From Pseudomonadota bacterium (lineage in GTDB: Bacteria; Pseudomonadota; Alphaproteobacteria; Acetobacterales; Acetobacteraceae), in NCBI GenBank assembly GCA_021849425.1, contig JAJZSY010000001.1, forward strand, positions 124,001-188,000: 64,000 nt of DNA, given 5' to 3'. The notes beneath the pieces are model-generated. The model saw only the letters and a list, made by a program, of their open reading frames with translations. It was not told where the DNA came from and ran no database searches. Shown piece after piece: positions 1 through 64,000 of this stretch. The translations under genes were made by a program, and so were the position numbers. Position 1 is the stretch's first letter; each line of letters starts with the position of its first letter.

Positions 1-544
1 GTCGCGCCCGCGCCGGCATCTCACCGTGGTGACCAAGTCGAACGCGCAGCGCCACGGCATGGTGCTGTGGGACGAGGTCGCCGCCGCGACCGCGCGCGAT
101 TTCCCCGCCGTGACGTGGGACCGCATGCTGGTCGATGCGATGACGGTGCGCATGGTTCATGATCCCGCGAGCATCGATACGGTGGTGGCGACCAACCTGC
201 ACGCCGACATTCTCTCCGATCTCGCCGCCGCACTCGCCGGCTCGATCGGCATCGCGCCGACGGCGAACATCAACCCGGAGCGGACCTTCCCCTCGATGTT
301 CGAGCCGATCCACGGCTCCGCCTTCGACATCACCGGCAAGGGCGTCGCCAACCCGGTGGGTGCGTTCTGGACGGCGGCGCAGATGCTCGACCATCTCGGC
401 GAGGCGGATGCGGCGCGGCGTCTGATGGCGGCGGTGGAGCGCGTCACCGAGGCCGGCATCCGCACCCGCGATCTCGGCGGCGACGCCACCACGGCGGCGG
501 TCACGGCAGCGGTGATCGGCGCGATCGAGGGCGGCAACGCATAG
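1..544 (+). CDS. Tartrate/D-malate-type beta-decarboxylating dehydrogenase, C-terminal part
   Basis: This is the last ~180 residues of an isocitrate/isopropylmalate dehydrogenase family protein; the frame is open from base 2 and the start lies outside the window. These enzymes oxidise a 2-hydroxy acid with NAD(P) and usually decarboxylate it. Visible family blocks are VTKSNAQRHG near the beginning, the metal-binding HADILSD segment, the SIGIAPTANI stretch and the cofactor loop PIHGSAFDI. The VTKSNAQ block resembles tartrate dehydrogenase/D-malate dehydrogenase (TtuC/DmlA) more than leucine-pathway LeuB. Substrate is inferred from memory of the family; 3-isopropylmalate dehydrogenase remains possible. 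The stop is 80 bases before the hemB start. Confidence 0.85.
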   Translation, partial: SRPRRHLTVVTKSNAQRHGMVLWDEVAAATARDFPAVTWDRMLVDAMTVRMVHDPASIDTVVATNLHADILSDLAAALAGSIGIAPTANINPERTFPSMFEPIHGSAFDITGKGVANPVGAFWTAAQMLDHLGEADAARRLMAAVERVTEAGIRTRDLGGDATTAAVTAAVIGAIEGGNA

Positions 545-624
545 GCGGCGCGCGGCGCGCACCTCTTGCGCCGGCCCCGCCCATGCGCAATTCGATAGTC
601 AGGCAACGAGCACGAGGAGCAGCG

Positions 625-1620
625 ATGATCACCGGCAGCTTTCCGACCACCCGCCTGCGCCGCAACCGCCGCGATGGCTGGACGCGGCGCATGGTCGCCG
701 AGACCACGCTGACGGTCGACAACCTGATCTGGCCGATCTTCGTCCGCGCCGGCGATGGCGACCCGACGCCGGTGGCGACCATGCCCGGCGTCGTGCGGGT
801 CGGGCTCGACCGCCTCGCCGCCCATGTCGAGCCGGCGGCAAGGCTTGGCATTCCCGCCATCGCGCTGTTTCCCGCCACCCCGCCCGAGCTCAAGAACCCC
901 GAGGGCACCGAGGCGCTGAACCCGGACAACCTGATCTGCCAGGCCGCCCGGCTGCTCAAGCGCGAATTCCCCGGCATCGGCCTGATCGGCGATGTGGCGC
1001 TCGACCCGTATACCGATCACGGGCATGACGGCGTGCTGCGCGAGGGCTACGTCGCCAATGACGAATCGGTCGAGATCCTCGAACGCCAGGCGGTGAACCA
1101 GGCGCTCGCCGGGATCGACGTGATCGCGCCGTCGGACATGATGGACGGGCGGATCGGCAGCATCCGCGCCGCCCTCGATTCCGAGGGGCTGATCGACACC
1201 CGGATCATGAGCTACGCCGCCAAATACGCCTCGGCCTTCTACGGCCCGTTCCGCGAGGCGCTCGGCTCGAACGCGGCGCTGAAGGGCGACAAGAAGACCT
1301 ACCAGATGGACCCCGCCAATACCGACGAGGCGCTGCGCGAGGTGGCGATGGACATCGACGAGGGCGCCGACATGGTGATGGTCAAGCCGGGGATGCCCTA
1401 TCTCGACATCATCCGCCGCGTGCATGAGTGCTTCGCGGTGCCGACCTTCGCCTATCAGGTGAGCGGCGAATACGCGATGCTCGCCACCGCGATGGAGCAC
1501 GGGCTGCTCGACCGCGAGCGCGGCATTCTCGAAACGCTCATGGGCTTCCGCCGCGCCGGCGCCGCCGGGGTGCTGACCTATTTCGCCATCGAGGCGGCCA
1601 CCCTGCTGCGGCGCGGCTGA
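625..1620 (+). CDS. hemB: Delta-aminolevulinic acid dehydratase (porphobilinogen synthase)
   Basis: A 331-residue HemB, which condenses two 5-aminolevulinate molecules to porphobilinogen in cytoplasmic heme synthesis. Family blocks are DNLIWPIFV near residue 30, GDVALDPYTDHGHDG in the metal/allosteric region, APSDMMDGRIG, and the MVKPGMPYLDI segment carrying the second Schiff-base lysine. I start at the ATG at 625 because an AGGAG lies about 7 bases upstream and the protein then begins at the usual N-terminus; an in-frame ATG at 583 would add 14 unlikely residues. The motif lacks the cysteine triad of zinc-dependent HemB, which suggests the magnesium type common in alphaproteobacteria. hemF is at 21.3 kb. 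Confidence 0.96.
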   Translation: MITGSFPTTRLRRNRRDGWTRRMVAETTLTVDNLIWPIFVRAGDGDPTPVATMPGVVRVGLDRLAAHVEPAARLGIPAIALFPATPPELKNPEGTEALNPDNLICQAARLLKREFPGIGLIGDVALDPYTDHGHDGVLREGYVANDESVEILERQAVNQALAGIDVIAPSDMMDGRIGSIRAALDSEGLIDTRIMSYAAKYASAFYGPFREALGSNAALKGDKKTYQMDPANTDEALREVAMDIDEGADMVMVKPGMPYLDIIRRVHECFAVPTFAYQVSGEYAMLATAMEHGLLDRERGILETLMGFRRAGAAGVLTYFAIEAATLLRRG

Positions 1621-1633
1621 ACCGGAGTCGGGA

Positions 1634-1700
1634 GGCCGGGCGGCAGCTTCGCGCCGTGCAGTGATTTATGCTGGCCGGGCGGCAGCTTCGCGCCGCCCGG
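1634..1700. repeat. Duplicated 21-base GC element ending in a hairpin
   Basis: The sequence CCGGGCGGCAGCTTCGCGCCG occurs at 1636-1656 and again at 1675-1695. The second copy continues into a perfect 9-bp inverted repeat (CCGGGCGGC at 1675-1683, GCCGCCCGG at 1692-1700). It lies between the convergent hemB and gapR genes. The hairpin could stop transcription from either side, but there is no T-run, so that role is a guess. Confidence 0.55.
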
Positions 1701-1705
1701 GTCAC

Positions 1706-1981
1706 TCACATCCCGAGCGCGCGGCGGTAGACGTCGATCAGCATTTCCTGCTCCTCGACCTCGGCCGGTTCCTGCTTGCGCAGCCGAATCAGCTGGCGCA
1801 GCACCTTGACGTCGAACCCGGCCGATTTCGCCTCGGCGTAAATGTCCTTGATGTCCGAGCCGAGCGCCTTGCGCTCCTCCTCGAGCCGCTCGATGCGCTC
1901 GACGATGCTGCGCAGCCGGTCGGCCGCGATGTTGCCGTGGCTCGCATTGTCTTCCTGGGTTTCTGCCGCATCGAACGCCAT
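1706..1981 (-). CDS. gapR: GapR family DNA-binding protein (DUF2312)
   Basis: A 91-residue DUF2312 protein. In Caulobacter, GapR is a small nucleoid-associated protein that clamps overtwisted, AT-rich DNA ahead of replication and transcription and helps topoisomerases. The sequence shows the expected layout: IAADRLRSIVERIERLEEE forms the first helix/coiled coil, followed by KALGSDIKDIYAEAKSAGFD and the basic VLRQLIRLRKQE segment, ending with MLIDVYRRALGM. Length matches the family. It is transcribed toward hemB and has no operon partner. GapR is a good marker for Alphaproteobacteria. Confidence 0.95.
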   Translation of the reverse strand: MAFDAAETQEDNASHGNIAADRLRSIVERIERLEEERKALGSDIKDIYAEAKSAGFDVKVLRQLIRLRKQEPAEVEEQEMLIDVYRRALGM

Positions 1982-2038
1982 GTGTCTTTCTCCGTCGGAT
2001 CGGTCGGACGCGCGGGATAGAGCGCGCGCCCGCGCCGG

Positions 2039-2353
2039 TCAATGGTCCTGCCGGCTCGAAGCGGCGAAGGCCGCCTTCTGCGCGTCGCTGGCCGGGGTCT
2101 GGTGGCGCGCCTGCCACTCCTTGTAGGGCATGCCGTACACGATTTCGCGCGCATCGGGATCGCTCAGCGCGAGTCCGCGCGCCTCCGCCGCCTCGCGATA
2201 CCAGCGCGAGAGGCAGTTCCGGCAGAAGCCGGCGAGGTTCATCATGTCGATATTCTGCACATCCGTCCGCTCGCGCAGATGCGCGACGAGCCGGCGGAAG
2301 GCCGCCGCTTCGAGTTCGGTGCGGGTGGCGTCGTCGAATCGGTCGTCGGTCAT
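2039..2353 (-). CDS. DUF1244 domain protein
   Basis: A 104-residue protein matching the small DUF1244 family, whose function is not established. Recognisable stretches are AFRRLVAHLRERTDVQNID, the conserved NLAGFCRNCLSRWY with two cysteines, and GMPYKEWQ near residue 75. I start at 2353 because the minus strand carries GGAGA about 8 bases before this ATG, whereas the ATG at 2389 has no comparable site and adds a non-conserved head. It is divergent from pyk with about 150 bases between. The C-terminal tail (QTPASDAQKAAF) is low complexity and variable in the family. Confidence 0.88.
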   Translation of the reverse strand: MTDDRFDDATRTELEAAAFRRLVAHLRERTDVQNIDMMNLAGFCRNCLSRWYREAAEARGLALSDPDAREIVYGMPYKEWQARHQTPASDAQKAAFAASSRQDH

Positions 2354-2500
2354 GGAAAAGATCTCCTTCCGCGCGCGGCAGGTGGTCATTGTCGCGCTTG
2401 TTTGCCATAGAGACGTTTAACACGACGCCGGAGACGGCGCGACACGACAACCCGGACACCGGGGACTTGGCAGGAAGACAGACCGAAAAGGGGGTTCACC

Positions 2501-3925
2501 ATGGCATCCAGGCTGCGGCGTCATCGGCGCACGAAGATTGTTGCGACCATCGGACCGGCGAGTTCGACGCCGGAGATGCTCGCCCAGCTCTTCGAGACGG
2601 GTGCCGACGTGTTCCGGCTCAATTTCAGCCACGGCACGCATGAGGACCATCTGGCGCGGCTGCAACTGATCCGCGCGCTGGAGCGGAAATTCGACCGCCC
2701 GATCGGCATCCTCGCCGATGTGCAGGGGCCGAAGCTGCGGGTCGGCCAGTTCCGCGGCGGGCGCGTGCAGCTCCAGGCCGGCGCCGAATTCCAGCTCGAC
2801 CTCAACCCCGCCCCCGGCGATACCCGCCGCGTCAACCTGCCGCATCCCGAGATCATCGCGGCCGCGAGCATCGGCGCCACCCTGCTGCTCGATGACGGCA
2901 AGCTCCGCCTGCGGGTGCTGCGCAAGCGCGAGGACCAGCTGCTGACCGAGGTGGTCACCGGCGGCCCGCTTTCCGACCGCAAGGGCGTCAACGTGCCCGA
3001 CGTCGTGCTGCCGATCCCGGCGCTGACGAAGAAGGACCGCGCCGATCTCGCCTTCGCGCTCGAACACGGCATCGACTATATCGGCCTGTCCTTCGTCCAG
3101 CGCGCCGCCGACGTGCTGGAGGCGAAGGAGATCGCCGCCGGCCGCGCCCTGGTGATGACCAAGATGGAAAAACCCCAGGCGCTCGACAATCTCGACGAGA
3201 TCATGGACGCGACCGATGCCGTCATGGTCGCGCGCGGCGATCTCGGCGTCGAGCTGCCGCCCGAGGAAGTGCCGATCGTGCAGAAGCGCATCATCCGCGC
3301 CGCCCAGCAGCGCGGCCTGCCGGTGGTGGTCGCGACCCAGATGCTGGAGAGCATGATCTCCGCCCCCGCCCCCACCCGCGCCGAGGCGTCGGACGTGGCG
3401 ACGGCGGTGTTCGACGGCGCCGATGCGGTGATGCTCTCGGCCGAGAGCGCCGCCGGCCAGTATCCGCGCGAGGCGGTGAACATGATGGACCGGATCGTCG
3501 CCCGGGTGGAGCGCGACGATGACTGGCGGCGGACGATCGACGCCAAGCGGCCGGACCCCGAACCCCATTCGGCCGATGCCATCGCCCGCGCCGCCGAACA
3601 GGTTGCGCACACGATCGGCGCCCGCGCCATTGTCGCCTTCACCAGTTCCGGCGCCAGCGCGCTGCGCGTCGCCCGCGAGCGGCCGGATTGCCCGGTGATC
3701 GGCCTGACCCCCAGCCTCGACACCGCCCGCCGCCTCGCCGCGGTCTGGGGCGTGCACGCGGTGGTGGCGCAGGATGTCGGCTCGATGACCGAGGCGGTCG
3801 CGCTTTCGGCCAAGGTCGCGCGGCAGGAGGGCTTCGCCCAGCCGGGCGAGGAGATCGTCGTCGTCGCCGGCGTGCCCTTCGGACAGAGCGGAACGACCAA
3901 CGCGCTGCGCGTCGCCAGAGTGTAA
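2501..3925 (+). CDS. pyk: Pyruvate kinase
   Basis: A 474-residue pyruvate kinase, normal length for bacteria. It transfers phosphate from phosphoenolpyruvate to ADP at the end of glycolysis or the Entner-Doudoroff route. Signature blocks are KIVATIGPASSTPEML and FRLNFSHGTHEDH at the N-terminus, the active-site lysine region VMTKMEKPQALDNLDEI, MVARGDLGVELPPEEVP, VVVATQMLESMI with TRAEASDVATAVFDGADAVMLSAE split over the usual barrel strands, and a C-terminal allosteric domain from about residue 350. The gene stands alone; a divergent DUF1244 gene lies upstream. Enolase (10.97 kb) supplies its substrate but is not in the same operon. Confidence 0.97.
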   Translation: MASRLRRHRRTKIVATIGPASSTPEMLAQLFETGADVFRLNFSHGTHEDHLARLQLIRALERKFDRPIGILADVQGPKLRVGQFRGGRVQLQAGAEFQLDLNPAPGDTRRVNLPHPEIIAAASIGATLLLDDGKLRLRVLRKREDQLLTEVVTGGPLSDRKGVNVPDVVLPIPALTKKDRADLAFALEHGIDYIGLSFVQRAADVLEAKEIAAGRALVMTKMEKPQALDNLDEIMDATDAVMVARGDLGVELPPEEVPIVQKRIIRAAQQRGLPVVVATQMLESMISAPAPTRAEASDVATAVFDGADAVMLSAESAAGQYPREAVNMMDRIVARVERDDDWRRTIDAKRPDPEPHSADAIARAAEQVAHTIGARAIVAFTSSGASALRVARERPDCPVIGLTPSLDTARRLAAVWGVHAVVAQDVGSMTEAVALSAKVARQEGFAQPGEEIVVVAGVPFGQSGTTNALRVARV

Positions 3926-3986
3926 CGCGCGCCCCCTTGCATCGCGCCAAAGCCCGGGCAACACTGCGCCCCAGGGAGGATTTCAC

Positions 3987-4298
3987 ATGATCGCAATCAC
4001 CGTTCTCTATCCGAAGACCGAGACCTCGACCTTCGACACCGCCTATTACCACGACAAGCACATGAAGCTGGTCGGCGAGCGCTGGAACGCGATGGGCCTC
4101 AAGGGCGCCACCGTGCTGCACGGGATGAACGGGCCGGATGGCTCGGCCCCGCCCTATGCCGTCATCACCACCCTGCATTTCGAGAGCCTCGCCGCCTTCG
4201 GCAAGGCGGTCGAGACCCACGGCGCCGAGGTGATGGGCGATATCGGCAATTTCACCAACGTCCATCCGGTGCTGCAGTTCAGCGAAATCGCCGCCTGA
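3987..4298 (+). CDS. EthD family small protein
   Basis: A 103-residue protein of the EthD/dimeric alpha-beta barrel type. It begins MIAITVLYPKTETSTFDTAY, followed by YYHDKHMKLVGERW, which is the typical EthD opening (a first strand, then a His-containing helix), and ends with a strand carrying VHPVLQFSEIA. The founding EthD is needed with a P450 for ethyl tert-butyl ether degradation, but most chromosomal copies have no known substrate. An AGGAGG lies 8 bases upstream of the ATG. No pathway partner is nearby. Family call is fairly sure; function is unknown. Confidence 0.85.
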   Translation: MIAITVLYPKTETSTFDTAYYHDKHMKLVGERWNAMGLKGATVLHGMNGPDGSAPPYAVITTLHFESLAAFGKAVETHGAEVMGDIGNFTNVHPVLQFSEIAA

Positions 4299-4353
4299 GA
4301 TCAAATTTTACCCGACATTTCTTTACTTCCCGGCGCTTCCGGGCGTATTTCAA

Positions 4354-4384
4354 GGCGGTCGCCGGCTCCGGCGGCCGCCGTTTC
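4354..4384 (+). terminator. Possible hairpin terminator after the EthD gene
   Basis: GGCGGTCGCCGG (4354-4365) and CCGGCGGCCGCC (4368-4379) form a long stem with one mismatch, followed by GTTTCC. It lies between the EthD gene and the next gene. The T-run is weak, so the terminator role is uncertain. Confidence 0.35.
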
Positions 4385-4404
4385 CGTTGCCGATCGGAGT
4401 GCGC

Positions 4405-4899
4405 ATGCGCCGGATTGCCCTGTTCCTGTCCGCTGCCCTGGCTTATGCCGGCACGGCCTCTGCCTGTCTCACGCCGCGCAACCAGGAGGCGCTGGACGTG
4501 ATCGGTCTGAAAAGCACGTTGATGGTCTCAGCCCTCACCTGCGGCCAGCGCAACGAGTACGACCGCTTCATGACCCGCTTCCAGCCCTACATCCTGCGCG
4601 AGCAGCATGTGATGGACGCCTATTTCCGCGAGCATCACGGCCGCGCCTTCCACCATTACGAAGACAGCTACGTGACCAATCTGGCGAACGTGCAGTCGAC
4701 CGCCGGCATCCGCCAGGGCACGGCGTTCTGCGCCGCCAGCGCGCAGCTTTTCGGCCGGGTTCTGGCGACACCCGACCAGGCGGCGCTCACCACCTTCGCC
4801 CGGCAGCACCCGGCGACCCAGCCGGGTGTCGTACTCGCCTGCGGAATCGTGGAAACCAGCGGCTTCCGCCGCATCGAGCGCTTCGCGCCGGCGCCCTGA
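4405..4899 (+). CDS. Unknown secreted protein
   Basis: I do not recognise this 164-residue protein. The N-terminus MRRIALFLSAALAYAGTASA is a clear Sec signal peptide with cleavage expected before Cys21 or nearby. The mature part is helical-looking, with five cysteines spread over the chain (CLTPRN, LTCGQR, FCAAS, LACGI), which suits a disulfide-bonded periplasmic protein. An in-frame ATG 18 bases earlier (4387) would put MPIGVR ahead of the signal; the later start gives the better signal peptide. The stop is 7 bases before the phosphatase start, so the two are probably co-transcribed. Confidence 0.75.
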   Translation: MRRIALFLSAALAYAGTASACLTPRNQEALDVIGLKSTLMVSALTCGQRNEYDRFMTRFQPYILREQHVMDAYFREHHGRAFHHYEDSYVTNLANVQSTAGIRQGTAFCAASAQLFGRVLATPDQAALTTFARQHPATQPGVVLACGIVETSGFRRIERFAPAP

Positions 4900-4906
4900 C
4901 CGCCGC

Positions 4907-5674
4907 ATGACCAGGCTGGCGAACGCGCCCAATTTCCGCGATGTCGGGGCCCTGCCGCTCGCCGGCGGCGGCAGCCTGCGCGCCGGCACGATCTACCGCT
5001 CCGGCCAGCTCTCCAGCCTTGACGAGGCCGATCTGCGGCGGGTGGAAACCCTCGGCATCCGTCTCGTCTGCGACCTGCGCAGCAGCGGCGAGCGGCAGCG
5101 TTTCGCCTCGCGCTGGCCCGCCCTCGCCCCGGCGCGGACGATCGAGATGCCCGCCAGCACCGATCATGGCGCCGGAATGCAGAACCTGATCGACCGGCTC
5201 GCCGGCGAACCCGGCGCGGCCGGCGCGCGGCGGGCGATGCTCGATCTCTATGCCAGCCTGCCCGGCCTGCTTTCGCCCACGCTGGCCACCGCCAGCGAGG
5301 CGATGGCCAGCGGCTGGGGCGTGCCGGTGCTGCTGCACTGCCATGTCGGCAAGGACCGCACCGGCGTCGCCACCGCGCTGCTGCTCAAGGCGCTCGATGT
5401 CAGCCACGACGCCATTCTCGCGGATTACGAGGAAACCGGCCGCCGCATCGATATCGCCGAGGAAACCCGGTATATCGCCCGCGGCCTGAACAAGCGGTTG
5501 GGCACCACGGTCGATCCCGGCGCGCTGGACGCGCTCGGCCGCACCGATCCGGCCTATCTCGACAGCGCCTTCGCCGCGATCGAGCGCGAATGGGGCGGGG
5601 TCGATGCCTATCTGACCGCTGTCGGCATCACGGCGAGCCGCCGCGCGCGCCTCGCCGCCCTGTTCCACGCCTGA
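4907..5674 (+). CDS. Tyrosine-protein phosphatase (dual-specificity/Y_phosphatase3 type)
   Basis: A 255-residue protein tyrosine phosphatase-like enzyme. The P-loop HCHVGKDRTG lies near residues 144-153 and matches CX5R with the catalytic Cys and Arg. The N-terminal APNFRDVGALP and YRSGQLSSL blocks are typical of the bacterial Y_phosphatase3/IphP group, which act on phosphotyrosine or phosphoinositides. There is no signal peptide, so it is probably cytoplasmic. The start at 4907 follows the preceding gene by 7 bases and removes an unconserved arginine-rich head present if an earlier start is used. Substrate is unknown. Confidence 0.88.
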   Translation: MTRLANAPNFRDVGALPLAGGGSLRAGTIYRSGQLSSLDEADLRRVETLGIRLVCDLRSSGERQRFASRWPALAPARTIEMPASTDHGAGMQNLIDRLAGEPGAAGARRAMLDLYASLPGLLSPTLATASEAMASGWGVPVLLHCHVGKDRTGVATALLLKALDVSHDAILADYEETGRRIDIAEETRYIARGLNKRLGTTVDPGALDALGRTDPAYLDSAFAAIEREWGGVDAYLTAVGITASRRARLAALFHA

Positions 5675-5790
5675 ACCTTACCGCCTGATCGTCTCACCGC
5701 CGACCGCTCGTCCCCGCTTCCGCGGGGAGCGTTGCTGCATGGCCGGCCTTCAGCCTCTCGGTCGCGACGCCGGACATCGGTGCAAACGAA

Positions 5791-5818
5791 AACACCCCGG
5801 CATCGCTGCCGGGGTGTT
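5791..5818 (-). terminator. Rho-independent terminator of the OmpA-like gene
   Basis: A perfect 12-bp stem, AACACCCCGGCA (5791-5802) with TGCCGGGGTGTT (5807-5818), and a 4-base loop. On the minus strand the stem runs into TTTTCG. It begins 24 bases past the stop of the OmpA-like gene. Confidence 0.88.
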
Positions 5819-5841
5819 CCGAACTTTTATGCAGGCTGCGC

Positions 5842-6912
5842 TTAGTGCAGGATGATTTCCACGCGGCGGTTCTGCGGCTCGCGAACGTTCGGGCCGGTCG
5901 GCACCAGCAGATGCGTCTCGCCAAAGCCCTTGATCACGATGTCGTTCTTGGACACGCCATCGGCCACCAGCTGGGCGGCGACGTTGTTGGCGCGGCGGAG
6001 CGACAGCTTCATGTTGTAGCCGGCAGCACCAGAAGTGTCGGTATAGCCGTTGACATTGAGGCGCGTCACCTTCGTGGTCTGCGACGCCTTCGCCGCCTCG
6101 GAGACGATCTGCTGCGCGCGCGGCGTCAGGTTCGCCTTGTCCCAGTCGAAGAAGACGAGGTAGGTGCGGGCCGGAGCCGGGGCGGGTGCGGCGACCGGGG
6201 TCGGCGCGGGGGCCGCGGCCGGGGCCGGCGGCGCGGGCGGGAACAGCTCGTAGCGCAGCCCGACCATCACCATGTTGTTGCCTTCGTCGCCGACCTTCAC
6301 GCTGCCGGCGGTGCTGCGATAGTTCACGCTGCTGGTGGTGCCGAGATAGCGGTATTCGACGGTGGCGGACAGGCCGGGCGCCGCCGGGATCGGGAAGGAC
6401 AGGCCGGCGATCGCCTGATAGGCGAAGGTGCCGGGCGTGCCGTTGATCCGCAGGGCGGAGGTGCCGGCATTGTTCCACTCAAGGAACTGGTAGCCGACGC
6501 CGGCGCCGAGATACGGATAGACATAGGGCATGCCGATGTCGAAATCATACAGCGCATTCGCCATCACGCCGTATTTCTGCTCCTTGCCGGACGCAACGGC
6601 CTGGGCATTGCCGATATGCAGCTTGGCGACCTGGTTGCTGAAATAATCGCCTTCGAGCTCGACACGGAAACCGTTGCCGAAGCCGTAGCCAACGGATGCC
6701 TGACCAGTGAAGCCGTTATGGAACAGGGCCTTTGTCTTGCCCGCGCCCGTCAGGGCCGCCGGGCCGCTCTTCACGGTGCGGCTGCTCATGATGTTGTAGC
6801 CAAGGCCGAGGCTGACATAGGGGCCGGTCACCGGCTGGGCCATCGCCGCGGCGGGAAGCAGGGCGGGGGCCGCGATGAATGTCGCCGCCAGAAGTGTCGT
6901 GCGCAATTTCAT
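5842..6912 (-). CDS. OmpA-like outer-membrane protein
   Basis: A 356-residue outer-membrane protein. Order: a signal peptide (MKLRTTLLAATFIAAPALL, cleavage after AMA near residue 25), an eight-stranded OmpA-type beta-barrel to about residue 220 (alternating aromatic strands such as PYVSLGLGYNI), a Pro/Ala linker (~222-250), and a C-terminal OmpA peptidoglycan-binding domain with NVNGYTDTSGAAGYN and LSLRRANNVAAQLV, ending RRVEIILH. It tethers the outer membrane to the cell wall. I start at 6912 because GAGGAG lies 8 bases upstream; the ATG at 6918 is too close to that site. A strong terminator follows. Confidence 0.93.
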   Translation of the reverse strand: MKLRTTLLAATFIAAPALLPAAAMAQPVTGPYVSLGLGYNIMSSRTVKSGPAALTGAGKTKALFHNGFTGQASVGYGFGNGFRVELEGDYFSNQVAKLHIGNAQAVASGKEQKYGVMANALYDFDIGMPYVYPYLGAGVGYQFLEWNNAGTSALRINGTPGTFAYQAIAGLSFPIPAAPGLSATVEYRYLGTTSSVNYRSTAGSVKVGDEGNNMVMVGLRYELFPPAPPAPAAAPAPTPVAAPAPAPARTYLVFFDWDKANLTPRAQQIVSEAAKASQTTKVTRLNVNGYTDTSGAAGYNMKLSLRRANNVAAQLVADGVSKNDIVIKGFGETHLLVPTGPNVREPQNRRVEIILH

Positions 6913-7198
6913 TCTCATCTCTCCTCGAGCGCCGGAGCGTGTTTGGAACAACGAAGGGTATCCGTTCGCTGCCGACTATGTAGCATCGGCATCGAATGTT
7001 CAGGAGGGTATCCTTTCGTTAACGCTTCCATTTCCCACTGGTGTTGCGACAAAACCACAGACTGCCTGACAAGGTGACAATTTGGGCCACGTTCAGCCAC
7101 CCGTCTCGGCTGCGCGCCGGGCGCGGGCGGAGATTTCATTAACAAAACTTCATCGGGACTTCAGCAACAATCGGTGACCTGAACGCCGGCCGGCGGGT
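6913..7198. other. 286-base spacer upstream of the OmpA-like gene
   Basis: This holds the promoter region of the OmpA-like gene and the 3' side of the DUF2155 gene. It is less GC-rich than its surroundings. GGGTATCC followed by TTCG occurs twice, near 6956 and 7006, 50 bases apart, which might be a regulator site. I see no confident promoter or small gene. Confidence 0.4.
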
Positions 7199-7780
7199 TC
7201 AGGAACAGCCGATCAGCCGGAAGGTCACCGCGGCATCGCCAACGACCGCGGCGCCCGGCTCGGAGCGGATCAGCCAGCCGCGGAACAGCTCGTGGCCGGA
7301 ATCGTTGCGCCGCACACTGAGATAGACGGCGGCATCGGGCGGCATGTCCGGCGGGCGGACGACGCAGGCGCCGACCCTGATGCGCAGCGTTCCCTCGGTC
7401 AGCCGGTCGCCGACCGCAGCGGTTACCCGGCTGACCGCGCCATCCGCCTTGAACAGGACATCGAGGGTCGCCGATTGCCGTGGCATCCAGTCGGGCTTGA
7501 CCCGTTCCGGAACAGCGGGCGGCAGGGCGGCCTGCGGCGTGCCGGGCGAAGGCGGGGCGATCAGGGGCGCGCCTGTCAGCCCGGGAAGATCGGGGGCGTT
7601 GGGCAGGTTGGGCGCGGGCAGCGCGCCCTCCGGCATCGTCGCGCCTGGCGTCGTGGCTCCGGGTGGGGCGAGCGGCGCGCGCGAGACCGGCGGAGCGGAC
7701 CGCGCGAGAACGGAGCCGGGCAGCAGGGCGAGAACCGCCGCGGCGCAGGCCCCGCACGAAGCGGCGCGCCGCCGCCTCAT
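7199..7780 (-). CDS. DUF2155 domain exported protein
   Basis: A 193-residue exported protein. A signal peptide occupies roughly residues 1-26 (SCGACAAAVLALLPGSVLA), then a Pro/Ala-rich linker to about residue 95, then the DUF2155 domain with ATLDVLFKADGAVSRV, GTLRIRVGACVVRPP and LFRGWLIRSEPG. The family is restricted to Alphaproteobacteria; its function is not established. Its ATG overlaps the mlaD stop by 4 bases (ATGA), so it is translationally coupled as the last gene of NDUFA12-mlaD-DUF2155, an arrangement I recall from other alphaproteobacteria. An envelope role is a reasonable guess from that context. Confidence 0.88.
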   Translation of the reverse strand: MRRRRAASCGACAAAVLALLPGSVLARSAPPVSRAPLAPPGATTPGATMPEGALPAPNLPNAPDLPGLTGAPLIAPPSPGTPQAALPPAVPERVKPDWMPRQSATLDVLFKADGAVSRVTAAVGDRLTEGTLRIRVGACVVRPPDMPPDAAVYLSVRRNDSGHELFRGWLIRSEPGAAVVGDAAVTFRLIGCS

Positions 7781-8277
7781 TTCGTGCCCGCCGACGCCGC
7801 CGCGCCGTTTTGCGCCTTGCCGGCGGAGCTTGCGAAATTGGCGGCACTGAAGACGAACTTGCCGAGCAGGGATTCGATGTTGATGGCCGACTGGGTGGCG
7901 GTGATCGCCTGGCCGGGGGAGAGCATCGTCTCCGAGCCGCCGGGCGCGATCGAGACATAGTCGCCGCCGAGCAGCGAGGCGCTCTCGATCGCGGCGCTGC
8001 TGTCCTTCGGGATCTTGATGTCGGGCTGGATGCGGAAGCGCACGATCGCGGCATAGGTCTGCGGGTCGAGCGCGGTGCGCGTCACCTCGCCGACCGTCAC
8101 CCCGGCGATCTTCACCGGCGCGCCGACCGCGAGCGGGCCGATGCTGCCGAACCGGGCGGTCAGGTCGTATCCGGCGCCGCCGATACTGCGGGTGCGTGAC
8201 GCGGCATAGGCCAGAAACACCCCGGCCGCGACGATCACGACCAGGCCGGCGACGATTTCGGAGATCCGCTTGTTCAT
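7777..8277 (-). CDS. mlaD: Outer membrane lipid asymmetry protein MlaD
   Basis: A 166-residue MCE-domain protein. One N-terminal membrane helix (ISEIVAGLVVIVAAGVFLAY) is followed by the MCE core: YDLTARFGSIGPLAVGAPV, KIAGVTVGEV and ASLLGGDYVSIAPGG. MlaD is the hexameric periplasmic ring of the inner-membrane MlaFEDB transporter that moves phospholipids between membranes. The ATG at 8277 gives the standard start; a GTG lies one codon earlier. The mlaE and mlaF genes are not in this window. It is coupled to DUF2155 and follows the NDUFA12 gene on the same strand. Confidence 0.92.
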   Translation of the reverse strand: MNKRISEIVAGLVVIVAAGVFLAYAASRTRSIGGAGYDLTARFGSIGPLAVGAPVKIAGVTVGEVTRTALDPQTYAAIVRFRIQPDIKIPKDSSAAIESASLLGGDYVSIAPGGSETMLSPGQAITATQSAINIESLLGKFVFSAANFASSAGKAQNGAAASAGTK

Positions 8278-8326
8278 CACGCCTTTTCCGCCTTGAGCAG
8301 GCCCATGGGATCGCCGCCGCGGCGGC

Positions 8327-8761
8327 TCAGCCTTCCGGCGTCCAGGATTCGTAGTCGCCCGTGGTGACCCGCCGCGCGCCGCCGCGATAGTCGTGCCCGC
8401 GCGGCCGATAGGCGCCGGCGGTGCCCGTCTGGTTGGGCTGGTGCGGCTTCTGCCAGGGGCGGCGGGCGGTTTCGGAGAGCGGCTCGTCGGTCAGGAAATG
8501 CAGCCATGAATGCCATTCCGCCGGCACCATCGAGGCTTCGCGCGCGCCGCCGGCATAGATCACCCAGCGGCGCTTGCGCCCGTCGGGGCGGGTTGGCGTG
8601 CGTTCCTCGAAATACCGGTTGCCGAAACTGTCCTGCCCGACCAGCGCGCCGTGGCGCAGCGTGTGCAGTGTCAGGCCGGGATTGGCCAGCAGGCGCCGCA
8701 GGCCTCCGAGCGAGGCGAGGGTCGGCGCCGCCGCGCCCGCCATATCGCGGTTTTCATTCAT
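8327..8761 (-). CDS. NADH:ubiquinone oxidoreductase accessory subunit, NDUFA12 family
   Basis: A 144-residue homologue of mitochondrial complex I subunit NDUFA12 (B17.2), a supernumerary subunit also found in alphaproteobacterial complex I. Characteristic blocks are GALVGQDSFGNRYFEER, RRWVIYAGGAREASMVP, EWHSWLHFLTDEPL, WQKPHQPNQTGTAGAYRP and the C-terminal TGDYESWTPEG. Start at the ATG at 8761 (MNENRDM); an open frame continues upstream but without similarity. It is the first gene of a minus-strand operon with mlaD and DUF2155 and shares an intergenic region with the divergent NrdJ-like gene. Confidence 0.94.
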   Translation of the reverse strand: MNENRDMAGAAAPTLASLGGLRRLLANPGLTLHTLRHGALVGQDSFGNRYFEERTPTRPDGRKRRWVIYAGGAREASMVPAEWHSWLHFLTDEPLSETARRPWQKPHQPNQTGTAGAYRPRGHDYRGGARRVTTGDYESWTPEG

Positions 8762-8826
8762 GCCCTGCGCTATACAACAGACCGCGGGTGCGGTCCATCC
8801 GCCGGGCGGGAGTCGAGGCGCGCGCG

Positions 8827-8868
8827 TTATCCACAAGATTTTGTGCGACCGCCCGGCGATATCCACAA
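8827..8868 (+). promoter_or_regulatory. Paired NrdR-box/DnaA-box-like sites upstream of the NrdJ-like gene
   Basis: TTATCCACA at 8827-8835 is an exact consensus DnaA box (TTATNCACA), and ATATCCACA at 8859-8867 differs by one base. The first overlaps the inverted repeat CACAAGATTTTGTG (8832-8845), which resembles an NrdR box. The second site (CACAACAT from 8864) is placed 32 bases on, about three helical turns, which is how NrdR boxes are usually paired. The sites lie 54-95 bases before the NrdJ-like start. Resemblance is seen in sequence; binding by NrdR or DnaA is inference. Confidence 0.5.
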
Positions 8869-8921
8869 CATAAGGACAGGCCGCGCTGGAAACCGGCGCG
8901 GGAACGGCGTAGGGTTCCCGC

Positions 8922-10442
8922 ATGATCAAGGATCGCTCCGGCAAGCGCCGCCCTCCACAGCACAGCGCCTGGCGCGGCATTCGGTTGCAGCGGGTGATGG
9001 CCGGCGCCGACCCGGACGCGGCGCCCGAGCCCGCGATCGTCCCGGCGAGCTGGCCGGCGCAGGCGGCGGCGGGGCTGGTGGCGCTGCGGGCGGCGCCGGG
9101 GCTGATCGGCGCCGACGAGGCGGCGGCGGCCTGGATCGCGCCGATCGTGGCGGTGGCGGACCCTGGCCGTGGCGCGGATCTCGGCGCGATGCTGCATGGG
9201 ATGGTGGCCTCGGGCCGCGCCGCACCCAGCCCGGGCATCTGGCGGGGACAGGCCGAGCCGGTGCCCGGTTTCGTGTTCAACCTGCCGCGGTTTCTCGACG
9301 AGGGCGACAGGTTCGATGCCGCCGGGTTCGGCGCGGCGGTGGAAGCCGCGGTGACGGCGCTGGCGCTGGCGCGGCCGGCGGCGCAGCGACTGGCGCTCGG
9401 GATGGCCGATCTCGCGCTGCTGCTGGCCCGGCTCGATATCGATTACGCGAGCGCCGCGGCGCGGGACATCGCGGTGACGATCGGCGCGCTGCTCGCCGCC
9501 CATGCCGATATCGCCTCCGCCGGGTTGCTTGCGCGCGGCATCGCGCCGGGGGTGCCGATCGCGCCGGTGCCGGTGCCGGCGCGCTGCGCCCTGCCCGGCC
9601 TGCGCGACGCGCTGCGCGGGGCGCGCGAGCGCGCCCTGGCCTGCGGGGTGCGGCAGCATCGCAGCCTGACCGGGCTGCTGCCGCCGGGGCCGGTCGAGAT
9701 GCTGCTCGGGGTCGAGACGGTGGGGATCGCCGCCCCGCTCTCGGCGCTGGATTCGGAAGGCGGGCTCGCCCGCTGGGCGCGGGCCCGGCTCGCCGCCTCG
9801 GGCCGCAGCGCCGAAGCGGCGCTGGCCGCGACGATCGCCGGACATGATCCGTTCGGCGTGACCGATGCCGCCGGGATCGCGGCGATGCGCGAGGCCATCG
9901 CGCCGGTCTGCGCCATCCTGCCCGAGACGGCGAGCCCGCCGGCGCCGCGCGCCGCCTCCGCCGGGCGCGGCAAGCTGCCGGCGCGGCGGGGCGGCTACAC
10001 CCAGAAGGTTTCGGTGGGCGGGCACCGGCTGTTCCTGCGCACCGGCGAATATCCCGACGGGCGGCTGGGCGAGATCATGATTTCGCTGCCCAGGGATTCC
10101 GCGACGCTGCGCGGCATGGCCGAGGCCTTCGCCGGGGCGGTCAGCATCGGGTTGCAGCATGGCGTGCCGCTCGACGAGTTCGTCGACGAGTTCGCCTTCA
10201 CCCGCTTTGCGCCGGCCGGCGCGGTGGAGGGGGATGCGGCGATGAGCCAGGCGACCTCGCTGCTCGACTATGTGTTCCGGCACCTGGCCGCGACCTATTC
10301 GCAGCGGCCCGACCTCGCGGCACTCGACCTCGCCGAGGAGGGTGCCGGGGCCGAGACCGCCCCGCTGCTGCCGCTCGACCTGCCGGAGACCGGCACGGCG
10401 CGGCCGAAGCGCCAGCGCCCCGTTCTGAAACTCGTGAGCTGA
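8922..10442 (+). CDS. Reduced class II ribonucleotide reductase (NrdJ)-like protein with TSCPD domain
   Basis: A 506-residue protein whose C-terminal part (about residues 355-480) is clearly the TSCPD domain of vitamin B12-dependent ribonucleotide reductase: GGYTQKVSVGGHRLFLRTGE, LGEIMISLPRD, SIGLQHGVPLDEFVDEF, FTRFAPAG and SLLDYVFRHLA. Earlier stretches also look like thinned NrdJ segments: RLALGMADLALLLARL (~residue 155) and SLTGLLPPGPVEML (~250), where active enzymes have an APTGTIG-type motif. The protein is roughly half of normal NrdJ size, has only three cysteines and lacks the terminal Cys-rich redox tail, so reductase activity is unlikely. It could be a regulatory or structural paralogue. 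It sits 3 bases before a RidA gene, behind NrdR/DnaA-like boxes. Confidence 0.72.
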   Translation: MIKDRSGKRRPPQHSAWRGIRLQRVMAGADPDAAPEPAIVPASWPAQAAAGLVALRAAPGLIGADEAAAAWIAPIVAVADPGRGADLGAMLHGMVASGRAAPSPGIWRGQAEPVPGFVFNLPRFLDEGDRFDAAGFGAAVEAAVTALALARPAAQRLALGMADLALLLARLDIDYASAAARDIAVTIGALLAAHADIASAGLLARGIAPGVPIAPVPVPARCALPGLRDALRGARERALACGVRQHRSLTGLLPPGPVEMLLGVETVGIAAPLSALDSEGGLARWARARLAASGRSAEAALAATIAGHDPFGVTDAAGIAAMREAIAPVCAILPETASPPAPRAASAGRGKLPARRGGYTQKVSVGGHRLFLRTGEYPDGRLGEIMISLPRDSATLRGMAEAFAGAVSIGLQHGVPLDEFVDEFAFTRFAPAGAVEGDAAMSQATSLLDYVFRHLAATYSQRPDLAALDLAEEGAGAETAPLLPLDLPETGTARPKRQRPVLKLVS

Positions 10443-10445
10443 CCC

Positions 10446-12243
<1,798 letters not shown>

Positions 12244-12353
12244 CGCGCGGCATCGCCCGCGCCGGCGCGGTGCGGGCGGGGGACCGACAGGGATTTGACG
12301 GGTTGGGGGCGGTGACGCGCGGCGTTGCCGCCCTTTTCGCATCCGCCCTTGGA

Positions 12354-13124
12354 TCAGCCGGTATCGAGCCGGAGGTCGGGGCTGATCGGGCAGGCGCGGT
12401 TGCCGGGCGGCAGGATGAAGGGCGATTCCGGCAGGGGCGGCGCGAGGACGCGCGGGCGATGGCGGGGTGGGCGCGGGCGGGCTTGTCGCTTCCGGGCGGG
12501 GCGCGGGCCGGCTGGTCGGGGGCGGGCGGGGCGGCGCAGCATGGCGGGCGGCCTGATGCCGAGCAGGTGGCAGAGCGGGCGCAGGGCGCGGCCGGTGGCC
12601 GGGCGCGCGGCGACGAGGGCGACCATCGCCGGATCGTCGAGCAAATGGCAGAGCTGGGCGCGGATGGCGGCGGTCGCGGGCAGGGCGAGGATGAGCCAGG
12701 CGAAGCGGCGCGGCAGGGCGTCCGCTCCCGGTGACGTCGTCGCGGCGTAAGCCGCGCTCGCCGCAGGCTGGGCGTAAGCCGCGCTCGCCGCAGGCTGGGC
12801 GTAAGCCGCGCTCGCCGCAGGCTGGGCGTAAGCCGCGCTCGCCGCATACGCGGCGGGACTTCTGTTTGCCGCAGGCGCGGCGGGACTTCTGTTTGCCGCA
12901 GGCGCGGCGGGACTTCTGTTTGCCGCAGGCGCGGCGGGACGGGACGGTCTCGCCGGGGCGCGGGCGGCGGCGGCGAAGCGGGCGCCGAGGCGGGACAGGC
13001 GGCGGGCGATGCCGACGAGAAACGGCCCGGCGAGCCTGGCGGCAAGGCCGGTTGCGGCGACAAGCGCGGTCAGCCCGGCGAGGATGCGGGCCAGACGGCG
13101 GGCGATGTCGTCATTTTCACTCAT
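12354..13124 (-). CDS. Ala/Pro-rich repeat protein, unknown
   Basis: I do not recognise this 256-residue protein. It starts MSENDDIARRLARILAGL, with an Ala/Leu-rich amphipathic or membrane-associated segment to about residue 50. A repeat region follows: three AAPAANRSP units, then about three YAQPAASAA units. A second hydrophobic patch (FAWLILALPATAAIRAQLC) and a Pro/Arg-rich tail complete it. The protein repeats are written by 27-base tandem DNA repeats at 12745-12940. Codon use and frame are continuous through the repeats, which supports a real gene, but no domain is evident. Confidence 0.5.
   Translation of the reverse strand: MSENDDIARRLARILAGLTALVAATGLAARLAGPFLVGIARRLSRLGARFAAAARAPARPSRPAAPAANRSPAAPAANRSPAAPAANRSPAAYAASAAYAQPAASAAYAQPAASAAYAQPAASAAYAATTSPGADALPRRFAWLILALPATAAIRAQLCHLLDDPAMVALVAARPATGRALRPLCHLLGIRPPAMLRRPARPRPAGPRPARKRQARPRPPRHRPRVLAPPLPESPFILPPGNRACPISPDLRLDTG
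12745..12940. repeat. Two blocks of 27-bp tandem repeats
   Basis: Block A: about 3.8 copies of a 27-base unit beginning GCGTAAGCCGCGCTCGCCGC at 12745, 12772, 12799 and 12826. Block B: three full copies plus a fragment of a 27-base unit beginning GCGGCGGGACTTCTGTTTGC at 12850, 12877, 12904 and 12931. The copies are almost identical, and both periods are multiples of three, so the minus-strand frame stays open. Confidence 0.93.
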
Positions 13125-13423
13125 TGTGATGTTTGAACCACAAACATCCGGGGGTGGGCAAGGCGTTTCGCGCCGGTGGCGGGTGGCGGGTGACGGGTGG
13201 CGGGTGGCGGGTGGCGAGAGGGGCGTCATCGAAACGTCGCGTTCAAATAACTGGAAAAGTCTTTCGAAACTGGCGAGAGTGACGGCAATCAACGGTGCGG
13301 CTTCAGAACGTCATCCGCTCGGATGGCTCCATCTGATCGGGTGAAGATGCGCCATCGATCAATATCATGGAGCACAATGTCCGATCCGGATGGATCGGAG
13401 GGCGCTCACAGGGAGGGTGGACG
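13125..13423. other. Spacer with G-rich repeats and palindromic elements
   Basis: This 299-base spacer lies between the divergent Ala/Pro-rich and GXWXG genes. It holds a run of GGGTGGC-type heptamers at about 13178-13215 that could form a G-quadruplex on the plus strand. A short AT-richer stretch lies at 13225-13320. Two palindromic repeat pieces follow: TCCATCTGATCGG at 13328-13340 and TCCGATCCGGATGGATCGGA at 13380-13399. I find no gene. Confidence 0.5.
13380..13399. repeat. Palindromic intergenic element (CCGATCC/GGATCGG type)
   Basis: TCCGATCC and GGATCGGA arms enclose GGAT, preceded by GCACAATG. The same GCACAAT-RTCCGATCC string recurs near 14814-14829 and a fuller version lies at 42044-42087, so it is a dispersed element. 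Confidence 0.6.
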
Positions 13424-13972
13424 ATGACGCAGCTGACGGAGAGGGAGGCGGCGGCGGCGACCGCCGCCACGGCGACGGAGATGACCACGTCGGCAGCGGT
13501 GGCGCTGTTCGACCGGCTGGAACCGGCGCCGGCGGAGATGATGACCGGGCGCTGGCGGGGCGAGGGCATACGCACCGGGCACGCGATGGACGGGATGCTG
13601 GAGGCGACGCGCTGGCACGGGAAGAAGTTCGACGGGCCGGATGCGGTGCATCCGCTGGTGCATCGCGGCCTCGGCGGCGGGCTCTATTGCGTGAACCCGG
13701 CGCTGCTGGCGATTCGGGCGACGACGGCGATGCCGTTCCGCGACGCGATCCTGCGGGCGGTGTTTCCGCTGGCCGGGCCGTTGCTCGCGACACGGCGGCA
13801 CCGGGCGCGGCTGCGCAGCATTCTGTTCCGCGGCCGGCTGCACGCGGCGATGCTTTACGACGCGAAGCCGATCAACGACGTGTTCGCCCGGATCGACGAC
13901 GACCGGGTGATGGGGTGGATGGACTTCAAGGGCATGGAGCAGCCGTATTTCTTCAGGCTGATCCGGGAGTGA
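13424..13972 (+). CDS. GXWXG/DUF4334 domain protein
   Basis: A 182-residue protein with a GXWXG domain (MMTGRWRGEGIRTGHAMDG, containing GRWRG) near residue 40 and a DUF4334 C-terminal part (LRSILFRGRLHAAMLYDAKP, then INDVFARIDDDRVMGWMDFK and PYFFRLIRE). These two domains commonly occur together; no reaction is established, though a lipocalin-like ligand-binding fold has been suggested for such families. The ATG at 13424 has a GGAGG about 8 bases upstream. The gene is bracketed by palindromic repeats on both sides, as a small cassette would be. Confidence 0.85.
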   Translation: MTQLTEREAAAATAATATEMTTSAAVALFDRLEPAPAEMMTGRWRGEGIRTGHAMDGMLEATRWHGKKFDGPDAVHPLVHRGLGGGLYCVNPALLAIRATTAMPFRDAILRAVFPLAGPLLATRRHRARLRSILFRGRLHAAMLYDAKPINDVFARIDDDRVMGWMDFKGMEQPYFFRLIRE

Positions 13973-14004
13973 CCGGTAGAATCTAGAGCATCACATTGAG
14001 AAAC

Positions 14005-14053
14005 AGAGCATCTTTATCCGATCAGATGATTCCATCTGATCGGATGATGCTCT
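14005..14053. repeat. Palindromic element overlapping the end of the DUF1275 gene
   Basis: A perfect 13-bp inverted repeat, ATCCGATCAGATG (14016-14028) and CATCTGATCGGAT (14033-14045), is flanked by AGAGCATC (14005) and GATGCTCT (14046-14053), making a long hairpin. TCCATCTGATCGG also occurs at 13328. The DUF1275 stop (14022-14024) lies inside it, so the element supplies the last ~8 codons. It may also act as a terminator for both convergent genes. Confidence 0.75.
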
Positions 14054-14774
14054 GGCGCGGCTTGTCGCGGAAGCTTCTGGCGGTGACGAGGGCGAGGAGC
14101 ACGGCGGCGAGGGCCGGGATGGCGATGAGGGAGGGCAGGGTTTCGGCGAGCAGGCCGGAGAGGGCGGCGCCGCCGAGATAGATGCCGAGCATGCCGGACT
14201 GGCGCAGCACGACCGGGGTGAAGGGCGAGACATCCGCCCTGCCCTGCCGCAGCGAGCGGCGCAGCACGGCGCCGACCGCGCTCATCACCAAAGTGAGGGT
14301 GTTGGTGACGACGACGGTGTTGATGCCGGGGATGTTGATTTCCCGCGCCGCGATGCTTTGCAGGCCCATGGCGAAGGCGCCGGCGAGGATCATGACATAG
14401 AGCAGCGGGCCATAGACCGGGTGGCGGGTGATGGCCCAGAGGACCAGCACCAAAGCGAGGCAGGTGGCCTCGGCGCCGATCAGCAGGCAGAGGCGGCGGG
14501 CGCGGTTGTGGCGGGCGGCGGCCTCGTTGGCGATGGTGCCGGCGATGCTGCCGCAGCAGAAGCCGAACAGGGCGGCGAGCGAGCGCTGGGCGGCGAGGAT
14601 GTGCCCCTGGCCGAGGGCGAGGCCGAGCAGGGCGGTGTTGCCGGTCATCGCCGAGGTGAAGACGTCATGGAATTTCAGGAAGGCGAAGATGTCCGCGCTG
14701 CCCGAGACGAAGGCGAGGGCGGCGAGGGTGAGATCGGCCGCGGTGAGGAAGGTGGCGTTGGCGTGGTCCATCAT
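14022..14774 (-). CDS. DUF1275 (YoaK-like) membrane protein
   Basis: A 250-residue integral membrane protein of the DUF1275/YoaK family. About six hydrophobic segments are visible: LTLAALAFVSGSADIFAFL near residue 15, then regions around 55-80, 95-130, 130-150 and 185-235. The family mark, HDVFTSAMTGNTALLGLALG, follows the first helix. Function is unknown; a transporter or sensor role has been proposed for relatives. Start MMDHANAT at 14774 has an AGGA 5 bases upstream. The last residues (IIRSDGII) are encoded by the palindromic repeat, which suggests the original C-terminus was replaced when the element inserted. Confidence 0.88.
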   Translation of the reverse strand: MMDHANATFLTAADLTLAALAFVSGSADIFAFLKFHDVFTSAMTGNTALLGLALGQGHILAAQRSLAALFGFCCGSIAGTIANEAAARHNRARRLCLLIGAEATCLALVLVLWAITRHPVYGPLLYVMILAGAFAMGLQSIAAREINIPGINTVVVTNTLTLVMSAVGAVLRRSLRQGRADVSPFTPVVLRQSGMLGIYLGGAALSGLLAETLPSLIAIPALAAVLLALVTARSFRDKPRQSIIRSDGII

Positions 14775-14810
14775 CGTGTCCTGTCGGGGTGGGGCCGGGC
14801 ATCGGAAGGC

Positions 14811-14842
14811 CGCGCACAATATCCGATCCGGCGGGATCGGGA
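14811..14842. repeat. Palindromic element, CCGATCC/GGATCGG type
   Basis: GCACAATATCCGATCC followed by GGCGGGATCGGGA matches the element at 13371-13399 apart from a few bases. It lies in the upstream region of the DUF1275 gene. Confidence 0.5.
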
Positions 14843-14891
14843 AGGGCGCCGGGCCGGCCTCGGGGTGGACGCGGGCGATGGGGTGGCCGGT

Positions 14892-14954
14892 CAGGCCCAA
14901 GGAGAAAAGAGCGAGGCCCTTAGGCCCAAGGAGAAAAAGGGCGAGGCCCTTAGG
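14892..14954. repeat. 29-30 bp tandem duplication at the phoB stop
   Basis: AGGCCCAAGGAGAAAA...GCGAGGCCCT occurs twice in tandem, starting at 14893 and 14922, with AGGCC again at 14952. The phoB stop codon (14950-14952) lies at the edge of the second copy. It looks like a replication-slippage product. Confidence 0.8.
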
Positions 14955-15660
14955 CCTCGACCGGATCGAGATCGAGCGCGTAGCCGGCGGCGCGGACGGT
15001 GCGGACGAGATCGATGTCGGTCTCGGTGTTGATGGATTTGCGCAGGCGGCGGATATGGACGTCGACCGTGCGGGGCTCGACATGGATGTCCCGCCCCCAG
15101 ACGGCGTTCAGCACGTCCTCGCGCGAGAAGACGCGGCGGGGGTGGCGCATGAAGAATTCGAGCAGGCGGAATTCGGTGGGGCCGAGATGCAGCAGGCGGC
15201 CGCCGCGGGTGACGCGGTGGGTCGCGGGGTCCAGCTCGAGATCGTGGAAGACCAGCGGGGACTTGGCCGGGACGGTGCCGCTGCGGCGCAGCAGGGCGCG
15301 GATGCGGGCGATCAGCGCCTCGGGCGAGAAGGGCTTGGTGATGTAGTCGTCCGCTCCGGTTTCGAGGCCGCGGACGGTGTCCTGATCCTCGGCGCGGGCG
15401 GTGATCATGATCACCGGCAGATGGCGGGTGGAGGGCTTGCGGCGGAGCTGGCGGCAGACCTCGATGCCGGACATGGTGGGCAGCATCCAGTCGAGCAGGA
15501 CGATGTCGGGCATCGCCTCGTTGATGCGGGCGAGCGCCTCGCCGCCATCGCCGGCCTCATCGACCCGGAAGCCGGATTTTTCGAGATTGTAGCGCAGCAG
15601 GGTGACCAGCGGGGCCTCGTCCTCGACCACCAGTACATACGGCTTCGCCGTCTCGCTCAT
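14950..15660 (-). CDS. phoB: Phosphate regulon response regulator PhoB
   Basis: A 236-residue OmpR/PhoB-class regulator. The receiver domain (~1-120) has VVEDEAPLVTLL, the phosphoacceptor in DIVLLDWMLPTMSG (Asp ~56) and the TKPFSPEALIARI lysine segment; the winged helix (~135-230) contains LGPTEFRLLEFFMRHPRRVF and TVDVHIRRLRKSI. It binds Pho boxes under phosphate starvation. It is the last gene of pstB-phoU-phoB, 14 bases after phoU; no phoR kinase is present here, so the partner must be elsewhere. A Pho box precedes the operon at 17313-17341, implying autoactivation. Confidence 0.96.
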   Translation of the reverse strand: MSETAKPYVLVVEDEAPLVTLLRYNLEKSGFRVDEAGDGGEALARINEAMPDIVLLDWMLPTMSGIEVCRQLRRKPSTRHLPVIMITARAEDQDTVRGLETGADDYITKPFSPEALIARIRALLRRSGTVPAKSPLVFHDLELDPATHRVTRGGRLLHLGPTEFRLLEFFMRHPRRVFSREDVLNAVWGRDIHVEPRTVDVHIRRLRKSINTETDIDLVRTVRAAGYALDLDPVEA

Positions 15661-15674
15661 TTCGCTGTCTCTCC

Positions 15675-16394
15675 TCAGGGGGCGGCGCCAGGCGCGGGGC
15701 TCGCCGACAGATCGCCCTTGGGCCGGGCATCGGGCAGGGTCTGGCCGGTGGCGGCGTAATAGGTCAGCTCGGCGATGTTGGTCGCGTGGTCGCCGATGCG
15801 CTCGAGATTCTTGGCGATGAAGAGAAGATGCGTGCAGGCGGTGATGTTGCGCGGATCTTCCATCATGTAGGTGATCAGCTCGCGGAAGATGGTGGTGTAG
15901 AGATCGTCGATCATCTGGTCGGCGCGCCAGACCGAGATCGCCTTCACCGGATCGGCCTCGCTGATCGCATCGATCGTGGATTTGAGGCTTTCCTGCACGA
16001 GGCGGGACATCTGCGAGAGGCTGGCGAGCGGCCAGGTGGTGCCGGACTGGTTGAGCACGAGGGTGCGCTTGGCGACATTCGCCGCGTAGTCGCCGATGCG
16101 CTCGATGTCGGTCGTGACCTTCAGCGCGGCGACGACCTGGCGGAGATCGTCGGCGACGGGCTGGCGGAGGGCGAGGACGCGGACGGCGAACTGCTCGATC
16201 GCGCGTTCATCGGCATCGACCTTCGCGTCCATCTCGACGACGCTTGCGGCGATCGCGCTGTCATGGGTGAGAAGGGCGGTGACGGCGTCGGCCAGCTCGG
16301 TTTCGACGAGGCCGCCCATCGCGGCGATCATGTCGCGCAGGCGGGCGAGGTCGGCCTCGAAACTGCTCAGGATGTGCTTGCTGTCTTCGGGCAT
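15675..16394 (-). CDS. phoU: Phosphate signalling protein PhoU
   Basis: A 239-residue PhoU, made of two similar three-helix repeats. The metal-binding signatures are present in both: VTTDIERIGDYAANVAKRT in the first half and IAKNLERIGDHATNIAELTY in the second. PhoU links the Pst transporter to the PhoR kinase and damps the Pho response when phosphate is plentiful. The ATG at 16394 has GAGGAGG 6 bases upstream, and the gene begins 10 bases after the pstB stop, so the two are co-transcribed. A short Ala/Pro tail ends the protein. Confidence 0.96.
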   Translation of the reverse strand: MPEDSKHILSSFEADLARLRDMIAAMGGLVETELADAVTALLTHDSAIAASVVEMDAKVDADERAIEQFAVRVLALRQPVADDLRQVVAALKVTTDIERIGDYAANVAKRTLVLNQSGTTWPLASLSQMSRLVQESLKSTIDAISEADPVKAISVWRADQMIDDLYTTIFRELITYMMEDPRNITACTHLLFIAKNLERIGDHATNIAELTYYAATGQTLPDARPKGDLSASPAPGAAP

Positions 16395-16404
16395 CGAGAC
16401 CTCC

Positions 16405-17208
16405 TCAGCCGAACCGGCCGGTGATGTATTCCTGCGTGCGCTTCTCGCGCGGGGCGGTGAACATCTGCGTCGCGTCGGCGACCTCGACCAGCTCGCCGAG
16501 ATAGAAGAAGGCGACGCGATCCGCACAGCGGCCGGCCTGCTGCATGTTGTGGGTGACGATGACGATGGTGAAATCCTGCTTCAGCTCGGCGATCAGCTCC
16601 TCGATCCGCAGCGTCGAGATCGGGTCGAGCGCGGAGGTGGGTTCGTCGAGCAGGAGGACCTGCGGGCGGACGGCGATGCTGCGGGCGATGCACAGGCGCT
16701 GCTGCTGGCCGCCGGAGAGCGCGCTGGCGGAGGCGTGCAGCTTGTCCTTCACCTCGCTCCACAGCGCCGCCTTGTGCAGGGCGGATTCGACCCGCTCGTC
16801 CATCGCGGCGCGGGAGAGGCGCTCGTGCAGGCGCACGCCGAAGGCGATGTTCTCGTAGATCGATTTCGGGAAGGGCGTGGGTTTCTGGAACACCATGCCG
16901 ACGCGGCGGCGCAGGCGGTTGATGTCGGTGCCGGGGGCGAGGATGTTCTCGCCGTCGAGGATCACCTCGCCCTCGGCGCGCTGGCCGGGATAGAGGTCGT
17001 ACATCCGGTTGATGACGCGCAGCAGGGTGGATTTGCCGCAGCCGGAGGGGCCGATCATCGCCATCGTCTGGCGGTCGGGGAAGTCGATCGAGACCGATTT
17101 GAGGGCGCGAGTCGCGCCGTAGAAGAAATCGAGGTTGCGGATGGACACGCGCGGCTCGGCCAGCGCCGCCGCCGGCTCGGATTTCACGTTTGCGGTTGCG
17201 TCGGGCAT
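16405..17208 (-). CDS. pstB: Phosphate ABC transporter ATP-binding protein PstB
   Basis: A 267-residue PstB, the ATPase of the high-affinity phosphate importer. Walker A is [14 protein letters not shown] (~residue 55), the signature is [16 protein letters not shown], and Walker B is [16 protein letters not shown]. The PstB-specific [19 protein letters not shown] is also present. The ATG at 17208 (MPDATAN) is used; an upstream in-frame ATG at 17325 would run through the promoter region. Unusually, pstS, pstC and pstA are not next to it: the upstream neighbour is a peroxiredoxin gene. The membrane and binding subunits must be encoded elsewhere or earlier genes were lost. Confidence 0.96.
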
Positions 17209-17312
17209 CTCGAAATGACCTGTTCCTGAAAACGGCGCCCGCGGCCCTTGCAGGCCGCGGGACGTTCCGGCGAAATCACCGTTTCGCGATAGCGGACTAT
17301 CATGCAACCATT

Positions 17313-17341
17313 GTGACAGCCGCATGAAGCTTTCATGACAG
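17313..17341 (-). promoter_or_regulatory. Pho box upstream of pstB-phoU-phoB
   Basis: Read on the minus strand: CTGTCAT, GAAA, GCTTCAT, GCGG, CTGTCAC. That is three 7-base half sites at 11-base spacing, matching the CTGTCAT direct-repeat design of PhoB sites. A GATAGT-like -10 lies about 15 bases downstream, and pstB starts about 105 bases downstream. Spacing and match are seen directly; PhoB binding is inferred. Confidence 0.82.
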
Positions 17342-17349
17342 TGGCGGGA

Positions 17350-17997
17350 TCAGCTCGCCGAGGGGAGTTTCGGCTGCTTCACCATCCGCAGATAGGGCTT
17401 GAGCGTGCGGAAGCCCTCGGGGAAGCGCTGCTTCGCCTCGTCGTCGGAAAGCGAGGGGACGATGATGACGTCCTGCCCGTCGGTCCAGTTCACCGGGGTG
17501 GCGACCTTGTAGCCGTCGGTCAGCTGGAGGGCGTCGATCACGCGGAGGATTTCCGCGAAGTTGCGGCCCGTCGCCGGCGGGTAGGTCATGATCAGGCGGA
17601 TCTTCTTCTGCGGGTCGATGATGAAGACCGAGCGGACCGTGACGGTGGGGTCGGCCGCGGGGTGGATCATGTCGTAGAGGGTGGAGACCTTGCGGTCATG
17701 ATCGGCGATGACCGGGAAGTTGAGCTTCTGGCCCTGGGTTTCCTCGATATCGGCGGCCCAGCCCTTGTGGTTCTCGCCGGTGTCGACCGAGAGGCCGACC
17801 GGCTTGACGTTGCGCTTCGTCCATTCCGGCATCAGCCGCGCCGCCTCGGCCAGCTCGGTGGTGCAGACCGGGGTGAAATCCTTCGGGTGGCTGAACAGGA
17901 TGCCCCAGGACGAGCCGAGATAGTCGTGGAACTTCAGGCGCCCCTCGGAGCTGTCCTGTTCGAAATCCGGCGCGATCTGGCCGAGTTGCAGAGCCAT
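17350..17997 (-). CDS. 1-Cys peroxiredoxin (Prx6 type)
   Basis: A 215-residue Prx6-class peroxiredoxin that reduces hydrogen and organic peroxides. The peroxidatic cysteine is Cys45 in HPKDFTPVCTTELAEAARL, preceded by the family pattern GQIAPDF. The long C-terminal extension (DGQDVIIVPSLSDDEAKQRF, ending LRMVKQPKLPS) is typical of the Prx6 group. No second conserved resolving cysteine is visible. GGAGG lies 9 bases ahead of the ATG. The gene runs toward the Pho box of pstB; an upstream GC hairpin at 18100-18122 separates it from mtnP. Confidence 0.95.
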   Translation of the reverse strand: MALQLGQIAPDFEQDSSEGRLKFHDYLGSSWGILFSHPKDFTPVCTTELAEAARLMPEWTKRNVKPVGLSVDTGENHKGWAADIEETQGQKLNFPVIADHDRKVSTLYDMIHPAADPTVTVRSVFIIDPQKKIRLIMTYPPATGRNFAEILRVIDALQLTDGYKVATPVNWTDGQDVIIVPSLSDDEAKQRFPEGFRTLKPYLRMVKQPKLPSAS

Positions 17998-18099
17998 GCT
18001 GGTGGTCCTCCGTCGCTGATGGCGTGAGACGTGGCCGCGCGGGCGGGCCGGCGGCGCTGGCCGACACATAGGGCGGGATGCGGCGCGGCGCAAAGGGCA

Positions 18100-18122
18100 C
18101 CCGCGCGGGCCTGCCGCGCGGG
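18100..18122. terminator. Possible terminator between mtnP and the peroxiredoxin gene
   Basis: A perfect 9-bp inverted repeat, CCCGCGCGG (18100-18108) and CCGCGCGGG (18114-18122), starts about 20 bases after the mtnP stop on the minus strand. The trailing sequence has only a short TTTG, so termination strength is uncertain. Confidence 0.45.
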
Positions 18123-18142
18123 TTAATTTCCGCGCGGGGGGA

Positions 18143-19026
<884 letters not shown>

Positions 19027-19030
<4 letters not shown>

Positions 19031-19758
19031 GCGCGCCTCCGGCCGAAGGCGACGGCGCCGACCAGGCCGAGCACGAGCAGGAACAGGATGGCGGCGATGC
19101 CGTCGATCTTGCGGTCGTCGCGATGGGGATCGGCGGTCCAGGCGAGGAAGGCGGCGACGTCGTGCGCCATCTGCGCCTGGTCGGGCTGCTTGCCGTCAGC
19201 CAGCGTCACCGAGCCGGGCTTCAGCGCCGGGGCCATCGCGATCTGCCCGCCGGGGAAGGCGACGTTGTAATGATGATCGGGCAGCAGCGTGAGGTTGGGC
19301 GGGGCGGCGCGGTAGCCGAGCAGCAGCGCCTGGACATAGGCGGCGCCGTTGGCGCGGCCGGACTCGAAGAGCGAGAGATCGGGCGGCAGGGCGCCGTGAT
19401 TGGCGGCTTTCGCGGCCGCATCATCGGCGTAGGACCAGGTCATGACGGCATCCGGCGTGGCCTTGACCAGTCGCGGCTTGCCGTTGGCGCCGACGCCGTC
19501 CGGCTGGCTGATCTGCGCGGTGATCGCCGCGATGTCCTTTTCGGACAGGCCGATGCCGGCGAGGTCGCGGTAGTGCACGAGGTTGAGCCCGTGGCAGCTC
19601 GCGCAATCGGCGCGGTAGACCGCGAAACCGGCTTGCAGCGTCGCGTTGTCATAGCCGCCGAAGGGCGAGAGGAAACCGAAGCCGGGCCCCTTCGCCAGCG
19701 CCGGGCCGGCGGCCAGCAGCGCGCCGGCGGTGAGACAAAGGGCGAGCAGGCGGCGCAT
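19027..19758 (-). CDS. petC: Cytochrome c1 of a bc1-type complex
   Basis: A 243-residue cytochrome c1. A signal peptide (LLALCLTAGALLAAGPALA) is followed by a heme c site CASCH at residues 52-56, the c1-specific NHGALPPDLSLFESGR, and GGQIAMAPALKPGSVT with the likely axial Met near residue 174. One C-terminal membrane helix (IAAILFLLVLGLVGAVAFG) precedes a basic end. Unlike its partners it keeps all expected heme features. Its ATG shares one base with the cytochrome b stop (TGATG), and it is followed by mtnP with a 4-base overlap. In a normal complex it accepts electrons from the Rieske protein, which is reduced to a stub here. Confidence 0.9.
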
Positions 19759-20942
19759 CAGACGATCCTCCGCGAAGGGGACGCCGCCGGGTCGCGCGGG
19801 GTTTCCAGCATGGTGACCAGCGGCGTGATGATGAGGAAATGGGCGAAGGCGTAGGTCGTGGCGAGTTCGGCGACGGTCGCCCACAGCCCGCCGGGCGCGC
19901 CGGCAGCGATGCCGAGCAGCACGAGATCGACCGCGAGGAGGACCAGGAAGCCGGCATAGACCGGGCGGCGGCGGCAGCTCGCCACCGCGCCGCGATCGAG
20001 CCAGGGCAGCGCGCCGAGCAGCAGGAAGGCGACCACGGTGAGCAGCGCGCCGCCGCCGGGGGTGCCGGCGACGCGGGCGAAGCCGTGGAAGACCAGCAGA
20101 TACCACGGCGGCGTCACCCGCACCGGAATGGCCAGAGCCGCCGGCAGGACCGGGGTTTTCGGCGTGCCGAGGCCGGGATCGAAGGCGAGGATGACGGCGA
20201 AGACGAGCGCGAAGATCAGGAAGGCGGTGAAATAGCGCCCGGCCTGAGCCTGGCGCGGCGTCATCGTTCGCGGATCGGGGGTGGTAAGGCCATCGGGATG
20301 GGCTTGCGGCGCGGCGTGGGAGGCGACGACCGTGAGCGCCGCGATCAGCAGCACGAGAAAGCCGATCGCCTCATGCGCCATCGCGACTCGCGGGGCGGTG
20401 GCGGCATTGAGCCCGGCGCCGCCGAGAAAGGCCGGGCCGAGCAGGTGACCGAAGAGCGGGATGGCGGCGAGATGCGCGTCCATCGCCAGCAGCGCGCCCT
20501 GGGCGGCGGGGCCGCCGGTCATCGCGAAGCCGAGAAAGCCGACCGCCATGCAGGCGAAGAGGCGGAGGATCTCGACGATCCAGGCCAGTTCGCGGCCGTT
20601 GCGGTAGGTGCCGTAGAAGGCGCCGCGGAACAGCTCGACGAAGAGCACGCCGAACAGCATGGTGGTGCCGACGCGGTGCAGGTCGCGGATCAGCCAGCCA
20701 TAGGGGACGTTGCGGGTGTAGTCGGCGATCGACAGCGCCGCGCCGGACAGGCTCGGCTGATAGGCGAGGCCGAGCCAGATGCCCGAGAGCGTCAGCACCG
20801 CGAGGGCGACGCCGACCAGCGGGCCGACCGACCAGGACAGCGGCAGGCCGGCGGGGACCAGCGCCTCGCTCCAGTGGCGGCGATAGGCGGCGCAGAGCGG
20901 CAGGCGGGTTTCGAGCCAGCCCTGTTGGGGGTTCGCGCTCAT
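19758..20942 (-). CDS. petB: Divergent cytochrome b lacking heme bH ligands
   Basis: A 394-residue protein aligning along its length with bc1 cytochrome b: WLETRLPLCAAY, YGWLIRDLHRVG, ELFRGAFYGTYR, GFLGFAMTGG, AVASCRRRPVYAGF and TTYAFAHFLIITPL. Normal cytochrome b has two HX13H pairs. Here His89 and His190 (bL positions) are kept, but the partners 14 residues on are Glu103 and Thr204, so both bH ligands are missing. The Qo-site PEWY is PPWY (278-281) and the usual LPWGQMSFW loop is replaced by GGPAAQGAL. His209, equivalent to the Qi-site His, remains. A normal Q-cycle looks impossible. The frame is intact and coupled to both neighbours. Confidence 0.88.
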   Translation of the reverse strand: MSANPQQGWLETRLPLCAAYRRHWSEALVPAGLPLSWSVGPLVGVALAVLTLSGIWLGLAYQPSLSGAALSIADYTRNVPYGWLIRDLHRVGTTMLFGVLFVELFRGAFYGTYRNGRELAWIVEILRLFACMAVGFLGFAMTGGPAAQGALLAMDAHLAAIPLFGHLLGPAFLGGAGLNAATAPRVAMAHEAIGFLVLLIAALTVVASHAAPQAHPDGLTTPDPRTMTPRQAQAGRYFTAFLIFALVFAVILAFDPGLGTPKTPVLPAALAIPVRVTPPWYLLVFHGFARVAGTPGGGALLTVVAFLLLGALPWLDRGAVASCRRRPVYAGFLVLLAVDLVLLGIAAGAPGGLWATVAELATTYAFAHFLIITPLVTMLETPRDPAASPSRRIV

Positions 20943-20944
20943 GG

Positions 20945-21154
20945 TCAGCGCAACCCGTTCATCATGGCGTGGGGCAGCGGGGCGGCGCCCGGCGCCTCGG
21001 CGGCGCGGGAGGGCGCGAGGGAAGAGGCGAAGCACCACAGCAGCACCGCGAGGCCCATCAGCGAAATGGTCGCAAACAGGATCCGGGCGAAATCCTGCCG
21101 ACCGTCATTGTGTTCCCCGGCGCCGGACGCGCCGGATGCGGCAACCGCAGCCAT
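20945..21154 (-). CDS. Rieske-like membrane anchor stub (no 2Fe-2S domain)
   Basis: A 69-residue protein in the place where petA (Rieske iron-sulfur protein) normally precedes cytochrome b. It shows EHNDGRQDFARILFATISLM and a single membrane helix (LFATISLMGLAVLLWCFASS), resembling the DGTRRDFL-type N-terminus plus anchor of Rieske proteins. It then stops with a short tail ending PHAMMNGLR. The cluster-binding CTHLGC and CPCHGS boxes are absent, and I find no continuation downstream. GGGAG lies 7 bases before the ATG. The stop is 2 bases before the cytochrome b start. Homology is an inference from position and a short motif. Confidence 0.6.
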   Translation of the reverse strand: MAAVAASGASGAGEHNDGRQDFARILFATISLMGLAVLLWCFASSLAPSRAAEAPGAAPLPHAMMNGLR

Positions 21155-21261
21155 GAATTGTCTCCCTTCGAGCTGTCGCCTTTGGATGGCGGCAAACCGT
21201 GGAAAATTCAATCCCGTAACGGCGCGCGGGCGCGCTGGAAGGGAAGCGGCGATGATGTAAT

Positions 21262-22191
21262 ATGACGGGCATGACAGATATGCATGCGCCATCCGCCCCG
21301 CCCCCCCCTGCCCCGCCGCCCGCGCACGAGGCGCTGAAGCCGGCGGCGAGCGACTGGTTCCGCACGCTGCGCGACCGGATCTGCGCCGCGTTCGAGGCGA
21401 TCGAGGACGCGCATGGCGGGATGCTGGCGGACCGCGCGCCGGGCCGCTTCGTCCGCACGCCGTGGACGCGCTCGCCGGACGGGCAGAACCGGCTGGAGGG
21501 CGGCGGCGAGATGAGCCTGATGCGCGGCCGGGTGTTCGAGAAGGTGGGGGTGAACATCTCGGTGGTGGGCGGCGCGTTCAGCCCGGAATTCGCGAAGAAC
21601 ATTCCCGGCGCGGCGGAGGACCCGCGCTTCTGGGCGGCGGGGATCAGCCTGGTCGCGCACATGCACTCGCCGCGGGTGCCGGCGGCGCACATGAACACGC
21701 GCATGATCGTGACGACGAAGGGATGGTTCGGCGGCGGCGGCGACCTGACGCCGTTGCAGCCGGGGACGGCGGCGGCGGCCGAGGACGCGGCGCTGTTCCA
21801 TGCCGGGTTCCGGGCGGCGTGCGACAGGTATGACCCCGACTATTACCCGCGCTTCAGCAAATGGTGCGACGAGTATTTCTTTCTGCCGCATCGCGGCGAG
21901 ACGCGGGGTGCGGGGGGGATTTTCTACGATTATCTGGAGACCGAGCCGAAGCGGCATTTCGCGTTTACCCGCGATGTCGGCCTCGCGTTTCTCGAAACCT
22001 ATCCGGCGATCGTGCGGCGGCGGATGGACGAGGCGTGGACGCCGGAGGAGCGCGAGGCGCAGCTGGTGCGGCGGGGGCGGTATGTCGAGTTCAACCTGCT
22101 CTATGACCGCGGCACGACGTTCGGGCTGAAGACCGGCGGCAATACCGAAGCGATCCTGATGAGCATGCCGCCCGAGGTCAAATGGCCGTGA
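21262..22191 (+). CDS. hemF: Oxygen-dependent coproporphyrinogen III oxidase
   Basis: A 309-residue HemF, which uses O2 to decarboxylate coproporphyrinogen III in heme synthesis. Conserved blocks are [90 protein letters not shown] and [20 protein letters not shown]. Length fits the family. Several ATGs crowd the start (21262, 21271, 21280); the variable Pro-rich head makes the choice uncertain. It is divergent from the bc1-type operon, with 107 bases between. Confidence 0.96.
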
Positions 22192-22323
22192 CGGCGGCGT
22201 GAGGTTTTTGTCCCCCTGCCCTGCTGGATGCGGGCTGATGCGCGCGGCGGGCGCTGGCTGGGGCGCGGAATTGCGGTACATTCGCTGACGTCAGGCGGCG
22301 CGGGCCGCGCGGGAGGAGCAACA

Positions 22324-22869
22324 ATGGATGTGAACGAGGCCGGCGCCGTGCCGGATATGAGCAAGGTGGCGTATCAGCTGCCGCAGCCGGGCGGAATGCT
22401 GGCGGATATTTTCGTGGGCGGCGGGATCGATCTCGATGGCGGCGATCCGCGCGAATGGGTGCCGCAGACGGCGGATGTGTCGTTCCGGCCGCTGATCCTG
22501 TGCGTGAGCCAGGGCTATTACATCAATATCCTGCGGGTGCGGGCGGCGGGCGTGCTGTCGCGGCATCGGCATAGCGGGCCGGTGCATGCCTTCACCCTGC
22601 GCGGCACCTGGCGGTATCTGGAGCATGACTGGGTCGCCAATGCCGGCGACTACGCCTTCGAGCCGCCGGGCGAGACGCATACGCTCGTGGTGCCCGACGG
22701 GGTGGACGAGATGGCGACGCTGTTCCACGTCACCGGCGGCTATACCTATGTCGATCCCTACGGCAAGGCGCTCGGCTATGAGGACGTGTTCACCAAGCTG
22801 GCGGCGGCGCGGCGGCATTACGAGGCGGTCGGGCTCGGGGCGGCTCATGCCGATCGTTACCTGCGTTGA
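22324..22869 (+). CDS. Cupin, 2,4'-dihydroxyacetophenone dioxygenase-like
   Basis: A 181-residue single-domain cupin. The metal motif is visible as GVLSRHRHSGPVHAFTLRG (HRH...H-type) in cupin motif 1 and YAFEPPGETHTLVVP with its His in motif 2. The overall pattern (WVPQTADVSFRPL, DWVANAGDYAFEPPGE) resembles 2,4'-dihydroxyacetophenone dioxygenase family proteins, nonheme iron enzymes cleaving a C-C bond. Most family members have unknown substrates. GGAGGAG lies 6 bases before the ATG at 22324. A clear terminator follows at 22941-22974. Confidence 0.8.
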   Translation: MDVNEAGAVPDMSKVAYQLPQPGGMLADIFVGGGIDLDGGDPREWVPQTADVSFRPLILCVSQGYYINILRVRAAGVLSRHRHSGPVHAFTLRGTWRYLEHDWVANAGDYAFEPPGETHTLVVPDGVDEMATLFHVTGGYTYVDPYGKALGYEDVFTKLAAARRHYEAVGLGAAHADRYLR

Positions 22870-22940
22870 GGCTTATGCCGATCGGGAGGCGGTGGGGAAA
22901 CAAGCCGCTGTCAGTACTTTAAGCCGGGATCATGAAGCAA

Positions 22941-22974
22941 CGCCTTAACCGCACACGGTTAAGGCGAATTTTTT
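22941..22974 (+). terminator. Rho-independent terminator after the cupin gene
   Basis: CGCCTTAACCG (22941-22951) and CGGTTAAGGCG (22956-22966) form a perfect 11-bp stem with a CACA loop, followed by AATTTTTT. It is a textbook terminator on the plus strand. Confidence 0.92.
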
Positions 22975-23029
22975 GATTAATTGATATTTTTAGTTGTTGT
23001 TTAGATAAATCTGGTGTTAATTTTAAGCA
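22967..23029 (+). promoter_or_regulatory. AT-rich promoter region of the unknown exported protein
   Basis: About 63 bases of strongly AT-rich sequence (TTTTTTGATTAATTGATATT and similar) in a region otherwise near 70% GC. It directly precedes the ATG at 23030. Such islands in alphaproteobacteria are typical targets of MucR/H-NS-like silencers; that is inference, as no specific site is identified. Confidence 0.45.
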
Positions 23030-23764
23030 ATGAGTTACGAGGTCGCACAGCCTGACGAGCGGATGAGCATCGGCAATCCCAATCTGATGTCGTGGCGGGC
23101 CATGGGCGCGCTGGTGGCGGTTCGGCGGGAAGTGACGCGCCGGCTGGGGGCGACGCCGGACCCGCTGAGCGTTCTCGCCGCGGTGGTGATCGCGTTCGCG
23201 ACGCTGTGGTCCGGCGCGGAGCTGAGCGGGCTGACCGGCAACGCCATCGCGCTGAGCATCGCCCCGGTGGCGGTGGCGCCGCAATCGGGCGGCACCGGCA
23301 AGGCGTTCTGCCAGATGCCGGCGGGCGGCGCGGCCGGCGACTGGGCGTTTCCCGCCTATGCCTGCGGCGCCGACGGGATCGCCGGGCCGGACGGGCCGGT
23401 GAGTGCGGCGCCGTTCACCGACGGGCGGATGATCGTGGAGCGGCGTTATGGCGCGGCGTCGATCTATGCGGTGATGATGGCCAATACCGGCAGTTTAGCG
23501 GGGCCGGGCGCGAGCGGCGCGGAGTTCCGCGACGGCTACGCGTTCAACCGCGTCTTTCTCGCGGCGACCGGGCTTTCGGTCACTACCCTGTCGCGCCAGT
23601 GCGAGGCGGGGTTCAGCCCGGCGCCGCAGACGATCGACAATCCGGCCCCGTTCGGCGCCGGGCAGGCGAGCTATGCGCCCGGCACGCCGGCGATGACGCC
23701 GGAGGGCGGGTTCGTCTGTGGCAACACCCATATCATCGACGGCGATCTCGACCTGCCCGATTAG
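23030..23764 (+). CDS. Unknown membrane-anchored/exported protein
   Basis: I do not recognise this 244-residue protein. A cytoplasmic N-terminal ~45 residues (with VAVRREVTRRLG) is followed by one hydrophobic segment, PLSVLAAVVIAFATLWSG, then an Ala/Gly-rich domain predicted outside the membrane with four spaced cysteines (AFCQMP, AYACGAD, SRQCEAG, FVCGNTH), which may form two disulfides. The end reads HIIDGDLDLPD. Its stop TAG is part of TTAGAGCACG, the same 10-mer that overlaps the mazG stop. It is convergent with the LuxR-type gene and sits behind an AT-rich promoter island. Confidence 0.65.
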   Translation: MSYEVAQPDERMSIGNPNLMSWRAMGALVAVRREVTRRLGATPDPLSVLAAVVIAFATLWSGAELSGLTGNAIALSIAPVAVAPQSGGTGKAFCQMPAGGAAGDWAFPAYACGADGIAGPDGPVSAAPFTDGRMIVERRYGAASIYAVMMANTGSLAGPGASGAEFRDGYAFNRVFLAATGLSVTTLSRQCEAGFSPAPQTIDNPAPFGAGQASYAPGTPAMTPEGGFVCGNTHIIDGDLDLPD

Positions 23765-23794
23765 AGCACGCAGGCGCAAGGCGGGGTCGGGCGA

Positions 23795-24556
23795 TCAGGC
23801 GCGCAACAGGGCGGTTTGCGCCTTGTAGACCGCCTCGGTGCGGTTGGTCGCGCCGATCTTGCGCATGATGTTCTTGATGTGGACCTTCACCGTGCTTTCG
23901 CTCACGCCGAGTTCGTAGGCGATGATCTTGTTGGCCTTGCCGCGGCGCAGATAGGAGAACACCAGGCGCTGGCGGGGGGTGAGGAAATCATCGTCGTCGA
24001 GGGCGGCGGGGGGACGGTCGGCCGCATCGTCGAGCAGGAGTTCGACGGGGGCGAACCGGCCGCCGGCCTGGACGAAGCGCAGCGCCGCCGCGGCGAGCGG
24101 CAGGCCGATCCGGCTGGTGGGGACGAAGCCCTGCGCGCCCTCGCCGAACAGGCGGCGGACGAAACAGGGATCGGTCGATTCGGCGGAATCGTGCAGCACG
24201 ACGATCGGCGTTTCGGGGCAGGCGGAATGAAGCGCGCCGATATCGGCGAGGACCGGCATCGCCGCCCTGCCCTCGCCATGGGCGTGGCAGAGCAGCAGGT
24301 CATATCCGGCACCGGCGGCGCCGATGCATTCGGCGGCGGTGGTGAAGCCCTGCACCGCGAAATCGTTGCCCGCCGCGCCGAGCGCGCCGGCGAGGCATTC
24401 ACGCGTCAGCCGCGATGAATCGACAAGCCCGACCCGCACGCGGGCGACGGGGCGCGGCAGCGGGACGGGTTGCGGCCGGGACCGCTCGTTCGCGCGCGCG
24501 AGAAAGGGGACAAATGGCTGCTCGCCGCGCTCCTGCTCCATGTCATTCCGTTGCAT
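23795..24556 (-). CDS. LuxR-type regulator with a degenerate receiver
   Basis: A 253-residue regulator. The C-terminal HTH is canonical LuxR/GerE: DFLTPRQRLVFSYLRRGKAN, IIAYELGVSESTVKVHIKNI and MRKIGATNRTEA (~185-250). The N-terminal ~40-165 is receiver-shaped (RVRVGLVDSSRLTRECLAGA, then VVLHDSAESTD), but the acidic pair is reduced to a single Asp, the phosphoacceptor strand reads YDLLLCHAHGEG without the Asp, and the usual Lys is missing. It is probably phosphorylation-independent. A long AT-rich region lies upstream. Its role may be in cell-surface or polysaccharide control, but nothing in the sequence proves this. Confidence 0.88.
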   Translation of the reverse strand: MQRNDMEQERGEQPFVPFLARANERSRPQPVPLPRPVARVRVGLVDSSRLTRECLAGALGAAGNDFAVQGFTTAAECIGAAGAGYDLLLCHAHGEGRAAMPVLADIGALHSACPETPIVVLHDSAESTDPCFVRRLFGEGAQGFVPTSRIGLPLAAAALRFVQAGGRFAPVELLLDDAADRPPAALDDDDFLTPRQRLVFSYLRRGKANKIIAYELGVSESTVKVHIKNIMRKIGATNRTEAVYKAQTALLRA

Positions 24557-24871
24557 GTCGGCTCACCTTCGATGATTGCGGAAACAAGATGATTCACATG
24601 AATGATCAATATGTTTCGATCTTTCGATCTCGTATCAATATATAATAATATTTTCAGTAATGGGATGAAAAATTGTAAGTCTTGGTGACAGAGGATGACA
24701 TCTCGGCCGCGCGCGGCGCGGATTGGGGCGGCGGCTGTCCGGCGAGGGTGGCGGGTGGCGGGAGCGCCGCGGGTGACCCGATAAGGATGAGGCTCCAAGT
24801 GGAGGATTGGGCGAAGTGAAGGATTGCGCCGCCGCCCGGCGCGCCGGGCGGGCGGCGGGGCGGTGCGTGGG
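24557..24871. other. 315-base spacer with AT-rich promoter island
   Basis: Bases 24575-24680 are AT-rich (for example ATATATAATAATATTTTCAG near 24639), in strong contrast to the surroundings, and probably hold the promoter and control region of the LuxR-type gene. The remainder is GC-rich and includes a 16-base palindrome GCCCGGCGCGCCGGGC (24834-24849), a possible terminator of the cytochrome c gene. No gene is apparent. Confidence 0.5.
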
Positions 24872-25312
24872 TTACTTGACCTGCGAGACCAGCTTCGCTG
24901 TCGAGGCGCCGGCGGCGGCGTAGGTGAGCGCCGTGCCGCCGGCGGGGTAGCCGTTGCGGCTCAGGATGAAGGCCATGATGTCGGCATAGTCCTTGTGCGA
25001 GAGGCTGCCGGGGGCGCCGGCGGGCATCTGCTGGGACAGTTCGTCGAAGATCGCGGCGACGGTGTAGTTGTTCGAGGCGCTGGCGAAGCCCTGGCCGACC
25101 AGGGCGGGACCGCTGATGCCCTGGAGGTTGGCGCCGTGGCACATCGAGCAATGGGCTTCGAAGGTGGCGTGGCCGGCGGCGGCCTGGGCCTTGGTGTAGA
25201 GCGCGGGCAACGGCGCCGCGGCGGCGATGGCGACGCTGCCGGCGGCGGCCACGAGGCCGGCGAGCAGGCGCGCATGCGGGCGGCGCAGGGAGCGGGAGAG
25301 ACGTTCGAGCAT
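24872..25312 (-). CDS. Periplasmic c-type cytochrome, likely electron acceptor of the PQQ dehydrogenase
   Basis: A 146-residue monoheme cytochrome c. A signal peptide (LLAGLVAAAGSVAIAAAA) leads to AAAGHATFEAHCSMCHGANL with the CSMCH heme site near residues 55-59; the axial Met is probably in QQMPAGAPGSL, typical of class I cytochromes. The segment YADIMAFILSRNGYPAG is the C-terminal helix. It is the last gene of the alcohol-oxidation operon, 27 bases after the MxaJ-like gene, so it most likely takes electrons from the PQQ dehydrogenase, as ExaB and XoxG do in related systems. Confidence 0.9.
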   Translation of the reverse strand: MLERLSRSLRRPHARLLAGLVAAAGSVAIAAAAPLPALYTKAQAAAGHATFEAHCSMCHGANLQGISGPALVGQGFASASNNYTVAAIFDELSQQMPAGAPGSLSHKDYADIMAFILSRNGYPAGGTALTYAAAGASTAKLVSQVK

Positions 25313-25339
25313 CGGGGCAGTCCTTTCGAGCGGAAGGCG

Positions 25340-26200
25340 TCAGGGCGTGTGGTAGGGAGCGATCAGGCGGGCCAGGGTGCCGGCTTTCGCGAGGCGGGCG
25401 AGTGCCGCATCGAATCGGTGCGCGACGGCGCGGCCGGCGGGAGTCGGCGCGTGGAGGGCGACGACCGACCAGTTCGCGTGCGGCTGGCGCAGGGCGCGCT
25501 GGTGGAGCGGCATGTGGTTTTTCGCCAGCGCCTGTTCGAGCAGCGGCTGCCAGAGCAGGGCGTAGGCGACCTCGTGCCGGCCGAGGGCGGCGAGCACGCT
25601 CGCGGGCGTGGAATATTGGTGCGCGGCGAGGCGGGCGCCGGGGCCCGCGCTGAAATAGGTCGTCGGCACGGTGAGATAGACGACGCCGACCTGCGTGCCC
25701 GGCTTCAGGCTGGAGAAAGCGGGCGGCGGGGTTGCGCCGGCGATGACGAAGCCGGTGCGCAGATAGGGGCGGGTGGCGGCGACGCCGGGCGGCAGAACCG
25801 GATGGCCGGTCTCGACCGGGAAACCCATCACCAGGTCGCAGCGCTTGACCAGCCCGGCAAAGAAGCGGGGCTTCTTCGCGTTCAGCGCATCGGAGCCATC
25901 GCGCGTGTCGATGGAGACGATTCGCGGGGTGGCGCCCTCGATCCGGCCGATGGCGGCGGCGAGCGCGCGATCGACCCCGTGCAGGGGATTGGCGCGGTCG
26001 ATGCAGACCGAGGGGCCGGACGAGGCGAGCGCCGGGGCGATGCCGGCGGCCGCGAGCAGCAAGCCGGCCAGCGCCGTGCGGAGATGACCCGGCCGCTGAC
26101 GCGGCCAGAGGGCGGAGCGAAAAACCGGCCGCAGGAGCGGCCGGAGGGCGGAGCGAAAACCCGGCCGCCGAAGCGGCCGGGGTGACAGACGATCAACCAT
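25340..26200 (-). CDS. MxaJ/XoxJ-like periplasmic binding protein
   Basis: A 286-residue solute-binding-fold protein of the quinoprotein-dehydrogenase-associated group (MxaJ/XoxJ). After the signal segment (HLRTALAGLLLAAAGIAPALA) come SVCIDRANPLHGVDRALAAA, FFAGLVKRCDLVMGFPVET and TRPYLRTGFVIAGA. XoxJ is thought to help mature or activate the dehydrogenase; its exact role is not settled. The only usable start I see is the ATG at 26200, which overlaps the upstream stop by 8 bases, so the N-terminus carries ~35 residues of RPLRRPGFRSAL-type repeats ahead of the signal peptide. Those are encoded by hairpin-forming 36-base repeats and may be junk. Confidence 0.82.
   Translation of the reverse strand: MVDRLSPRPLRRPGFRSALRPLLRPVFRSALWPRQRPGHLRTALAGLLLAAAGIAPALASSGPSVCIDRANPLHGVDRALAAAIGRIEGATPRIVSIDTRDGSDALNAKKPRFFAGLVKRCDLVMGFPVETGHPVLPPGVAATRPYLRTGFVIAGATPPPAFSSLKPGTQVGVVYLTVPTTYFSAGPGARLAAHQYSTPASVLAALGRHEVAYALLWQPLLEQALAKNHMPLHQRALRQPHANWSVVALHAPTPAGRAVAHRFDAALARLAKAGTLARLIAPYHTP
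26089..26188. repeat. Three 36-bp tandem repeats forming hairpins
   Basis: Units start at 26089, 26125 and 26161, each opening CCGGCCGC and containing GCGGCC, so each can fold into a hairpin; the first two continue AGGGCGGAGCGAAAA. They lie within the start of the MxaJ-like gene just past the PQQ dehydrogenase stop. Confidence 0.9.
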
Positions 26201-27905
26201 TGAGCGCGAAGACGTGGAGCTGGCCACCGCGCGGCGCCTTGGCGAGCGAGGCGCCGAGCTTGCCCGACCACAGCGGCCACACGCCGCCCCAGCCCGACCA
26301 GACCGCGACATACTGCTTGCCGTCGACCTTGTAGGAGATCGGATTGGCGATCACGCCGGAGCCGAGATAGGGGCTCTTCCAGAGGATTTTTCCGGTTTTC
26401 GCGTTGAAGGCGTAGAGATGACCGTCGGTCGTGCCGGAGAAGACGAGGCCGCCGGAGGTCGCCATCGCGCCGCCATCCCACGGCTCCTTGGTGGCGTGCT
26501 GCCAGACCTGCTTGCCGGTGGACAGGTTGATCGCCTGGATCGACCCCATGTGGTGCGGCGAGGCGGGGTCGGGCTTCATCTCGAAGGTTTCGCCGAGATA
26601 GGGCAGGCCCGCGGCGTAGCTGACCGGCGCGCCCTTCATCGTCATGCAGGCGTGCAGGGTGGGGACATAGGCCATGTTGGTCGCGGGATCGACCGCGCCG
26701 GGCCACCAGTTCTTGCCGCCGAGGAAGCTCGGGCAGGTGAAGATCTGCTTGTCGAGCGCGGGCTGGAGTTTCGGGTTGTTGACGGCGTGGCCATCCTTGA
26801 TCCCGGTGATCGAGGTGTCGTGCACGAAGGGCACGGCGTAGATCAGCTTTCCGGTCTCGCGGTTGATGGCGTAGAAATAGCCGTTGCGGTTCGCCTCGAC
26901 CAGGGCGTGGTAGGGTTTGCCCTTGACGGTGATGTCGGCGAGCTGGGCGGTGTTCACACCGTCATAGTCCCAGGTGTCGTTGCGGGTGTACTGGTAGTGC
27001 CACTTGATCGCGCCGGTGTTGGGGTCGATCGCGATGACGCTGTCGGAATAGAGGTTGTGGCCGGGGCGCATCGAGGCGAGCCACGGGCCGGGATTGCCCA
27101 CACCCCAGAAGAGTTCCTTGGTTTTCGGATCGTAGGTGCCGGTCATCCACGGGCTGCCGCCGCCATGCTTGTAGGCGCCGGCCGGCCAGGTCTTGCCGCC
27201 GGGCTCGGTCGGCGAGGGGATGGTGTGAGTTTTCCAGAGCAGCTTGCCGGTCTGTGCGTCGAGCCCGACGATGAAGCCGCGGGCGCCGTATTCGCCGCCG
27301 CCGGCGCCGATGATCACTTTACCGTCGACGACCAGCGGGGCCTCGGAGATCGAGTAGCCGATACCCGGCTTTTCGAGGGCGACGTTCCACAGAACCTTGC
27401 CGGTTTTCGCATCGAAGGCGAGGACGTGATTGTCCAGCGTGCCCATGAAGACTTCGTTGCCATAGACGGCGACGCCGCGATTGTTGGTGTCGCAGCAGAT
27501 CGTCTTCAGCGCGGCCTTGGGAAGATCGTAGTCGTATTCCCAGAGTTTCTGGCCGGTCTTGGCGTTGAAGGCGATGAGATGATCGAGCGGGGTGGTGGCG
27601 AACATGTAGTCGCCATTGACGATCGGCGTGCCTTCGAAACCGTCGGGGATGTCGATTTTCGCGGACGACCAGGCGGCCTTGAGGTTGTGGACGTTCTTCG
27701 TGTTGATCTGCGCGAAGGGCGCGTAGTCGTCGCCGGCGTAGCTGCGGTTGTACATCAGCCAGCCATTGGAGGCGGAGGCGCCATCGAGCCGGGCCTGGGT
27801 GACGCTCGGATAGGCGGGCTGGGCCGCGGCGGCGCCGGCGGCGAGCAGCGTGCCGGCGAGCGCGCCGAGCAGCGCGGTTCCGGTTCTGGCGAGTCGTGAC
27901 TTCAT
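26193..27905 (-). CDS. PQQ-dependent alcohol dehydrogenase, probably lanthanide-type
   Basis: A 570-residue periplasmic quinoprotein with an eight-bladed propeller and no heme domain. A signal peptide ends near AAAAQP (~30). Blade motifs such as GKVLWNVALEKP recur. The vicinal disulfide is Cys137-Cys138 (TICCDTNNRG). The catalytic Asp is at 313 in NDTWDYDGVN, and Asp315 two residues on is the extra ligand typical of lanthanide-dependent enzymes (XoxF, ExaF, PedH); calcium types have Ala or Ser there. It oxidises a primary alcohol such as ethanol or methanol; substrate is not determined. It lies 62 bases after DUF779 in the operon, with GGGAG before the ATG. Confidence 0.92.
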   Translation of the reverse strand: MKSRLARTGTALLGALAGTLLAAGAAAAQPAYPSVTQARLDGASASNGWLMYNRSYAGDDYAPFAQINTKNVHNLKAAWSSAKIDIPDGFEGTPIVNGDYMFATTPLDHLIAFNAKTGQKLWEYDYDLPKAALKTICCDTNNRGVAVYGNEVFMGTLDNHVLAFDAKTGKVLWNVALEKPGIGYSISEAPLVVDGKVIIGAGGGEYGARGFIVGLDAQTGKLLWKTHTIPSPTEPGGKTWPAGAYKHGGGSPWMTGTYDPKTKELFWGVGNPGPWLASMRPGHNLYSDSVIAIDPNTGAIKWHYQYTRNDTWDYDGVNTAQLADITVKGKPYHALVEANRNGYFYAINRETGKLIYAVPFVHDTSITGIKDGHAVNNPKLQPALDKQIFTCPSFLGGKNWWPGAVDPATNMAYVPTLHACMTMKGAPVSYAAGLPYLGETFEMKPDPASPHHMGSIQAINLSTGKQVWQHATKEPWDGGAMATSGGLVFSGTTDGHLYAFNAKTGKILWKSPYLGSGVIANPISYKVDGKQYVAVWSGWGGVWPLWSGKLGASLAKAPRGGQLHVFALNG

Positions 27906-27967
27906 GAAGGTCTCCCTAAGAGTTTCTGGTGTTGTGAGGGTTGAAGGAGCGGCGCTTCTGCGCGCCG

Positions 27968-28363
27968 TCAGGCTTGGGGAGCCCGGGCGGCGGCGGCGAC
28001 GTTTGCCGCGGCGGCCTCGTTCGGAAACAGCCGCGAGCGCACATGAAAGCGCAGCCCGGTGCCGTTGTCGAGCGAGAACATCCCGCCGATGCCGGCGACG
28101 ACGTCGATGACGAGCTGGGTGTGACGCCAGTACTCGAACTGCGACGCGCCGATATGGAACGGCGCGCCGCCGATGCTCCCGAGGCAGATATCGTCCGGGG
28201 AAACGACGAAATCCGCCTGCGGGTAGCACATCGGCGCCGAACCGTCGCAGCAGCCGCCCGACTGGTGGAACAGGACCGGGCCATGACGCGCCGTGAGTTC
28301 GGCGATCAGCGCGAGGGCCGATGGCGTCGCGATCACGCGCGGGGGATGATCCGGTCCTGTCAT
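27968..28363 (-). CDS. DUF779 protein
   Basis: A 131-residue DUF779 protein. Blocks: ALALIAELTARHGPVLFHQS, then GGCCDGSAPMCYPQADF with three cysteines and CLGSIGGAPFHIGASQFEYW, and the C-terminal GMFSLDNGTGLRFHVRSRLF. DUF779 genes almost always sit next to acetaldehyde-type dehydrogenases; the role is unknown, possibly metal- or redox-linked given the Cys-rich patch. The ATG is 2 bases after the aldehyde dehydrogenase stop, so it is translationally coupled. Confidence 0.92.
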   Translation of the reverse strand: MTGPDHPPRVIATPSALALIAELTARHGPVLFHQSGGCCDGSAPMCYPQADFVVSPDDICLGSIGGAPFHIGASQFEYWRHTQLVIDVVAGIGGMFSLDNGTGLRFHVRSRLFPNEAAAANVAAAARAPQA

Positions 28364-28365
28364 GG

Positions 28366-29898
<1,533 letters not shown>

Positions 29899-29960
29899 GG
29901 TCTGGTCCTCCTTCTGGCGGCCTCGGGACGGGCCGCGCCGATTGTTTCGCAGGATGATGA

Positions 29961-29976
29961 GCAAATGCCGTGCCAA
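29961..29976 (-). promoter_or_regulatory. Sigma-54 promoter of the alcohol-oxidation operon
   Basis: On the minus strand the sequence is TTGGCACGGCATTTGC: the -24 element TGGCACG, four bases, then the -12 element TTGC. It matches the RpoN consensus essentially perfectly and lies 63 bases upstream of the aldehyde dehydrogenase ATG. Confidence 0.88.
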
Positions 29977-30036
29977 AGCCGCGACATGGCGCGGCGCGGG
30001 GGTTTGCGCGGCCGGGAGCGGCGATGCCGGGGCGGC

Positions 30037-30078
30037 GGGACGTCCCGATCGGGGACACTGTCCCAAAACGGGACGTGT
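30037..30078 (-). promoter_or_regulatory. Palindromic upstream activating sites for the AcoR-type regulator
   Basis: Two palindromes sharing GGGAC/GTCCC: GGGACGTCCC (30037-30046), and ACACTGTCCC with GGGACGTGT around AAAAC (30055-30078). They lie about 60-115 bases upstream of the sigma-54 promoter, where enhancer-binding proteins normally bind. That the divergent regulator binds them is inferred from position. Confidence 0.65.
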
Positions 30079-30184
30079 CGCATTGTTCCGTTGCGCCGCC
30101 GGGACGCCGGGCCTAGTGTCAGGCAAACATGACGCGGCCGCGAAAAGGCCGCGCGAGCGAGGAAACGCAGGACGGACGCCGCCG

Positions 30185-32152
30185 ATGGACCATCATTCCG
30201 CACAACACGAGGACAGGCCGGCGCGGTTGCGGGCCGGCAAGGAGCGGCTCTGCGCCGGGCTGGACGGGGCGGCGCCGAACGCGCTGCTGGCGCGCTCGTG
30301 GCAGCGCTGCGTCAGCGCCGGGCTGGCGCCGGATCTCGGCGCGCGGGAGGCGCCGCATCTGGACGGGGTCGAGCTGCGCGAGGCGCGCGAGCGGGTTTCC
30401 GACCTCGCACTGCGGGCGCGGCCGATCATCGACTATCTCTACGGGCAGATCAGGGATTCCGGCTGCGTCGTGCTGCTGTCGGGCCCGGACGGGTTCCTGC
30501 TGGACGCGGTGGGCGATGCGAGCTTCACCGGGCGGGCGGCGAAGGTGGCGCTGCTGCCGGGGGCGAGCTGGGCGGAAGCGGACCGGGGGACCAACGCGGT
30601 GGGCACCGCGCTGATCGAGGCGGCGCCGGTCGTCGTTCACGGCGCGGAGCATTTCCTGGAGCGGAACAATTTTCTCGCCTGCGCCGCCTCGCCGCTGATC
30701 GCCTCGACCGGCGAGCTGCTCGGCGTGATCGACATTTCCTGCGACCAGCGGGTGTATCATCCGCACACGTTCGGCCTGGTGCGGGCGGCGGCGCAGATGA
30801 TCGAGACCAGGATGTTCGAGATGTCACATCTGCGTGACATCAAGCTGCGGTTTCACACGGCGCGGCAGGGGATCGGCACGCCGGGCGAGGCGGCGGTGGC
30901 GCTGGGCGGCGACGGCACGCTGCGCGGGGCGAACGGCGTGGCGATGGAGATGCTGGGGCTGCGGCGGAAGGATCTGGGGGCGGCGCCGGTGAGCGCGTTC
31001 TTTCACGACACGCTGGAGGCGCTGCTGGCGCGCGAGCGGCGCGGCGGCGGCGAGCCGGTGGAGCTGCGCGGGCCGGACGGGCGGCGGCTGTTCCTGCGCA
31101 TCGACATGCCGCGCGCGCCGCGGGCGCCGCGGGCGGCGACGATCTGGCCGAGCGACGCGCTGGCCGCACTGGAGACCGGCGATGCGCTGGTGGCGCGGGC
31201 GATCGGCCAGGCGCGGCGGGCGCTGGGGCGGGCGATCCCGATCCTGATCCATGGCGAGACCGGGGTGGGCAAGGACGTGATGGCAAGGGCGATCCACGCC
31301 TCGGGGCCGCGGCGGGGCGGGCCGTTCGTCGCCGTCAACTGCGCGGCGCTGCCGGAGACGATGATCGAGGCGGAGCTGTTCGGCTACGGGCCCGGCGCCT
31401 TTACCGGGGCGCGGCGCGAGGGCGCGCCGGGGCGCATCCGCGAGGCGGCGGGGGGCGTGCTGTTCCTCGACGAGATCGGCGACATGCCGCTGGCGATGCA
31501 GACGCGGCTGCTGCGGGTGCTGGAGGAGCGGGTGGTGACGCCGCTGGGCGGCAAGCCGGTGGCGGTGGATTTCGCGCTGCTCTGCGCCACCAACCGCGAC
31601 CTGCGGCGGGCGGTGGCCGAGGGGCGGTTCCGCGCCGACCTGTTCTACCGGATCAACGGGCTCGGCATCACCCTGCCGCCGCTGCGCCAGCGCGCCGACC
31701 TCGACGCGCTGATCGGGCGGATTCTCGGCGGCGAGGGCGAGGCCGGGGCGCGGCGGCTGGCACCGTCGCTGCGCGCGGCGTTCGGCGCCTATCACTGGCC
31801 GGGCAATATCCGCCAGCTCGCCAATGTGCTGCGGATCGGCCAGTCGATGTGCGATCCGGAGGAGAGCGAGATCGGCTGGGAGCATCTGCCGGACGACGTG
31901 GCCGAGGAGCTGCGCGGCGGCGCGGCGGGCGGACAGGATGGGGTCGGGCAGGATGGGGCCGGGTCCGACGCGATGATGGCGGCGGGCCGGATGGCGACGG
32001 GCGGGGCGGCGTCGCTGCGCGAGGGGTCGGACCGGCTGATCCTGCGCGCGATCGAGGCGGCGGAGGGGAACATGAGCCGGGCGGCGCGGCGGCTCGGCAT
32101 CAGCCGCAACACGCTCTATCGCCGGCTCGCGCAGATCCGCGCCACGGGCTGA
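30185..32152 (+). CDS. Sigma-54-dependent activator, AcoR type
   Basis: A 655-residue enhancer-binding protein. Order: an N-terminal sensory GAF-like region (~50-210: [45 protein letters not shown]), a PAS-like stretch (~225-330), an AAA+ domain (~345-560) with Walker A GETGVGKD, the sigma-54 contact loop GAFTGA and Walker [14 protein letters not shown], and a Fis-type HTH at the end ([20 protein letters not shown]). This layout is that of AcoR/AcxR regulators of acetoin, alcohol and ketone pathways. It is divergent from the operon with sigma-54 promoter and GGGAC sites between. The inducer is unknown. Confidence 0.93.
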
Positions 32153-32162
32153 GGACGACGCC

Positions 32163-33053
32163 CTACAGCAGGGCGGGGATGGCGGCGGCGAGGGTTGCGA
32201 ACAGGCGGGTGAGGCCGGCTTGCAGCGCCGCGAAGCCGGGGCCGCGGAGGAGTTCCGCCTCGTCCATGTAGAGCGCGCGGGCGATCTCGATCTGCACGAC
32301 ATGGACGTGCTCGCGCGGGCGGCCATAGTGGCGGGTGACATAGCCGCCGGCATAGGGATCGTTGCGGCGGAGGATGAAGCCCTCGCCGCGCAGCGCCTGT
32401 TCGACCAGCTGCACGATCGGCCGGGCGCAGGCGGCACCGTGCAGGTCGCCCACCACGATGTCAGGCCCGTGGCCGTGGGCGATGCCGGGCAGGCGCGGCA
32501 TCGAATGGATGTCGAGCAGGAGGCAGGCGCCGAAGGCGGCGCGGGTTTCGGCGATCAGCCCGGCAAGGGCGGCGTGATAGGGGCGCCAGCAGGCTTCGAT
32601 CCGCGCCACCGCCTCGGCGAAGCGGAGCTTGCCGCGGTAGATCGGCTCGCCGGAGGCGACGACGCGGGCGATGGTGCCGAGGCCGGCGGCGACGCGGGGG
32701 CTGGCCACGTTGACATAGGGCGGCAGCTTATCCGCGAACATCGCCGGGTCGAGCTCCCAGGGCTCGCGATTGACGTCGCACCAGGCGCGGGGGAAGCGGG
32801 CGGCGAGCAGCGGCAGGCCGAGGCCGGGGGCGCCGGCGCACAGCTCGTCGACAAAGCAGTCCTCGCTCTTGCGCAGGGCGCGGGAATCGAGCCGGGAGAG
32901 GGCGAGGAAATCGGGCGCATAGGCGCGGCCGGAATGCGGCGAGGCGATGACGAGCGGGGCTGTCTGGCGCGGCGGGCGGGTGAGGATGCAGGGACCGGGG
33001 TCCGCATCGGCGCGGGCGGCGGCGGGTTCGGAGCGCGGGGAAGCCAGATCCAT
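32163..33053 (-). CDS. N-formylglutamate amidohydrolase family protein
   Basis: A 296-residue FGase-family protein. Visible blocks are PLVIASPHSGRAYAPDFLA, LRKSEDCFVDELCAGAPGLG, FPRAWCDVNREPWELDP, LLDIHSMPRLPG and DIVVGDLHGAACARPIV. N-formylglutamate amidohydrolase (HutG) ends one histidine degradation route, but many members have other substrates and no hut genes are nearby. No signal peptide. It is convergent with the AcoR-type regulator, 10 bases apart. Confidence 0.88.
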   Translation of the reverse strand: MDLASPRSEPAAARADADPGPCILTRPPRQTAPLVIASPHSGRAYAPDFLALSRLDSRALRKSEDCFVDELCAGAPGLGLPLLAARFPRAWCDVNREPWELDPAMFADKLPPYVNVASPRVAAGLGTIARVVASGEPIYRGKLRFAEAVARIEACWRPYHAALAGLIAETRAAFGACLLLDIHSMPRLPGIAHGHGPDIVVGDLHGAACARPIVQLVEQALRGEGFILRRNDPYAGGYVTRHYGRPREHVHVVQIEIARALYMDEAELLRGPGFAALQAGLTRLFATLAAAIPALL

Positions 33054-33097
33054 GACGGATCATAAAGCCGATGCGGCGGCGCGCGGTCAATGACGCG

Positions 33098-33232
33098 GCG
33101 ACCGCCGGGCCGATGCAGATCAAGCAGCGCCGGCGACCGCCGGGCCGGCGCAGATCAAGCGGCGCCGGCGACCGCCGGGCCGGCGCAGATCAAGCGGCGC
33201 CGGCGACCGCCGGGCCGGCGCCAGCTTCCAGC
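33098..33232. repeat. 35-bp minisatellite, ~3.8 copies
   Basis: Units begin with GCGACCGCCGGGCCG at 33098, 33133, 33168 and 33203; copies 2 and 3 are nearly identical and continue with CAGATCAAGCGGCGCCG. The last copy decays. It sits in the spacer between the amidohydrolase and DUF4168 genes and is not in a convincing reading frame. Confidence 0.92.
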
Positions 33233-33264
33233 GGCGCGGGCGCGGCGATCAGGGCGTCAGGCGG

Positions 33265-33681
33265 TCATTTCTGGGGGGAGAGTCCGGCTGCGGCGAAGAG
33301 CCGGGCGCGCAAAGCCGGGTTCTGCCGGGCCTCGGCCAGCACCTGGTCGTATTGCCGTACCGTAAGGCCCTGCGCGGTGATCGCGGCGCTCGCCTTGTCC
33401 TTCGCGGCGGCGATCAGGCGCTGCTTGCCGGCGGGATCGGTGGTGTGGGCGAGTTTCGCGCCATAGGTGTGATTGATGTCGAGCACCTGGTGCAGCGCCT
33501 TGCCGGCCTTGGCGACGGTTTGCGGCGAGGCGGCGGGGGCGGCTTGCATCGAGCCGGTGGTGGGCGCCGGCATCGGGGTGGGGGCGCTTTGCGGCGCGGT
33601 CGCGGCGAAAGCGGGGGATGCCCCGAGGGCGGCGGCGAACAGGGCGACGGCGCCGGCGCGGAAAAGGGTTTGGTCTGTCAT
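33265..33681 (-). CDS. DUF4168 domain exported protein
   Basis: A 138-residue exported protein. The signal peptide is MTDQTLFRAGAVALFAAALG with cleavage after AFA (~27), then a Pro/Ala-rich stretch to ~50, then a helical DUF4168 domain (VAKAGKALHQVLDINHTYGA, GLTVRQYDQVLAEARQNPAL). The family has no established function; it is often found as a small periplasmic helical protein. GGAGG lies ~8 bases before the ATG. A strong 17-bp inverted repeat lies upstream at 33753-33799. Confidence 0.82.
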   Translation of the reverse strand: MTDQTLFRAGAVALFAAALGASPAFAATAPQSAPTPMPAPTTGSMQAAPAASPQTVAKAGKALHQVLDINHTYGAKLAHTTDPAGKQRLIAAAKDKASAAITAQGLTVRQYDQVLAEARQNPALRARLFAAAGLSPQK

Positions 33682-33752
33682 GGCAGATCCTCCGTGGAGT
33701 GTCCGCCGCGGTCGGGCAGTGAGAGCAGCTTCCGGCGCGCGGCAGCGAACTT

Positions 33753-33799
33753 CACGGCCGCGCGGCGGCGGCGGGCCGCACGGCCGCCGCGCGGCCGTG
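33753..33799. repeat. Perfect 17-bp inverted repeat
   Basis: CACGGCCGCGCGGCGGC (33753-33769) and GCCGCCGCGCGGCCGTG (33783-33799) with a 13-base loop. It lies between mfd and the DUF4168 gene and could serve as a terminator of mfd, though there is no T-run. Confidence 0.85.
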
Positions 33800-33894
33800 G
33801 ACCGGGGCGGCCGAGGAGCGGCCGCCTTCCTCACGCAAAGATGAGGACCGGGGCCGCCGGGACAAGTTTCGATTTGTTTAGTTACGCCGCCGGA

Positions 33895-36800
33895 TCATGC
33901 GGCTTTCGACTGGTCGAGAATCCGCTGGAGATTGGCCACGATGTCCCGCGCGGCGGCGAGGCGGGCCTTCACGTCCATCTCGCGGACCATGACCAGCTTG
34001 TGGTCCGGGCGCAGGCGGAGCAGGCCGGCGCGGGTGGCGAGCCAGGAGACGAGGCCGCCGGGATTGGCGAAGGCGTTGCCGCGGAAGGCGACGACCATGC
34101 CCTTCGGCCCGGCCTCCAGCTTCTCGACGCCGACGGCGCGGCAGGCGCGCTTGAGCGCCACGGTGGCGAGCAGGTTTTCCACCTCCTCGGGCATCGGGCC
34201 GAAGCGGTCGACCAGTTCGGCGGCGAGCGCCTCGCTCTCGGCGTCGGTCGCGAGCCCGCCGATGCGGCGGTAGAGGCCGAGGCGGACCGGCAGGTCGGCG
34301 ACATAGGGCTCGGGGATGAGGACGGGCAGGCCGAGGCTGATATTCGGCGTCCAGTCCCGCGCGGCCTCGCGCGATTCGCCGCCGCCGGCAGCCCGCAGCT
34401 CGGCCACCGCATCCTCCAGCATCTGCTGATAAAGCTCGATGCCGACCTCGCGGATATGGCCGGACTGCTCGTCGCCCAGCAGGTTGCCGGCGCCGCGCAG
34501 GTCGAGATCGTGCGAGGCGAGGGTGAAGCCGGCGCCGAGGGTGTCGAGCGTCTGCATCACTTCGAGGCGTTTCTGCGAGGAGGCGGCGAGCGTGTGCGCG
34601 GCGGGCCAGGTGAGATAGGCGTAGCCGCGCTGCTTGCCGCGGCCGACGCGGCCGCGCAGCTGGTAGAGCTGGCCGAGGCCGAAGAGATCGGCGCGCCAGA
34701 TCAGGATGGTGTTCACCGCCGGCATGTCGAGCCCGGATTCGACGATGTTGGTGGCGAGCAGGACGTCGTGCTTGCCCTCGCTGAACTCGGTCATCACCCG
34801 CTCGATCTCGGTGGGCGGCAGGCGGCCATGGGCGGTGGCGGTGCGCAGGTCCGGCGCGATCTCGGCCAGGCGCTCGCGCATCCGGTCGATATCCTCGATA
34901 TGCGGGACGACGCAGAAGATCTGCCCGCCGCGGAAGCGCTCGCGGGCGATGGCCTCGCGGATCACCAGCTTGTCCCACGGCATGATGAAGGTGCGCACGG
35001 CGAGGCGGTCGACCGGCGGGGTGGTGATCAGCGAGAGGTCGCGCACGCCGGTGAGCGCGAGCTGGAGGGTGCGGGGGATCGGCGTCGCGGTCAGGGTGAG
35101 GACGTGGATGTCCGCCTTGAGCTGCTTGAGCCGTTCCTTGTGGGCGACGCCGAAATGCTGCTCCTCGTCGACGATGAGGAGGGCGAGATCGGCGAAGGCG
35201 ATGGTTTTGGAGAGCAGCGCGTGGGTGCCGACGACGATGTTCACCGTGCCGTCGGCGAGGCCGGCCTTCACCTTCGCGGTGTCCTTGGCGGAGACGAGGC
35301 GGGAGAGCTGCTCGACGCGGATGGGCAGGCCGGCGAAGCGCTCGGAGAACAGGCGGTAGTGCTGGCGGGCGAGCAGCGTGGTGGGCACCACCACGGCGAC
35401 CTGGGCGCCGGACATCGCGGCGATGAAGGCGGCGCGGAGAGCGACCTCGGTCTTGCCGAAGCCGACATCGCCGCAGACCAGGCGGTCCATCGGCTTGCCG
35501 GCGGCGAGATCTTCCATGACGTCGGCGATGGCGCGGGCCTGGTCCTCGGTTTCGGTGTAGGGGAAGCGGGCGCAGAATTCGGCGAAGGCGCCATCGTCGG
35601 CGGCGAGGATCGCGGCGTCGTGCAGCTTGCGCTCGGCGGCGATGCGGATGAGGCCGGCCGCCATTTCGCGGATGCGGTTGCGGGCCTTGGCCTTGCGCGC
35701 CTGCCAGGAGGCGCCGCCCAGGCGGTCGAGCCCGACGCCGGCGGTCTCGCTGCCGAAGCGGGAGAGCATGTCGATGTTCTCGACCGGCAGGAAGAGCTTC
35801 TGGTCGCCATCGTAGAGGATGCGCAGGCAGTCATGCGGCGCGCCCTCGACGCTCAGCGTCACCAGACCATCGTAGCGGCCGATGCCGTGATCCTGATGGA
35901 CGACGAGATCGCCCTCGGCGATTTCGGTGGCGTCGGCGATGAACTGGTCGGCGCGCTGGCGGCGGCGCGGCGGGCGGGCGATGCGCTGGCCGAGCAGGTC
36001 CTGCTCGGCGACGATGGCGAGATCGTCGGCGACATAGCCGCGTTCGAGGCCGAGAACGGCGAGCAGCACGGCGTCGCCCTGGGCGATGCGGGCCTCGGCG
36101 GCGTTGTCGATCGGGATCGACCGCATGCCGTGGTCGCGCAGCAGGGCGGCGAGACGGTCGCGCGAGCCGGCGGACCAGGCGGCGAGGACGACGCGGCGCC
36201 CGGCCTCGCGCCAGCGGGCGGCGAGCAGGCGGAATTCGTCATAGACCGAGGCGATGCCCTGGGCGGAGGCGAGGATGGCGCCGGGACGGCCGCCGGCTTC
36301 GACACCCTCGGCCCCGTCGGGCCGGGCGAAGGGGGAGAACACCGTGGCCCCGCGGGCGCGGAGCAGCGTATCGAGGCCGGCGCGGTCGAGATAGAGGCTG
36401 GCGGGCGGAATCGGCCGGTAGGGCGCCTCGCCGGCGCGGGGCGGGGCGCGGCGGGCTTCGTAATGATCGGCGATCATCTCGAAGCGGGCGGCGGCGGCCT
36501 CCTCGGCCTGGTGGTCGAGGCTGATGGCGGCACCGGGCGCATAGTCGAACACGGTTTCCATCGTCTCGCAGAAGAGCGGAGCAAAATGCTCCATGCCGGG
36601 CTGGCGGCGGCCCTCGGAGACGGCCTCGTAAAGCGGGTCGGCCTGCGCCGCGGCGCCGAACATCTCGCGAAAGCCGGTGCGGAAGCGGCTGACCGCCTCG
36701 GCATCGAGCGGCAGTTCGGTGGCGGGGCGGAAGGTGAGCTGCGCCAGCGCCTCGCCGCTGCGCTGGGTGCCGGGATCGAAGCGGCGGAGCGTGTCCACCG

Positions 36801-37329
36801 TGTCGCCGAACAGGTCGATGCGGGCGGGGGATGGCTCGCCGGCGGGCCAGACGTCGAAAATGCCGCCGCGGACGGCGAAATCGCCGGGCTCCATCACGGT
36901 GCCGACGCGGTGATAGCCGCGCTGTTCGAGGAAGCGGGCGAGATCGTCCGGGGCGGCGGCGCCGCCGGGGGCGATGGTGCGGCTGGCGCCGGCGAAGCGG
37001 GCGCGCGGCGGGGTGCGCTGGAGTGCGGCGTTCACCGTGGTCAGCACGATGCGGGTGCCCTTGGCCGGTTCCAGCAGCCGGGCCAGGGCGGCGACGCGAT
37101 CGGAGACGATGGCCGGGTTGGGCGAGACGCGGTCGTAGGGCAGGCAGTCCCAGGCGGGGAAGCGGATGATTTCGGCGGTAGGGGCGAAGAAGGCGAGCGC
37201 GTCCTCCAGCCGGGCGAGGCGGGCATCGTCGCGCGCGATGTGCAGCACCGTGCCGGCCTCGGCGGCGCGGCGGGCGATCAGGTCGGCGTCGAACCCTTCC
37301 GGCGCGCCGTAGACGGGAAGCAGGCTCAT
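33895..37329 (-). CDS. mfd: Transcription-repair coupling factor
   Basis: A 1144-residue Mfd, which removes stalled RNA polymerase and recruits UvrA. The N-terminal UvrB-homology part (~1-350), the RNA polymerase-interaction domain (DLVVHQDHGIGRYDG and YDGDQKLFLPVENID, ~470-560), the translocase motifs GDVGFGKTEVALRAAF (Walker A), LLIVDEEQHFGVAHKE and TLTATPIPRTLQLAL, and TRCF-type VGRGKQRGYAYLTW are all present, plus the C-terminal TRCF domain. Its ATG overlaps the sdhE stop by 4 bases (ATGA). Length is normal. It has a long antisense open frame that I reject. Confidence 0.97.
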   Translation of the reverse strand: MSLLPVYGAPEGFDADLIARRAAEAGTVLHIARDDARLARLEDALAFFAPTAEIIRFPAWDCLPYDRVSPNPAIVSDRVAALARLLEPAKGTRIVLTTVNAALQRTPPRARFAGASRTIAPGGAAAPDDLARFLEQRGYHRVGTVMEPGDFAVRGGIFDVWPAGEPSPARIDLFGDTVDTLRRFDPGTQRSGEALAQLTFRPATELPLDAEAVSRFRTGFREMFGAAAQADPLYEAVSEGRRQPGMEHFAPLFCETMETVFDYAPGAAISLDHQAEEAAAARFEMIADHYEARRAPPRAGEAPYRPIPPASLYLDRAGLDTLLRARGATVFSPFARPDGAEGVEAGGRPGAILASAQGIASVYDEFRLLAARWREAGRRVVLAAWSAGSRDRLAALLRDHGMRSIPIDNAAEARIAQGDAVLLAVLGLERGYVADDLAIVAEQDLLGQRIARPPRRRQRADQFIADATEIAEGDLVVHQDHGIGRYDGLVTLSVEGAPHDCLRILYDGDQKLFLPVENIDMLSRFGSETAGVGLDRLGGASWQARKAKARNRIREMAAGLIRIAAERKLHDAAILAADDGAFAEFCARFPYTETEDQARAIADVMEDLAAGKPMDRLVCGDVGFGKTEVALRAAFIAAMSGAQVAVVVPTTLLARQHYRLFSERFAGLPIRVEQLSRLVSAKDTAKVKAGLADGTVNIVVGTHALLSKTIAFADLALLIVDEEQHFGVAHKERLKQLKADIHVLTLTATPIPRTLQLALTGVRDLSLITTPPVDRLAVRTFIMPWDKLVIREAIARERFRGGQIFCVVPHIEDIDRMRERLAEIAPDLRTATAHGRLPPTEIERVMTEFSEGKHDVLLATNIVESGLDMPAVNTILIWRADLFGLGQLYQLRGRVGRGKQRGYAYLTWPAAHTLAASSQKRLEVMQTLDTLGAGFTLASHDLDLRGAGNLLGDEQSGHIREVGIELYQQMLEDAVAELRAAGGGESREAARDWTPNISLGLPVLIPEPYVADLPVRLGLYRRIGGLATDAESEALAAELVDRFGPMPEEVENLLATVALKRACRAVGVEKLEAGPKGMVVAFRGNAFANPGGLVSWLATRAGLLRLRPDHKLVMVREMDVKARLAAARDIVANLQRILDQSKAA

Positions 37330-37634
37330 CGCCCGCGCTTGGCGCCGAACTCGCCCTGGGCGATCTCCGCCGCCTCGTCGCGGATGCGGCGGAGCATGTC
37401 CGACTCGGCCTCGGCCGGGACCGGCTTGCGGCCGGTCAGCCAGTCCGCCAGCTCGGCGTCGGGGTGTTCCATCACCGCCTCCAGCGCGTCGAGCGCGTCA
37501 TCGTCCATCGACCCGATATATTTGCGGGCGAAGCCGCCGATCATCAGGTCGTTTTCATACGTGCCGCGATGGGTGGCCCGGTAGAGCAGCCGGCGGCGGC
37601 GCTGTGCCAGCGCCTCGGTCGATACTTCGGTCAT
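37326..37634 (-). CDS. sdhE: Succinate dehydrogenase assembly factor SdhE
   Basis: A 102-residue SdhE (DUF339). Blocks: RRRRLLYRATHRGTYENDLM with the diagnostic RGTYE-type motif (RGxxE), IGGFARKYIGSMDDDALDAL, and DWLTGRKPVPAEAESDM. The protein helps attach FAD to succinate dehydrogenase SdhA. Translationally coupled to mfd by a 4-base overlap and divergent from recG, with 42 bases between; this sdhE-mfd pairing is common in alphaproteobacteria. Confidence 0.94.
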   Translation of the reverse strand: MTEVSTEALAQRRRRLLYRATHRGTYENDLMIGGFARKYIGSMDDDALDALEAVMEHPDAELADWLTGRKPVPAEAESDMLRRIRDEAAEIAQGEFGAKRGR

Positions 37635-37676
37635 GATGGGTTGCGATATAGTGGAGTGCTCCGCCACTGTCAGCCC

Positions 37677-39740
37677 GTGACCACCAACATCTCCGAGTCG
37701 CTGGCGCCGTTGCGGGCCGAGCTTGCCAGCCTGCCGGGAATCGGCCCGAAGCTCGCGGCGCTGATCGCGCGCGCCGTGGGCGGGCCGAGCGTTGGCGACG
37801 TGCTGTTTCATCTGCCGCTGCATTTCATCGACCGATCGCGGCATTCGACGCTGGCGGAGGCGGAGCCGGGGATGGTCGCGACGGTGATGGTCGAGGTGGT
37901 GCGGCACGAGGCGCCGGCGCGGCAAGGGCAGCCGCACCGGGTGGTGATTCGCGACGCCAGCGGCTTCGGCGAGGTGGTGCTGTTCCACCCCGGGCGGCTG
38001 CGGCAGTTTCCGCTGGGGGCGAAGCTGCTGCTGTCGGGCAAGGTCGAGCGGTTCGCCGACCGCCCTACCCTGCCCCATCCCGATTACGTGCTGGCGGCGG
38101 CGCAGGCGGCGAGCCTGCCGGCGATCGAGCCGGTGCGGGGGCTGACGGCGGGGCTTTCGGCGCGGGTGATGGCGCGGGCGGTCGAAGGCGCGCTCGCCCG
38201 GCTGCCGGAGCTGCCGGAATGGCTGTTGCCCTCCGTGCTGCAAAAGCGGGGCTGGCCGGGCTTTGCCGCGGCGCTGCGGGCGCTGCACGCGCCGGCCGCG
38301 ATGCCCGGCGATGGCCCGGCGCGGCGGCTGGCCTATGACGAGTTGCTGGCGCGGCAGCTCGCCTTCGCGCTGATCCGCGCGCGGCGGCGGCGGCGGAAGG
38401 GGCGCGCCTTTGCCGGCGATGGAAGGCTGCGGGCGGCGGCGCTGGCGCGGTTCGGCTTCGCGCCGACCGCGGCACAGGACGAGGCGCTCGCCGAGATCGA
38501 CGCCGATCTCGCTTCACCGCACCGGATGCTGCGGCTGTTGCAGGGCGATGTCGGCGCGGGGAAGACGCTGGTGGCGACGCTGGCGATGCTGCGCGTGGTC
38601 GAGGCCGGGGCGCAGGCCGCGCTGCTCGCCCCCACCGAATTGCTGGCGCGCCAGCATCTCGCGACACTGGAAAAACTCTGCCCGGTGCCGGTCGCGCTGC
38701 TGACCGGCTCGCTCAAGGCCGCCGAGCGGCGGCGCGTGCTGGAAGGGCTCGCCGACGGGTCGATCCCGATCGTGGTCGGCACCCATGCGATTTTCCAGAA
38801 GAGCGTCGCGTTCCACGATCTTGGCCTCGCGGTGATCGACGAGCAGCACCGGTTCGGCGTCGGGCAGCGCTTCGCGCTCGGCGCCAAGGGGCGGGCGACG
38901 GACATGCTGGTGATGACGGCGACGCCGATTCCGCGCACGCTGCTGCTCTCGCATTGGGGGGAGATGAGCGTGAGCCGGATTCTCGCCAAGCCGGCGGGGC
39001 GGCAGCCGATCCGCACCACGCTGCACCCGACGGGGCGGATGGAGGAGATCGTCGCCGCGGTGGCGCGGATGATCCGCCAGGGCGGGCGGGTGTATTGGGT
39101 GTGCCCGCTGGTCGCCGAGAGCGAGGCGATGGACATCGCCGCCGCCGAGGCGCGGTTCGCGGCACTCGCAGAGCGGTTCGGCGCGCGGGTGGTGCTGGCG
39201 CATGGGCGCCAGCCGATCGAGATTCGGGCGGCGGCGCTTGAGCGCTTCGCCCGCGGCGAGGCGGATATTCTGGTGTCGACCACGGTGATCGAGGTGGGGG
39301 TGGACGTGCCGGAGGCGAATGTGATGGTGATCGAGCATGCGGACCGGTTCGGGCTGGCGCAGCTGCACCAGCTGCGCGGGCGGGTGGGGCGTGGGGCGGC
39401 GGCGAGTTTCTGCCTGCTGCTGCACGGCGACGAGCTGAGCCAGGCGGCGCGGCGGCGGCTGGCGATCCTGCGGGAGACGGAGGACGGGTTTCGCATCGCC
39501 GACGAGGATTTCCGGCTGCGCGGCGGCGGTGACATATTGGGGGCGAAACAGTCCGGCCTGCCCGGCTACCGGCTGGCGGACGCGGAACGCGACGAGGACC
39601 TGATTCCGATGGCGCAGAAGGACGCGACATTGCTGCTCGATACCGACCCGCAGCTCGAAACCAGGCGCGGGCGGGCGGCGCGGGTGCTGCTGCACCTGTT
39701 CGGGCAGGACCGCGCGATCCGCGCGCTGGTGGCCGGATGA
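37677..39740 (+). CDS. recG: ATP-dependent DNA helicase RecG
   Basis: A 687-residue RecG using a GTG start at 37677 (VTTNISESLAPLRAELASLP); no ATG gives a better beginning. The N-terminal wedge/OB domain (~1-220) shows GIGPKLAALIARAVGG and IDRSRHSTLAE. Helicase motifs: LQGDVGAGKTLVATLAML, AVIDEQHRFGVGQRF, VMTATPIPRTLLLSHWGEMS, TTVIEVGVDVPEANVMVI and GRVGRGAAASFCLLL. RecG regresses stalled replication forks and processes Holliday junctions. It is translationally coupled to the NUDIX gene by a 4-base overlap. Confidence 0.96.
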   Translation: MTTNISESLAPLRAELASLPGIGPKLAALIARAVGGPSVGDVLFHLPLHFIDRSRHSTLAEAEPGMVATVMVEVVRHEAPARQGQPHRVVIRDASGFGEVVLFHPGRLRQFPLGAKLLLSGKVERFADRPTLPHPDYVLAAAQAASLPAIEPVRGLTAGLSARVMARAVEGALARLPELPEWLLPSVLQKRGWPGFAAALRALHAPAAMPGDGPARRLAYDELLARQLAFALIRARRRRRKGRAFAGDGRLRAAALARFGFAPTAAQDEALAEIDADLASPHRMLRLLQGDVGAGKTLVATLAMLRVVEAGAQAALLAPTELLARQHLATLEKLCPVPVALLTGSLKAAERRRVLEGLADGSIPIVVGTHAIFQKSVAFHDLGLAVIDEQHRFGVGQRFALGAKGRATDMLVMTATPIPRTLLLSHWGEMSVSRILAKPAGRQPIRTTLHPTGRMEEIVAAVARMIRQGGRVYWVCPLVAESEAMDIAAAEARFAALAERFGARVVLAHGRQPIEIRAAALERFARGEADILVSTTVIEVGVDVPEANVMVIEHADRFGLAQLHQLRGRVGRGAAASFCLLLHGDELSQAARRRLAILRETEDGFRIADEDFRLRGGGDILGAKQSGLPGYRLADAERDEDLIPMAQKDATLLLDTDPQLETRRGRAARVLLHLFGQDRAIRALVAG

Positions 39741-40174
39741 GCCGGGCCTATCCGGAGGCGCCGCGCGTCGGCATCGGGGTGGTGCTGCTGCGCGGCGAGG
39801 AGGTGCTGCTGATCCGCCGCGGCCGCAAGCCGGCGCTGGGGGCGTGGAGCCTGCCGGGGGGCGGGCAGGAGCTGGGCGAGACGGCGGAGGCGGCGGCGCG
39901 GCGGGAATTGCGCGAGGAGACCGGGCTCGAAGTCGGGGCGCTGATTCTGGCGGCGCATGTCGACTCGATCCATCGCGACGCGGCGCAGCGCATCGAGTTC
40001 CATTACACCATTCTCGATTTCGCCGGTCTGTATCAGGGTGGCGAGGCGGTGGCGGGGGATGACGTGACCGACATCGCCTGGGCCAGGGCGGCGGAATTCG
40101 ACCGCTACGAATTGTGGAGCGAGGCGCGGCGGGTGATCGGCATCGCCCGCCGGCTGCTCGGCGTTGCTACATGA
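39737..40174 (+). CDS. NUDIX hydrolase
   Basis: A 145-residue NUDIX pyrophosphohydrolase. The Nudix box GGGQELGETAEAAARREL continuing REETGLEVG matches GX5EX7REUXEEXGU. Opening PRVGIGVVLLRGEEVLLIRR and the later HYTILDFAGLYQGGEAVAGD are typical of the ADP-ribose pyrophosphatase/MutT-like group. Substrate cannot be told from sequence. It begins inside the recG stop (ATGA) and its 3' end overlaps the convergent msrP gene by 8 bases. Confidence 0.93.
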   Translation: MSRAYPEAPRVGIGVVLLRGEEVLLIRRGRKPALGAWSLPGGGQELGETAEAAARRELREETGLEVGALILAAHVDSIHRDAAQRIEFHYTILDFAGLYQGGEAVAGDDVTDIAWARAAEFDRYELWSEARRVIGIARRLLGVAT

Positions 40175-41165
40175 AGAGTTTGCGGTCCTGCTTCATGCCG
40201 GCATAGAGCGGGGCCACCCATTTGCCGTAGCCGTTGTAGATTTGCGTCGGCACCACCTCGCCGGTGCCGATGACGCGCTCGCGCGCCTGGCTCCAGCGCA
40301 GGGTGGGGTAGTTCGGGTTCACATTGGCCCAGAAGCCGTACATGTCCGGGCTGGTCTTTTCCCAGAAGGTCACCGGCTGGTCCTTGAGGAACTCGATGCG
40401 GACGAGGGATTTCGCCGATTTGAAGCCGTATTTCCAGGGCAGCACGACGCGGATCGGCGCGCCGTCCTGCTTTGGCATTTTCGCGCCGTACATGCCGGTG
40501 CCGACGAAGGCGAGCTCGTTCATCGCCTCCGCCATGGTCAGGCCCTCGTGATAGGGCCAGGGGAAGAAGGGAATCGACAGGCCCGGCATCACCTTCGGGT
40601 CGGCGAGCGAGGTGAAGCGGAGATATTTCGCGCCCGAGAGCGGCTTCGCCAGTTTCACCAGCTCGGCAAGCGGAAAGCCCTCCCAGGGGACGACGAGGGA
40701 CCAGGCCTCGACACAGCGATGGCGGTAGATGCGGGTTTCGGTGCTGACCTTCTTCATCAGGTCGTCGAAGGAGAGGGTGAAGGGTTTTTCGACCATGCCG
40801 TCGATCCGGATGGTCCAGGGTTCGGTGGGGAGTTTCTGGGCCTTGCGCCAGATGTCCTTGTGCAGGCCGAATTCGTAGAAATTGTTGTAGGTTTCGGTGT
40901 TGTGGCGGGGGGTGAGGCCGCGCGCGGGGTCGAACCGGGCGGCGGAGGGCGGATAGTCGGCAATGCGATCGCCCGGTTTGGCGTCGGCGAGCGCGATGTT
41001 GAGAGGATCGCCCGGTTTGGCGTCGGCGAGCGCGGCGCCGATCTGGCCGAAGCCGAGCATGGCGCCGCCCAGCGTGGCGAGGGCGGCGCGGCGGTTGAGC
41101 GCGAGATGCGGGGGTGTTGCATCCCGCTCGGGCAGGGACCAGTCCGGTGTGCGGATGACGTGCAT
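40167..41165 (-). CDS. msrP: Protein-methionine-sulfoxide reductase catalytic subunit MsrP
   Basis: A 332-residue periplasmic molybdoenzyme (YedY) that repairs oxidised methionines. A twin-arginine signal (LNRRAALATLGGAMLGFGQI) lies at ~27-46; the molybdenum-coordinating Cys is in YRHRCVEAWSLVVPWEGFPL; other blocks are PRHNTETYNNFYEFGLHKDI and WKYGFKSAKSLVRIEFLKDQ. Between signal and enzyme there is a 12-residue duplication (DAKPGDPLNIA/DAKPGDRIA) encoded by a 36-base repeat. The usual heme partner msrQ is not adjacent. AGGAG lies before the ATG at 41165. Confidence 0.95.
   Translation of the reverse strand: MHVIRTPDWSLPERDATPPHLALNRRAALATLGGAMLGFGQIGAALADAKPGDPLNIALADAKPGDRIADYPPSAARFDPARGLTPRHNTETYNNFYEFGLHKDIWRKAQKLPTEPWTIRIDGMVEKPFTLSFDDLMKKVSTETRIYRHRCVEAWSLVVPWEGFPLAELVKLAKPLSGAKYLRFTSLADPKVMPGLSIPFFPWPYHEGLTMAEAMNELAFVGTGMYGAKMPKQDGAPIRVVLPWKYGFKSAKSLVRIEFLKDQPVTFWEKTSPDMYGFWANVNPNYPTLRWSQARERVIGTGEVVPTQIYNGYGKWVAPLYAGMKQDRKLFM
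40968..41036. repeat. 36-bp tandem duplication inside msrP
   Basis: GATCGCCCGGTTTGGCGTCG occurs at about 40971 and again 36 bases later, extending on through GCGAGCGCG. The period is a multiple of three, so it only lengthens the spacer after the Tat signal. Confidence 0.8.
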
Positions 41166-41264
41166 GGTTGTTCTCCTCGGGCGATAGATTACTCTGGTGC
41201 GCGCTGGCCATTCATCAACCCGCCGTGACCGCGGCGGGATCACCCATCACAGCTTCGGGACCGC

Positions 41265-42047
41265 ATGACCGACAGACCGATCGACCGCCTCATCGCCGTC
41301 ATGGCCGCACTGCGGCATCCGGAGACCGGATGCCCGTGGGATCGCGAGCAGGATTTCGCCACCATTGCCCCCTATACGGTCGAGGAGGCCTATGAGGTTG
41401 CGGACGCGATCGGAAAAGGCGACGCGGCCGCGCTGCGCGACGAGCTGGGCGACCTGTTGTTCCAGGTGGTCTATCACGCGCGGATGGCGGAGGAGCGCGG
41501 CTGGTTCGGCTTCGACGAGGTCGCCGCCGGGATTGCCGACAAGATGATCCGCCGGCATCCGCATGTGTTCGGCGATGCCGAGGCGCGGGATCAGGCGGCG
41601 CAGACGCGGGCCTGGGAGGCGGACAAGGCGCGCGAGCGGGCGGCGCGGGCGGAGAGCGGCGTGCTGGATGGCATCGCCATCACGCTGCCGGCGCTGATGC
41701 GGGCGCGCAAGCTCGCGGGGCGGGCGGCGCGGGTCGGCTTCGACTGGCCGGATGCCGATTCGGTGCTCGACAAGCTCGACGAGGAGACGGCGGAGCTGCG
41801 CGCCGAGCTGGCGGGGGCGGACCCGGCGCGGATCGAGGACGAGCTGGGCGACATGTTCTTCGTGATGGTCAATCTCGCCCGCAAGCTCGGCTGCGATGGC
41901 GAGCAGGCGCTGGCGCGGGCGAACGCGAAGTTCGAGCGCCGGTTCCGCGCGGTGGAGGCGCGGCTCGCTGCCGCCGGGACGACGCCGGAGGCGGCCGGGC
42001 TCGCCGAGATGGAGGCGCTCTGGCAGGCGGTGAAGCGGGAGGGTTAG
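41265..42047 (+). CDS. mazG: Nucleoside triphosphate pyrophosphohydrolase MazG
   Basis: A 260-residue MazG with two NTP-PPase modules. Each contains the EEXXE/ELGD motif pair: the first has CPWDREQDFATIAPYTVEEA and DELGDLLFQVVYHARMAEE; the second has LDEETAELRAELAGADPARI and DELGDMFFVMVNLARKLG. MazG hydrolyses abnormal dNTPs and can lower ppGpp-type alarm signals. Its stop codon TAG (42045-42047) is part of a palindromic repeat element (42044-42087). Confidence 0.95.
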   Translation: MTDRPIDRLIAVMAALRHPETGCPWDREQDFATIAPYTVEEAYEVADAIGKGDAAALRDELGDLLFQVVYHARMAEERGWFGFDEVAAGIADKMIRRHPHVFGDAEARDQAAQTRAWEADKARERAARAESGVLDGIAITLPALMRARKLAGRAARVGFDWPDADSVLDKLDEETAELRAELAGADPARIEDELGDMFFVMVNLARKLGCDGEQALARANAKFERRFRAVEARLAAAGTTPEAAGLAEMEALWQAVKREG

Positions 42048-42087
42048 AGCACGAAACCCGATCCGAAAGGATCGGAACGTGCTCTAA
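42044..42087. repeat. Palindromic element overlapping the mazG stop
   Basis: Outer arms TTAGAGCACG (42044-42053) and CGTGCTCTAA (42078-42087) are perfect complements; inner arms CCGATCC (42058-42064) and GGATCGG (42069-42075) enclose GAAA. The mazG stop TAG lies in the left arm. The same TTAGAGCACG overlaps the stop at 23761-23770, and inner-arm relatives lie at 13380 and 14820. It could end transcription of both convergent genes. Confidence 0.85.
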
Positions 42088-42092
42088 CTTAT

Positions 42093-42926
42093 TCATAAAT
42101 AGAGCGCGTCGCGCAGGCGGTGCCAGGTGTCGCGGTCGGCGGCGGCGATGAGGCCGCCATCGATATCGGCGGGGCGCCAGGCCTCGCCATCCGGCCGGCG
42201 GACATGGCCGCCGGCTTCCTCGACGATCAGCGTGCCGGCGGCATGGTCCCACGGCAGGGTGCGGCGGGAGACCGCGGCGTGCATGTGGCCGGAGGCCATG
42301 GCGCGGTAGGTGGCGGCGGCGCAGCGCAGGTTGGGCGTCTGCCCGATTGCGGCGAGGCTGCCGAGCACGCGGGATTTTTCGGCCGGCTCCATGTATTGCC
42401 AGGAGACCGAGGCGATCATCTGCGCGAGCGGCGCCGGGGATGCGACGCGCAAAGGCAGGAATTCGGCACGCTCCGCCGCGCCGCGGAGCAGGAAGGCGCC
42501 GGCGCCGCGCGTGGCGAGCATGGTGTCGTCGCGCAGCGGGTCGTGGATCAGCCCGGCGATGGTCTCGTTGCCCTCGACCAGGGCGATCATCAGGCCGAAC
42601 AGCGGCAGGCCGGCGGCGTAGTTCTGGGTGCCGTCGATCGGGTCGATCACGAAGACCGGGCCGGGGCCGGCGACCGCGCCGAGCAGCGCGGGATCGGCGG
42701 CGACCGATTCCTCGCCGATCACCGCGACATCGGGGAAGAGGGCGCGCAGGCCCGCGGTCAGCGCGCGCTCGGCCGCCTCGTCGGCCACGGTGACGGGGTC
42801 GAGCGGGCCGGATTTGGTGCGCATGTCGGCCGGGCCGATATGGCCGAAGCGCGGCATCACGATGCTGCCGGCGACCTCGCGCAGCAGCGCCGCGATGGCG
42901 GAAAGATCGGATCTGTCAGGCATCAT
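42093..42926 (-). CDS. Inositol monophosphatase family phosphatase (HisN-like)
   Basis: A 277-residue Mg-dependent phosphatase of the inositol monophosphatase fold. Metal-site motifs [29 protein letters not shown] and [18 protein letters not shown] are all intact. Alphaproteobacteria use such enzymes as histidinol-phosphate phosphatase (HisN), but inositol phosphatase activity is also possible; no his genes are adjacent. Start ATG at 42926 or 42923. It lies 23 bases downstream of hflX on the same strand and probably belongs to the hfq-hflX transcript. Confidence 0.87.
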
Positions 42927-42949
42927 GGGCGGGATTCCGGGACGATGGG

Positions 42950-44260
42950 TCAGGGCGACGGGGCGTGCAGCGCGGCTTCGTGGTCGCGCTCGAAGCGGGC
43001 GCGGTCTTCGGGGCGGAGCCGGACCTCGATGGCGATCGACTCCTCGCCATCCGCGCGGGAGAGCACCTCGCCGTGGCGGTAGAGCCAGGCGAGGGCGGCG
43101 CCGTCGGCATGGGCGAGCCAGTAGGTCGCGACCTGCATGGCGCCGGCGAGGCGGGCGTCGATCGCGGCGCGCAGGGTTTCGAGATTTTCGCCGGACAGCG
43201 CCGAGACGGCGATGGCGGCGGGGCCCGGCAGGTCGGCGGTGGCGGGATCGAGCAGGTCGATCTTGTTCATCACCTCGATGCAGCGGGAGGACCAGCCCTC
43301 GTCGATCATGCCGGAGCGGGCCATGCCATCGAGCACCGAGATGACGTCGGCGCGCTGGGCGGCGCTGTCGGGGTGGGCGCAGTCGCGGACATGGAGGATG
43401 ATGTCGGCGGCGGCGACCTCTTCGAGCGTGGCGCGGAAGGCGGCGACGAGTTCGGTCGGCAGGTCGGAGATGAAGCCCACCGTGTCCGACAGGATGGCAT
43501 GGCGGCCGGAGGGCAGGACGATGAGGCGCATCGTCGGGTCGAGGGTGGCGAAGAGCTGGTCCTGCGCGTGGACGGTGGCGCCGGTGAGCGCGTTGAACAG
43601 GGTGGATTTGCCGGCATTGGTGTAGCCGACCAGGGCGATGACGGGATAGGGCACGCGGTTGCGCGCGGCGCGGTGCAGGGCGCGGGTGCGGCGGACCTCG
43701 TCAAGCTCGCGGCGGAGGCGGGCGATGCGGTCGGTGATCAGGCGGCGGTCCGCCTCGATCTGGGTTTCGCCGGGGCCGCCGAGAAAGCCGAAGCCGCCGC
43801 GCTGGCGCTCAAGATGGGTCCAGGAGCGGACGAGGCGGGAGCGCTGGTAGGCGAGATGCGCGAGTTCGACCTGTAGCACGCCCTCGGCGGTGCGGGCGCG
43901 CTCGCCGAAAATGTCGAGGATCAGGCCGGTGCGGTCGATGACCTTGCATTTCCAGGCACGTTCGAGATTGCGCTGCTGCACCGGGCTGAGCACGGAATCG
44001 ACCACGGCGACGTCGATTTCGGCCTCGGCGATGGACTCGGCGATGCGGCTCACCTGGCCCTCGCCGAACAGGGTGGCGGGGCGGTGGGCGCGGAGCTGGA
44101 CGATCTCGTCATGGGCGATGACGAGACCGATGGAGGCGGCGAGGCCGATGGCCTCGGCCAGCCGGGCCTCGGCCTCGCGCGGGCCGTTGCGCCGCCCGCC
44201 ATGCTCCCAGGGCAGCAGGATGGCGGCGCGGGTGGGCGCGGCCTTTGTCGGTATGCTCAA
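42950..44260 (-). CDS. hflX: GTPase HflX
   Basis: A 436-residue HflX, a ribosome-associated GTPase that splits stalled 70S ribosomes under stress. The N-terminal HflX domain includes [20 protein letters not shown]; the G domain has [20 protein letters not shown] (G1; ~205), [17 protein letters not shown] (G3) and VMNKIDLL (G4). [18 protein letters not shown] is the family's signature. It starts with TTG at 44260, the only start that reaches the conserved N-terminus, 6 bases after the hfq stop. hfq-hflX is a widespread pairing. Confidence 0.95.
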
Positions 44261-44266
44261 TCCGGC

Positions 44267-44578
44267 CTACTCGGCGTCGCGATCGGCATCGCCGGCGCGG
44301 CCGAGGGTGAGGGTCGCCCCGCTGGCGCTGGCCGGCGCATCGGCCTTGGCCGCGTCGAAGAGCTGGATCGGCGCGCCGGGCATCACGGTCGAGATCGCGT
44401 GCTTGTAGACGAGCTGGGTATGCCCGTCGCGGCGGAGGAGGACGGAGAAATTGTCGAACCAGGTGATGACGCCCTGAAGCTTCACGCCGTTCACCAGGAA
44501 CACGGTGACCGGGGTCTTGCTCTTGCGAACGTGATTGAGGAACACATCCTGCACGTTCTGCGATTTTTCGTTGGCCAC
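44267..44578 (-). CDS. hfq: RNA chaperone Hfq
   Basis: A 103-residue Hfq, a hexameric Sm-fold chaperone pairing small RNAs with mRNAs. The Sm1 region [20 protein letters not shown] and Sm2 signature YKHAIST are intact, as is [16 protein letters not shown] at the start. I use the GTG at 44578 (VANEKSQN) because it gives the standard N-terminus with AAAGGA 8 bases upstream. The C-terminal tail after residue 70 is acidic and repeat-free ([13 protein letters not shown]), variable in the family. First gene of hfq-hflX-(hisN-like). Confidence 0.96.
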
Positions 44579-44793
44579 GTGTGGAATCCTTTTTTTCTTG
44601 CCGTGCATGGCTTGTGCCATGGCGTGGTTGCGTCGACCCGCTTCCGGGAGATCCGGCACGCGAGAGCGGCTCCGGCCGGCCGGACTGCGGGCAGACGGAT
44701 GGCGCCGATGTGGATATAGACCGGCGCGGCCGCGAAACCAATCAGGCTTGCCGGCGATGGGCGAAAAAAACGACCGTGGCGGCCGTGGTGTCG

Positions 44794-44825
44794 ATCACAA
44801 GATCACAAGATCACAAGATCACAAG
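44794..44825. repeat. 8-bp microsatellite at the mnmA stop
   Basis: Four exact copies of ATCACAAG occupy 44794-44825 and the following ATGAAG is a partial copy. The mnmA stop (44819-44821) and last codons lie in the repeat. Change in copy number would alter the MnmA C-terminus or stop. Confidence 0.92.
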
Positions 44826-45856
44826 ATGAAGCCGCCGCCCAGAACGCGGGAGTCCTGATAGACGACGCAGGCCTGGCCGGGGGCGGCCAAAGCAGGCGTG
44901 TCGAGGGTGACGAGGTTGCGGGCGATGTCGATCTCGGCGGGGTGCGGCGCCTCGCCGGCGCGGAGCTTGACGCTGGCGCGGAACGGGGCGGCGGGCGGAT
45001 CGATCAGCCAGTTCGGCTCGGCGATCCTCACCTCGCGGCCGCCGGCGCCGCGCGGGCCGACGACGATGCGGCGGCGGGCGGCGTCGATCCTGGTGACGAC
45101 ATGGCCGGAGGCGGCGCCGAGGCGCTTCGCCTGGCCGACCGTGTAGCGGGCGATGCCCTGGTGATGGTCGAGCACGGCGCCGTCCTCGGTGACGATTTCG
45201 CCGGGGGCGGCGGCATCGGGGCGGAGCTTCGCGACGATGTCGGCATAGGTGCCGGAGGGGACGAAGCAGATGTCCTGGCTGTCCGGCTTTTCGGCGACGG
45301 GCAGGTGCATCCGCGCGGCCGCGGCGCGGACGGCGTCCTTGTCCGGCATGGTGCCGAGGGGGAAGCGGGAGAATTCGAGCTGGTCGCGCGTGGTGGCGAA
45401 GAGGAACCAGGACTGGTCGCGCCGCGCATCGACCGCGCGGTGAAGCTCGGCCCCGTGCGTTCCCTCCTCGCGGCGGACATAGTGGCCGGTGGCCAGCGCC
45501 GCCGCGCCGAGATCGCGGGCGAGGCCGAGCAGGTCGCCGAATTTGAGGTGCTGGTTGCAGCGCACGCAGGGCACCGGGGTGCGGCCCGCGGCATAGGCAT
45601 CGGCGAAATCGCCGATCACCGCGCTGCGGAAGGCGGTTTCGGCATCGATCACGTAATGGGCGATGCCGAGACGGTCGGCGACGTTGCGGGCGTCGTGGAT
45701 GTCCTGCCCGGCGCAGCACGCACCCTTGCGGCCGGTGGCGGCGCCGTGATCGTAGAGCTGGAGGGTGACGCCGATCACCTCGTGCCCGGCCTCGTGCATC
45801 AGCCCGGCGACGACCGAACTGTCCACCCCGCCGGACATGGCGACGACGACGCGCAC
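44819..45856 (-). CDS. mnmA: tRNA 2-thiouridylase MnmA
   Basis: A 345-residue MnmA, which makes 2-thiouridine at the wobble position of tRNA Lys, Glu and Gln. The ATP-binding PP-loop is MSGGVDSSVVAGLMHEAGHE at the start; active cysteines are in PVPCVRCNQHLKFGDLL and QDICFVPSGTYADIV. The insert CCAGQDIHDARNVADRLGI is typical. It is the last of cysE-cysteine desulfurase-ferredoxin-mnmA; the ferredoxin stop is 4 bases upstream of the ATG, so the cluster's desulfurase is the probable sulfur donor. Confidence 0.96.
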   Translation of the reverse strand: MRVVVAMSGGVDSSVVAGLMHEAGHEVIGVTLQLYDHGAATGRKGACCAGQDIHDARNVADRLGIAHYVIDAETAFRSAVIGDFADAYAAGRTPVPCVRCNQHLKFGDLLGLARDLGAAALATGHYVRREEGTHGAELHRAVDARRDQSWFLFATTRDQLEFSRFPLGTMPDKDAVRAAAARMHLPVAEKPDSQDICFVPSGTYADIVAKLRPDAAAPGEIVTEDGAVLDHHQGIARYTVGQAKRLGAASGHVVTRIDAARRRIVVGPRGAGGREVRIAEPNWLIDPPAAPFRASVKLRAGEAPHPAEIDIARNLVTLDTPALAAPGQACVVYQDSRVLGGGFIL

Positions 45857-45860
45857 GATC

Positions 45861-46193
45861 TCAGCCGTTCTGCGCGTTCCGCACGCCGGCGGGCAGCTTC
45901 ACGACGAGCCCGTCCAGCGCCGGGGACATCACGATCTGGCAGCCGAGGCGGGAGGTCTTTTCGAGGCCGAAGGCGAGGTCGAGCATGTCTTCCTCGTCTT
46001 CCGAGGCGGCGGCGAGCTTCGCGAACCAGTCGGGCTCGACGATGACATGGCAGGTGGAGCAGGCGAGCGAGCCCTCGCAGGCGCCTTCGATGTCGATCCC
46101 GTGCTTGTGGGCGATTTCGAGCACCGACAGGCCGGACGGGGCGTCCACCGTCCGGCGCGTGCCGTCGCGCTCGATGAAAGTCATGTTCGGCAT
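45861..46193 (-). CDS. 2Fe-2S ferredoxin
   Basis: A 110-residue adrenodoxin-type ferredoxin. Cluster ligands are in [20 protein letters not shown] (C-x5-C-x2-C pattern) and the fourth in [32 protein letters not shown] is the standard lead-in. This type serves Fe-S cluster assembly (Fdx) or P450/heme A enzymes; position between a cysteine desulfurase and mnmA suggests sulfur or Fe-S metabolism. The desulfurase stop is 52 bases upstream. Confidence 0.93.
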
Positions 46194-46245
46194 GTGAGAC
46201 CCTTGATCCGGTTGCGTTGACGAAGGCGCGCGATCCGGGCGCCGT

Positions 46246-47400
46246 TCACGCTGCGGAGGTAGAGACATGCGCGGATTTGCGCAAGGCGCGGGCGGCAAGA
46301 CGCCGATATGCGGCGAGGAAGCGGGCCGGCGCATCCGCCGGCGCGTTCCAGGGCAGCGAGACGCGGATGGCGCTGGACGCGAGATCGCCCAGGCCCATCG
46401 CGGCGAGGACGTGGCTGCGGGCGACCTTGCCGGAGGAGCAGGCGGCACCGGCGGAGATGCGGATGCCTTCGAGATCGAGCGCGATGACCTGGGTTTCGGC
46501 GGCAAGGCCGGGCAGAACGAGGCAGGTGGTGTTCGCGAGGCGGGGCGCGCCGGCGCCGGCGATGATTGCGCCGCAATCGCGCGCGCCGGCCTCGATCGCG
46601 TCGCGCAGGGCGGCGAGGCGCGGGTCGGGGCGCGGGGTCGCATGCGCGGCATCGAGGGCGGCGGCGAAGCCGGCGATGCCGGGCAGGTTGTGGGTGCCGC
46701 CGCGGCGGCCCTGTTCCTGCCCGCCGCCGCGGACCAGCGGGACGAGGCGGGACGCGGCATCGGCGGCGAGCAGCAGGGCGCCCACCCCTTTCGGGCCGCC
46801 GAGCTTGTGCGCGGAGACGGCGACGCTGGACGCGCCCTGGGCGAGATAGTCCGGGTTGGGCACGCGGCCGGCGGCCTGCACGGCATCGACATGCAGCATC
46901 GTGCCGCTCGCGGCGCAGAGGGCGGCGATGGCGGCGATGTCGTTCAGCACGCCGGTTTCGTTGTTGGCCGCCATGACGCAGGCGAGCGTGGGGCGGTGCG
47001 CGGCGAGACACGCGGCGAAGGCCGCATGGTCGAGCCGGCCGGCTTCATCGACCGGGGCGATGACGGCATCCGGAGCGGCGGCGCGGACGGCGTCGTGCTC
47101 GGTGGCGCCGATGACGATGCCGCCGCCGGCGGCGAGGCCGTGGATCGCCATCGCGTTCGCCTCGGTGGCGCCGGCGCAGAAGACCACGTTTTCCGGGCGG
47201 GCGCCGAGACGCGCGGCGAGGGTGGCGCGGGCGGATTCGAGCAGCTTGCGCGCCGCCCTGCCCTCGGCATGGACCGAGGCGGGGTTGCCGACGAGATCGA
47301 GGGCGGCGAGGACCGCCGCGCGGGCCGCGGGGCGGAGCGGCTCGGTCGCGTTGGCGTCGAGATAGAGGCCGGGATCAGCGCCGGGCGATGGGGGCGTCAT
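46246..47400 (-). CDS. Cysteine desulfurase (NifS/IscS type)
   Basis: A 384-residue PLP enzyme producing sulfane sulfur from cysteine. Blocks: [20 protein letters not shown] at the start, [16 protein letters not shown], the PLP-phosphate region [19 protein letters not shown], the PLP lysine in [35 protein letters not shown], and the catalytic Cys in [12 protein letters not shown]. It overlaps the cysE 3' end by 26 bases. No iscU, iscA or iscR is next to it; NfuA is at 52.9 kb. It likely serves MnmA thiolation in this operon. Confidence 0.94.
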
Positions 47401-48094
47401 GATCGGTTTCGCGCGAGTCCGCCTGATACTGCGCGCGCGACTCCGCGCGGGCCACGCGGGCTTCGAGATCGGTCAGTTCGGCACGCAGACGCTCCATCTC
47501 GCTCAGCAGCGGGTCGATGCAGGGATCGCAGGGCGTGCCGTAGGGATCGAAGCGGGGTTTGGGCGGGCGGATCGCGGTGCCGCGCTCGACCGGGCGGGCG
47601 GGGATGCCGACCACGGTGGTATTCGCCGGCACATCGGCGACCACGACCGCGTTGGCGCCGATGCGGGCGTTCTCGCCGATCAGGATGTTGCCCAGCACCT
47701 TGGCGCCGGCGCCGATGATGACGTTGTTGGCCAGCGTCGGGTGGCGCTTGCCGCGCTCGCTCGACGTGCCGCCGAGCGTGACCTGGTGGTAGAGATAGAC
47801 ATCGTCGCCCAGCACGGCGGTTTCGCCGATGACCACGCCCATGCCGTGATCGATCATGCAGCGGCGGCCGATCGTCGCACCCGGATGGATTTCGATTCCC
47901 GTCGCCACCCGGGCGAGATGCGAGAGGAAGCGGCCGGCGAGGCGCAGCCGGTGCCGCCAGAGCCAGTTCGCGACGCGGTGCAGCAGGATGGCGTGCAGGC
48001 CCGGATAGCACAGCAGAACCTCGAGATCCGACCGGGCGGCCGGATCGCGCTGGCGGTAGGCCCGGATGGTTTCACGCAAAAACATTGAGCTCAT
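47375..48094 (-). CDS. cysE: Serine O-acetyltransferase
   Basis: A 239-residue CysE, the first step of cysteine synthesis from serine and acetyl-CoA. The N-terminal helical part ([20 protein letters not shown]) is followed by left-handed beta-helix hexapeptides: [60 protein letters not shown] and [21 protein letters not shown] short C-terminal coiled tail follows ([17 protein letters not shown]). It heads the cluster that supplies cysteine, then removes its sulfur via the overlapping desulfurase. Confidence 0.94.
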
Positions 48095-48574
48095 GCGACA
48101 TTTCCGTGGAAAATCTGGATGCCATCCGTTATCTCTGTGCCTCTCCGGCGATATTGGCGCCGGATGGAGGAAATGAAAGCTCTAGCGGGCCCCGGGATAC
48201 GATTTTTCGGGCGGGAGACGAAGTTTTGGCGCACGGCTTCCCCGGTGTTCATGGCAACAGCGCGACGCGGTGTGCCGCGGGAGGGCTGGACAACCGCGAT
48301 CCGCATGCCGGACAGGCGGTTCTGGGGCCGGCTTTCGGGGCCATGCTTGCGGGTCGTCGCGCGCGTCATGACGGGGAGAGTAGGTATGCATACCGGACCG
48401 GTCAATCATTCGTGGAGGCAACCTATATATAAGTGTCGAAGCCGTTTCCCCGGCTCCGGCGGCACCTGAGGGCGCGAGGGCGGCGGCAGGCCGCCGACGG
48501 GGGAACATTCCTGCATCCGGCGACGATCAAGGCCGGGTGATGTGACGATCGATTGGGAAAGACCAGACAAGACC
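48095..48574. other. 480-base spacer between cysE and the hydrolase gene, with palindromes
   Basis: I find no convincing gene here on either strand. It should hold the divergent promoters. GGTATGCATACC (48383-48394) is a perfect 12-base palindrome, followed at once by the 8-base palindrome GACCGGTC (48396-48403), both plausible operator sites. A TATATATAAG stretch at about 48423 looks promoter-like for the plus-strand gene. The cysE side is less GC-rich. Confidence 0.5.
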
Positions 48575-49240
48575 ATGCCTGAAGTTATGTTTGCCGGGCC
48601 GGATGGCCGTCTCGAAGGGCGTTATCACCATGCCAAGGACCGGGGGGCGCCGCTCGCGCTGGTGCTGCACCCGCATCCGCTGCATGGCGGAACCATGAAC
48701 AACCGCATCACCTACACGATGTATCAGGTGTTCCAGCGGCTGGGCTTCTCGGTGATGCGGTTCAATTTCCGCGGCGTCGGGCGCAGCCAGGGCAGCTATG
48801 ACGGCGGCATGGGCGAGATCAACGACGCGGCCGCGGCGCTCGACTGGATGCAGGCGCTGAACCCCGGGCATGGCGGGCTGTGGATTTCGGGCTATTCGTT
48901 CGGCGCCTTCGTCGGCATGCAGCTGCTGATGCGCCGGCCGGAGGTTTCGGGCTGGATCAGCGTTGCGCCGCCGGCGGCGCATTACGATTTCGGCTTCCTC
49001 GCCCCCTGCCCTTGCGGCGGGCTGATGATCCACGGCGACGCCGACGAACTGGTGCCGGAGAATTCGGTGCGCAAGCTGGTCGACAAGCTGAACACGCAGA
49101 AAGGTGTCGCCGTCGATTACCGCGTGCTGGAAGGCGCCGACCACGTGTTCGCCAACCATGCCGAGGCGATCGGCGAGGCGGTGGAGACCTATGTCAGCGG
49201 CGAGATCGCGCGCAAGCACATGGCGCTGGCGGCCGACTGA
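48575..49240 (+). CDS. Alpha/beta hydrolase (COG2945-like)
   Basis: A 221-residue alpha/beta hydrolase. It begins MPEVMFAGPDGRLEGRYHHA and continues with LVLHPHPLHGGTMNNRITYT, NFRGVGRSQGSYDGGMGEIN, the nucleophile-elbow-like ISGYSFGAFVGMQLL (GYSFG) and a C-terminal DHVFANH with the His. The HPHPLHGGTMNN block is diagnostic of this small conserved group, often called hydrolase of the alpha/beta fold, substrate unknown. The ATG at 48575 is preferred; a GTG at 48542 would add 11 residues. Confidence 0.88.
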   Translation: MPEVMFAGPDGRLEGRYHHAKDRGAPLALVLHPHPLHGGTMNNRITYTMYQVFQRLGFSVMRFNFRGVGRSQGSYDGGMGEINDAAAALDWMQALNPGHGGLWISGYSFGAFVGMQLLMRRPEVSGWISVAPPAAHYDFGFLAPCPCGGLMIHGDADELVPENSVRKLVDKLNTQKGVAVDYRVLEGADHVFANHAEAIGEAVETYVSGEIARKHMALAAD

Positions 49241-49312
49241 GCGGGATCGCGATACGGCAAGAAAGCGGGATCGCGATACGGCAAGAAAGCGGGATCGCGA
49301 TACGACGAGAAA
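49241..49312. repeat. Three 24-bp tandem repeats after the hydrolase stop
   Basis: GCGGGATCGCGATACGGCAA with AAGAAA tails recurs exactly at 49241 and 49265, and with two changes at 49289. It starts on the base after the stop codon and ends at the terminator. Confidence 0.92.
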
Positions 49313-49344
49313 ACGCCCGGCCCCGCGAGGGACCGGGCGTTTTT
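49311..49344. terminator. Bidirectional terminator
   Basis: ACGCCCGG (49313-49320) pairs with CCGGGCGT (49333-49340), extended by CCC/GGG around a GCGA loop. TTTTT follows on the plus strand and TTTT on the minus strand. It separates the convergent hydrolase and DeoR-type genes. Confidence 0.9.
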
Positions 49345-49355
49345 GATGCGCGCGA

Positions 49356-50150
49356 TCAGGCGAGCGGCGGCGTTGCCGGCTCGGCGACGTGCAGTTCGAT
49401 GCCGAGCGTGCCGATCAGCGCGGCGATGGGCGGGGGCGGCGGCAGGTCGGTATAGAGGGCGGAGACCTGGGCGAGCGTGCCGATCCGCACCATTGCCGGG
49501 CGGCCGAACTTGGAATGGTCGGTGACGAGGACGACGCGGCGGGCGTTGCGGATGATCGCCTGCGAACAGATCACCTCGTCCATGTCGAAATCGTAGAGCG
49601 CGCCGTCGGCGTCGATGCCGGAGACGCCGATGATGCCGATATCGACGCGGAAACGGTCGAACATGTCGCGGGTGGCCTGGCCGGTGATGCCGCCATCGCG
49701 GTTGCGGACCATGCCGCCGGCGACGATGACGCGGAAATCGGTGCTTTCGCTCATGATTCGCGCGACGTTGAGATTGTTCGTGATCACCGACAGGTCGTGA
49801 TGGCCGAGCAGGGCGCGGGCGACCTGTTCGGTGGTCGAGCCTATATTGATGAAAAGCGAGGCGTGCTCGGGAATGTCCGCCGCCACCATGTCGGCGATGC
49901 GGAGCTTGGCTTCGAGATGGACCACGCGGCGGCGGTTGTATTCCATGTTCTCGATGCTCGACGGCAGGCCGGCGCCGCCGCGGTAGCGGCTGAGCTTGCC
50001 ATCGGCGGCGAGCGCGTTGAGATCGCGGCGGATGGTCTGCACCGTGACGTCGAAATGGCGGGCCAGCGCCTCGATCGTCTGGAAGCCGTTCTGCTCGACC
50101 AGGGCGACGATTTCCGCCCGCCGGCTGATGGATGCGGCATGATCCGACAC
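49356..50150 (-). CDS. DeoR/GlpR family transcriptional regulator
   Basis: A 264-residue DeoR-family repressor. The N-terminal HTH reads RAEIVALVEQNGFQTIEALA then HFDVTVQTIRRDLNALAADG and LSRYRGGA, matching the family signature. The effector domain has FINIGSTTEQVARALLG, LSVITNNLNVARIM and VLVTDHSKFGRPAMVRIG, the sugar-phosphate-binding pattern of GlpR types. I place the start at the GTG at 50150, which has AAGGA 8 bases upstream; the ATG at 50171 has no ribosome site. No sugar or glycerol genes adjoin it, so its targets are unknown. Confidence 0.9.
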   Translation of the reverse strand: MSDHAASISRRAEIVALVEQNGFQTIEALARHFDVTVQTIRRDLNALAADGKLSRYRGGAGLPSSIENMEYNRRRVVHLEAKLRIADMVAADIPEHASLFINIGSTTEQVARALLGHHDLSVITNNLNVARIMSESTDFRVIVAGGMVRNRDGGITGQATRDMFDRFRVDIGIIGVSGIDADGALYDFDMDEVICSQAIIRNARRVVLVTDHSKFGRPAMVRIGTLAQVSALYTDLPPPPPIAALIGTLGIELHVAEPATPPLA

Positions 50151-50266
50151 GCGATGTTCCTTATATTGCATACGAAACGAAAAGAGGGCGGCGTTTCGAT
50201 TGCGAATATTGTTGGACCAGGGCGCGCGAAAAGGCAATCGGGCGGCACGGGCGGGCAGGCAGACGC

Positions 50267-50294
50267 AAAAAACCCGGCGGGTTTGCCGCCGGGC
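50267..50294 (-). terminator. Terminator of the mucR gene
   Basis: On the minus strand, GCCCGGCGG, CAAA and CCCGCCGGG form a 9-bp stem followed by TTTTTT (50267-50272). It begins 25 bases past the mucR stop. Confidence 0.85.
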
Positions 50295-50319
50295 GTTTGG
50301 CCGGAACCGGTGGAGCGGG

Positions 50320-50766
50320 CTACTCGCCCTTCTTGCCGCGGGCGGAGCCGGAAGGGGTCGAACCGGCGGTCTTGGTGCCGAGGCCGATTTTCTTGGCGAG
50401 GGTGGAGCGCTGCTTGGCGTAGGCGGGCGCGACCATCGGATAGTCGCTCGACAATCCCCAGCGCTCGCGATACTGCTCGGGTGTCAGATTGTAAGCGGAT
50501 TTAAGGTGACGGCGAAGCATCTTGAGTTTTTTACCGTCCTCAAGACAGACGATATAATCGTTGAAGACGGATTTCTTTGGATTGACTGCCGGCTCGAGCG
50601 GCGGCGGCGGCTCTTCGACAGGCTGATCCGTTCCGCTGAGGCTCATATAGACATCCCGGATGAGCGCGGGCAGCATTTCGGCTGAAACCGAATTGTGCGA
50701 TACATGCGCCGACACAATCTGCGCAGTGAGTTGTAGGAGTTGTTGAGTGTCCTGGCTATCCGGCAT
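50320..50766 (-). CDS. mucR: MucR/Ros family transcriptional regulator
   Basis: A 148-residue MucR-type regulator. The N-terminal oligomerisation region (QLLQLTAQIVSAHVSHNSVS, PALIRDVYMSLSG) is followed by a Pro-rich linker and the Ros-type zinc-finger region: DYIVCLEDGKKLKMLRRHLK, then SAYNLTPEQYRERWGL and PMVAPAYAKQRSTLAKKIGLG. MucR proteins silence AT-rich promoters, H-NS-like, affecting polysaccharide, motility and virulence genes. The finger's second His is Ala (HLKSA instead of HLMTH), so zinc binding may be weakened. The ATG at 50766 is used; a GTG lies one codon earlier. The upstream spacer is AT-rich, in keeping with autoregulation. Confidence 0.93.
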   Translation of the reverse strand: MPDSQDTQQLLQLTAQIVSAHVSHNSVSAEMLPALIRDVYMSLSGTDQPVEEPPPPLEPAVNPKKSVFNDYIVCLEDGKKLKMLRRHLKSAYNLTPEQYRERWGLSSDYPMVAPAYAKQRSTLAKKIGLGTKTAGSTPSGSARGKKGE

Positions 50767-50918
50767 CACTGGTCCTTCTTCGCCTCTACTTGATCATTTA
50801 CCTTAGACTTGATCTGGAGCATTTTGATGTAAATTGCAAGAATTTACCTTTGAAATTCGTCCGAAAGGCGCAGGTAATTTAGCTCAACGCTGTTCCATTT
50901 TTTGAAAACGGTTAGAAA

Positions 50919-51188
50919 ATGGTAATCCAGGATACGAAAGTCATGGAACTTCCCGCCCATAACCGGGCCATCGACATTACTGCGGAGACCTGCCCGATGA
51001 CTTATGTGCGGACCAGGCTGGCGCTCGATTCGATGGCGGCGGGGGAGATTTTGCTGGTGCGGCTGCGCGGCGCCGAGCCGCGGGCGAACGTGCCGCGCGC
51101 CGCCGCCGACCAGGGGCACGACCTGCTCGACATGTTCGATCTGCCCGATGGCAGCGCCGTTGTCGTGATCAGGAAAGCGGAAGACTGA
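50919..51188 (+). CDS. TusA-family sulfurtransferase-like protein
   Basis: An 89-residue TusA-fold protein. The active-site motif ITAETCPMTYVRTRLALDSM has the single conserved Cys of the CP-x-P-type TusA helix. TusA proteins carry sulfur as a persulfide for tRNA thiolation or other sulfur pathways. The 5' region is AT-rich. It is divergent from mucR and overlaps the convergent rimI gene by 20 bases at its 3' end. Start is 50919 or the ATG at 50943. Confidence 0.85.
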   Translation: MVIQDTKVMELPAHNRAIDITAETCPMTYVRTRLALDSMAAGEILLVRLRGAEPRANVPRAAADQGHDLLDMFDLPDGSAVVVIRKAED

Positions 51189-51609
51189 ACAGCAGCGCGT
51201 CGCGCCCGGCGCCGTAATAGTCGCGCCGGCTGCCGGCGGGGCGGAAGCCGGCTTCGCGATAGAGGCCGGCGGCGGCGGCATTGGCGGCGTCGACTTCGAG
51301 AAAGACGGTCTCGGCCCCCCTGCCCCGCGCCGCCGCCAGGGCGGCGGCGAGCAGGGCGCGGGCGATGCCGCGCCGGCGGGCGGCGGGGGCGACGCCGATG
51401 GTCAGGATCTCGGCCTCGCCGGCGACCGCGCGGGCGATGACGAGGCCGCCGGCGGGGTCGATGAAGCCGAAGGTCGTCGGGTTTTGGAACAGGGCCGCGA
51501 AGGCGGTATCCGGCCAGGGATCGTCCGGGAAGGCGGCGGCGTGGATCGCGGCGAGGGACGCCGCATGGGCCATTGTGGCGGGCAACGGGGCGGGCAGCGG
51601 GGCGGGCAC
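51169..51609 (-). CDS. rimI: Ribosomal-protein-alanine N-acetyltransferase RimI-like
   Basis: A 146-residue GNAT acetyltransferase. The acetyl-CoA-binding pattern APAARRRGIARALLAAALAA (R/QxxGxA) is present, as are VFLEVDAANAAAAGLYREAG and FRPAGSRRDYYGAGRDALLF, typical of RimI. It starts 2 bases after the tsaB stop with GTG at 51609; that start keeps the first beta strand, whereas the ATG at 51573 would cut into it. Co-transcribed with tsaB, as is usual in bacteria. It overlaps the TusA-like gene on the other strand. Confidence 0.9.
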   Translation of the reverse strand: MPAPLPAPLPATMAHAASLAAIHAAAFPDDPWPDTAFAALFQNPTTFGFIDPAGGLVIARAVAGEAEILTIGVAPAARRRGIARALLAAALAAARGRGAETVFLEVDAANAAAAGLYREAGFRPAGSRRDYYGAGRDALLFSLPLS

Positions 51610-51611
51610 GC

Positions 51612-52283
51612 TCAGCGGCGCGGCGGCGGGCGCAGGCCGGCGGCGGGCAGGCGGGCCTCGGGCGGGTCGACATAGAGCGGGGCGGCCGCGCGCGGCGGCA
51701 GCCCGGCGGCGAGGCGCTGGCGCAGGGCGGCGGCGATGCCGGCGATGGTGCAGGTCTCGATCCCGGTCGGCACGGCATCGATTCCGGCTGCGGCGAGGCG
51801 GGCGGCGATGTCGGCCGCGCGGTCGCCGGCGATGGCGATCGGGCCCTCCGGCGCCGGCAGGTCGGGCTCGTCGACGGCGCTGGCGGCGCCGTTTCGTTCG
51901 AGGAAAAGCCGGCCGCGCCGCGCCGTGGTGACGACCCAGAGCGGGCGGCCGAGGCCGGGCAGGATCGCCGCCATCGCCTCGCCCACGGTGACGCCGTGAA
52001 CCGGCACGCCGGCGGCGACGCCGATTCCCTGGGCAAGCGCGAGGGAGGCGCGCAGGCCGGTGAAGCTGCCGGGGCCGATGGTGACGGCGATGCCGTCGAG
52101 CGCCGCCGCGGCAAGCCCCGATTCGGCCAGGCAATCCGCTGCCCAGAGCGGCAGCAGGTCGGCCAGGCCGGTTTCGGGCGCGCCCTCGCGCGCGGCGAGC
52201 ACGCGATCGCCCGCGATCACGCCGGCGCGGGCGGATTTCAACGCGGCGTCGAGCACCAGCAGGCGCGCGGCGGGCGGCGCCAT
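51612..52283 (-). CDS. tsaB: tRNA threonylcarbamoyladenosine synthesis protein TsaB
   Basis: A 223-residue TsaB, partner of TsaD and TsaE in making t6A37 in ANN-decoding tRNAs. It has the ASKHA-fold opening LLVLDAALKSARAGVIAGDR, and VTIGPGSFTGLRASLALAQG, the strongest family block. The usual DTA of many TsaB reads LDAAL here. Arranged rutE-tsaB-rimI with a 1-base gap to rutE, as in other alphaproteobacteria; tsaD is not in the window. Confidence 0.93.
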   Translation of the reverse strand: MAPPAARLLVLDAALKSARAGVIAGDRVLAAREGAPETGLADLLPLWAADCLAESGLAAAALDGIAVTIGPGSFTGLRASLALAQGIGVAAGVPVHGVTVGEAMAAILPGLGRPLWVVTTARRGRLFLERNGAASAVDEPDLPAPEGPIAIAGDRAADIAARLAAAGIDAVPTGIETCTIAGIAAALRQRLAAGLPPRAAAPLYVDPPEARLPAAGLRPPPRR

Positions 52284-52284
52284 G

Positions 52285-52869
52285 TCAGAGCAGGACGCAG
52301 GCTTCGTCGAACCCGAGGCGCGGGGCGCGGGGGAACGGGTCCGCCGGCTCGCCGTAGCCGAGATTGATCAGGAAATTCGAGCGCCAGCCCTGGTCGGAGA
52401 GGAAGGTCTGGTCGACCTTCGCCTTGTCGAACCCGGACATCGGGCCGCAATCGAGCCCGAGGGCGCGGGCGGCCATGATGAGGTAGGCGCCTTGCAGCGT
52501 GCCGTTGCGGAAGGCGGTTTCCTCGGCGAGGTCGGGGTTGCCGGCGAACCAGGCGCGGGCATCGGCATGGGGGAAGAGCTTCGGCAGGTGCTCGTAGAAT
52601 TGCGGGTCGTGGGCGACGATGACGGTGACCGGGGCGGCCATCGTCTTGTCGATATTGCCGGGGTTGAGGGCGGGTTTCAGCCGCTCGCGCGATTCGGGGC
52701 TGCGCAGGAAGAGGAAGCGCGCGGGCGAGCAATTGGCCGAGGTGGGGCCGTATTTCAGCAGGTCGTAGAGTTCTTGCAGCGTGTCGTCCGGGACCGGCGC
52801 GCCGGTCCAGGCGGATTTGGTGCGGGCGGTGCGGAACAGCGCATCGAGCGCGCCGGCATCGAGGGTCAT
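52285..52869 (-). CDS. Nitroreductase family protein, malonic semialdehyde reductase RutE-like
   Basis: A 194-residue FMN-dependent nitroreductase-fold protein of the RutE/HadB group. Recognisable: [60 protein letters not shown] and [15 protein letters not shown]. RutE reduces malonic semialdehyde in pyrimidine breakdown, but no other rut genes are here; the constant location next to tsaB-nfuA in alphaproteobacteria suggests a different everyday role. Lies 1 base upstream of tsaB. Confidence 0.9.
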
Positions 52870-52926
52870 GCGGACACTCCGTTGGGTTCGGGACGTCGGG
52901 GCGGCCCGGTCAGGCCGCCGGCCGGC

Positions 52927-53484
52927 TCAGGCCATCACCTGCTGCACCGATTTCACTTCGGGGACGTAATGCCTGAGCAGGTTCTCGATACCCATCTTGA
53001 GGGTCGCCGTCGAGGAGGGGCAGCCGGAGCAGGCGCCCTGCATGTGCAGCGAGACCACGCCGTCGCGGAAGCCGCGGAAGACGATGTCGCCGCCATCGCC
53101 GGCGACCGCCGGGCGGACCCGCATGTCGAGCAGTTCCTTGATCTGGTCGGCGATCTCGCGGTCGGCCGGGTCGACATCCTCCGCCGCCGCGTCCTGGGCG
53201 CTGTCCATCACCGGGCGGCCGGAGAGGTAGTGCTCCATGATCGCGCCGAGAACCTGCGGCTTGAGCGAGGGCCAGGCGCCGGGATCGTCGCTGGTGACGG
53301 AGACGAAATCGCCGCCGAGGAAGACGCGGGTGACGCCGGGCAGCGCGAACAGGGCCGCGGCCAGCGGGCTTGCGCCAGCCGCCTCGGCGGTGTCGAAATC
53401 GGCCGAGCCCTGGCCGAGCACCTCGCGGCCGGGGAGGAATTTCAGCGTGGCGGGGTTGGGGGTGACATCGGTTTCGATGAACAT
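52927..53484 (-). CDS. nfuA: Fe-S scaffold/carrier NfuA (NifU family)
   Basis: A 185-residue Nfu-type protein. The N-terminal Nfu_N domain begins MFIETDVTPNPATLKFLPGR; the C-terminal NifU domain has the cluster-binding pair in GACSGCPSSTATLKMGIENL (CxxC). It delivers 4Fe-4S clusters to client enzymes. Followed 57 bases later by rutE on the same strand. Together with the desulfurase at 46.2 kb, it is the only Fe-S assembly factor in the window. Confidence 0.95.
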   Translation of the reverse strand: MFIETDVTPNPATLKFLPGREVLGQGSADFDTAEAAGASPLAAALFALPGVTRVFLGGDFVSVTSDDPGAWPSLKPQVLGAIMEHYLSGRPVMDSAQDAAAEDVDPADREIADQIKELLDMRVRPAVAGDGGDIVFRGFRDGVVSLHMQGACSGCPSSTATLKMGIENLLRHYVPEVKSVQQVMA

Positions 53485-53688
53485 TGGCGGTCTCCGTCGT
53501 CAAACCGGACCTGTGCGGTCCTCTCCGGCACAACATCGTCCCGATCGGGGCAAAGAACAAGGGGGGGCTGACGCAGGGCGAAACCGCGGATGAAATCGCC
53601 GTAGGCCATGATTCCGACACGGCGGCGCCAGCATCGCGTCATGAAGGGCGGGCTAGAGCGGGGTGGTTCAACCAACCGGAGTTCCGAC

Positions 53689-54216
53689 ATGAAGCCGATC
53701 CGCTCCCTCCGCGCCCACGCGCCCGCCGCATTGCTGGCCGCGACCATGGCCGGCGCCTCGATCGCCGCGATCGCCCTGCCGCATGCAAGGGCGGCGACAC
53801 CCGAGAGCAAGAGCAAGAGCAAGACCACGACCACGGCCACCCCTGCCCCGCAGTCGCGCATGCTCGCGCATGTCGATCACCGGCTCGCGGCGCTGAAGGC
53901 GAAGCTGCGGATCACCGCTTCCGAGCAGGACGCGTGGCACGGCTTCGCCCAGGTCTCGCGCGACAACGCGACCGCGATCGCGACGCTCTACCAGAGCCGG
54001 GCCGCGCATCTCGCGACGATGAACGCGGTGCAGAACATGGAGTCCTTCGCCGCGATCCAGGCGAAGCAGGCGGACAACATGAACAAGCTGACCGCCGCGT
54101 TCCAGACGCTCTACGGCAAGCTGGACGCGGCGCAGCAGAAGACGGCCGATTCCATGTTCCGGGCCTATGCCGAGCACCACATGGCGCATCACCGGAAGCT
54201 ACGCGCCAAGGGCTGA
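53689..54216 (+). CDS. Spy/CpxP-like periplasmic protein
   Basis: A 175-residue exported protein. The signal peptide (APAALLAATMAGASIAAIAL, cleavage after ARA) is followed by a Ser/Lys/Thr linker and a helical LTXXQ-type domain: VDHRLAALKAKLRITASEQD, then AWHGFAQVSRDNAT, and KLDAAQQKTADSMFRAYAEH. Spy/CpxP relatives chaperone unfolded periplasmic proteins or sense envelope stress. The motif LTXXQ appears here as ITASEQ. Start is the ATG at 53689 with GGAG just upstream. It is convergent with the methyltransferase gene. Confidence 0.82.
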   Translation: MKPIRSLRAHAPAALLAATMAGASIAAIALPHARAATPESKSKSKTTTTATPAPQSRMLAHVDHRLAALKAKLRITASEQDAWHGFAQVSRDNATAIATLYQSRAAHLATMNAVQNMESFAAIQAKQADNMNKLTAAFQTLYGKLDAAQQKTADSMFRAYAEHHMAHHRKLRAKG

Positions 54217-54223
54217 CGCCCCC

Positions 54224-54928
54224 TCAGCGCTCGGCGAGGACGAGGCGGCGGCGGCCGGCGCGCAGCGGGATGAGCCCGGCGACGTCCTTCGTCGCCTCGG
54301 TGATGACGACGCCGCCGGCCTGGGCGGCGATGCGCCGCCCGGCGCGCTCGATGAGCGGGGCGGCGCGGAGGATGGCGCGGCCGCCGAGCGGGGGGAGGAA
54401 GAGCGCGGCGTCGCGCCGTTCGACCCGGAACAGCGAATCGGCGAGCATGCGGCCGAGCTGGGAGGGCGAATAGGGCTGGCCGTGGCCGAAGGGCGTGCGG
54501 TCGAGATAGGCCCAGGACGAGGCGCGGTTGGGCACGACCACGATCATCCGCCCCTCGGGGCGCAGCACCCGCCAGGCCTCGCGCAGCAGGCGGCGGGCGG
54601 TTTCGGCGTGTTCGAGACCGTGGATCAGCAGCAGCCGGTCGATGCTGACATCGGCGAAGGGCAAGGCATCGTCCTCGACCAGCGCGCTGAGGCCGGGGCG
54701 GGCGATGGGCCAGGGGGCGGCGCCGATCTGCGCCGGCACGGCGGCGATGCAGCGCGCCGCCTGGTCGCGCCAGAGGCGCAGATAGGGGGCGGGATAGCCG
54801 AGGCCGAGCACCTCATGGCCGCGCGCCTCGGGCCAGAAATCGCGCAGCCGGGCGCGGATCAGCCGTGCGGTGGCGGCGCCGCGCGGCGTGGCGTAGAAAT
54901 CGGCGATCGAGGGCGCATCGAGACGCAT
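54224..54928 (-). CDS. Class I SAM-dependent methyltransferase-like protein
   Basis: A 234-residue methyltransferase-fold protein of the Methyltransf_11 type. The SAM region is GHEVLGLGYPAPYLRLWRDQ; DVSIDRLLLIHGLEHAETAR and LLREAWRVLRPEGRMIVVVP are the motif IV/post-IV blocks seen in such enzymes. A GXGXG loop in the usual form is weakened (LGLGYP), so activity is likely but not certain. It is divergent from gloB with 32 bases between, a pairing that recurs in alphaproteobacteria. Confidence 0.87.
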   Translation of the reverse strand: MRLDAPSIADFYATPRGAATARLIRARLRDFWPEARGHEVLGLGYPAPYLRLWRDQAARCIAAVPAQIGAAPWPIARPGLSALVEDDALPFADVSIDRLLLIHGLEHAETARRLLREAWRVLRPEGRMIVVVPNRASSWAYLDRTPFGHGQPYSPSQLGRMLADSLFRVERRDAALFLPPLGGRAILRAAPLIERAGRRIAAQAGGVVITEATKDVAGLIPLRAGRRRLVLAER

Positions 54929-54960
54929 CCCTCCCCTATAGCATGTGAGAAGGACGGAGC

Positions 54961-55692
54961 ATGGCCATTTCCCATCGCGGCTTCACGATCACGCGGGTGC
55001 CGATGCTCGCCGACAATTACGCCTGGCTGGTGGCGCATGGCGGCGCGTCCGCCTTCGTCGATCCGGCGGACGCGGCGGCGGCGATCGGGGCGGTGGAGGA
55101 CGCGGGCGGGCGGCTGGACTGGGTGCTGCTGACGCATCATCACGACGATCACATCGCCGGGGCGGTGGCGCTCGCGGCGCGGTTCGGCGCGCTTATCGCC
55201 GGCAACGCGGCGGATGCGGCGCGGCTGCCGAAACTCGACGTAGCGCTGGCGCCGGGGCAGACGATCGATCTCGGCGGGGCGGCGGTGCGGATGATCGCGA
55301 CCCCGGGGCATACGGTCGGGCATGTGACCTATGTGTTCGGCGATGCGGCGGCGGCGTGCGGCGACACGCTGTTCAGCCTCGGCTGCGGGCGGATGTTCGA
55401 GGGCACGCCGGCGCAGTTCCATGCGAGCTTGCAGGCGCTGGCGGCACTCGACCCCGAGACGCTGATGCTGTGCGGGCATGAATATACGCTGTCGAACGCG
55501 CGGTTCGGCCGGCATGTCGACCCCGACAACGCCGCGCTCGCGGCGCGGGCGGCGGAGGTGGAGCGGCTGCGGGCGGCGGGCGCGCCGACGCTGCCGGTGC
55601 GGCTTGCCGACGAGCTGGTGGCCAACCCGTTTCTCCGCGCCGCCTCGGCCGAGGAATTCGCCCGGCTGCGCGCCGCCAAGGACAGGTTCTGA
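54961..55692 (+). CDS. gloB: Hydroxyacylglutathione hydrolase (glyoxalase II)
   Basis: A 243-residue metallo-beta-lactamase-fold glyoxalase II, which hydrolyses S-lactoylglutathione in methylglyoxal detoxification. The dinuclear motif LTHHHDDHIAGAVALAARFG (HxHxDH) is at ~residue 60; ATPGHTVGHVTYVFGDAAAA, GDTLFSLGCGRMFEGTPAQF and CGHEYTLSNARFGRHVDPDN supply the other ligands. Length is slightly short but all sites are present. Downstream lies a convergent acyl-CoA synthetase gene. Confidence 0.95.
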   Translation: MAISHRGFTITRVPMLADNYAWLVAHGGASAFVDPADAAAAIGAVEDAGGRLDWVLLTHHHDDHIAGAVALAARFGALIAGNAADAARLPKLDVALAPGQTIDLGGAAVRMIATPGHTVGHVTYVFGDAAAACGDTLFSLGCGRMFEGTPAQFHASLQALAALDPETLMLCGHEYTLSNARFGRHVDPDNAALAARAAEVERLRAAGAPTLPVRLADELVANPFLRAASAEEFARLRAAKDRF

Positions 55693-55747
55693 TCCCGGCC
55701 GCGGGCCGGAGCAGGAGTCTGACCCTGGCCGCGGGCCGGGGCAAAGA

Positions 55748-57643
55748 TCAGGGCGAGAGCAGCGGGGCGATCTGGTCGAGCACGGCGGCGTCCTCGATCG
55801 TGGGCGGGATGACGGGCTGCGCGCCGTTGGCCATCTGCTTCATCGTGGCGCGAAGGATCTTGCCGGAGCGGGTCTTGGGCAGGCGCTGGACCACCAGCGC
55901 GTCCTTGAAGGCGGCGACCGGGCCGATGCGCTCGCGCACCAGGGCGACGAGTTCGGCGGCGATTTCGGCATCCGGCCGGGCGACGCCGGATTTCAGCACG
56001 ACGAGGCCGAGCGGCACCTCGCCCTTCACCGCGTCCTGCCGGCCGATCACCGCGCATTCGGCGACATCGGGGTGGGCGGCGAGGACCTCTTCCATGGCGC
56101 CGGTCGAGAGGCGGTGGCCGGCGACGTTGATGATGTCGTCGGTGCGGCCCATCACCCAGATATCGCCATCCGCATCGACCATGCCGGCATCGCCGGTGCG
56201 GTACCAGCCGGGGAAGGCGTCGAGATAGGCGCGGCGGTAGCCCTCGTCGTCCTGCCAGAGGGTGGGGGCGCAGCCGGGGGGCAGCGGCAGGCGGATGGCG
56301 AGGGCGCCGACCTCGCCCTGGGGCATGAGCCCGCCCTCGGGGTTGAGGGCCTGGACGTCGTAGCCGGGACAGGGGCGGCCGCCGGAGCCGGGCTTGAACG
56401 CGGTGAGGCCAAGGCCGCGGAAGCGGGCGGAGATCGGCCAGCCGGTTTCGGTCTGCCACCAGTTGTCGATCACCGGCTTGCCGAGCAGGGCGGCGACCCA
56501 TTCGGCGGTCGGCGGGTCGCAGCGCTCGCCGGCGAGGAACAGGGCTTCGAGCTTCGAGAGATCATATTGGCGGGTGAGCGCGCCCGCGGGGTCCTGCTGC
56601 TTGATCGCGCGCAGGGCGGTGGGGGCGGTGAAGAGGGTTTTCACCCCGTGCTGGGCACAGACGCGCCAGAAGGCGCCGGCATCCGGCGTGCCGACGGGCT
56701 TGCCCTCGTACATCACGGTGGTGACGCCGGCGAGCAGCGGCGCGTAGACGATATAGGTGTGGCCGACGACCCAGCCGACATCGGAGGCGGTCCACATCAC
56801 CTCGCTGGCGGAGCCGGGGCCGGGGTGGACGTCGTACATCATCGGGATGGTGGCGGCGAGGGCGACGGCGTGGCCGCCATTGTCGCGGACGATGCCCTTG
56901 GGCCGGCCGGTGGTGCCGGAGGTGTAGAGGATATAGAGCGGGTCGGTCGCGGCGACGGGGACGGGATCGTGCGGGGCGGCGGCGGCCTCGGCGTCGAGAT
57001 AATCCTCGTCGCGGCCGGGGACCAGATCGGCGCGCAGGGCCTCGCGCTGGAAGATCAGGCAGGCGCGCGGCTTGTGGGCGGCGCGCTCCAGGGCGGCGTC
57101 GAGGATCGGCTTGTAGGGCACGACGCGGCCGGGTTCGAGGCCGCAGGAGGCGGCGATGACGAGTTTCGGCTCGGCGGAATCGATGCGGCTGGCCAGCTCG
57201 GGGGCGGCGAACCCGCCGAAGACGACGGAATGGATGGCGCCGAGCCGCGCACAGGCGAGCATCGCGATCGCCGCTTCGGGGACCATCGGCATGTAGATCA
57301 CCACGCGGTCGCCCTTCGCGACACCGCGGGCGGCGAGCGCGCCGGCGAGTTTCGCCACCCGGTCGCGCAGGGCGCGGTAGGTGTAGCGGGCGATGCGGCC
57401 TTCCATCGCGCTGTCCCAGATCAGGGCGATGCGCTCGCCGGCGCCGGCGGCGATGTGACGGTCGAGGCAGTTGGCGGCGGTGTTCAGCGTGGCGCCGGGA
57501 AACCAGCGGCCGAACGGGCCCTGCGCGGGGTCGAACACTTTTTCATAGGGGGTGATCCAGTCGATGCGGCTTGCGGCCTCGTGCCAGTAGGCCTCCGGGG
57601 CTTCGTGCCATGAATCGTAGCGCGCCTGGTAGTGGCTGGACAT
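55748..57643 (-). CDS. prpE: Propionate--CoA ligase (acyl-CoA synthetase)
   Basis: A 631-residue ANL-superfamily AMP-binding enzyme close to PrpE/ACSS3. Core motifs: LYILYTSGTTGRPKGIVRDN, DNWWQTETGWPI (adenylate-binding), GYRRAYLDAFPGWYRTGDAG, WVMGRTDDIINVAGHRLSTG, and the catalytic Lys in LPKTRSGKILRATMKQMANG. SHYQARYDSWHEAPEAYWHE is the ACSS-type opening. It activates propionate or acetate; with the alcohol-oxidation route it could assimilate acid products. Start ATG at 57643; no prp cluster nearby. Confidence 0.93.
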   Translation of the reverse strand: MSSHYQARYDSWHEAPEAYWHEAASRIDWITPYEKVFDPAQGPFGRWFPGATLNTAANCLDRHIAAGAGERIALIWDSAMEGRIARYTYRALRDRVAKLAGALAARGVAKGDRVVIYMPMVPEAAIAMLACARLGAIHSVVFGGFAAPELASRIDSAEPKLVIAASCGLEPGRVVPYKPILDAALERAAHKPRACLIFQREALRADLVPGRDEDYLDAEAAAAPHDPVPVAATDPLYILYTSGTTGRPKGIVRDNGGHAVALAATIPMMYDVHPGPGSASEVMWTASDVGWVVGHTYIVYAPLLAGVTTVMYEGKPVGTPDAGAFWRVCAQHGVKTLFTAPTALRAIKQQDPAGALTRQYDLSKLEALFLAGERCDPPTAEWVAALLGKPVIDNWWQTETGWPISARFRGLGLTAFKPGSGGRPCPGYDVQALNPEGGLMPQGEVGALAIRLPLPPGCAPTLWQDDEGYRRAYLDAFPGWYRTGDAGMVDADGDIWVMGRTDDIINVAGHRLSTGAMEEVLAAHPDVAECAVIGRQDAVKGEVPLGLVVLKSGVARPDAEIAAELVALVRERIGPVAAFKDALVVQRLPKTRSGKILRATMKQMANGAQPVIPPTIEDAAVLDQIAPLLSP

Positions 57644-57773
57644 GTCTTTCGCTCCCGTCGGTTCCGTTGGCCGGTCGTTGCCGGAGAGACTAGGAGCAAG
57701 CGGTGCCGCGGGCAATCGGGGGGACGGCGGATCGGGGCGGAGATGAGCGCCGCGGCGCGGGATTGCGCGCTGC

Positions 57774-57847
57774 TGGAGGTCCGGGCGGGAATCGAACCCA
57801 CATCCAAGGATTTGCAGTCCTCTGCATAGCCACTCTGCCACCGGACC
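57774..57847 (-). tRNA. tRNA-Cys (anticodon GCA)
   Basis: A complete 74-base tRNA including an encoded CCA. Acceptor arms GGTCCGG and CCGGACC, discriminator T, D arm GCAGAGTGGCTATGC, anticodon stem GAGGA/TCCTT around CTGCAAA with anticodon GCA, and T arm GTGGGTTCGATTCCCGC all fold. U73 suits tRNA-Cys. It lies between prpE and pcm. Confidence 0.97.
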
Positions 57848-57970
57848 GGCGCGGCTGAACCCGGCTTATCGGGCCGGGACCGGCGGCGGTCAAGCCCCGG
57901 GGGATCGATGGCTTTGCCGGATCGGGCCGCGCGTCCTATAGAGGGGCGGCTTCAGCGTAGAGGATCTCCG

Positions 57971-58633
57971 ATGTCGGACAAAGAAGGATATTTCCGCGCC
58001 GCCCGCACGATGATGGTGGACGGCCAGATCCGGCCCAACAATATCGCGGACGACCGGATCATCATCGCGATGCGCACGATCCGGCGCGAGCGGTTCTGCC
58101 CGGCGGCGCAGGCGGGCCTTGCCTATGCCGACGCCGACCTGCCGCTCGGCGGCGGGCGGTTCATGCCGGCGCCGCTCGGCGTGGCGCGGCTGGCCTATTT
58201 CGCCGCCCCCTCCCCCGGCGCGCGGGTGCTGGTGGTGGGCGCGAACACCGGATACGGCGCGGCGGTGCTGGCGGCGTGCGGCGCGCGCGTGACGGCGCTG
58301 GAGGAGGACGCGGGCCTGCGCGCGGCGGCGGCGGCGGCGCTGGCCGCCGAGGCGCCGGAGGTGCGGCTGATCGGCGGCGCGCTCGCCGCGGGCGCCCCGG
58401 CGGAGACGCCGTTCGACGTGATCGTGATCGAGGGCATGGTGGACGCGCTGCCGGAGGGCTTCGCCGCGCAGCTCGCGCCGGGCGGAAAGCTGGTGGGCGT
58501 GCTGCGCGAGGGCGGCATCGGCCGGCTGGTGGTGGCCGAGGCGGTTGGCGGGCGGTTCGCCCACCGGGCCATGGCGGATTGCAACATGCCGGCGCTTGCG
58601 GCCTTCGAACGTAAGATTGCATTCAGTTTTTGA
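57971..58633 (+). CDS. pcm: Protein-L-isoaspartate O-methyltransferase family
   Basis: A 220-residue PCMT-family methyltransferase. Opening SDKEGYFRAARTMMVDGQIR and NNIADDRIIIAMRTIRRERF match alphaproteobacterial Pcm; the SAM region is ARVLVVGANTGYGAAVLAAC. Classic enzymes repair isoaspartyl residues; whether this group keeps that activity is not clear from sequence. Start ATG at 57971. It is followed by tolC after 4 bases, the usual alphaproteobacterial pcm-tolC arrangement. Confidence 0.9.
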   Translation: MSDKEGYFRAARTMMVDGQIRPNNIADDRIIIAMRTIRRERFCPAAQAGLAYADADLPLGGGRFMPAPLGVARLAYFAAPSPGARVLVVGANTGYGAAVLAACGARVTALEEDAGLRAAAAAALAAEAPEVRLIGGALAAGAPAETPFDVIVIEGMVDALPEGFAAQLAPGGKLVGVLREGGIGRLVVAEAVGGRFAHRAMADCNMPALAAFERKIAFSF

Positions 58634-58637
58634 TATC

Positions 58638-60233
58638 ATGATGGATTTGATGTTCTCATTTGAGGAGACAGCCCCTTTGCGAACAGGACGGGCACGGCCG
58701 GGAAACCGGCGGATTCGGGCGGCGTTGACGGCGGCATTGCCGGTGGCGGCGCTGCTGGCCGCGCCGGCGGCGCGGGCGGCGGGCGACGGGCGCCCGGCGA
58801 CGCTGACCGCGGCGCTGGCGCAGGCCTATTCCAACAACCCGACCTTGCAGGAACAGCGGGCGACGCTGCGCGCGACCGACGAGAACGTGCCGGCGGCGCT
58901 TGCCGGCTGGCGGCCGACGATCACCATCCAGGGTTCGGCCGGGCGGGTCGACGAGACCACCGAGAGCGCGTTCAACGCGGTCAACGCGCTTGGCCAGACC
59001 CAGCTGACGCGCTCGACGCTGACCGCGGCGCGCAACGACGCGATCGGGCAGATCACCGTCAACCAGTCGATCTTCGATGGCGGGCTGACGATCGCGAAGG
59101 TGCACCAGGCGAAGAACGAGGTCTATGCCGCGCGGGCGCAACTGCTCGCGACCGAGCAGAGCGTGTTCGGCAAGGTGGTCAACGCCTATGTCACGGTGAT
59201 CACCGACCGGCATCTGCTGGCGCTCGACCGCAGCAACGAGGCGGTGCTGGCGCAGCAGCTGCGGGCGGTGAAGGACCAGTTCAAGGTCGGCGAGATCACC
59301 GAGACCTCGGTGGCGCAGGCCGAGGCCTCGCTGGCCGGGGCGCAGGAGCAGATCGCGGTGGCGCGGGGCAACCTGCATATCGCCGACGAGAATTTCCGCC
59401 AGCTGGTCGGCGCCTATCCGGCGAAGACGCTGGTGCCGCCGCAGCCGCTCGCCCTTGGGCGCGCGGGCAAGCAGGCGCTCGCCCGCGCGGCGCTGGCCAA
59501 CAACCCGACGGTGGTGGCGGCGCTGTTCACCATGGCGTCGAAGAAGGATTCGGTGGATGCGGCGGTGGCCGGGCTCGGGCCGCAGCTTTCGCTCTCGGCC
59601 TCGGCCTTCGACGAATCGAACCCCGGCGGGCCGCATTCGCGCACCACCGGCGGGCAGATCCTCGCCAACCTCACCATCCCGCTCTACCAGGGCGGCAAGC
59701 AATATGCCGCGATCCGCCAGGCGCGGGACAATGTGCAATACGCCTATGCCGGGGTGATCGACGCGCAGCGCGCCGCGGTGCAGCAGGCGACCCAGGCCTT
59801 CGAGGGGCTGAAGGCGGCGCGGGCGGCGATTGCCAGCAGCCGGGCGCAGATCCGGGCCGACGCGATCGCGCTCGACGGCACCGAGCGGCAGGAGATCGTC
59901 GGCACGCGCGACACGCTCGACGTGCTGAACGCGCAGCAGCTGCTGTTCAACGCGCAGACGACGCAGATCCAGAACATCGCCTCCGAGGTTGACGAATCCT
60001 ACGCGATCGCGGCGGCGATCGGGCGGCTGACGGCGAGCGACCTCGCCTTGCCGGTCACGCAGTATGACGACCTCAAATATTACGACACCGTGAAGGGCGC
60101 GCTGTTCGGCAACGGCAACGTCGCCTTCCGCAATGCCGGCATCGCGCCGGACGGCACCCTGCTCGCCCGGCCCAAAACGGCGCCGGACGGGCCCAGCGAA
60201 CTGCACATCAAGCCAGGGGACACTCACCCATGA
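58638..60233 (+). CDS. tolC: TolC family outer-membrane channel
   Basis: A 531-residue TolC-type outer membrane protein, the exit duct of efflux and type I secretion systems. After the signal (ALTAALPVAALLAAPAARA) come the two alpha/beta repeats: TLTAALAQAYSNNPTLQEQR, GLTIAKVHQAKNEVYAARAQ, QLSLSASAFDESNPGG and NLTIPLYQGGKQYAAIRQAR, and the C-terminal LNAQQLLFNAQTTQIQ. The listed ATG gives a 13-residue leader before a TTG at 58677 that has GAGGAGA about 9 bases upstream and gives a neater signal peptide; the TTG may be the true start. Its stop overlaps the popZ start by 4 bases. Confidence 0.9.
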   Translation: MMDLMFSFEETAPLRTGRARPGNRRIRAALTAALPVAALLAAPAARAAGDGRPATLTAALAQAYSNNPTLQEQRATLRATDENVPAALAGWRPTITIQGSAGRVDETTESAFNAVNALGQTQLTRSTLTAARNDAIGQITVNQSIFDGGLTIAKVHQAKNEVYAARAQLLATEQSVFGKVVNAYVTVITDRHLLALDRSNEAVLAQQLRAVKDQFKVGEITETSVAQAEASLAGAQEQIAVARGNLHIADENFRQLVGAYPAKTLVPPQPLALGRAGKQALARAALANNPTVVAALFTMASKKDSVDAAVAGLGPQLSLSASAFDESNPGGPHSRTTGGQILANLTIPLYQGGKQYAAIRQARDNVQYAYAGVIDAQRAAVQQATQAFEGLKAARAAIASSRAQIRADAIALDGTERQEIVGTRDTLDVLNAQQLLFNAQTTQIQNIASEVDESYAIAAAIGRLTASDLALPVTQYDDLKYYDTVKGALFGNGNVAFRNAGIAPDGTLLARPKTAPDGPSELHIKPGDTHP

Positions 60234-60802
60234 GCGGAACGCCAACGGATCAAGCGGCCGAACCCTCGATGGACGAAATCCTTTCCTCCATCCGCCGCAT
60301 CCTCAAGGACGATGACGCCGTCGCCATGCCGGCGGCGGAGACGGAGACGGAGACGGCCGCGGCCCCGGCCGCCGGGCCGGTGCTCGACCTCGACCCGACG
60401 ATGATGGTCGCGGAAGGGCGCGTCACCCCGAAGCCGGAGACGGGCGACGCGCTCGCACAGGGCGGCGCCATGGCGGCGGGGGCGGTGCTGTCGGGCGCGA
60501 CGCCGCCGGGCATGGCGCTGGACCAGACGATCGACGCCGCCGCGGTGTCGCTGCGCGATCCCGAGCGGCTGGTCAGCCCCGAGGCCGCGCAGCGCGCCGC
60601 CGAGCATATCGGCGCGCTGCGCCGCACGGTCGCACCGGAGCGGGGGCTCGCACTCGGGCGCGGCGACATCACCATCGAGGAGATGGTGCGGGCGGAATTG
60701 CGGCCGCTGCTGAAGGCCTGGCTCGACGATCATCTGCCCAATGTGGTGGAGCGGATCGTGCGGTCGGAAATCGAGCGGCTGATCGGCGAGGACGGCCCGT
60801 AA
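60230..60802 (+). CDS. popZ: Polar organizing protein PopZ (DUF2497)
   Basis: A 190-residue PopZ. The conserved N-terminal recognition helix EPSMDEILSSIRRILKDDDA and the C-terminal oligomerisation segment, DITIEEMVRAELRPLLKAWL and DDHLPNVVERIVRSEIERLI, flank an acidic Pro/Ala/Glu-rich disordered linker. In Caulobacter PopZ forms a polar microdomain anchoring the centromere. The linker is shorter than in some relatives. It overlaps tolC by 4 bases (ATGA) and precedes valS by 51 bases, the typical order. Confidence 0.93.
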   Translation: MSGTPTDQAAEPSMDEILSSIRRILKDDDAVAMPAAETETETAAAPAAGPVLDLDPTMMVAEGRVTPKPETGDALAQGGAMAAGAVLSGATPPGMALDQTIDAAAVSLRDPERLVSPEAAQRAAEHIGALRRTVAPERGLALGRGDITIEEMVRAELRPLLKAWLDDHLPNVVERIVRSEIERLIGEDGP

Positions 60803-60853
60803 GGCGCGCCTGGCGGGCTTTCGCCCCTGCCCGGTTTCGCGCATAAGAGCCTC

Positions 60854-63529
60854 ATGCTGGACAAGACTTTCGACCCCGCCGCGTTCGAGACGCGGCTCTA
60901 TGAAATCTGGGAAAACGCCGGCGCCTTCGCCGCCGATCCGTCGCGCGCGGCCGCACCCTTCACCATCATGATCCCGCCGCCCAACGTGACGGGGAGCCTG
61001 CATGTCGGCCATGCGCTGACGATGACGTTGCAGGACGCGCTGATCCGGTACCACCGGATGAGCGGGCGGGACGCGCTGTGGCAGCCGGGGACCGACCATG
61101 CCGGCATCGCCACCCAGCTGATGGTGGAGCGCGAACTCCAGCGCGAGGGCACATCGCGCCAGGAGATCGGCCGCGACGCCTTCCTGGAGCGGGTGTGGAG
61201 CTGGAAGGCCGAGCAGGGCGGCAACATCACCCGCCAGCTGCGCCGGCTCGGCGCCTCGCCGGACTGGTCGCGCGAGCGCTTCACCATGGACGAGGGGCTG
61301 TCGCAGGCGGTGCGGACCATCTTCGTCCGGCTGTTCAATGATGGGCTGATCTACCGCGCCAAGCGGCTGGTGAACTGGGACCCGGTGTTCCGCTCGGCGA
61401 TTTCCGACCTCGAGGTCGAGATGCGCGAGGTGAAGGGGAATCTCTGGCATCTGCGCTACCCGATCGAGGGGACGGCGCGGACCATCACGGTGGCGACGAC
61501 GCGGCCGGAGACGATGCTCGGCGATACCGCGGTGGCGGTGCACCCGACCGACGAACGCTATGCCGACCTCGTCGGCCGCACCGTGATCCTGCCGATCACC
61601 GGGCGGCGGGTGCCGATCGTCGCCGACGAGCATTCCGACCCGGAGAAGGGCTCGGGCGCGGTGAAGATCACGCCGGCGCATGATTTCAACGATTTCGGCG
61701 TCGGCCAGCGGCATGGGCTGGCGATGCCCTCGGTGCTGGACCGCGAGGCGCGGATCACGCTGGCCGAGATCCGCGCCGAATGCGCGCCGCAGGACGCGGC
61801 GTTTCTCGACAGTCTTGACGGGCTCGACCGGTTCGAGGCGCGGCGGCGGATCGTGGCGCATCTGGAGGAGACCGGCGCGCTGGAGACGATCGAGCCGCAT
61901 GTGCACGCGGTGCCGCACGCCGACCGCTCGAACGCGGTGATCGAGCCGCTGCTGACCGAGCAGTGGTTCTGCAACGCCGAGGCGCTGGCGGGGCCGGCGA
62001 TCGCGGCGGTGGAGGACGGGCGGGTGCAGTTCGTGCCGAAATCGTGGGAGAACACGTATTTCGCCTGGATGCGCAACATCGAGCCGTGGTGCATCTCGCG
62101 CCAGCTCTGGTGGGGGCACCGGATTCCGGCCTGGTATGCGCCGGATGGGAGCGTGTTCGTCGCCGAGACCGAGGCGCAGGCCCGGGCGCAGGCCGAGGCG
62201 CGGTTCGGCGCGGCGGTGGCACTGCGGCAGGACGAGGACGTGCTCGATACGTGGTTCTCCTCCGCGCTGTGGCCGTTCTCCACGCTCGGCTGGCCGGAGA
62301 CGACGGCGGAGCTGGCGCGCTACTATCCGGGCGACGTGCTGGTGACGGGGTTCGACATCATTTTCTTCTGGGTCGCCCGGATGATCATGATGGGGATGTA
62401 TGCGATGGGCGACGTGCCGTTCCGCACCGTCATGATCAACGGGCTGGTGCGCGACGAGCGCGGCCAGAAGATGAGCAAGACCAAGGGCAACGTGATCGAC
62501 CCGCTGGCGCTGATCGACCAGTTCGGGGCGGACGCGCTGCGCTATACGGTGATCGCGCAGAGCGGGGCGGGGCGGAACATCAAGCTCGGACCGAACATGG
62601 TCGAGGCGAATCGCAGCTTCGTCACCAAATTGTGGAACGCGGCGCGGTTCTGCGAGATGAACGCCTGCCGGCCCGTTCCGGATTTTCGGCCGGAGGCGGC
62701 GGCGCTGCCGCTCTCGCGCTGGATTCTGGATGCGGCGAACCGCGCCATCGGCGAGGCGACCGAGGCGCTGGAGGGGTTCCGGCTCGCGGATTACGCGCTC
62801 GCCTGCTACCGCTTCACCTGGGGCGATTTCTGCGACTGGTTCCTGGAGCTGGCGAAGCCGGGGCTTGCCGGCGACGATGCGGCGGCGCGCGAATTGCGCG
62901 CGGTGGCGGCGCATGTGCTGGGCCTGTTGCTGCGGCTGCTGCATCCGGTGATCCCGTTCGTCACCGAGGCGCTGTGGGACGAGTTCGGCTATGGCGCGGC
63001 GGGATCGCTGATCCGCACGAGCTGGCCGGTGGCCGAGCCGGTGCGCGAGGCGCAGGCGGCGCGGGACGAGGTTTCGTGGGCGATCCGCGCGATTTCGGAG
63101 ATCCGCGCCGTGCGCAGCGAGATGAATGTGCCGGCGGCGACGCGGATCGACCTGCTGATCCGCGATGGCGCGCCGGAAACTCTGGCGCGGGCGACGCGCT
63201 GGCGCGAGGAGATCGGCCGGCTCGCCCGGGTGGAGACGCTGGCGCCGCTGGAGGGCGCGATGCCGCAGGGCGCGGCGCAGGCGATCCTGGACGAGGCGAC
63301 GCTGGTGCTGCCGCTCGCCGGCATCATCGATCTCGCCGCCGAGCGCAAGCGCCTCGCCGCGACGCGGGGGAAGACCGAGGCCGAGGCCGGCAAGCTGCGC
63401 GGCAAGCTCGGCAACGAGGATTTCGTCCGCCGCGCGCCGGAGGAGGTGATCGCCGAGACCCGCGAGCGGCTGGAGGCGGCCGAGGCGGAGATGGCGAGGC
63501 TGGACGCCGCCCTCGCCCGCATCGCATGA
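60854..63529 (+). CDS. valS: Valyl-tRNA synthetase
   Basis: An 891-residue ValRS, class I. The HIGH motif is PPPNVTGSLHVGHALTMTLQ near residue 38; KMSKS appears as GQKMSKTKGNVIDPLALIDQ near 540. The editing domain (~190-330) includes TVATTRPETMLGDTAVAVHP. The C-terminal coiled-coil tRNA-arm reads LAAERKRLAATRGKTEAEAG and ends EAEMARLDAALARIA. Length is near normal for alphaproteobacteria. The gene stands behind tolC-popZ. Confidence 0.97.
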   Translation: MLDKTFDPAAFETRLYEIWENAGAFAADPSRAAAPFTIMIPPPNVTGSLHVGHALTMTLQDALIRYHRMSGRDALWQPGTDHAGIATQLMVERELQREGTSRQEIGRDAFLERVWSWKAEQGGNITRQLRRLGASPDWSRERFTMDEGLSQAVRTIFVRLFNDGLIYRAKRLVNWDPVFRSAISDLEVEMREVKGNLWHLRYPIEGTARTITVATTRPETMLGDTAVAVHPTDERYADLVGRTVILPITGRRVPIVADEHSDPEKGSGAVKITPAHDFNDFGVGQRHGLAMPSVLDREARITLAEIRAECAPQDAAFLDSLDGLDRFEARRRIVAHLEETGALETIEPHVHAVPHADRSNAVIEPLLTEQWFCNAEALAGPAIAAVEDGRVQFVPKSWENTYFAWMRNIEPWCISRQLWWGHRIPAWYAPDGSVFVAETEAQARAQAEARFGAAVALRQDEDVLDTWFSSALWPFSTLGWPETTAELARYYPGDVLVTGFDIIFFWVARMIMMGMYAMGDVPFRTVMINGLVRDERGQKMSKTKGNVIDPLALIDQFGADALRYTVIAQSGAGRNIKLGPNMVEANRSFVTKLWNAARFCEMNACRPVPDFRPEAAALPLSRWILDAANRAIGEATEALEGFRLADYALACYRFTWGDFCDWFLELAKPGLAGDDAAARELRAVAAHVLGLLLRLLHPVIPFVTEALWDEFGYGAAGSLIRTSWPVAEPVREAQAARDEVSWAIRAISEIRAVRSEMNVPAATRIDLLIRDGAPETLARATRWREEIGRLARVETLAPLEGAMPQGAAQAILDEATLVLPLAGIIDLAAERKRLAATRGKTEAEAGKLRGKLGNEDFVRRAPEEVIAETRERLEAAEAEMARLDAALARIA

Positions 63530-63601
63530 TCGGACCATCAGTCTTGGCCGCCTGACGGCCGCGGCACGGTGCGGCGGCGGGGCGGCGCAGGGAGACGCCG
63601 G

Positions 63602-64000
63602 ATGAACCGTTCCGCCGCGACCATCGCCATCATTCTCGTCGTGCTTGGCGTGCTCATCGCCGTGCCGCTGGGCCTGGTCGTTCCCGGCGCCGTGGTGGCG
63701 CTGCTCGGCATCGTCTGCGGGCTGACGCTCAGGACAGCGAACGAATGGGAGCGCGCGGTGGTGCTGCGGCTGGGCCGCTTCGCCGGCATTCGCGGGCCGG
63801 GCGTGTTCTTCATTATCCCCGTCATCGAGACGGTCTATGTGCTGGTCGATACCCGCAAGCAGAGCACGATCATCAGCGCCGAGAACACGCTGACGCTGGA
63901 TGGCGTTTCGGTTGCGGTGGATTCGGTGCTGTTCTGGAAGGTGGAGGATGTGCGGCGGGTGGCGACCGAGCTGACCGATTATCGGGCGATGATCGGCCAG
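63602..64000 (+). CDS. Slipin/stomatin-like SPFH protein, N-terminal part
   Basis: The first 133 residues of a slipin; the frame is open to the window end. Two hydrophobic segments at the N-terminus (IAIILVVLGVLIAVPLGLVV and VALLGIVCGLTL) precede the SPFH domain: TANEWERAVVLRLGRFAGIR, GPGVFFIIPVIETVYVLVDT and SVDSVLFWKVEDVRRVATEL-like strands. Slipins are membrane-associated scaffolds, often paired with a NfeD-type protease; its partner would lie beyond the window. Start ATG at 63602 with GGAG a few bases upstream. Confidence 0.9.
   Translation, partial: MNRSAATIAIILVVLGVLIAVPLGLVVPGAVVALLGIVCGLTLRTANEWERAVVLRLGRFAGIRGPGVFFIIPVIETVYVLVDTRKQSTIISAENTLTLDGVSVAVDSVLFWKVEDVRRVATELTDYRAMIGQ

Follow-up and report, generated by a model that had tools for sequence, protein, structure and literature searches.

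What can a cytochrome bc1 operon still be kept for once its cytochrome b has lost both ligands of heme bH? The question is raised by three genes in the window, a 64,000-nucleotide stretch of contig JAJZSY010000001.1 (assembly GCA_021849425.1) from genome G000 (2.9 Mb, 94% complete, 65 contigs). An earlier note on this DNA had left the choice between a repurposed one-heme membrane complex and an operon at the very start of its decay. The window genome can be assigned to Acidiphilium because two members of its genus (G003 and G006) carry a petB letter-for-letter identical to that of Acidiphilium sp. PA and A. rubrum. The genus sample comprised 13 genomes (G000–G012), 11 of them with petB, and the reference for these 11 cytochromes b was a set of 45 canonical ones of the same family and class. 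Another sixteen loci, low-scoring or extra (L075–L090), were treated apart from the 45 canonical rows.

The pet operon of the window

The operon consists of a petA remnant, petB and petC on the minus strand, flanked by hemF and an mtnP-like gene (Table 1). The stop codon of the petA remnant is followed after 2 nt by the ATG of petB, one base is common to the TGA of petB and the ATG of petC, and the stop of petC overlaps the ATG of mtnP. The translational coupling of petB with its neighbours that the earlier note had proposed is borne out by these coordinates.

Table 1. Features of the window discussed in the text, with positions counted from the first letter of the window
Feature	Position	Strand	Basis or remark
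mtnP-like gene, downstream landmark	18143..19030	-	name by resemblance alone
petC, cytochrome c1, 243 aa	19027..19758	-	PF02167, E 1.1e-59
petB, cytochrome b, 394 aa plus stop	20942 to 19758	-	Pfam PF00033 and PF00032
petA remnant, 69-aa Rieske transmembrane anchor, no [2Fe-2S] domain	20945..21154	-	TIGR01416 and Rieske profile
hemF (coproporphyrinogen III oxidase), divergent upstream landmark	21262..22191	+	PF01218, E 2.2e-88
PQQ methanol/ethanol-type dehydrogenase, protein with no family match, small cytochrome c, ExaC-type aldehyde dehydrogenase	24872-30126	-	
sigma-54 activator, adjoins the PQQ dehydrogenase cluster	29840-32152	+	
tRNA-Cys (gca)	57774-57847	-	sole RNA gene in the window by ARAGORN or Rfam

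The product of petB is a cytochrome b by its fold: it exceeds both Pfam cut-offs, the same fold was found in all 11 genus members, and its profile match to PDB chain 6nin_A has an E-value of 2.3e-59. The bL ligands His89 and His190 are present, and the bH positions, 14 residues after each of them, are occupied by Glu103 and Thr204. The PEWY site reads PPWY (residues 278–281), and AMTGGPAAQG stands where LPWGQMSF is expected. All of these residues are as the earlier note had read them. Alignment with the cytochromes b of other Acetobacteraceae and alphaproteobacteria gave the same division: the bL columns are His in 11/11 genus members and 45/45 canonical proteins, the bH columns are His in 0/11 vs. 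45/45, and the column of the PEWY Glu holds Pro in 11/11 and Glu in 45/45. Judged on these columns (11 vs. 45), the ligand pattern of the Acidiphilium cytochrome b is not due to chance. Relative to the canonical alphaproteobacterial bc1 complex (PetABC; chains 2qjp_A and 6nin_A, which we take to be from Rhodobacter), the fold, length, bL ligands, WY of PEWY, PWLD and gene order are shared, whereas the bH ligands, the PEWY Glu, the LPWGQMSF motif and the Rieske cluster are missing.

The only invariant His columns across the 11 genus cytochromes b are 89, 157 and 190. His157 aligns in the cd region, far in sequence from the bH ligand positions, and an alternative His at the bH site was rejected, no conserved candidate being found among the 11 proteins. 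Nor is there a second intact petABC: PF00033 matches one place in the window genome (94% complete, 65 contigs), giving no second cytochrome b, and no Rieske protein above cut-off was found elsewhere in that genome, its one partial match to TIGR01416 reaching 20.4 bits (cut-off 97.4).

The petA remnant is identical to P0004 minus its first residue. It matches TIGR01416 over profile positions 2–41 with an E-value of 0.13 and scores 21.5 bits on the Rieske profile, a score that none of 500 block shuffles matched. Six stubs of this kind score 14–31 bits, and 0/500 block shuffles of each reached its score. By this profile and shuffle evidence the "stub protein" seen earlier beside petB is what is left of the Rieske subunit, its transmembrane anchor. 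The window genome thus has an anchor and no Rieske protein with four cluster ligands, and it lacks the cluster ligands as well as the bH ligands; within the genus, G010 is the exception to this double loss. The cytochrome c1 of the window retains the CASCH heme site, the Met-ligand stretch GGQIAMAP and the C-terminal anchor, so both the CxxCH site and the Met ligand of a cytochrome c1 are present.

Because the bH ligands, the Rieske cluster and the PEWY Glu are absent, the Q-cycle would be gone; this rests on the sequence and on established knowledge of bc1. The loss of the Qi-side heme and the broken Q-cycle, both claimed in the earlier note, find support in the ligand columns of the whole genus sample with petB and are already described in PMC10715153 (Degli Esposti et al., 2023). 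That paper reports Acidiphilium to be devoid of the ISP gene and of both bH histidines, states that the bH and ISP losses are always associated, describes ligand loss in the ISP of Acidocella, and puts forward stabilisation of complex I as a role for the deranged bc1. Acidiphilium without ISP is also recorded in PMC5322542. The combination of bH-histidine loss and missing Rieske protein in Acidiphilium is therefore already published (PMC10715153). The locus studied here agrees with that deranged bc1 of Acidiphilium/Acidocella in genus, bH loss, lack of a Rieske cluster protein and presence of the c1 heme site; it differs from the published account in that an anchor stub of the ISP remains and that G010 keeps all cluster ligands. 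In a literature search that covered mainly the main texts of open-access papers, we did not find in print the anchor-only Rieske protein, the G010 exception, the erosion of c1, the loss in G005 or the new invariant residues. A search of the main text of the genus paper (PMC7677001) found neither "bc1" nor "Rieske", and the portions covered of PMC8790237 and PMC4013037 hold nothing on this cytochrome b.

Ancestry, erosion and selection across the genus

The 11 genus cytochromes b form one clade with a support of 100/100; the tree is flagged for joining two long branches (G009/G001 with G002/G004/G008). Since the bH ligands and the PEWY Glu are lost in 11/11 members of one clade, the loss is ancestral to these 11 and not recent. 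Because G012 is an incomplete genome (83%) in which the mtnP landmark is missing, its lack of a cytochrome b or c1 match was not counted in the argument on operon loss.

The Rieske anchor is present in 11/11 genus members, with the cluster ligands lost in 10/11. Six members carry the anchor alone (G000, G007, G003, G006, G011, G009), and four carry a full-length Rieske protein without cluster ligands (G001, G002, G004, G008). The Rieske protein of G010 (L061:3647-4282) has all four cluster ligands in its CPHRGC and CPCHG boxes and is encoded beside a cytochrome b without bH ligands. In the tree of cytochrome b, G009, which has a stub, pairs with G001, whose Rieske protein is full-length, so that the G009 truncation is separate from those of the other clade. 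That other clade includes G010, and the Rieske cluster was accordingly lost at least two times with the anchor kept each time. This count, and the placing of bH loss first, assume vertical inheritance of the G010 Rieske gene. The G010 protein groups with the genus weakly in the Rieske tree (68/71); this placement disfavours acquisition by transfer, and vertical inheritance is likely. The cytochrome c1 CxxCH is kept in 11/11 genus members. The Met-ligand stretch is missing in three (G001, G009, G011) of the 10 with a readable c1, that of G004 being cut by a contig end, and the protein is shortened to 165 aa in G009 and is shorter still in G011.

Selection was estimated as dN/dS by NG86 with 95% bootstrap intervals. 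Values for petB were 0.13–0.49 (seven pairs) with every upper bound below 0.72, so that the intervals exclude 1 in 7/7 pairs; constraint was weakest in the window's own pair G000/G007 (0.49; 0.34–0.67). The corresponding ranges were 0.12–0.46 for petC (five pairs), 0.07–0.41 for petA or the stub (six pairs) and 0.04–0.13 for mtnP (five pairs, same genus). The petB frame is open, as the earlier note had observed in the window, with no internal stop in 11/11 genus members, the most distant pair of which has ~36% identity. petB is under purifying but relaxed selection. The suggestion that decay of the operon is only beginning finds no support, the defect being common to 11/11 members of one clade that combine open frames with petB dN/dS values in the above range.

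Across the 11 genus members, 62 of 394 petB residues are invariant. Of 120 columns that are nearly invariant among the canonical proteins, all 11 genus members retain 32, all six sampled genomes of a second genus of the family, g93, retain 31, and 18 are retained in both groups, the two bL ligands among them. Retained residues were more frequent on the periplasmic side (22/61 vs. 13/58), a trend that is not significant (p = 0.11) and that depends on helix borders we assumed for the count. A further 32 columns are conserved in at least 10/11 genus members and in at most 9/45 canonical proteins, and include Asp87, Arg127, His157 and Met188. Asp87 and His157 are found in 11/11 genus members vs. 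0/45 canonical proteins, and in 0/6 of g93. Compared with chain 6nin_A, Asp87 takes the place of a Tyr two residues ahead of the bL ligand, and His157 that of the Leu in ITGLFGAIP, within the cd region, which lines the Qo site. Part of these new conserved columns may be explicable by shared descent.

In g93, which from its Rieske pattern is probably Acidocella, both bL His are present in 6/6 genomes and one or both bH His are lost in 6/6. Pseudogenes were considered there and rejected, the in-frame stops of three g93 genes falling at the normal C-terminus. In the genus g78, one bH His is lost in 2/2 genomes with a match, and two further sampled genomes have no match. The g78 loci L078 and L079 have Asn at the first bH ligand, keep the other three His and read PQWY; in this other genus of the family the loss is partial.

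Respiratory context and loss of the operon

The window genome has one COX1 over cut-off, representing a single heme-copper oxidase, with no bo3-type match in the COX1 search. This oxidase is of the aa3 type and the adjacent COX2 contains the CuA ligands; the CuA pattern led us to reject, for the window genome, an aa3-type oxidase turned quinol oxidase. The COX1 gene of G010 runs off its contig end. The 49-kDa subunit of complex I was found in 13/13 genus genomes, and thus in all 11 with cytochrome b. Reaction-centre genes are present in the window genome; no reaction-centre match was found in G002, G004, G008 and G010 (G002 78% and G004 88% complete), all of which carry the pet complex, and these four genomes rule out a strict link of the complex to photosynthesis.

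Electrons may enter cytochrome c by other means. Alternative complex III contains NrfD-like subunits; no NrfD-type match was found in the window genome, so it was dismissed as a replacement there. An NrfD match over cut-off occurs in 3/9 genus genomes searched, including G007, the closest relative of the window genome, and alternative complex III may therefore be a replacement elsewhere in the genus. The PQQ dehydrogenase of the window scores 573.8 bits on TIGR03075 (cut-off 480) and has a vicinal Cys pair. Enzymes of this type pass electrons to cytochrome c, and the cluster is a possible candidate for a bc1-independent route into cytochrome c. Iron oxidation by Cyc2 is a published suggestion for the supply of cytochrome c.

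The hemF and mtnP matches of G005 (99% complete) are separated by 91 bp that contain no pet match (L095, L104), and searches of the whole genome for cytochrome b, c1 and the Rieske protein found none. The 49-kDa subunit of complex I is retained in G005, as are three COX1 genes above the cut-off; because the operon is gone while complex I and COX1 remain, the pet core is dispensable at least in this genome. A link of the complex to the oxidase was rejected, COX1 being kept in G005 without bc1. Among the three COX loci of G005, the CuA pattern was found beside L069 and not in the stretches of L070 and L071. G005 also holds a second mtnP-like gene. In two genomes of other genera, G135 and G035, no cytochrome b or c1 match was found.

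What the remaining core may be kept for

We consider it somewhat more probable than otherwise that a bc1 membrane core, dead for the Q-cycle as read from its sequence, is kept under relaxed selection mainly as a scaffold. The retained core comprises cytochrome b with its bL ligands, a c1 that has kept heme site and anchor, and the transmembrane helix of the Rieske protein, which breaks off ahead of the cluster domain; it would still assemble around one b heme per cytochrome b. Its role would lie outside the Q-cycle and be mainly structural, as a partner in assembly or in supercomplexes of the respiratory or photosynthetic membrane, and cytochrome c would probably be reduced by other routes, for example via the PQQ alcohol dehydrogenase and cytochrome c genes of the window. 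Erosion would have begun with the bH ligands, gone on to the Rieske cluster (at least two times) and then to the Met stretch of c1, and ended in one relative with loss of the whole operon. Against this explanation, the scaffold partner is putative and G005 does without the core. Constraint is also weakest in the window's own lineage, the periplasmic-side bias of retention is not significant, and the grouping of the G010 Rieske protein with the genus is weak. The genus-invariant Asp87 and His157 near bL also seem more than a pure scaffold needs; together with the selective retention of the bL ligands, the new invariant residues would favour some role for a one-heme complex.

Slow decay without function, with a relic operon losing parts one by one and G005 as the end point, would explain the relaxed petB dN/dS (up to 0.49), the shortened c1 of G009 and G011, and the missing operon of G005 alongside the lack of cytochrome b and c1 matches in G135 and G035. 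We regard it as unlikely, however, given that no petB has acquired a stop despite the divergence of the most distant pair, that dN/dS intervals exclude 1 in every petB pair, that 62 residues are invariant and that the anchor helices have survived at least two separate Rieske truncations.

The engineered bH knockout H212N of Rhodobacter capsulatus reportedly has an intact Rieske protein and Qo site. Heme bL is reduced in this bc1, which lacks both hemes bH, according to PMC4330944, and a bL-only complex is therefore physically reasonable; the same paper records that a fused-dimer form with both H212N changes was not obtained. A repurposed one-heme redox enzyme would combine bL with a periplasmic-side pocket (Asp87, His157, Met188, PWY) in a new reaction with a quinone or a periplasmic partner, possibly with bL–bL transfer across the dimer. 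Such transfer on the catalytic timescale is described for engineered Rhodobacter bc1 in PMC4330944, and the proposal is consistent with the 32 newly conserved columns, including Asp87 and His157, and with two genera that keep the bL ligands and lose bH ligands. Changes on a stem branch can, however, persist by descent, g93 has neither Asp87 nor His157, and no electron acceptor is evident after loss of the Rieske cluster; because c1 lacks the Met-ligand stretch in 3/10, a bL–c1 route is not conserved. We therefore think such an enzyme quite unlikely. The same low probability is given to the more specific proposal of a one-b-heme complex with a new conserved site periplasmic of bL (Asp87, and His157 in the former Qo cd region), its Rieske protein reduced to a helix, no Q-cycle, and bH loss preceding cluster loss.

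A structural partnership with complex I, as suggested in PMC10715153, fits the presence of the 49-kDa subunit in all genus genomes, including every one with cytochrome b. It appears very unlikely as the explanation, since G005 has three full-length 49-kDa matches and zero pet genes, and the 49-kDa subunit also occurs in G135 and G035, where cytochrome b is missing. The view that complex I strictly needs the deranged bc1 is weakened by G005; the three genomes show that the partnership is not strictly needed and remain compatible with such a role elsewhere. An antimycin-like linear quinol:cytochrome c reductase using heme bL would suit G010, with all its Rieske ligands, full c1 and bL ligands, but is most improbable with the PEWY Glu lost in G010 too and with the Rieske protein of the window genome an anchor with no other above cut-off.

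Within one genus it can be followed how a highly conserved bioenergetic enzyme is taken apart in nature: a bH-less complex with a ligand-bearing Rieske protein (G010), a ligand-less Rieske protein, an anchor-only Rieske protein, a shrunken c1 and clean loss (G005). The series makes it a testable question why bL ligands and membrane anchors persist after loss of the Q-cycle, and by which path cytochrome c receives its electrons in organisms that have an aa3-type oxidase, and several of them reaction centres, but no working bc1.
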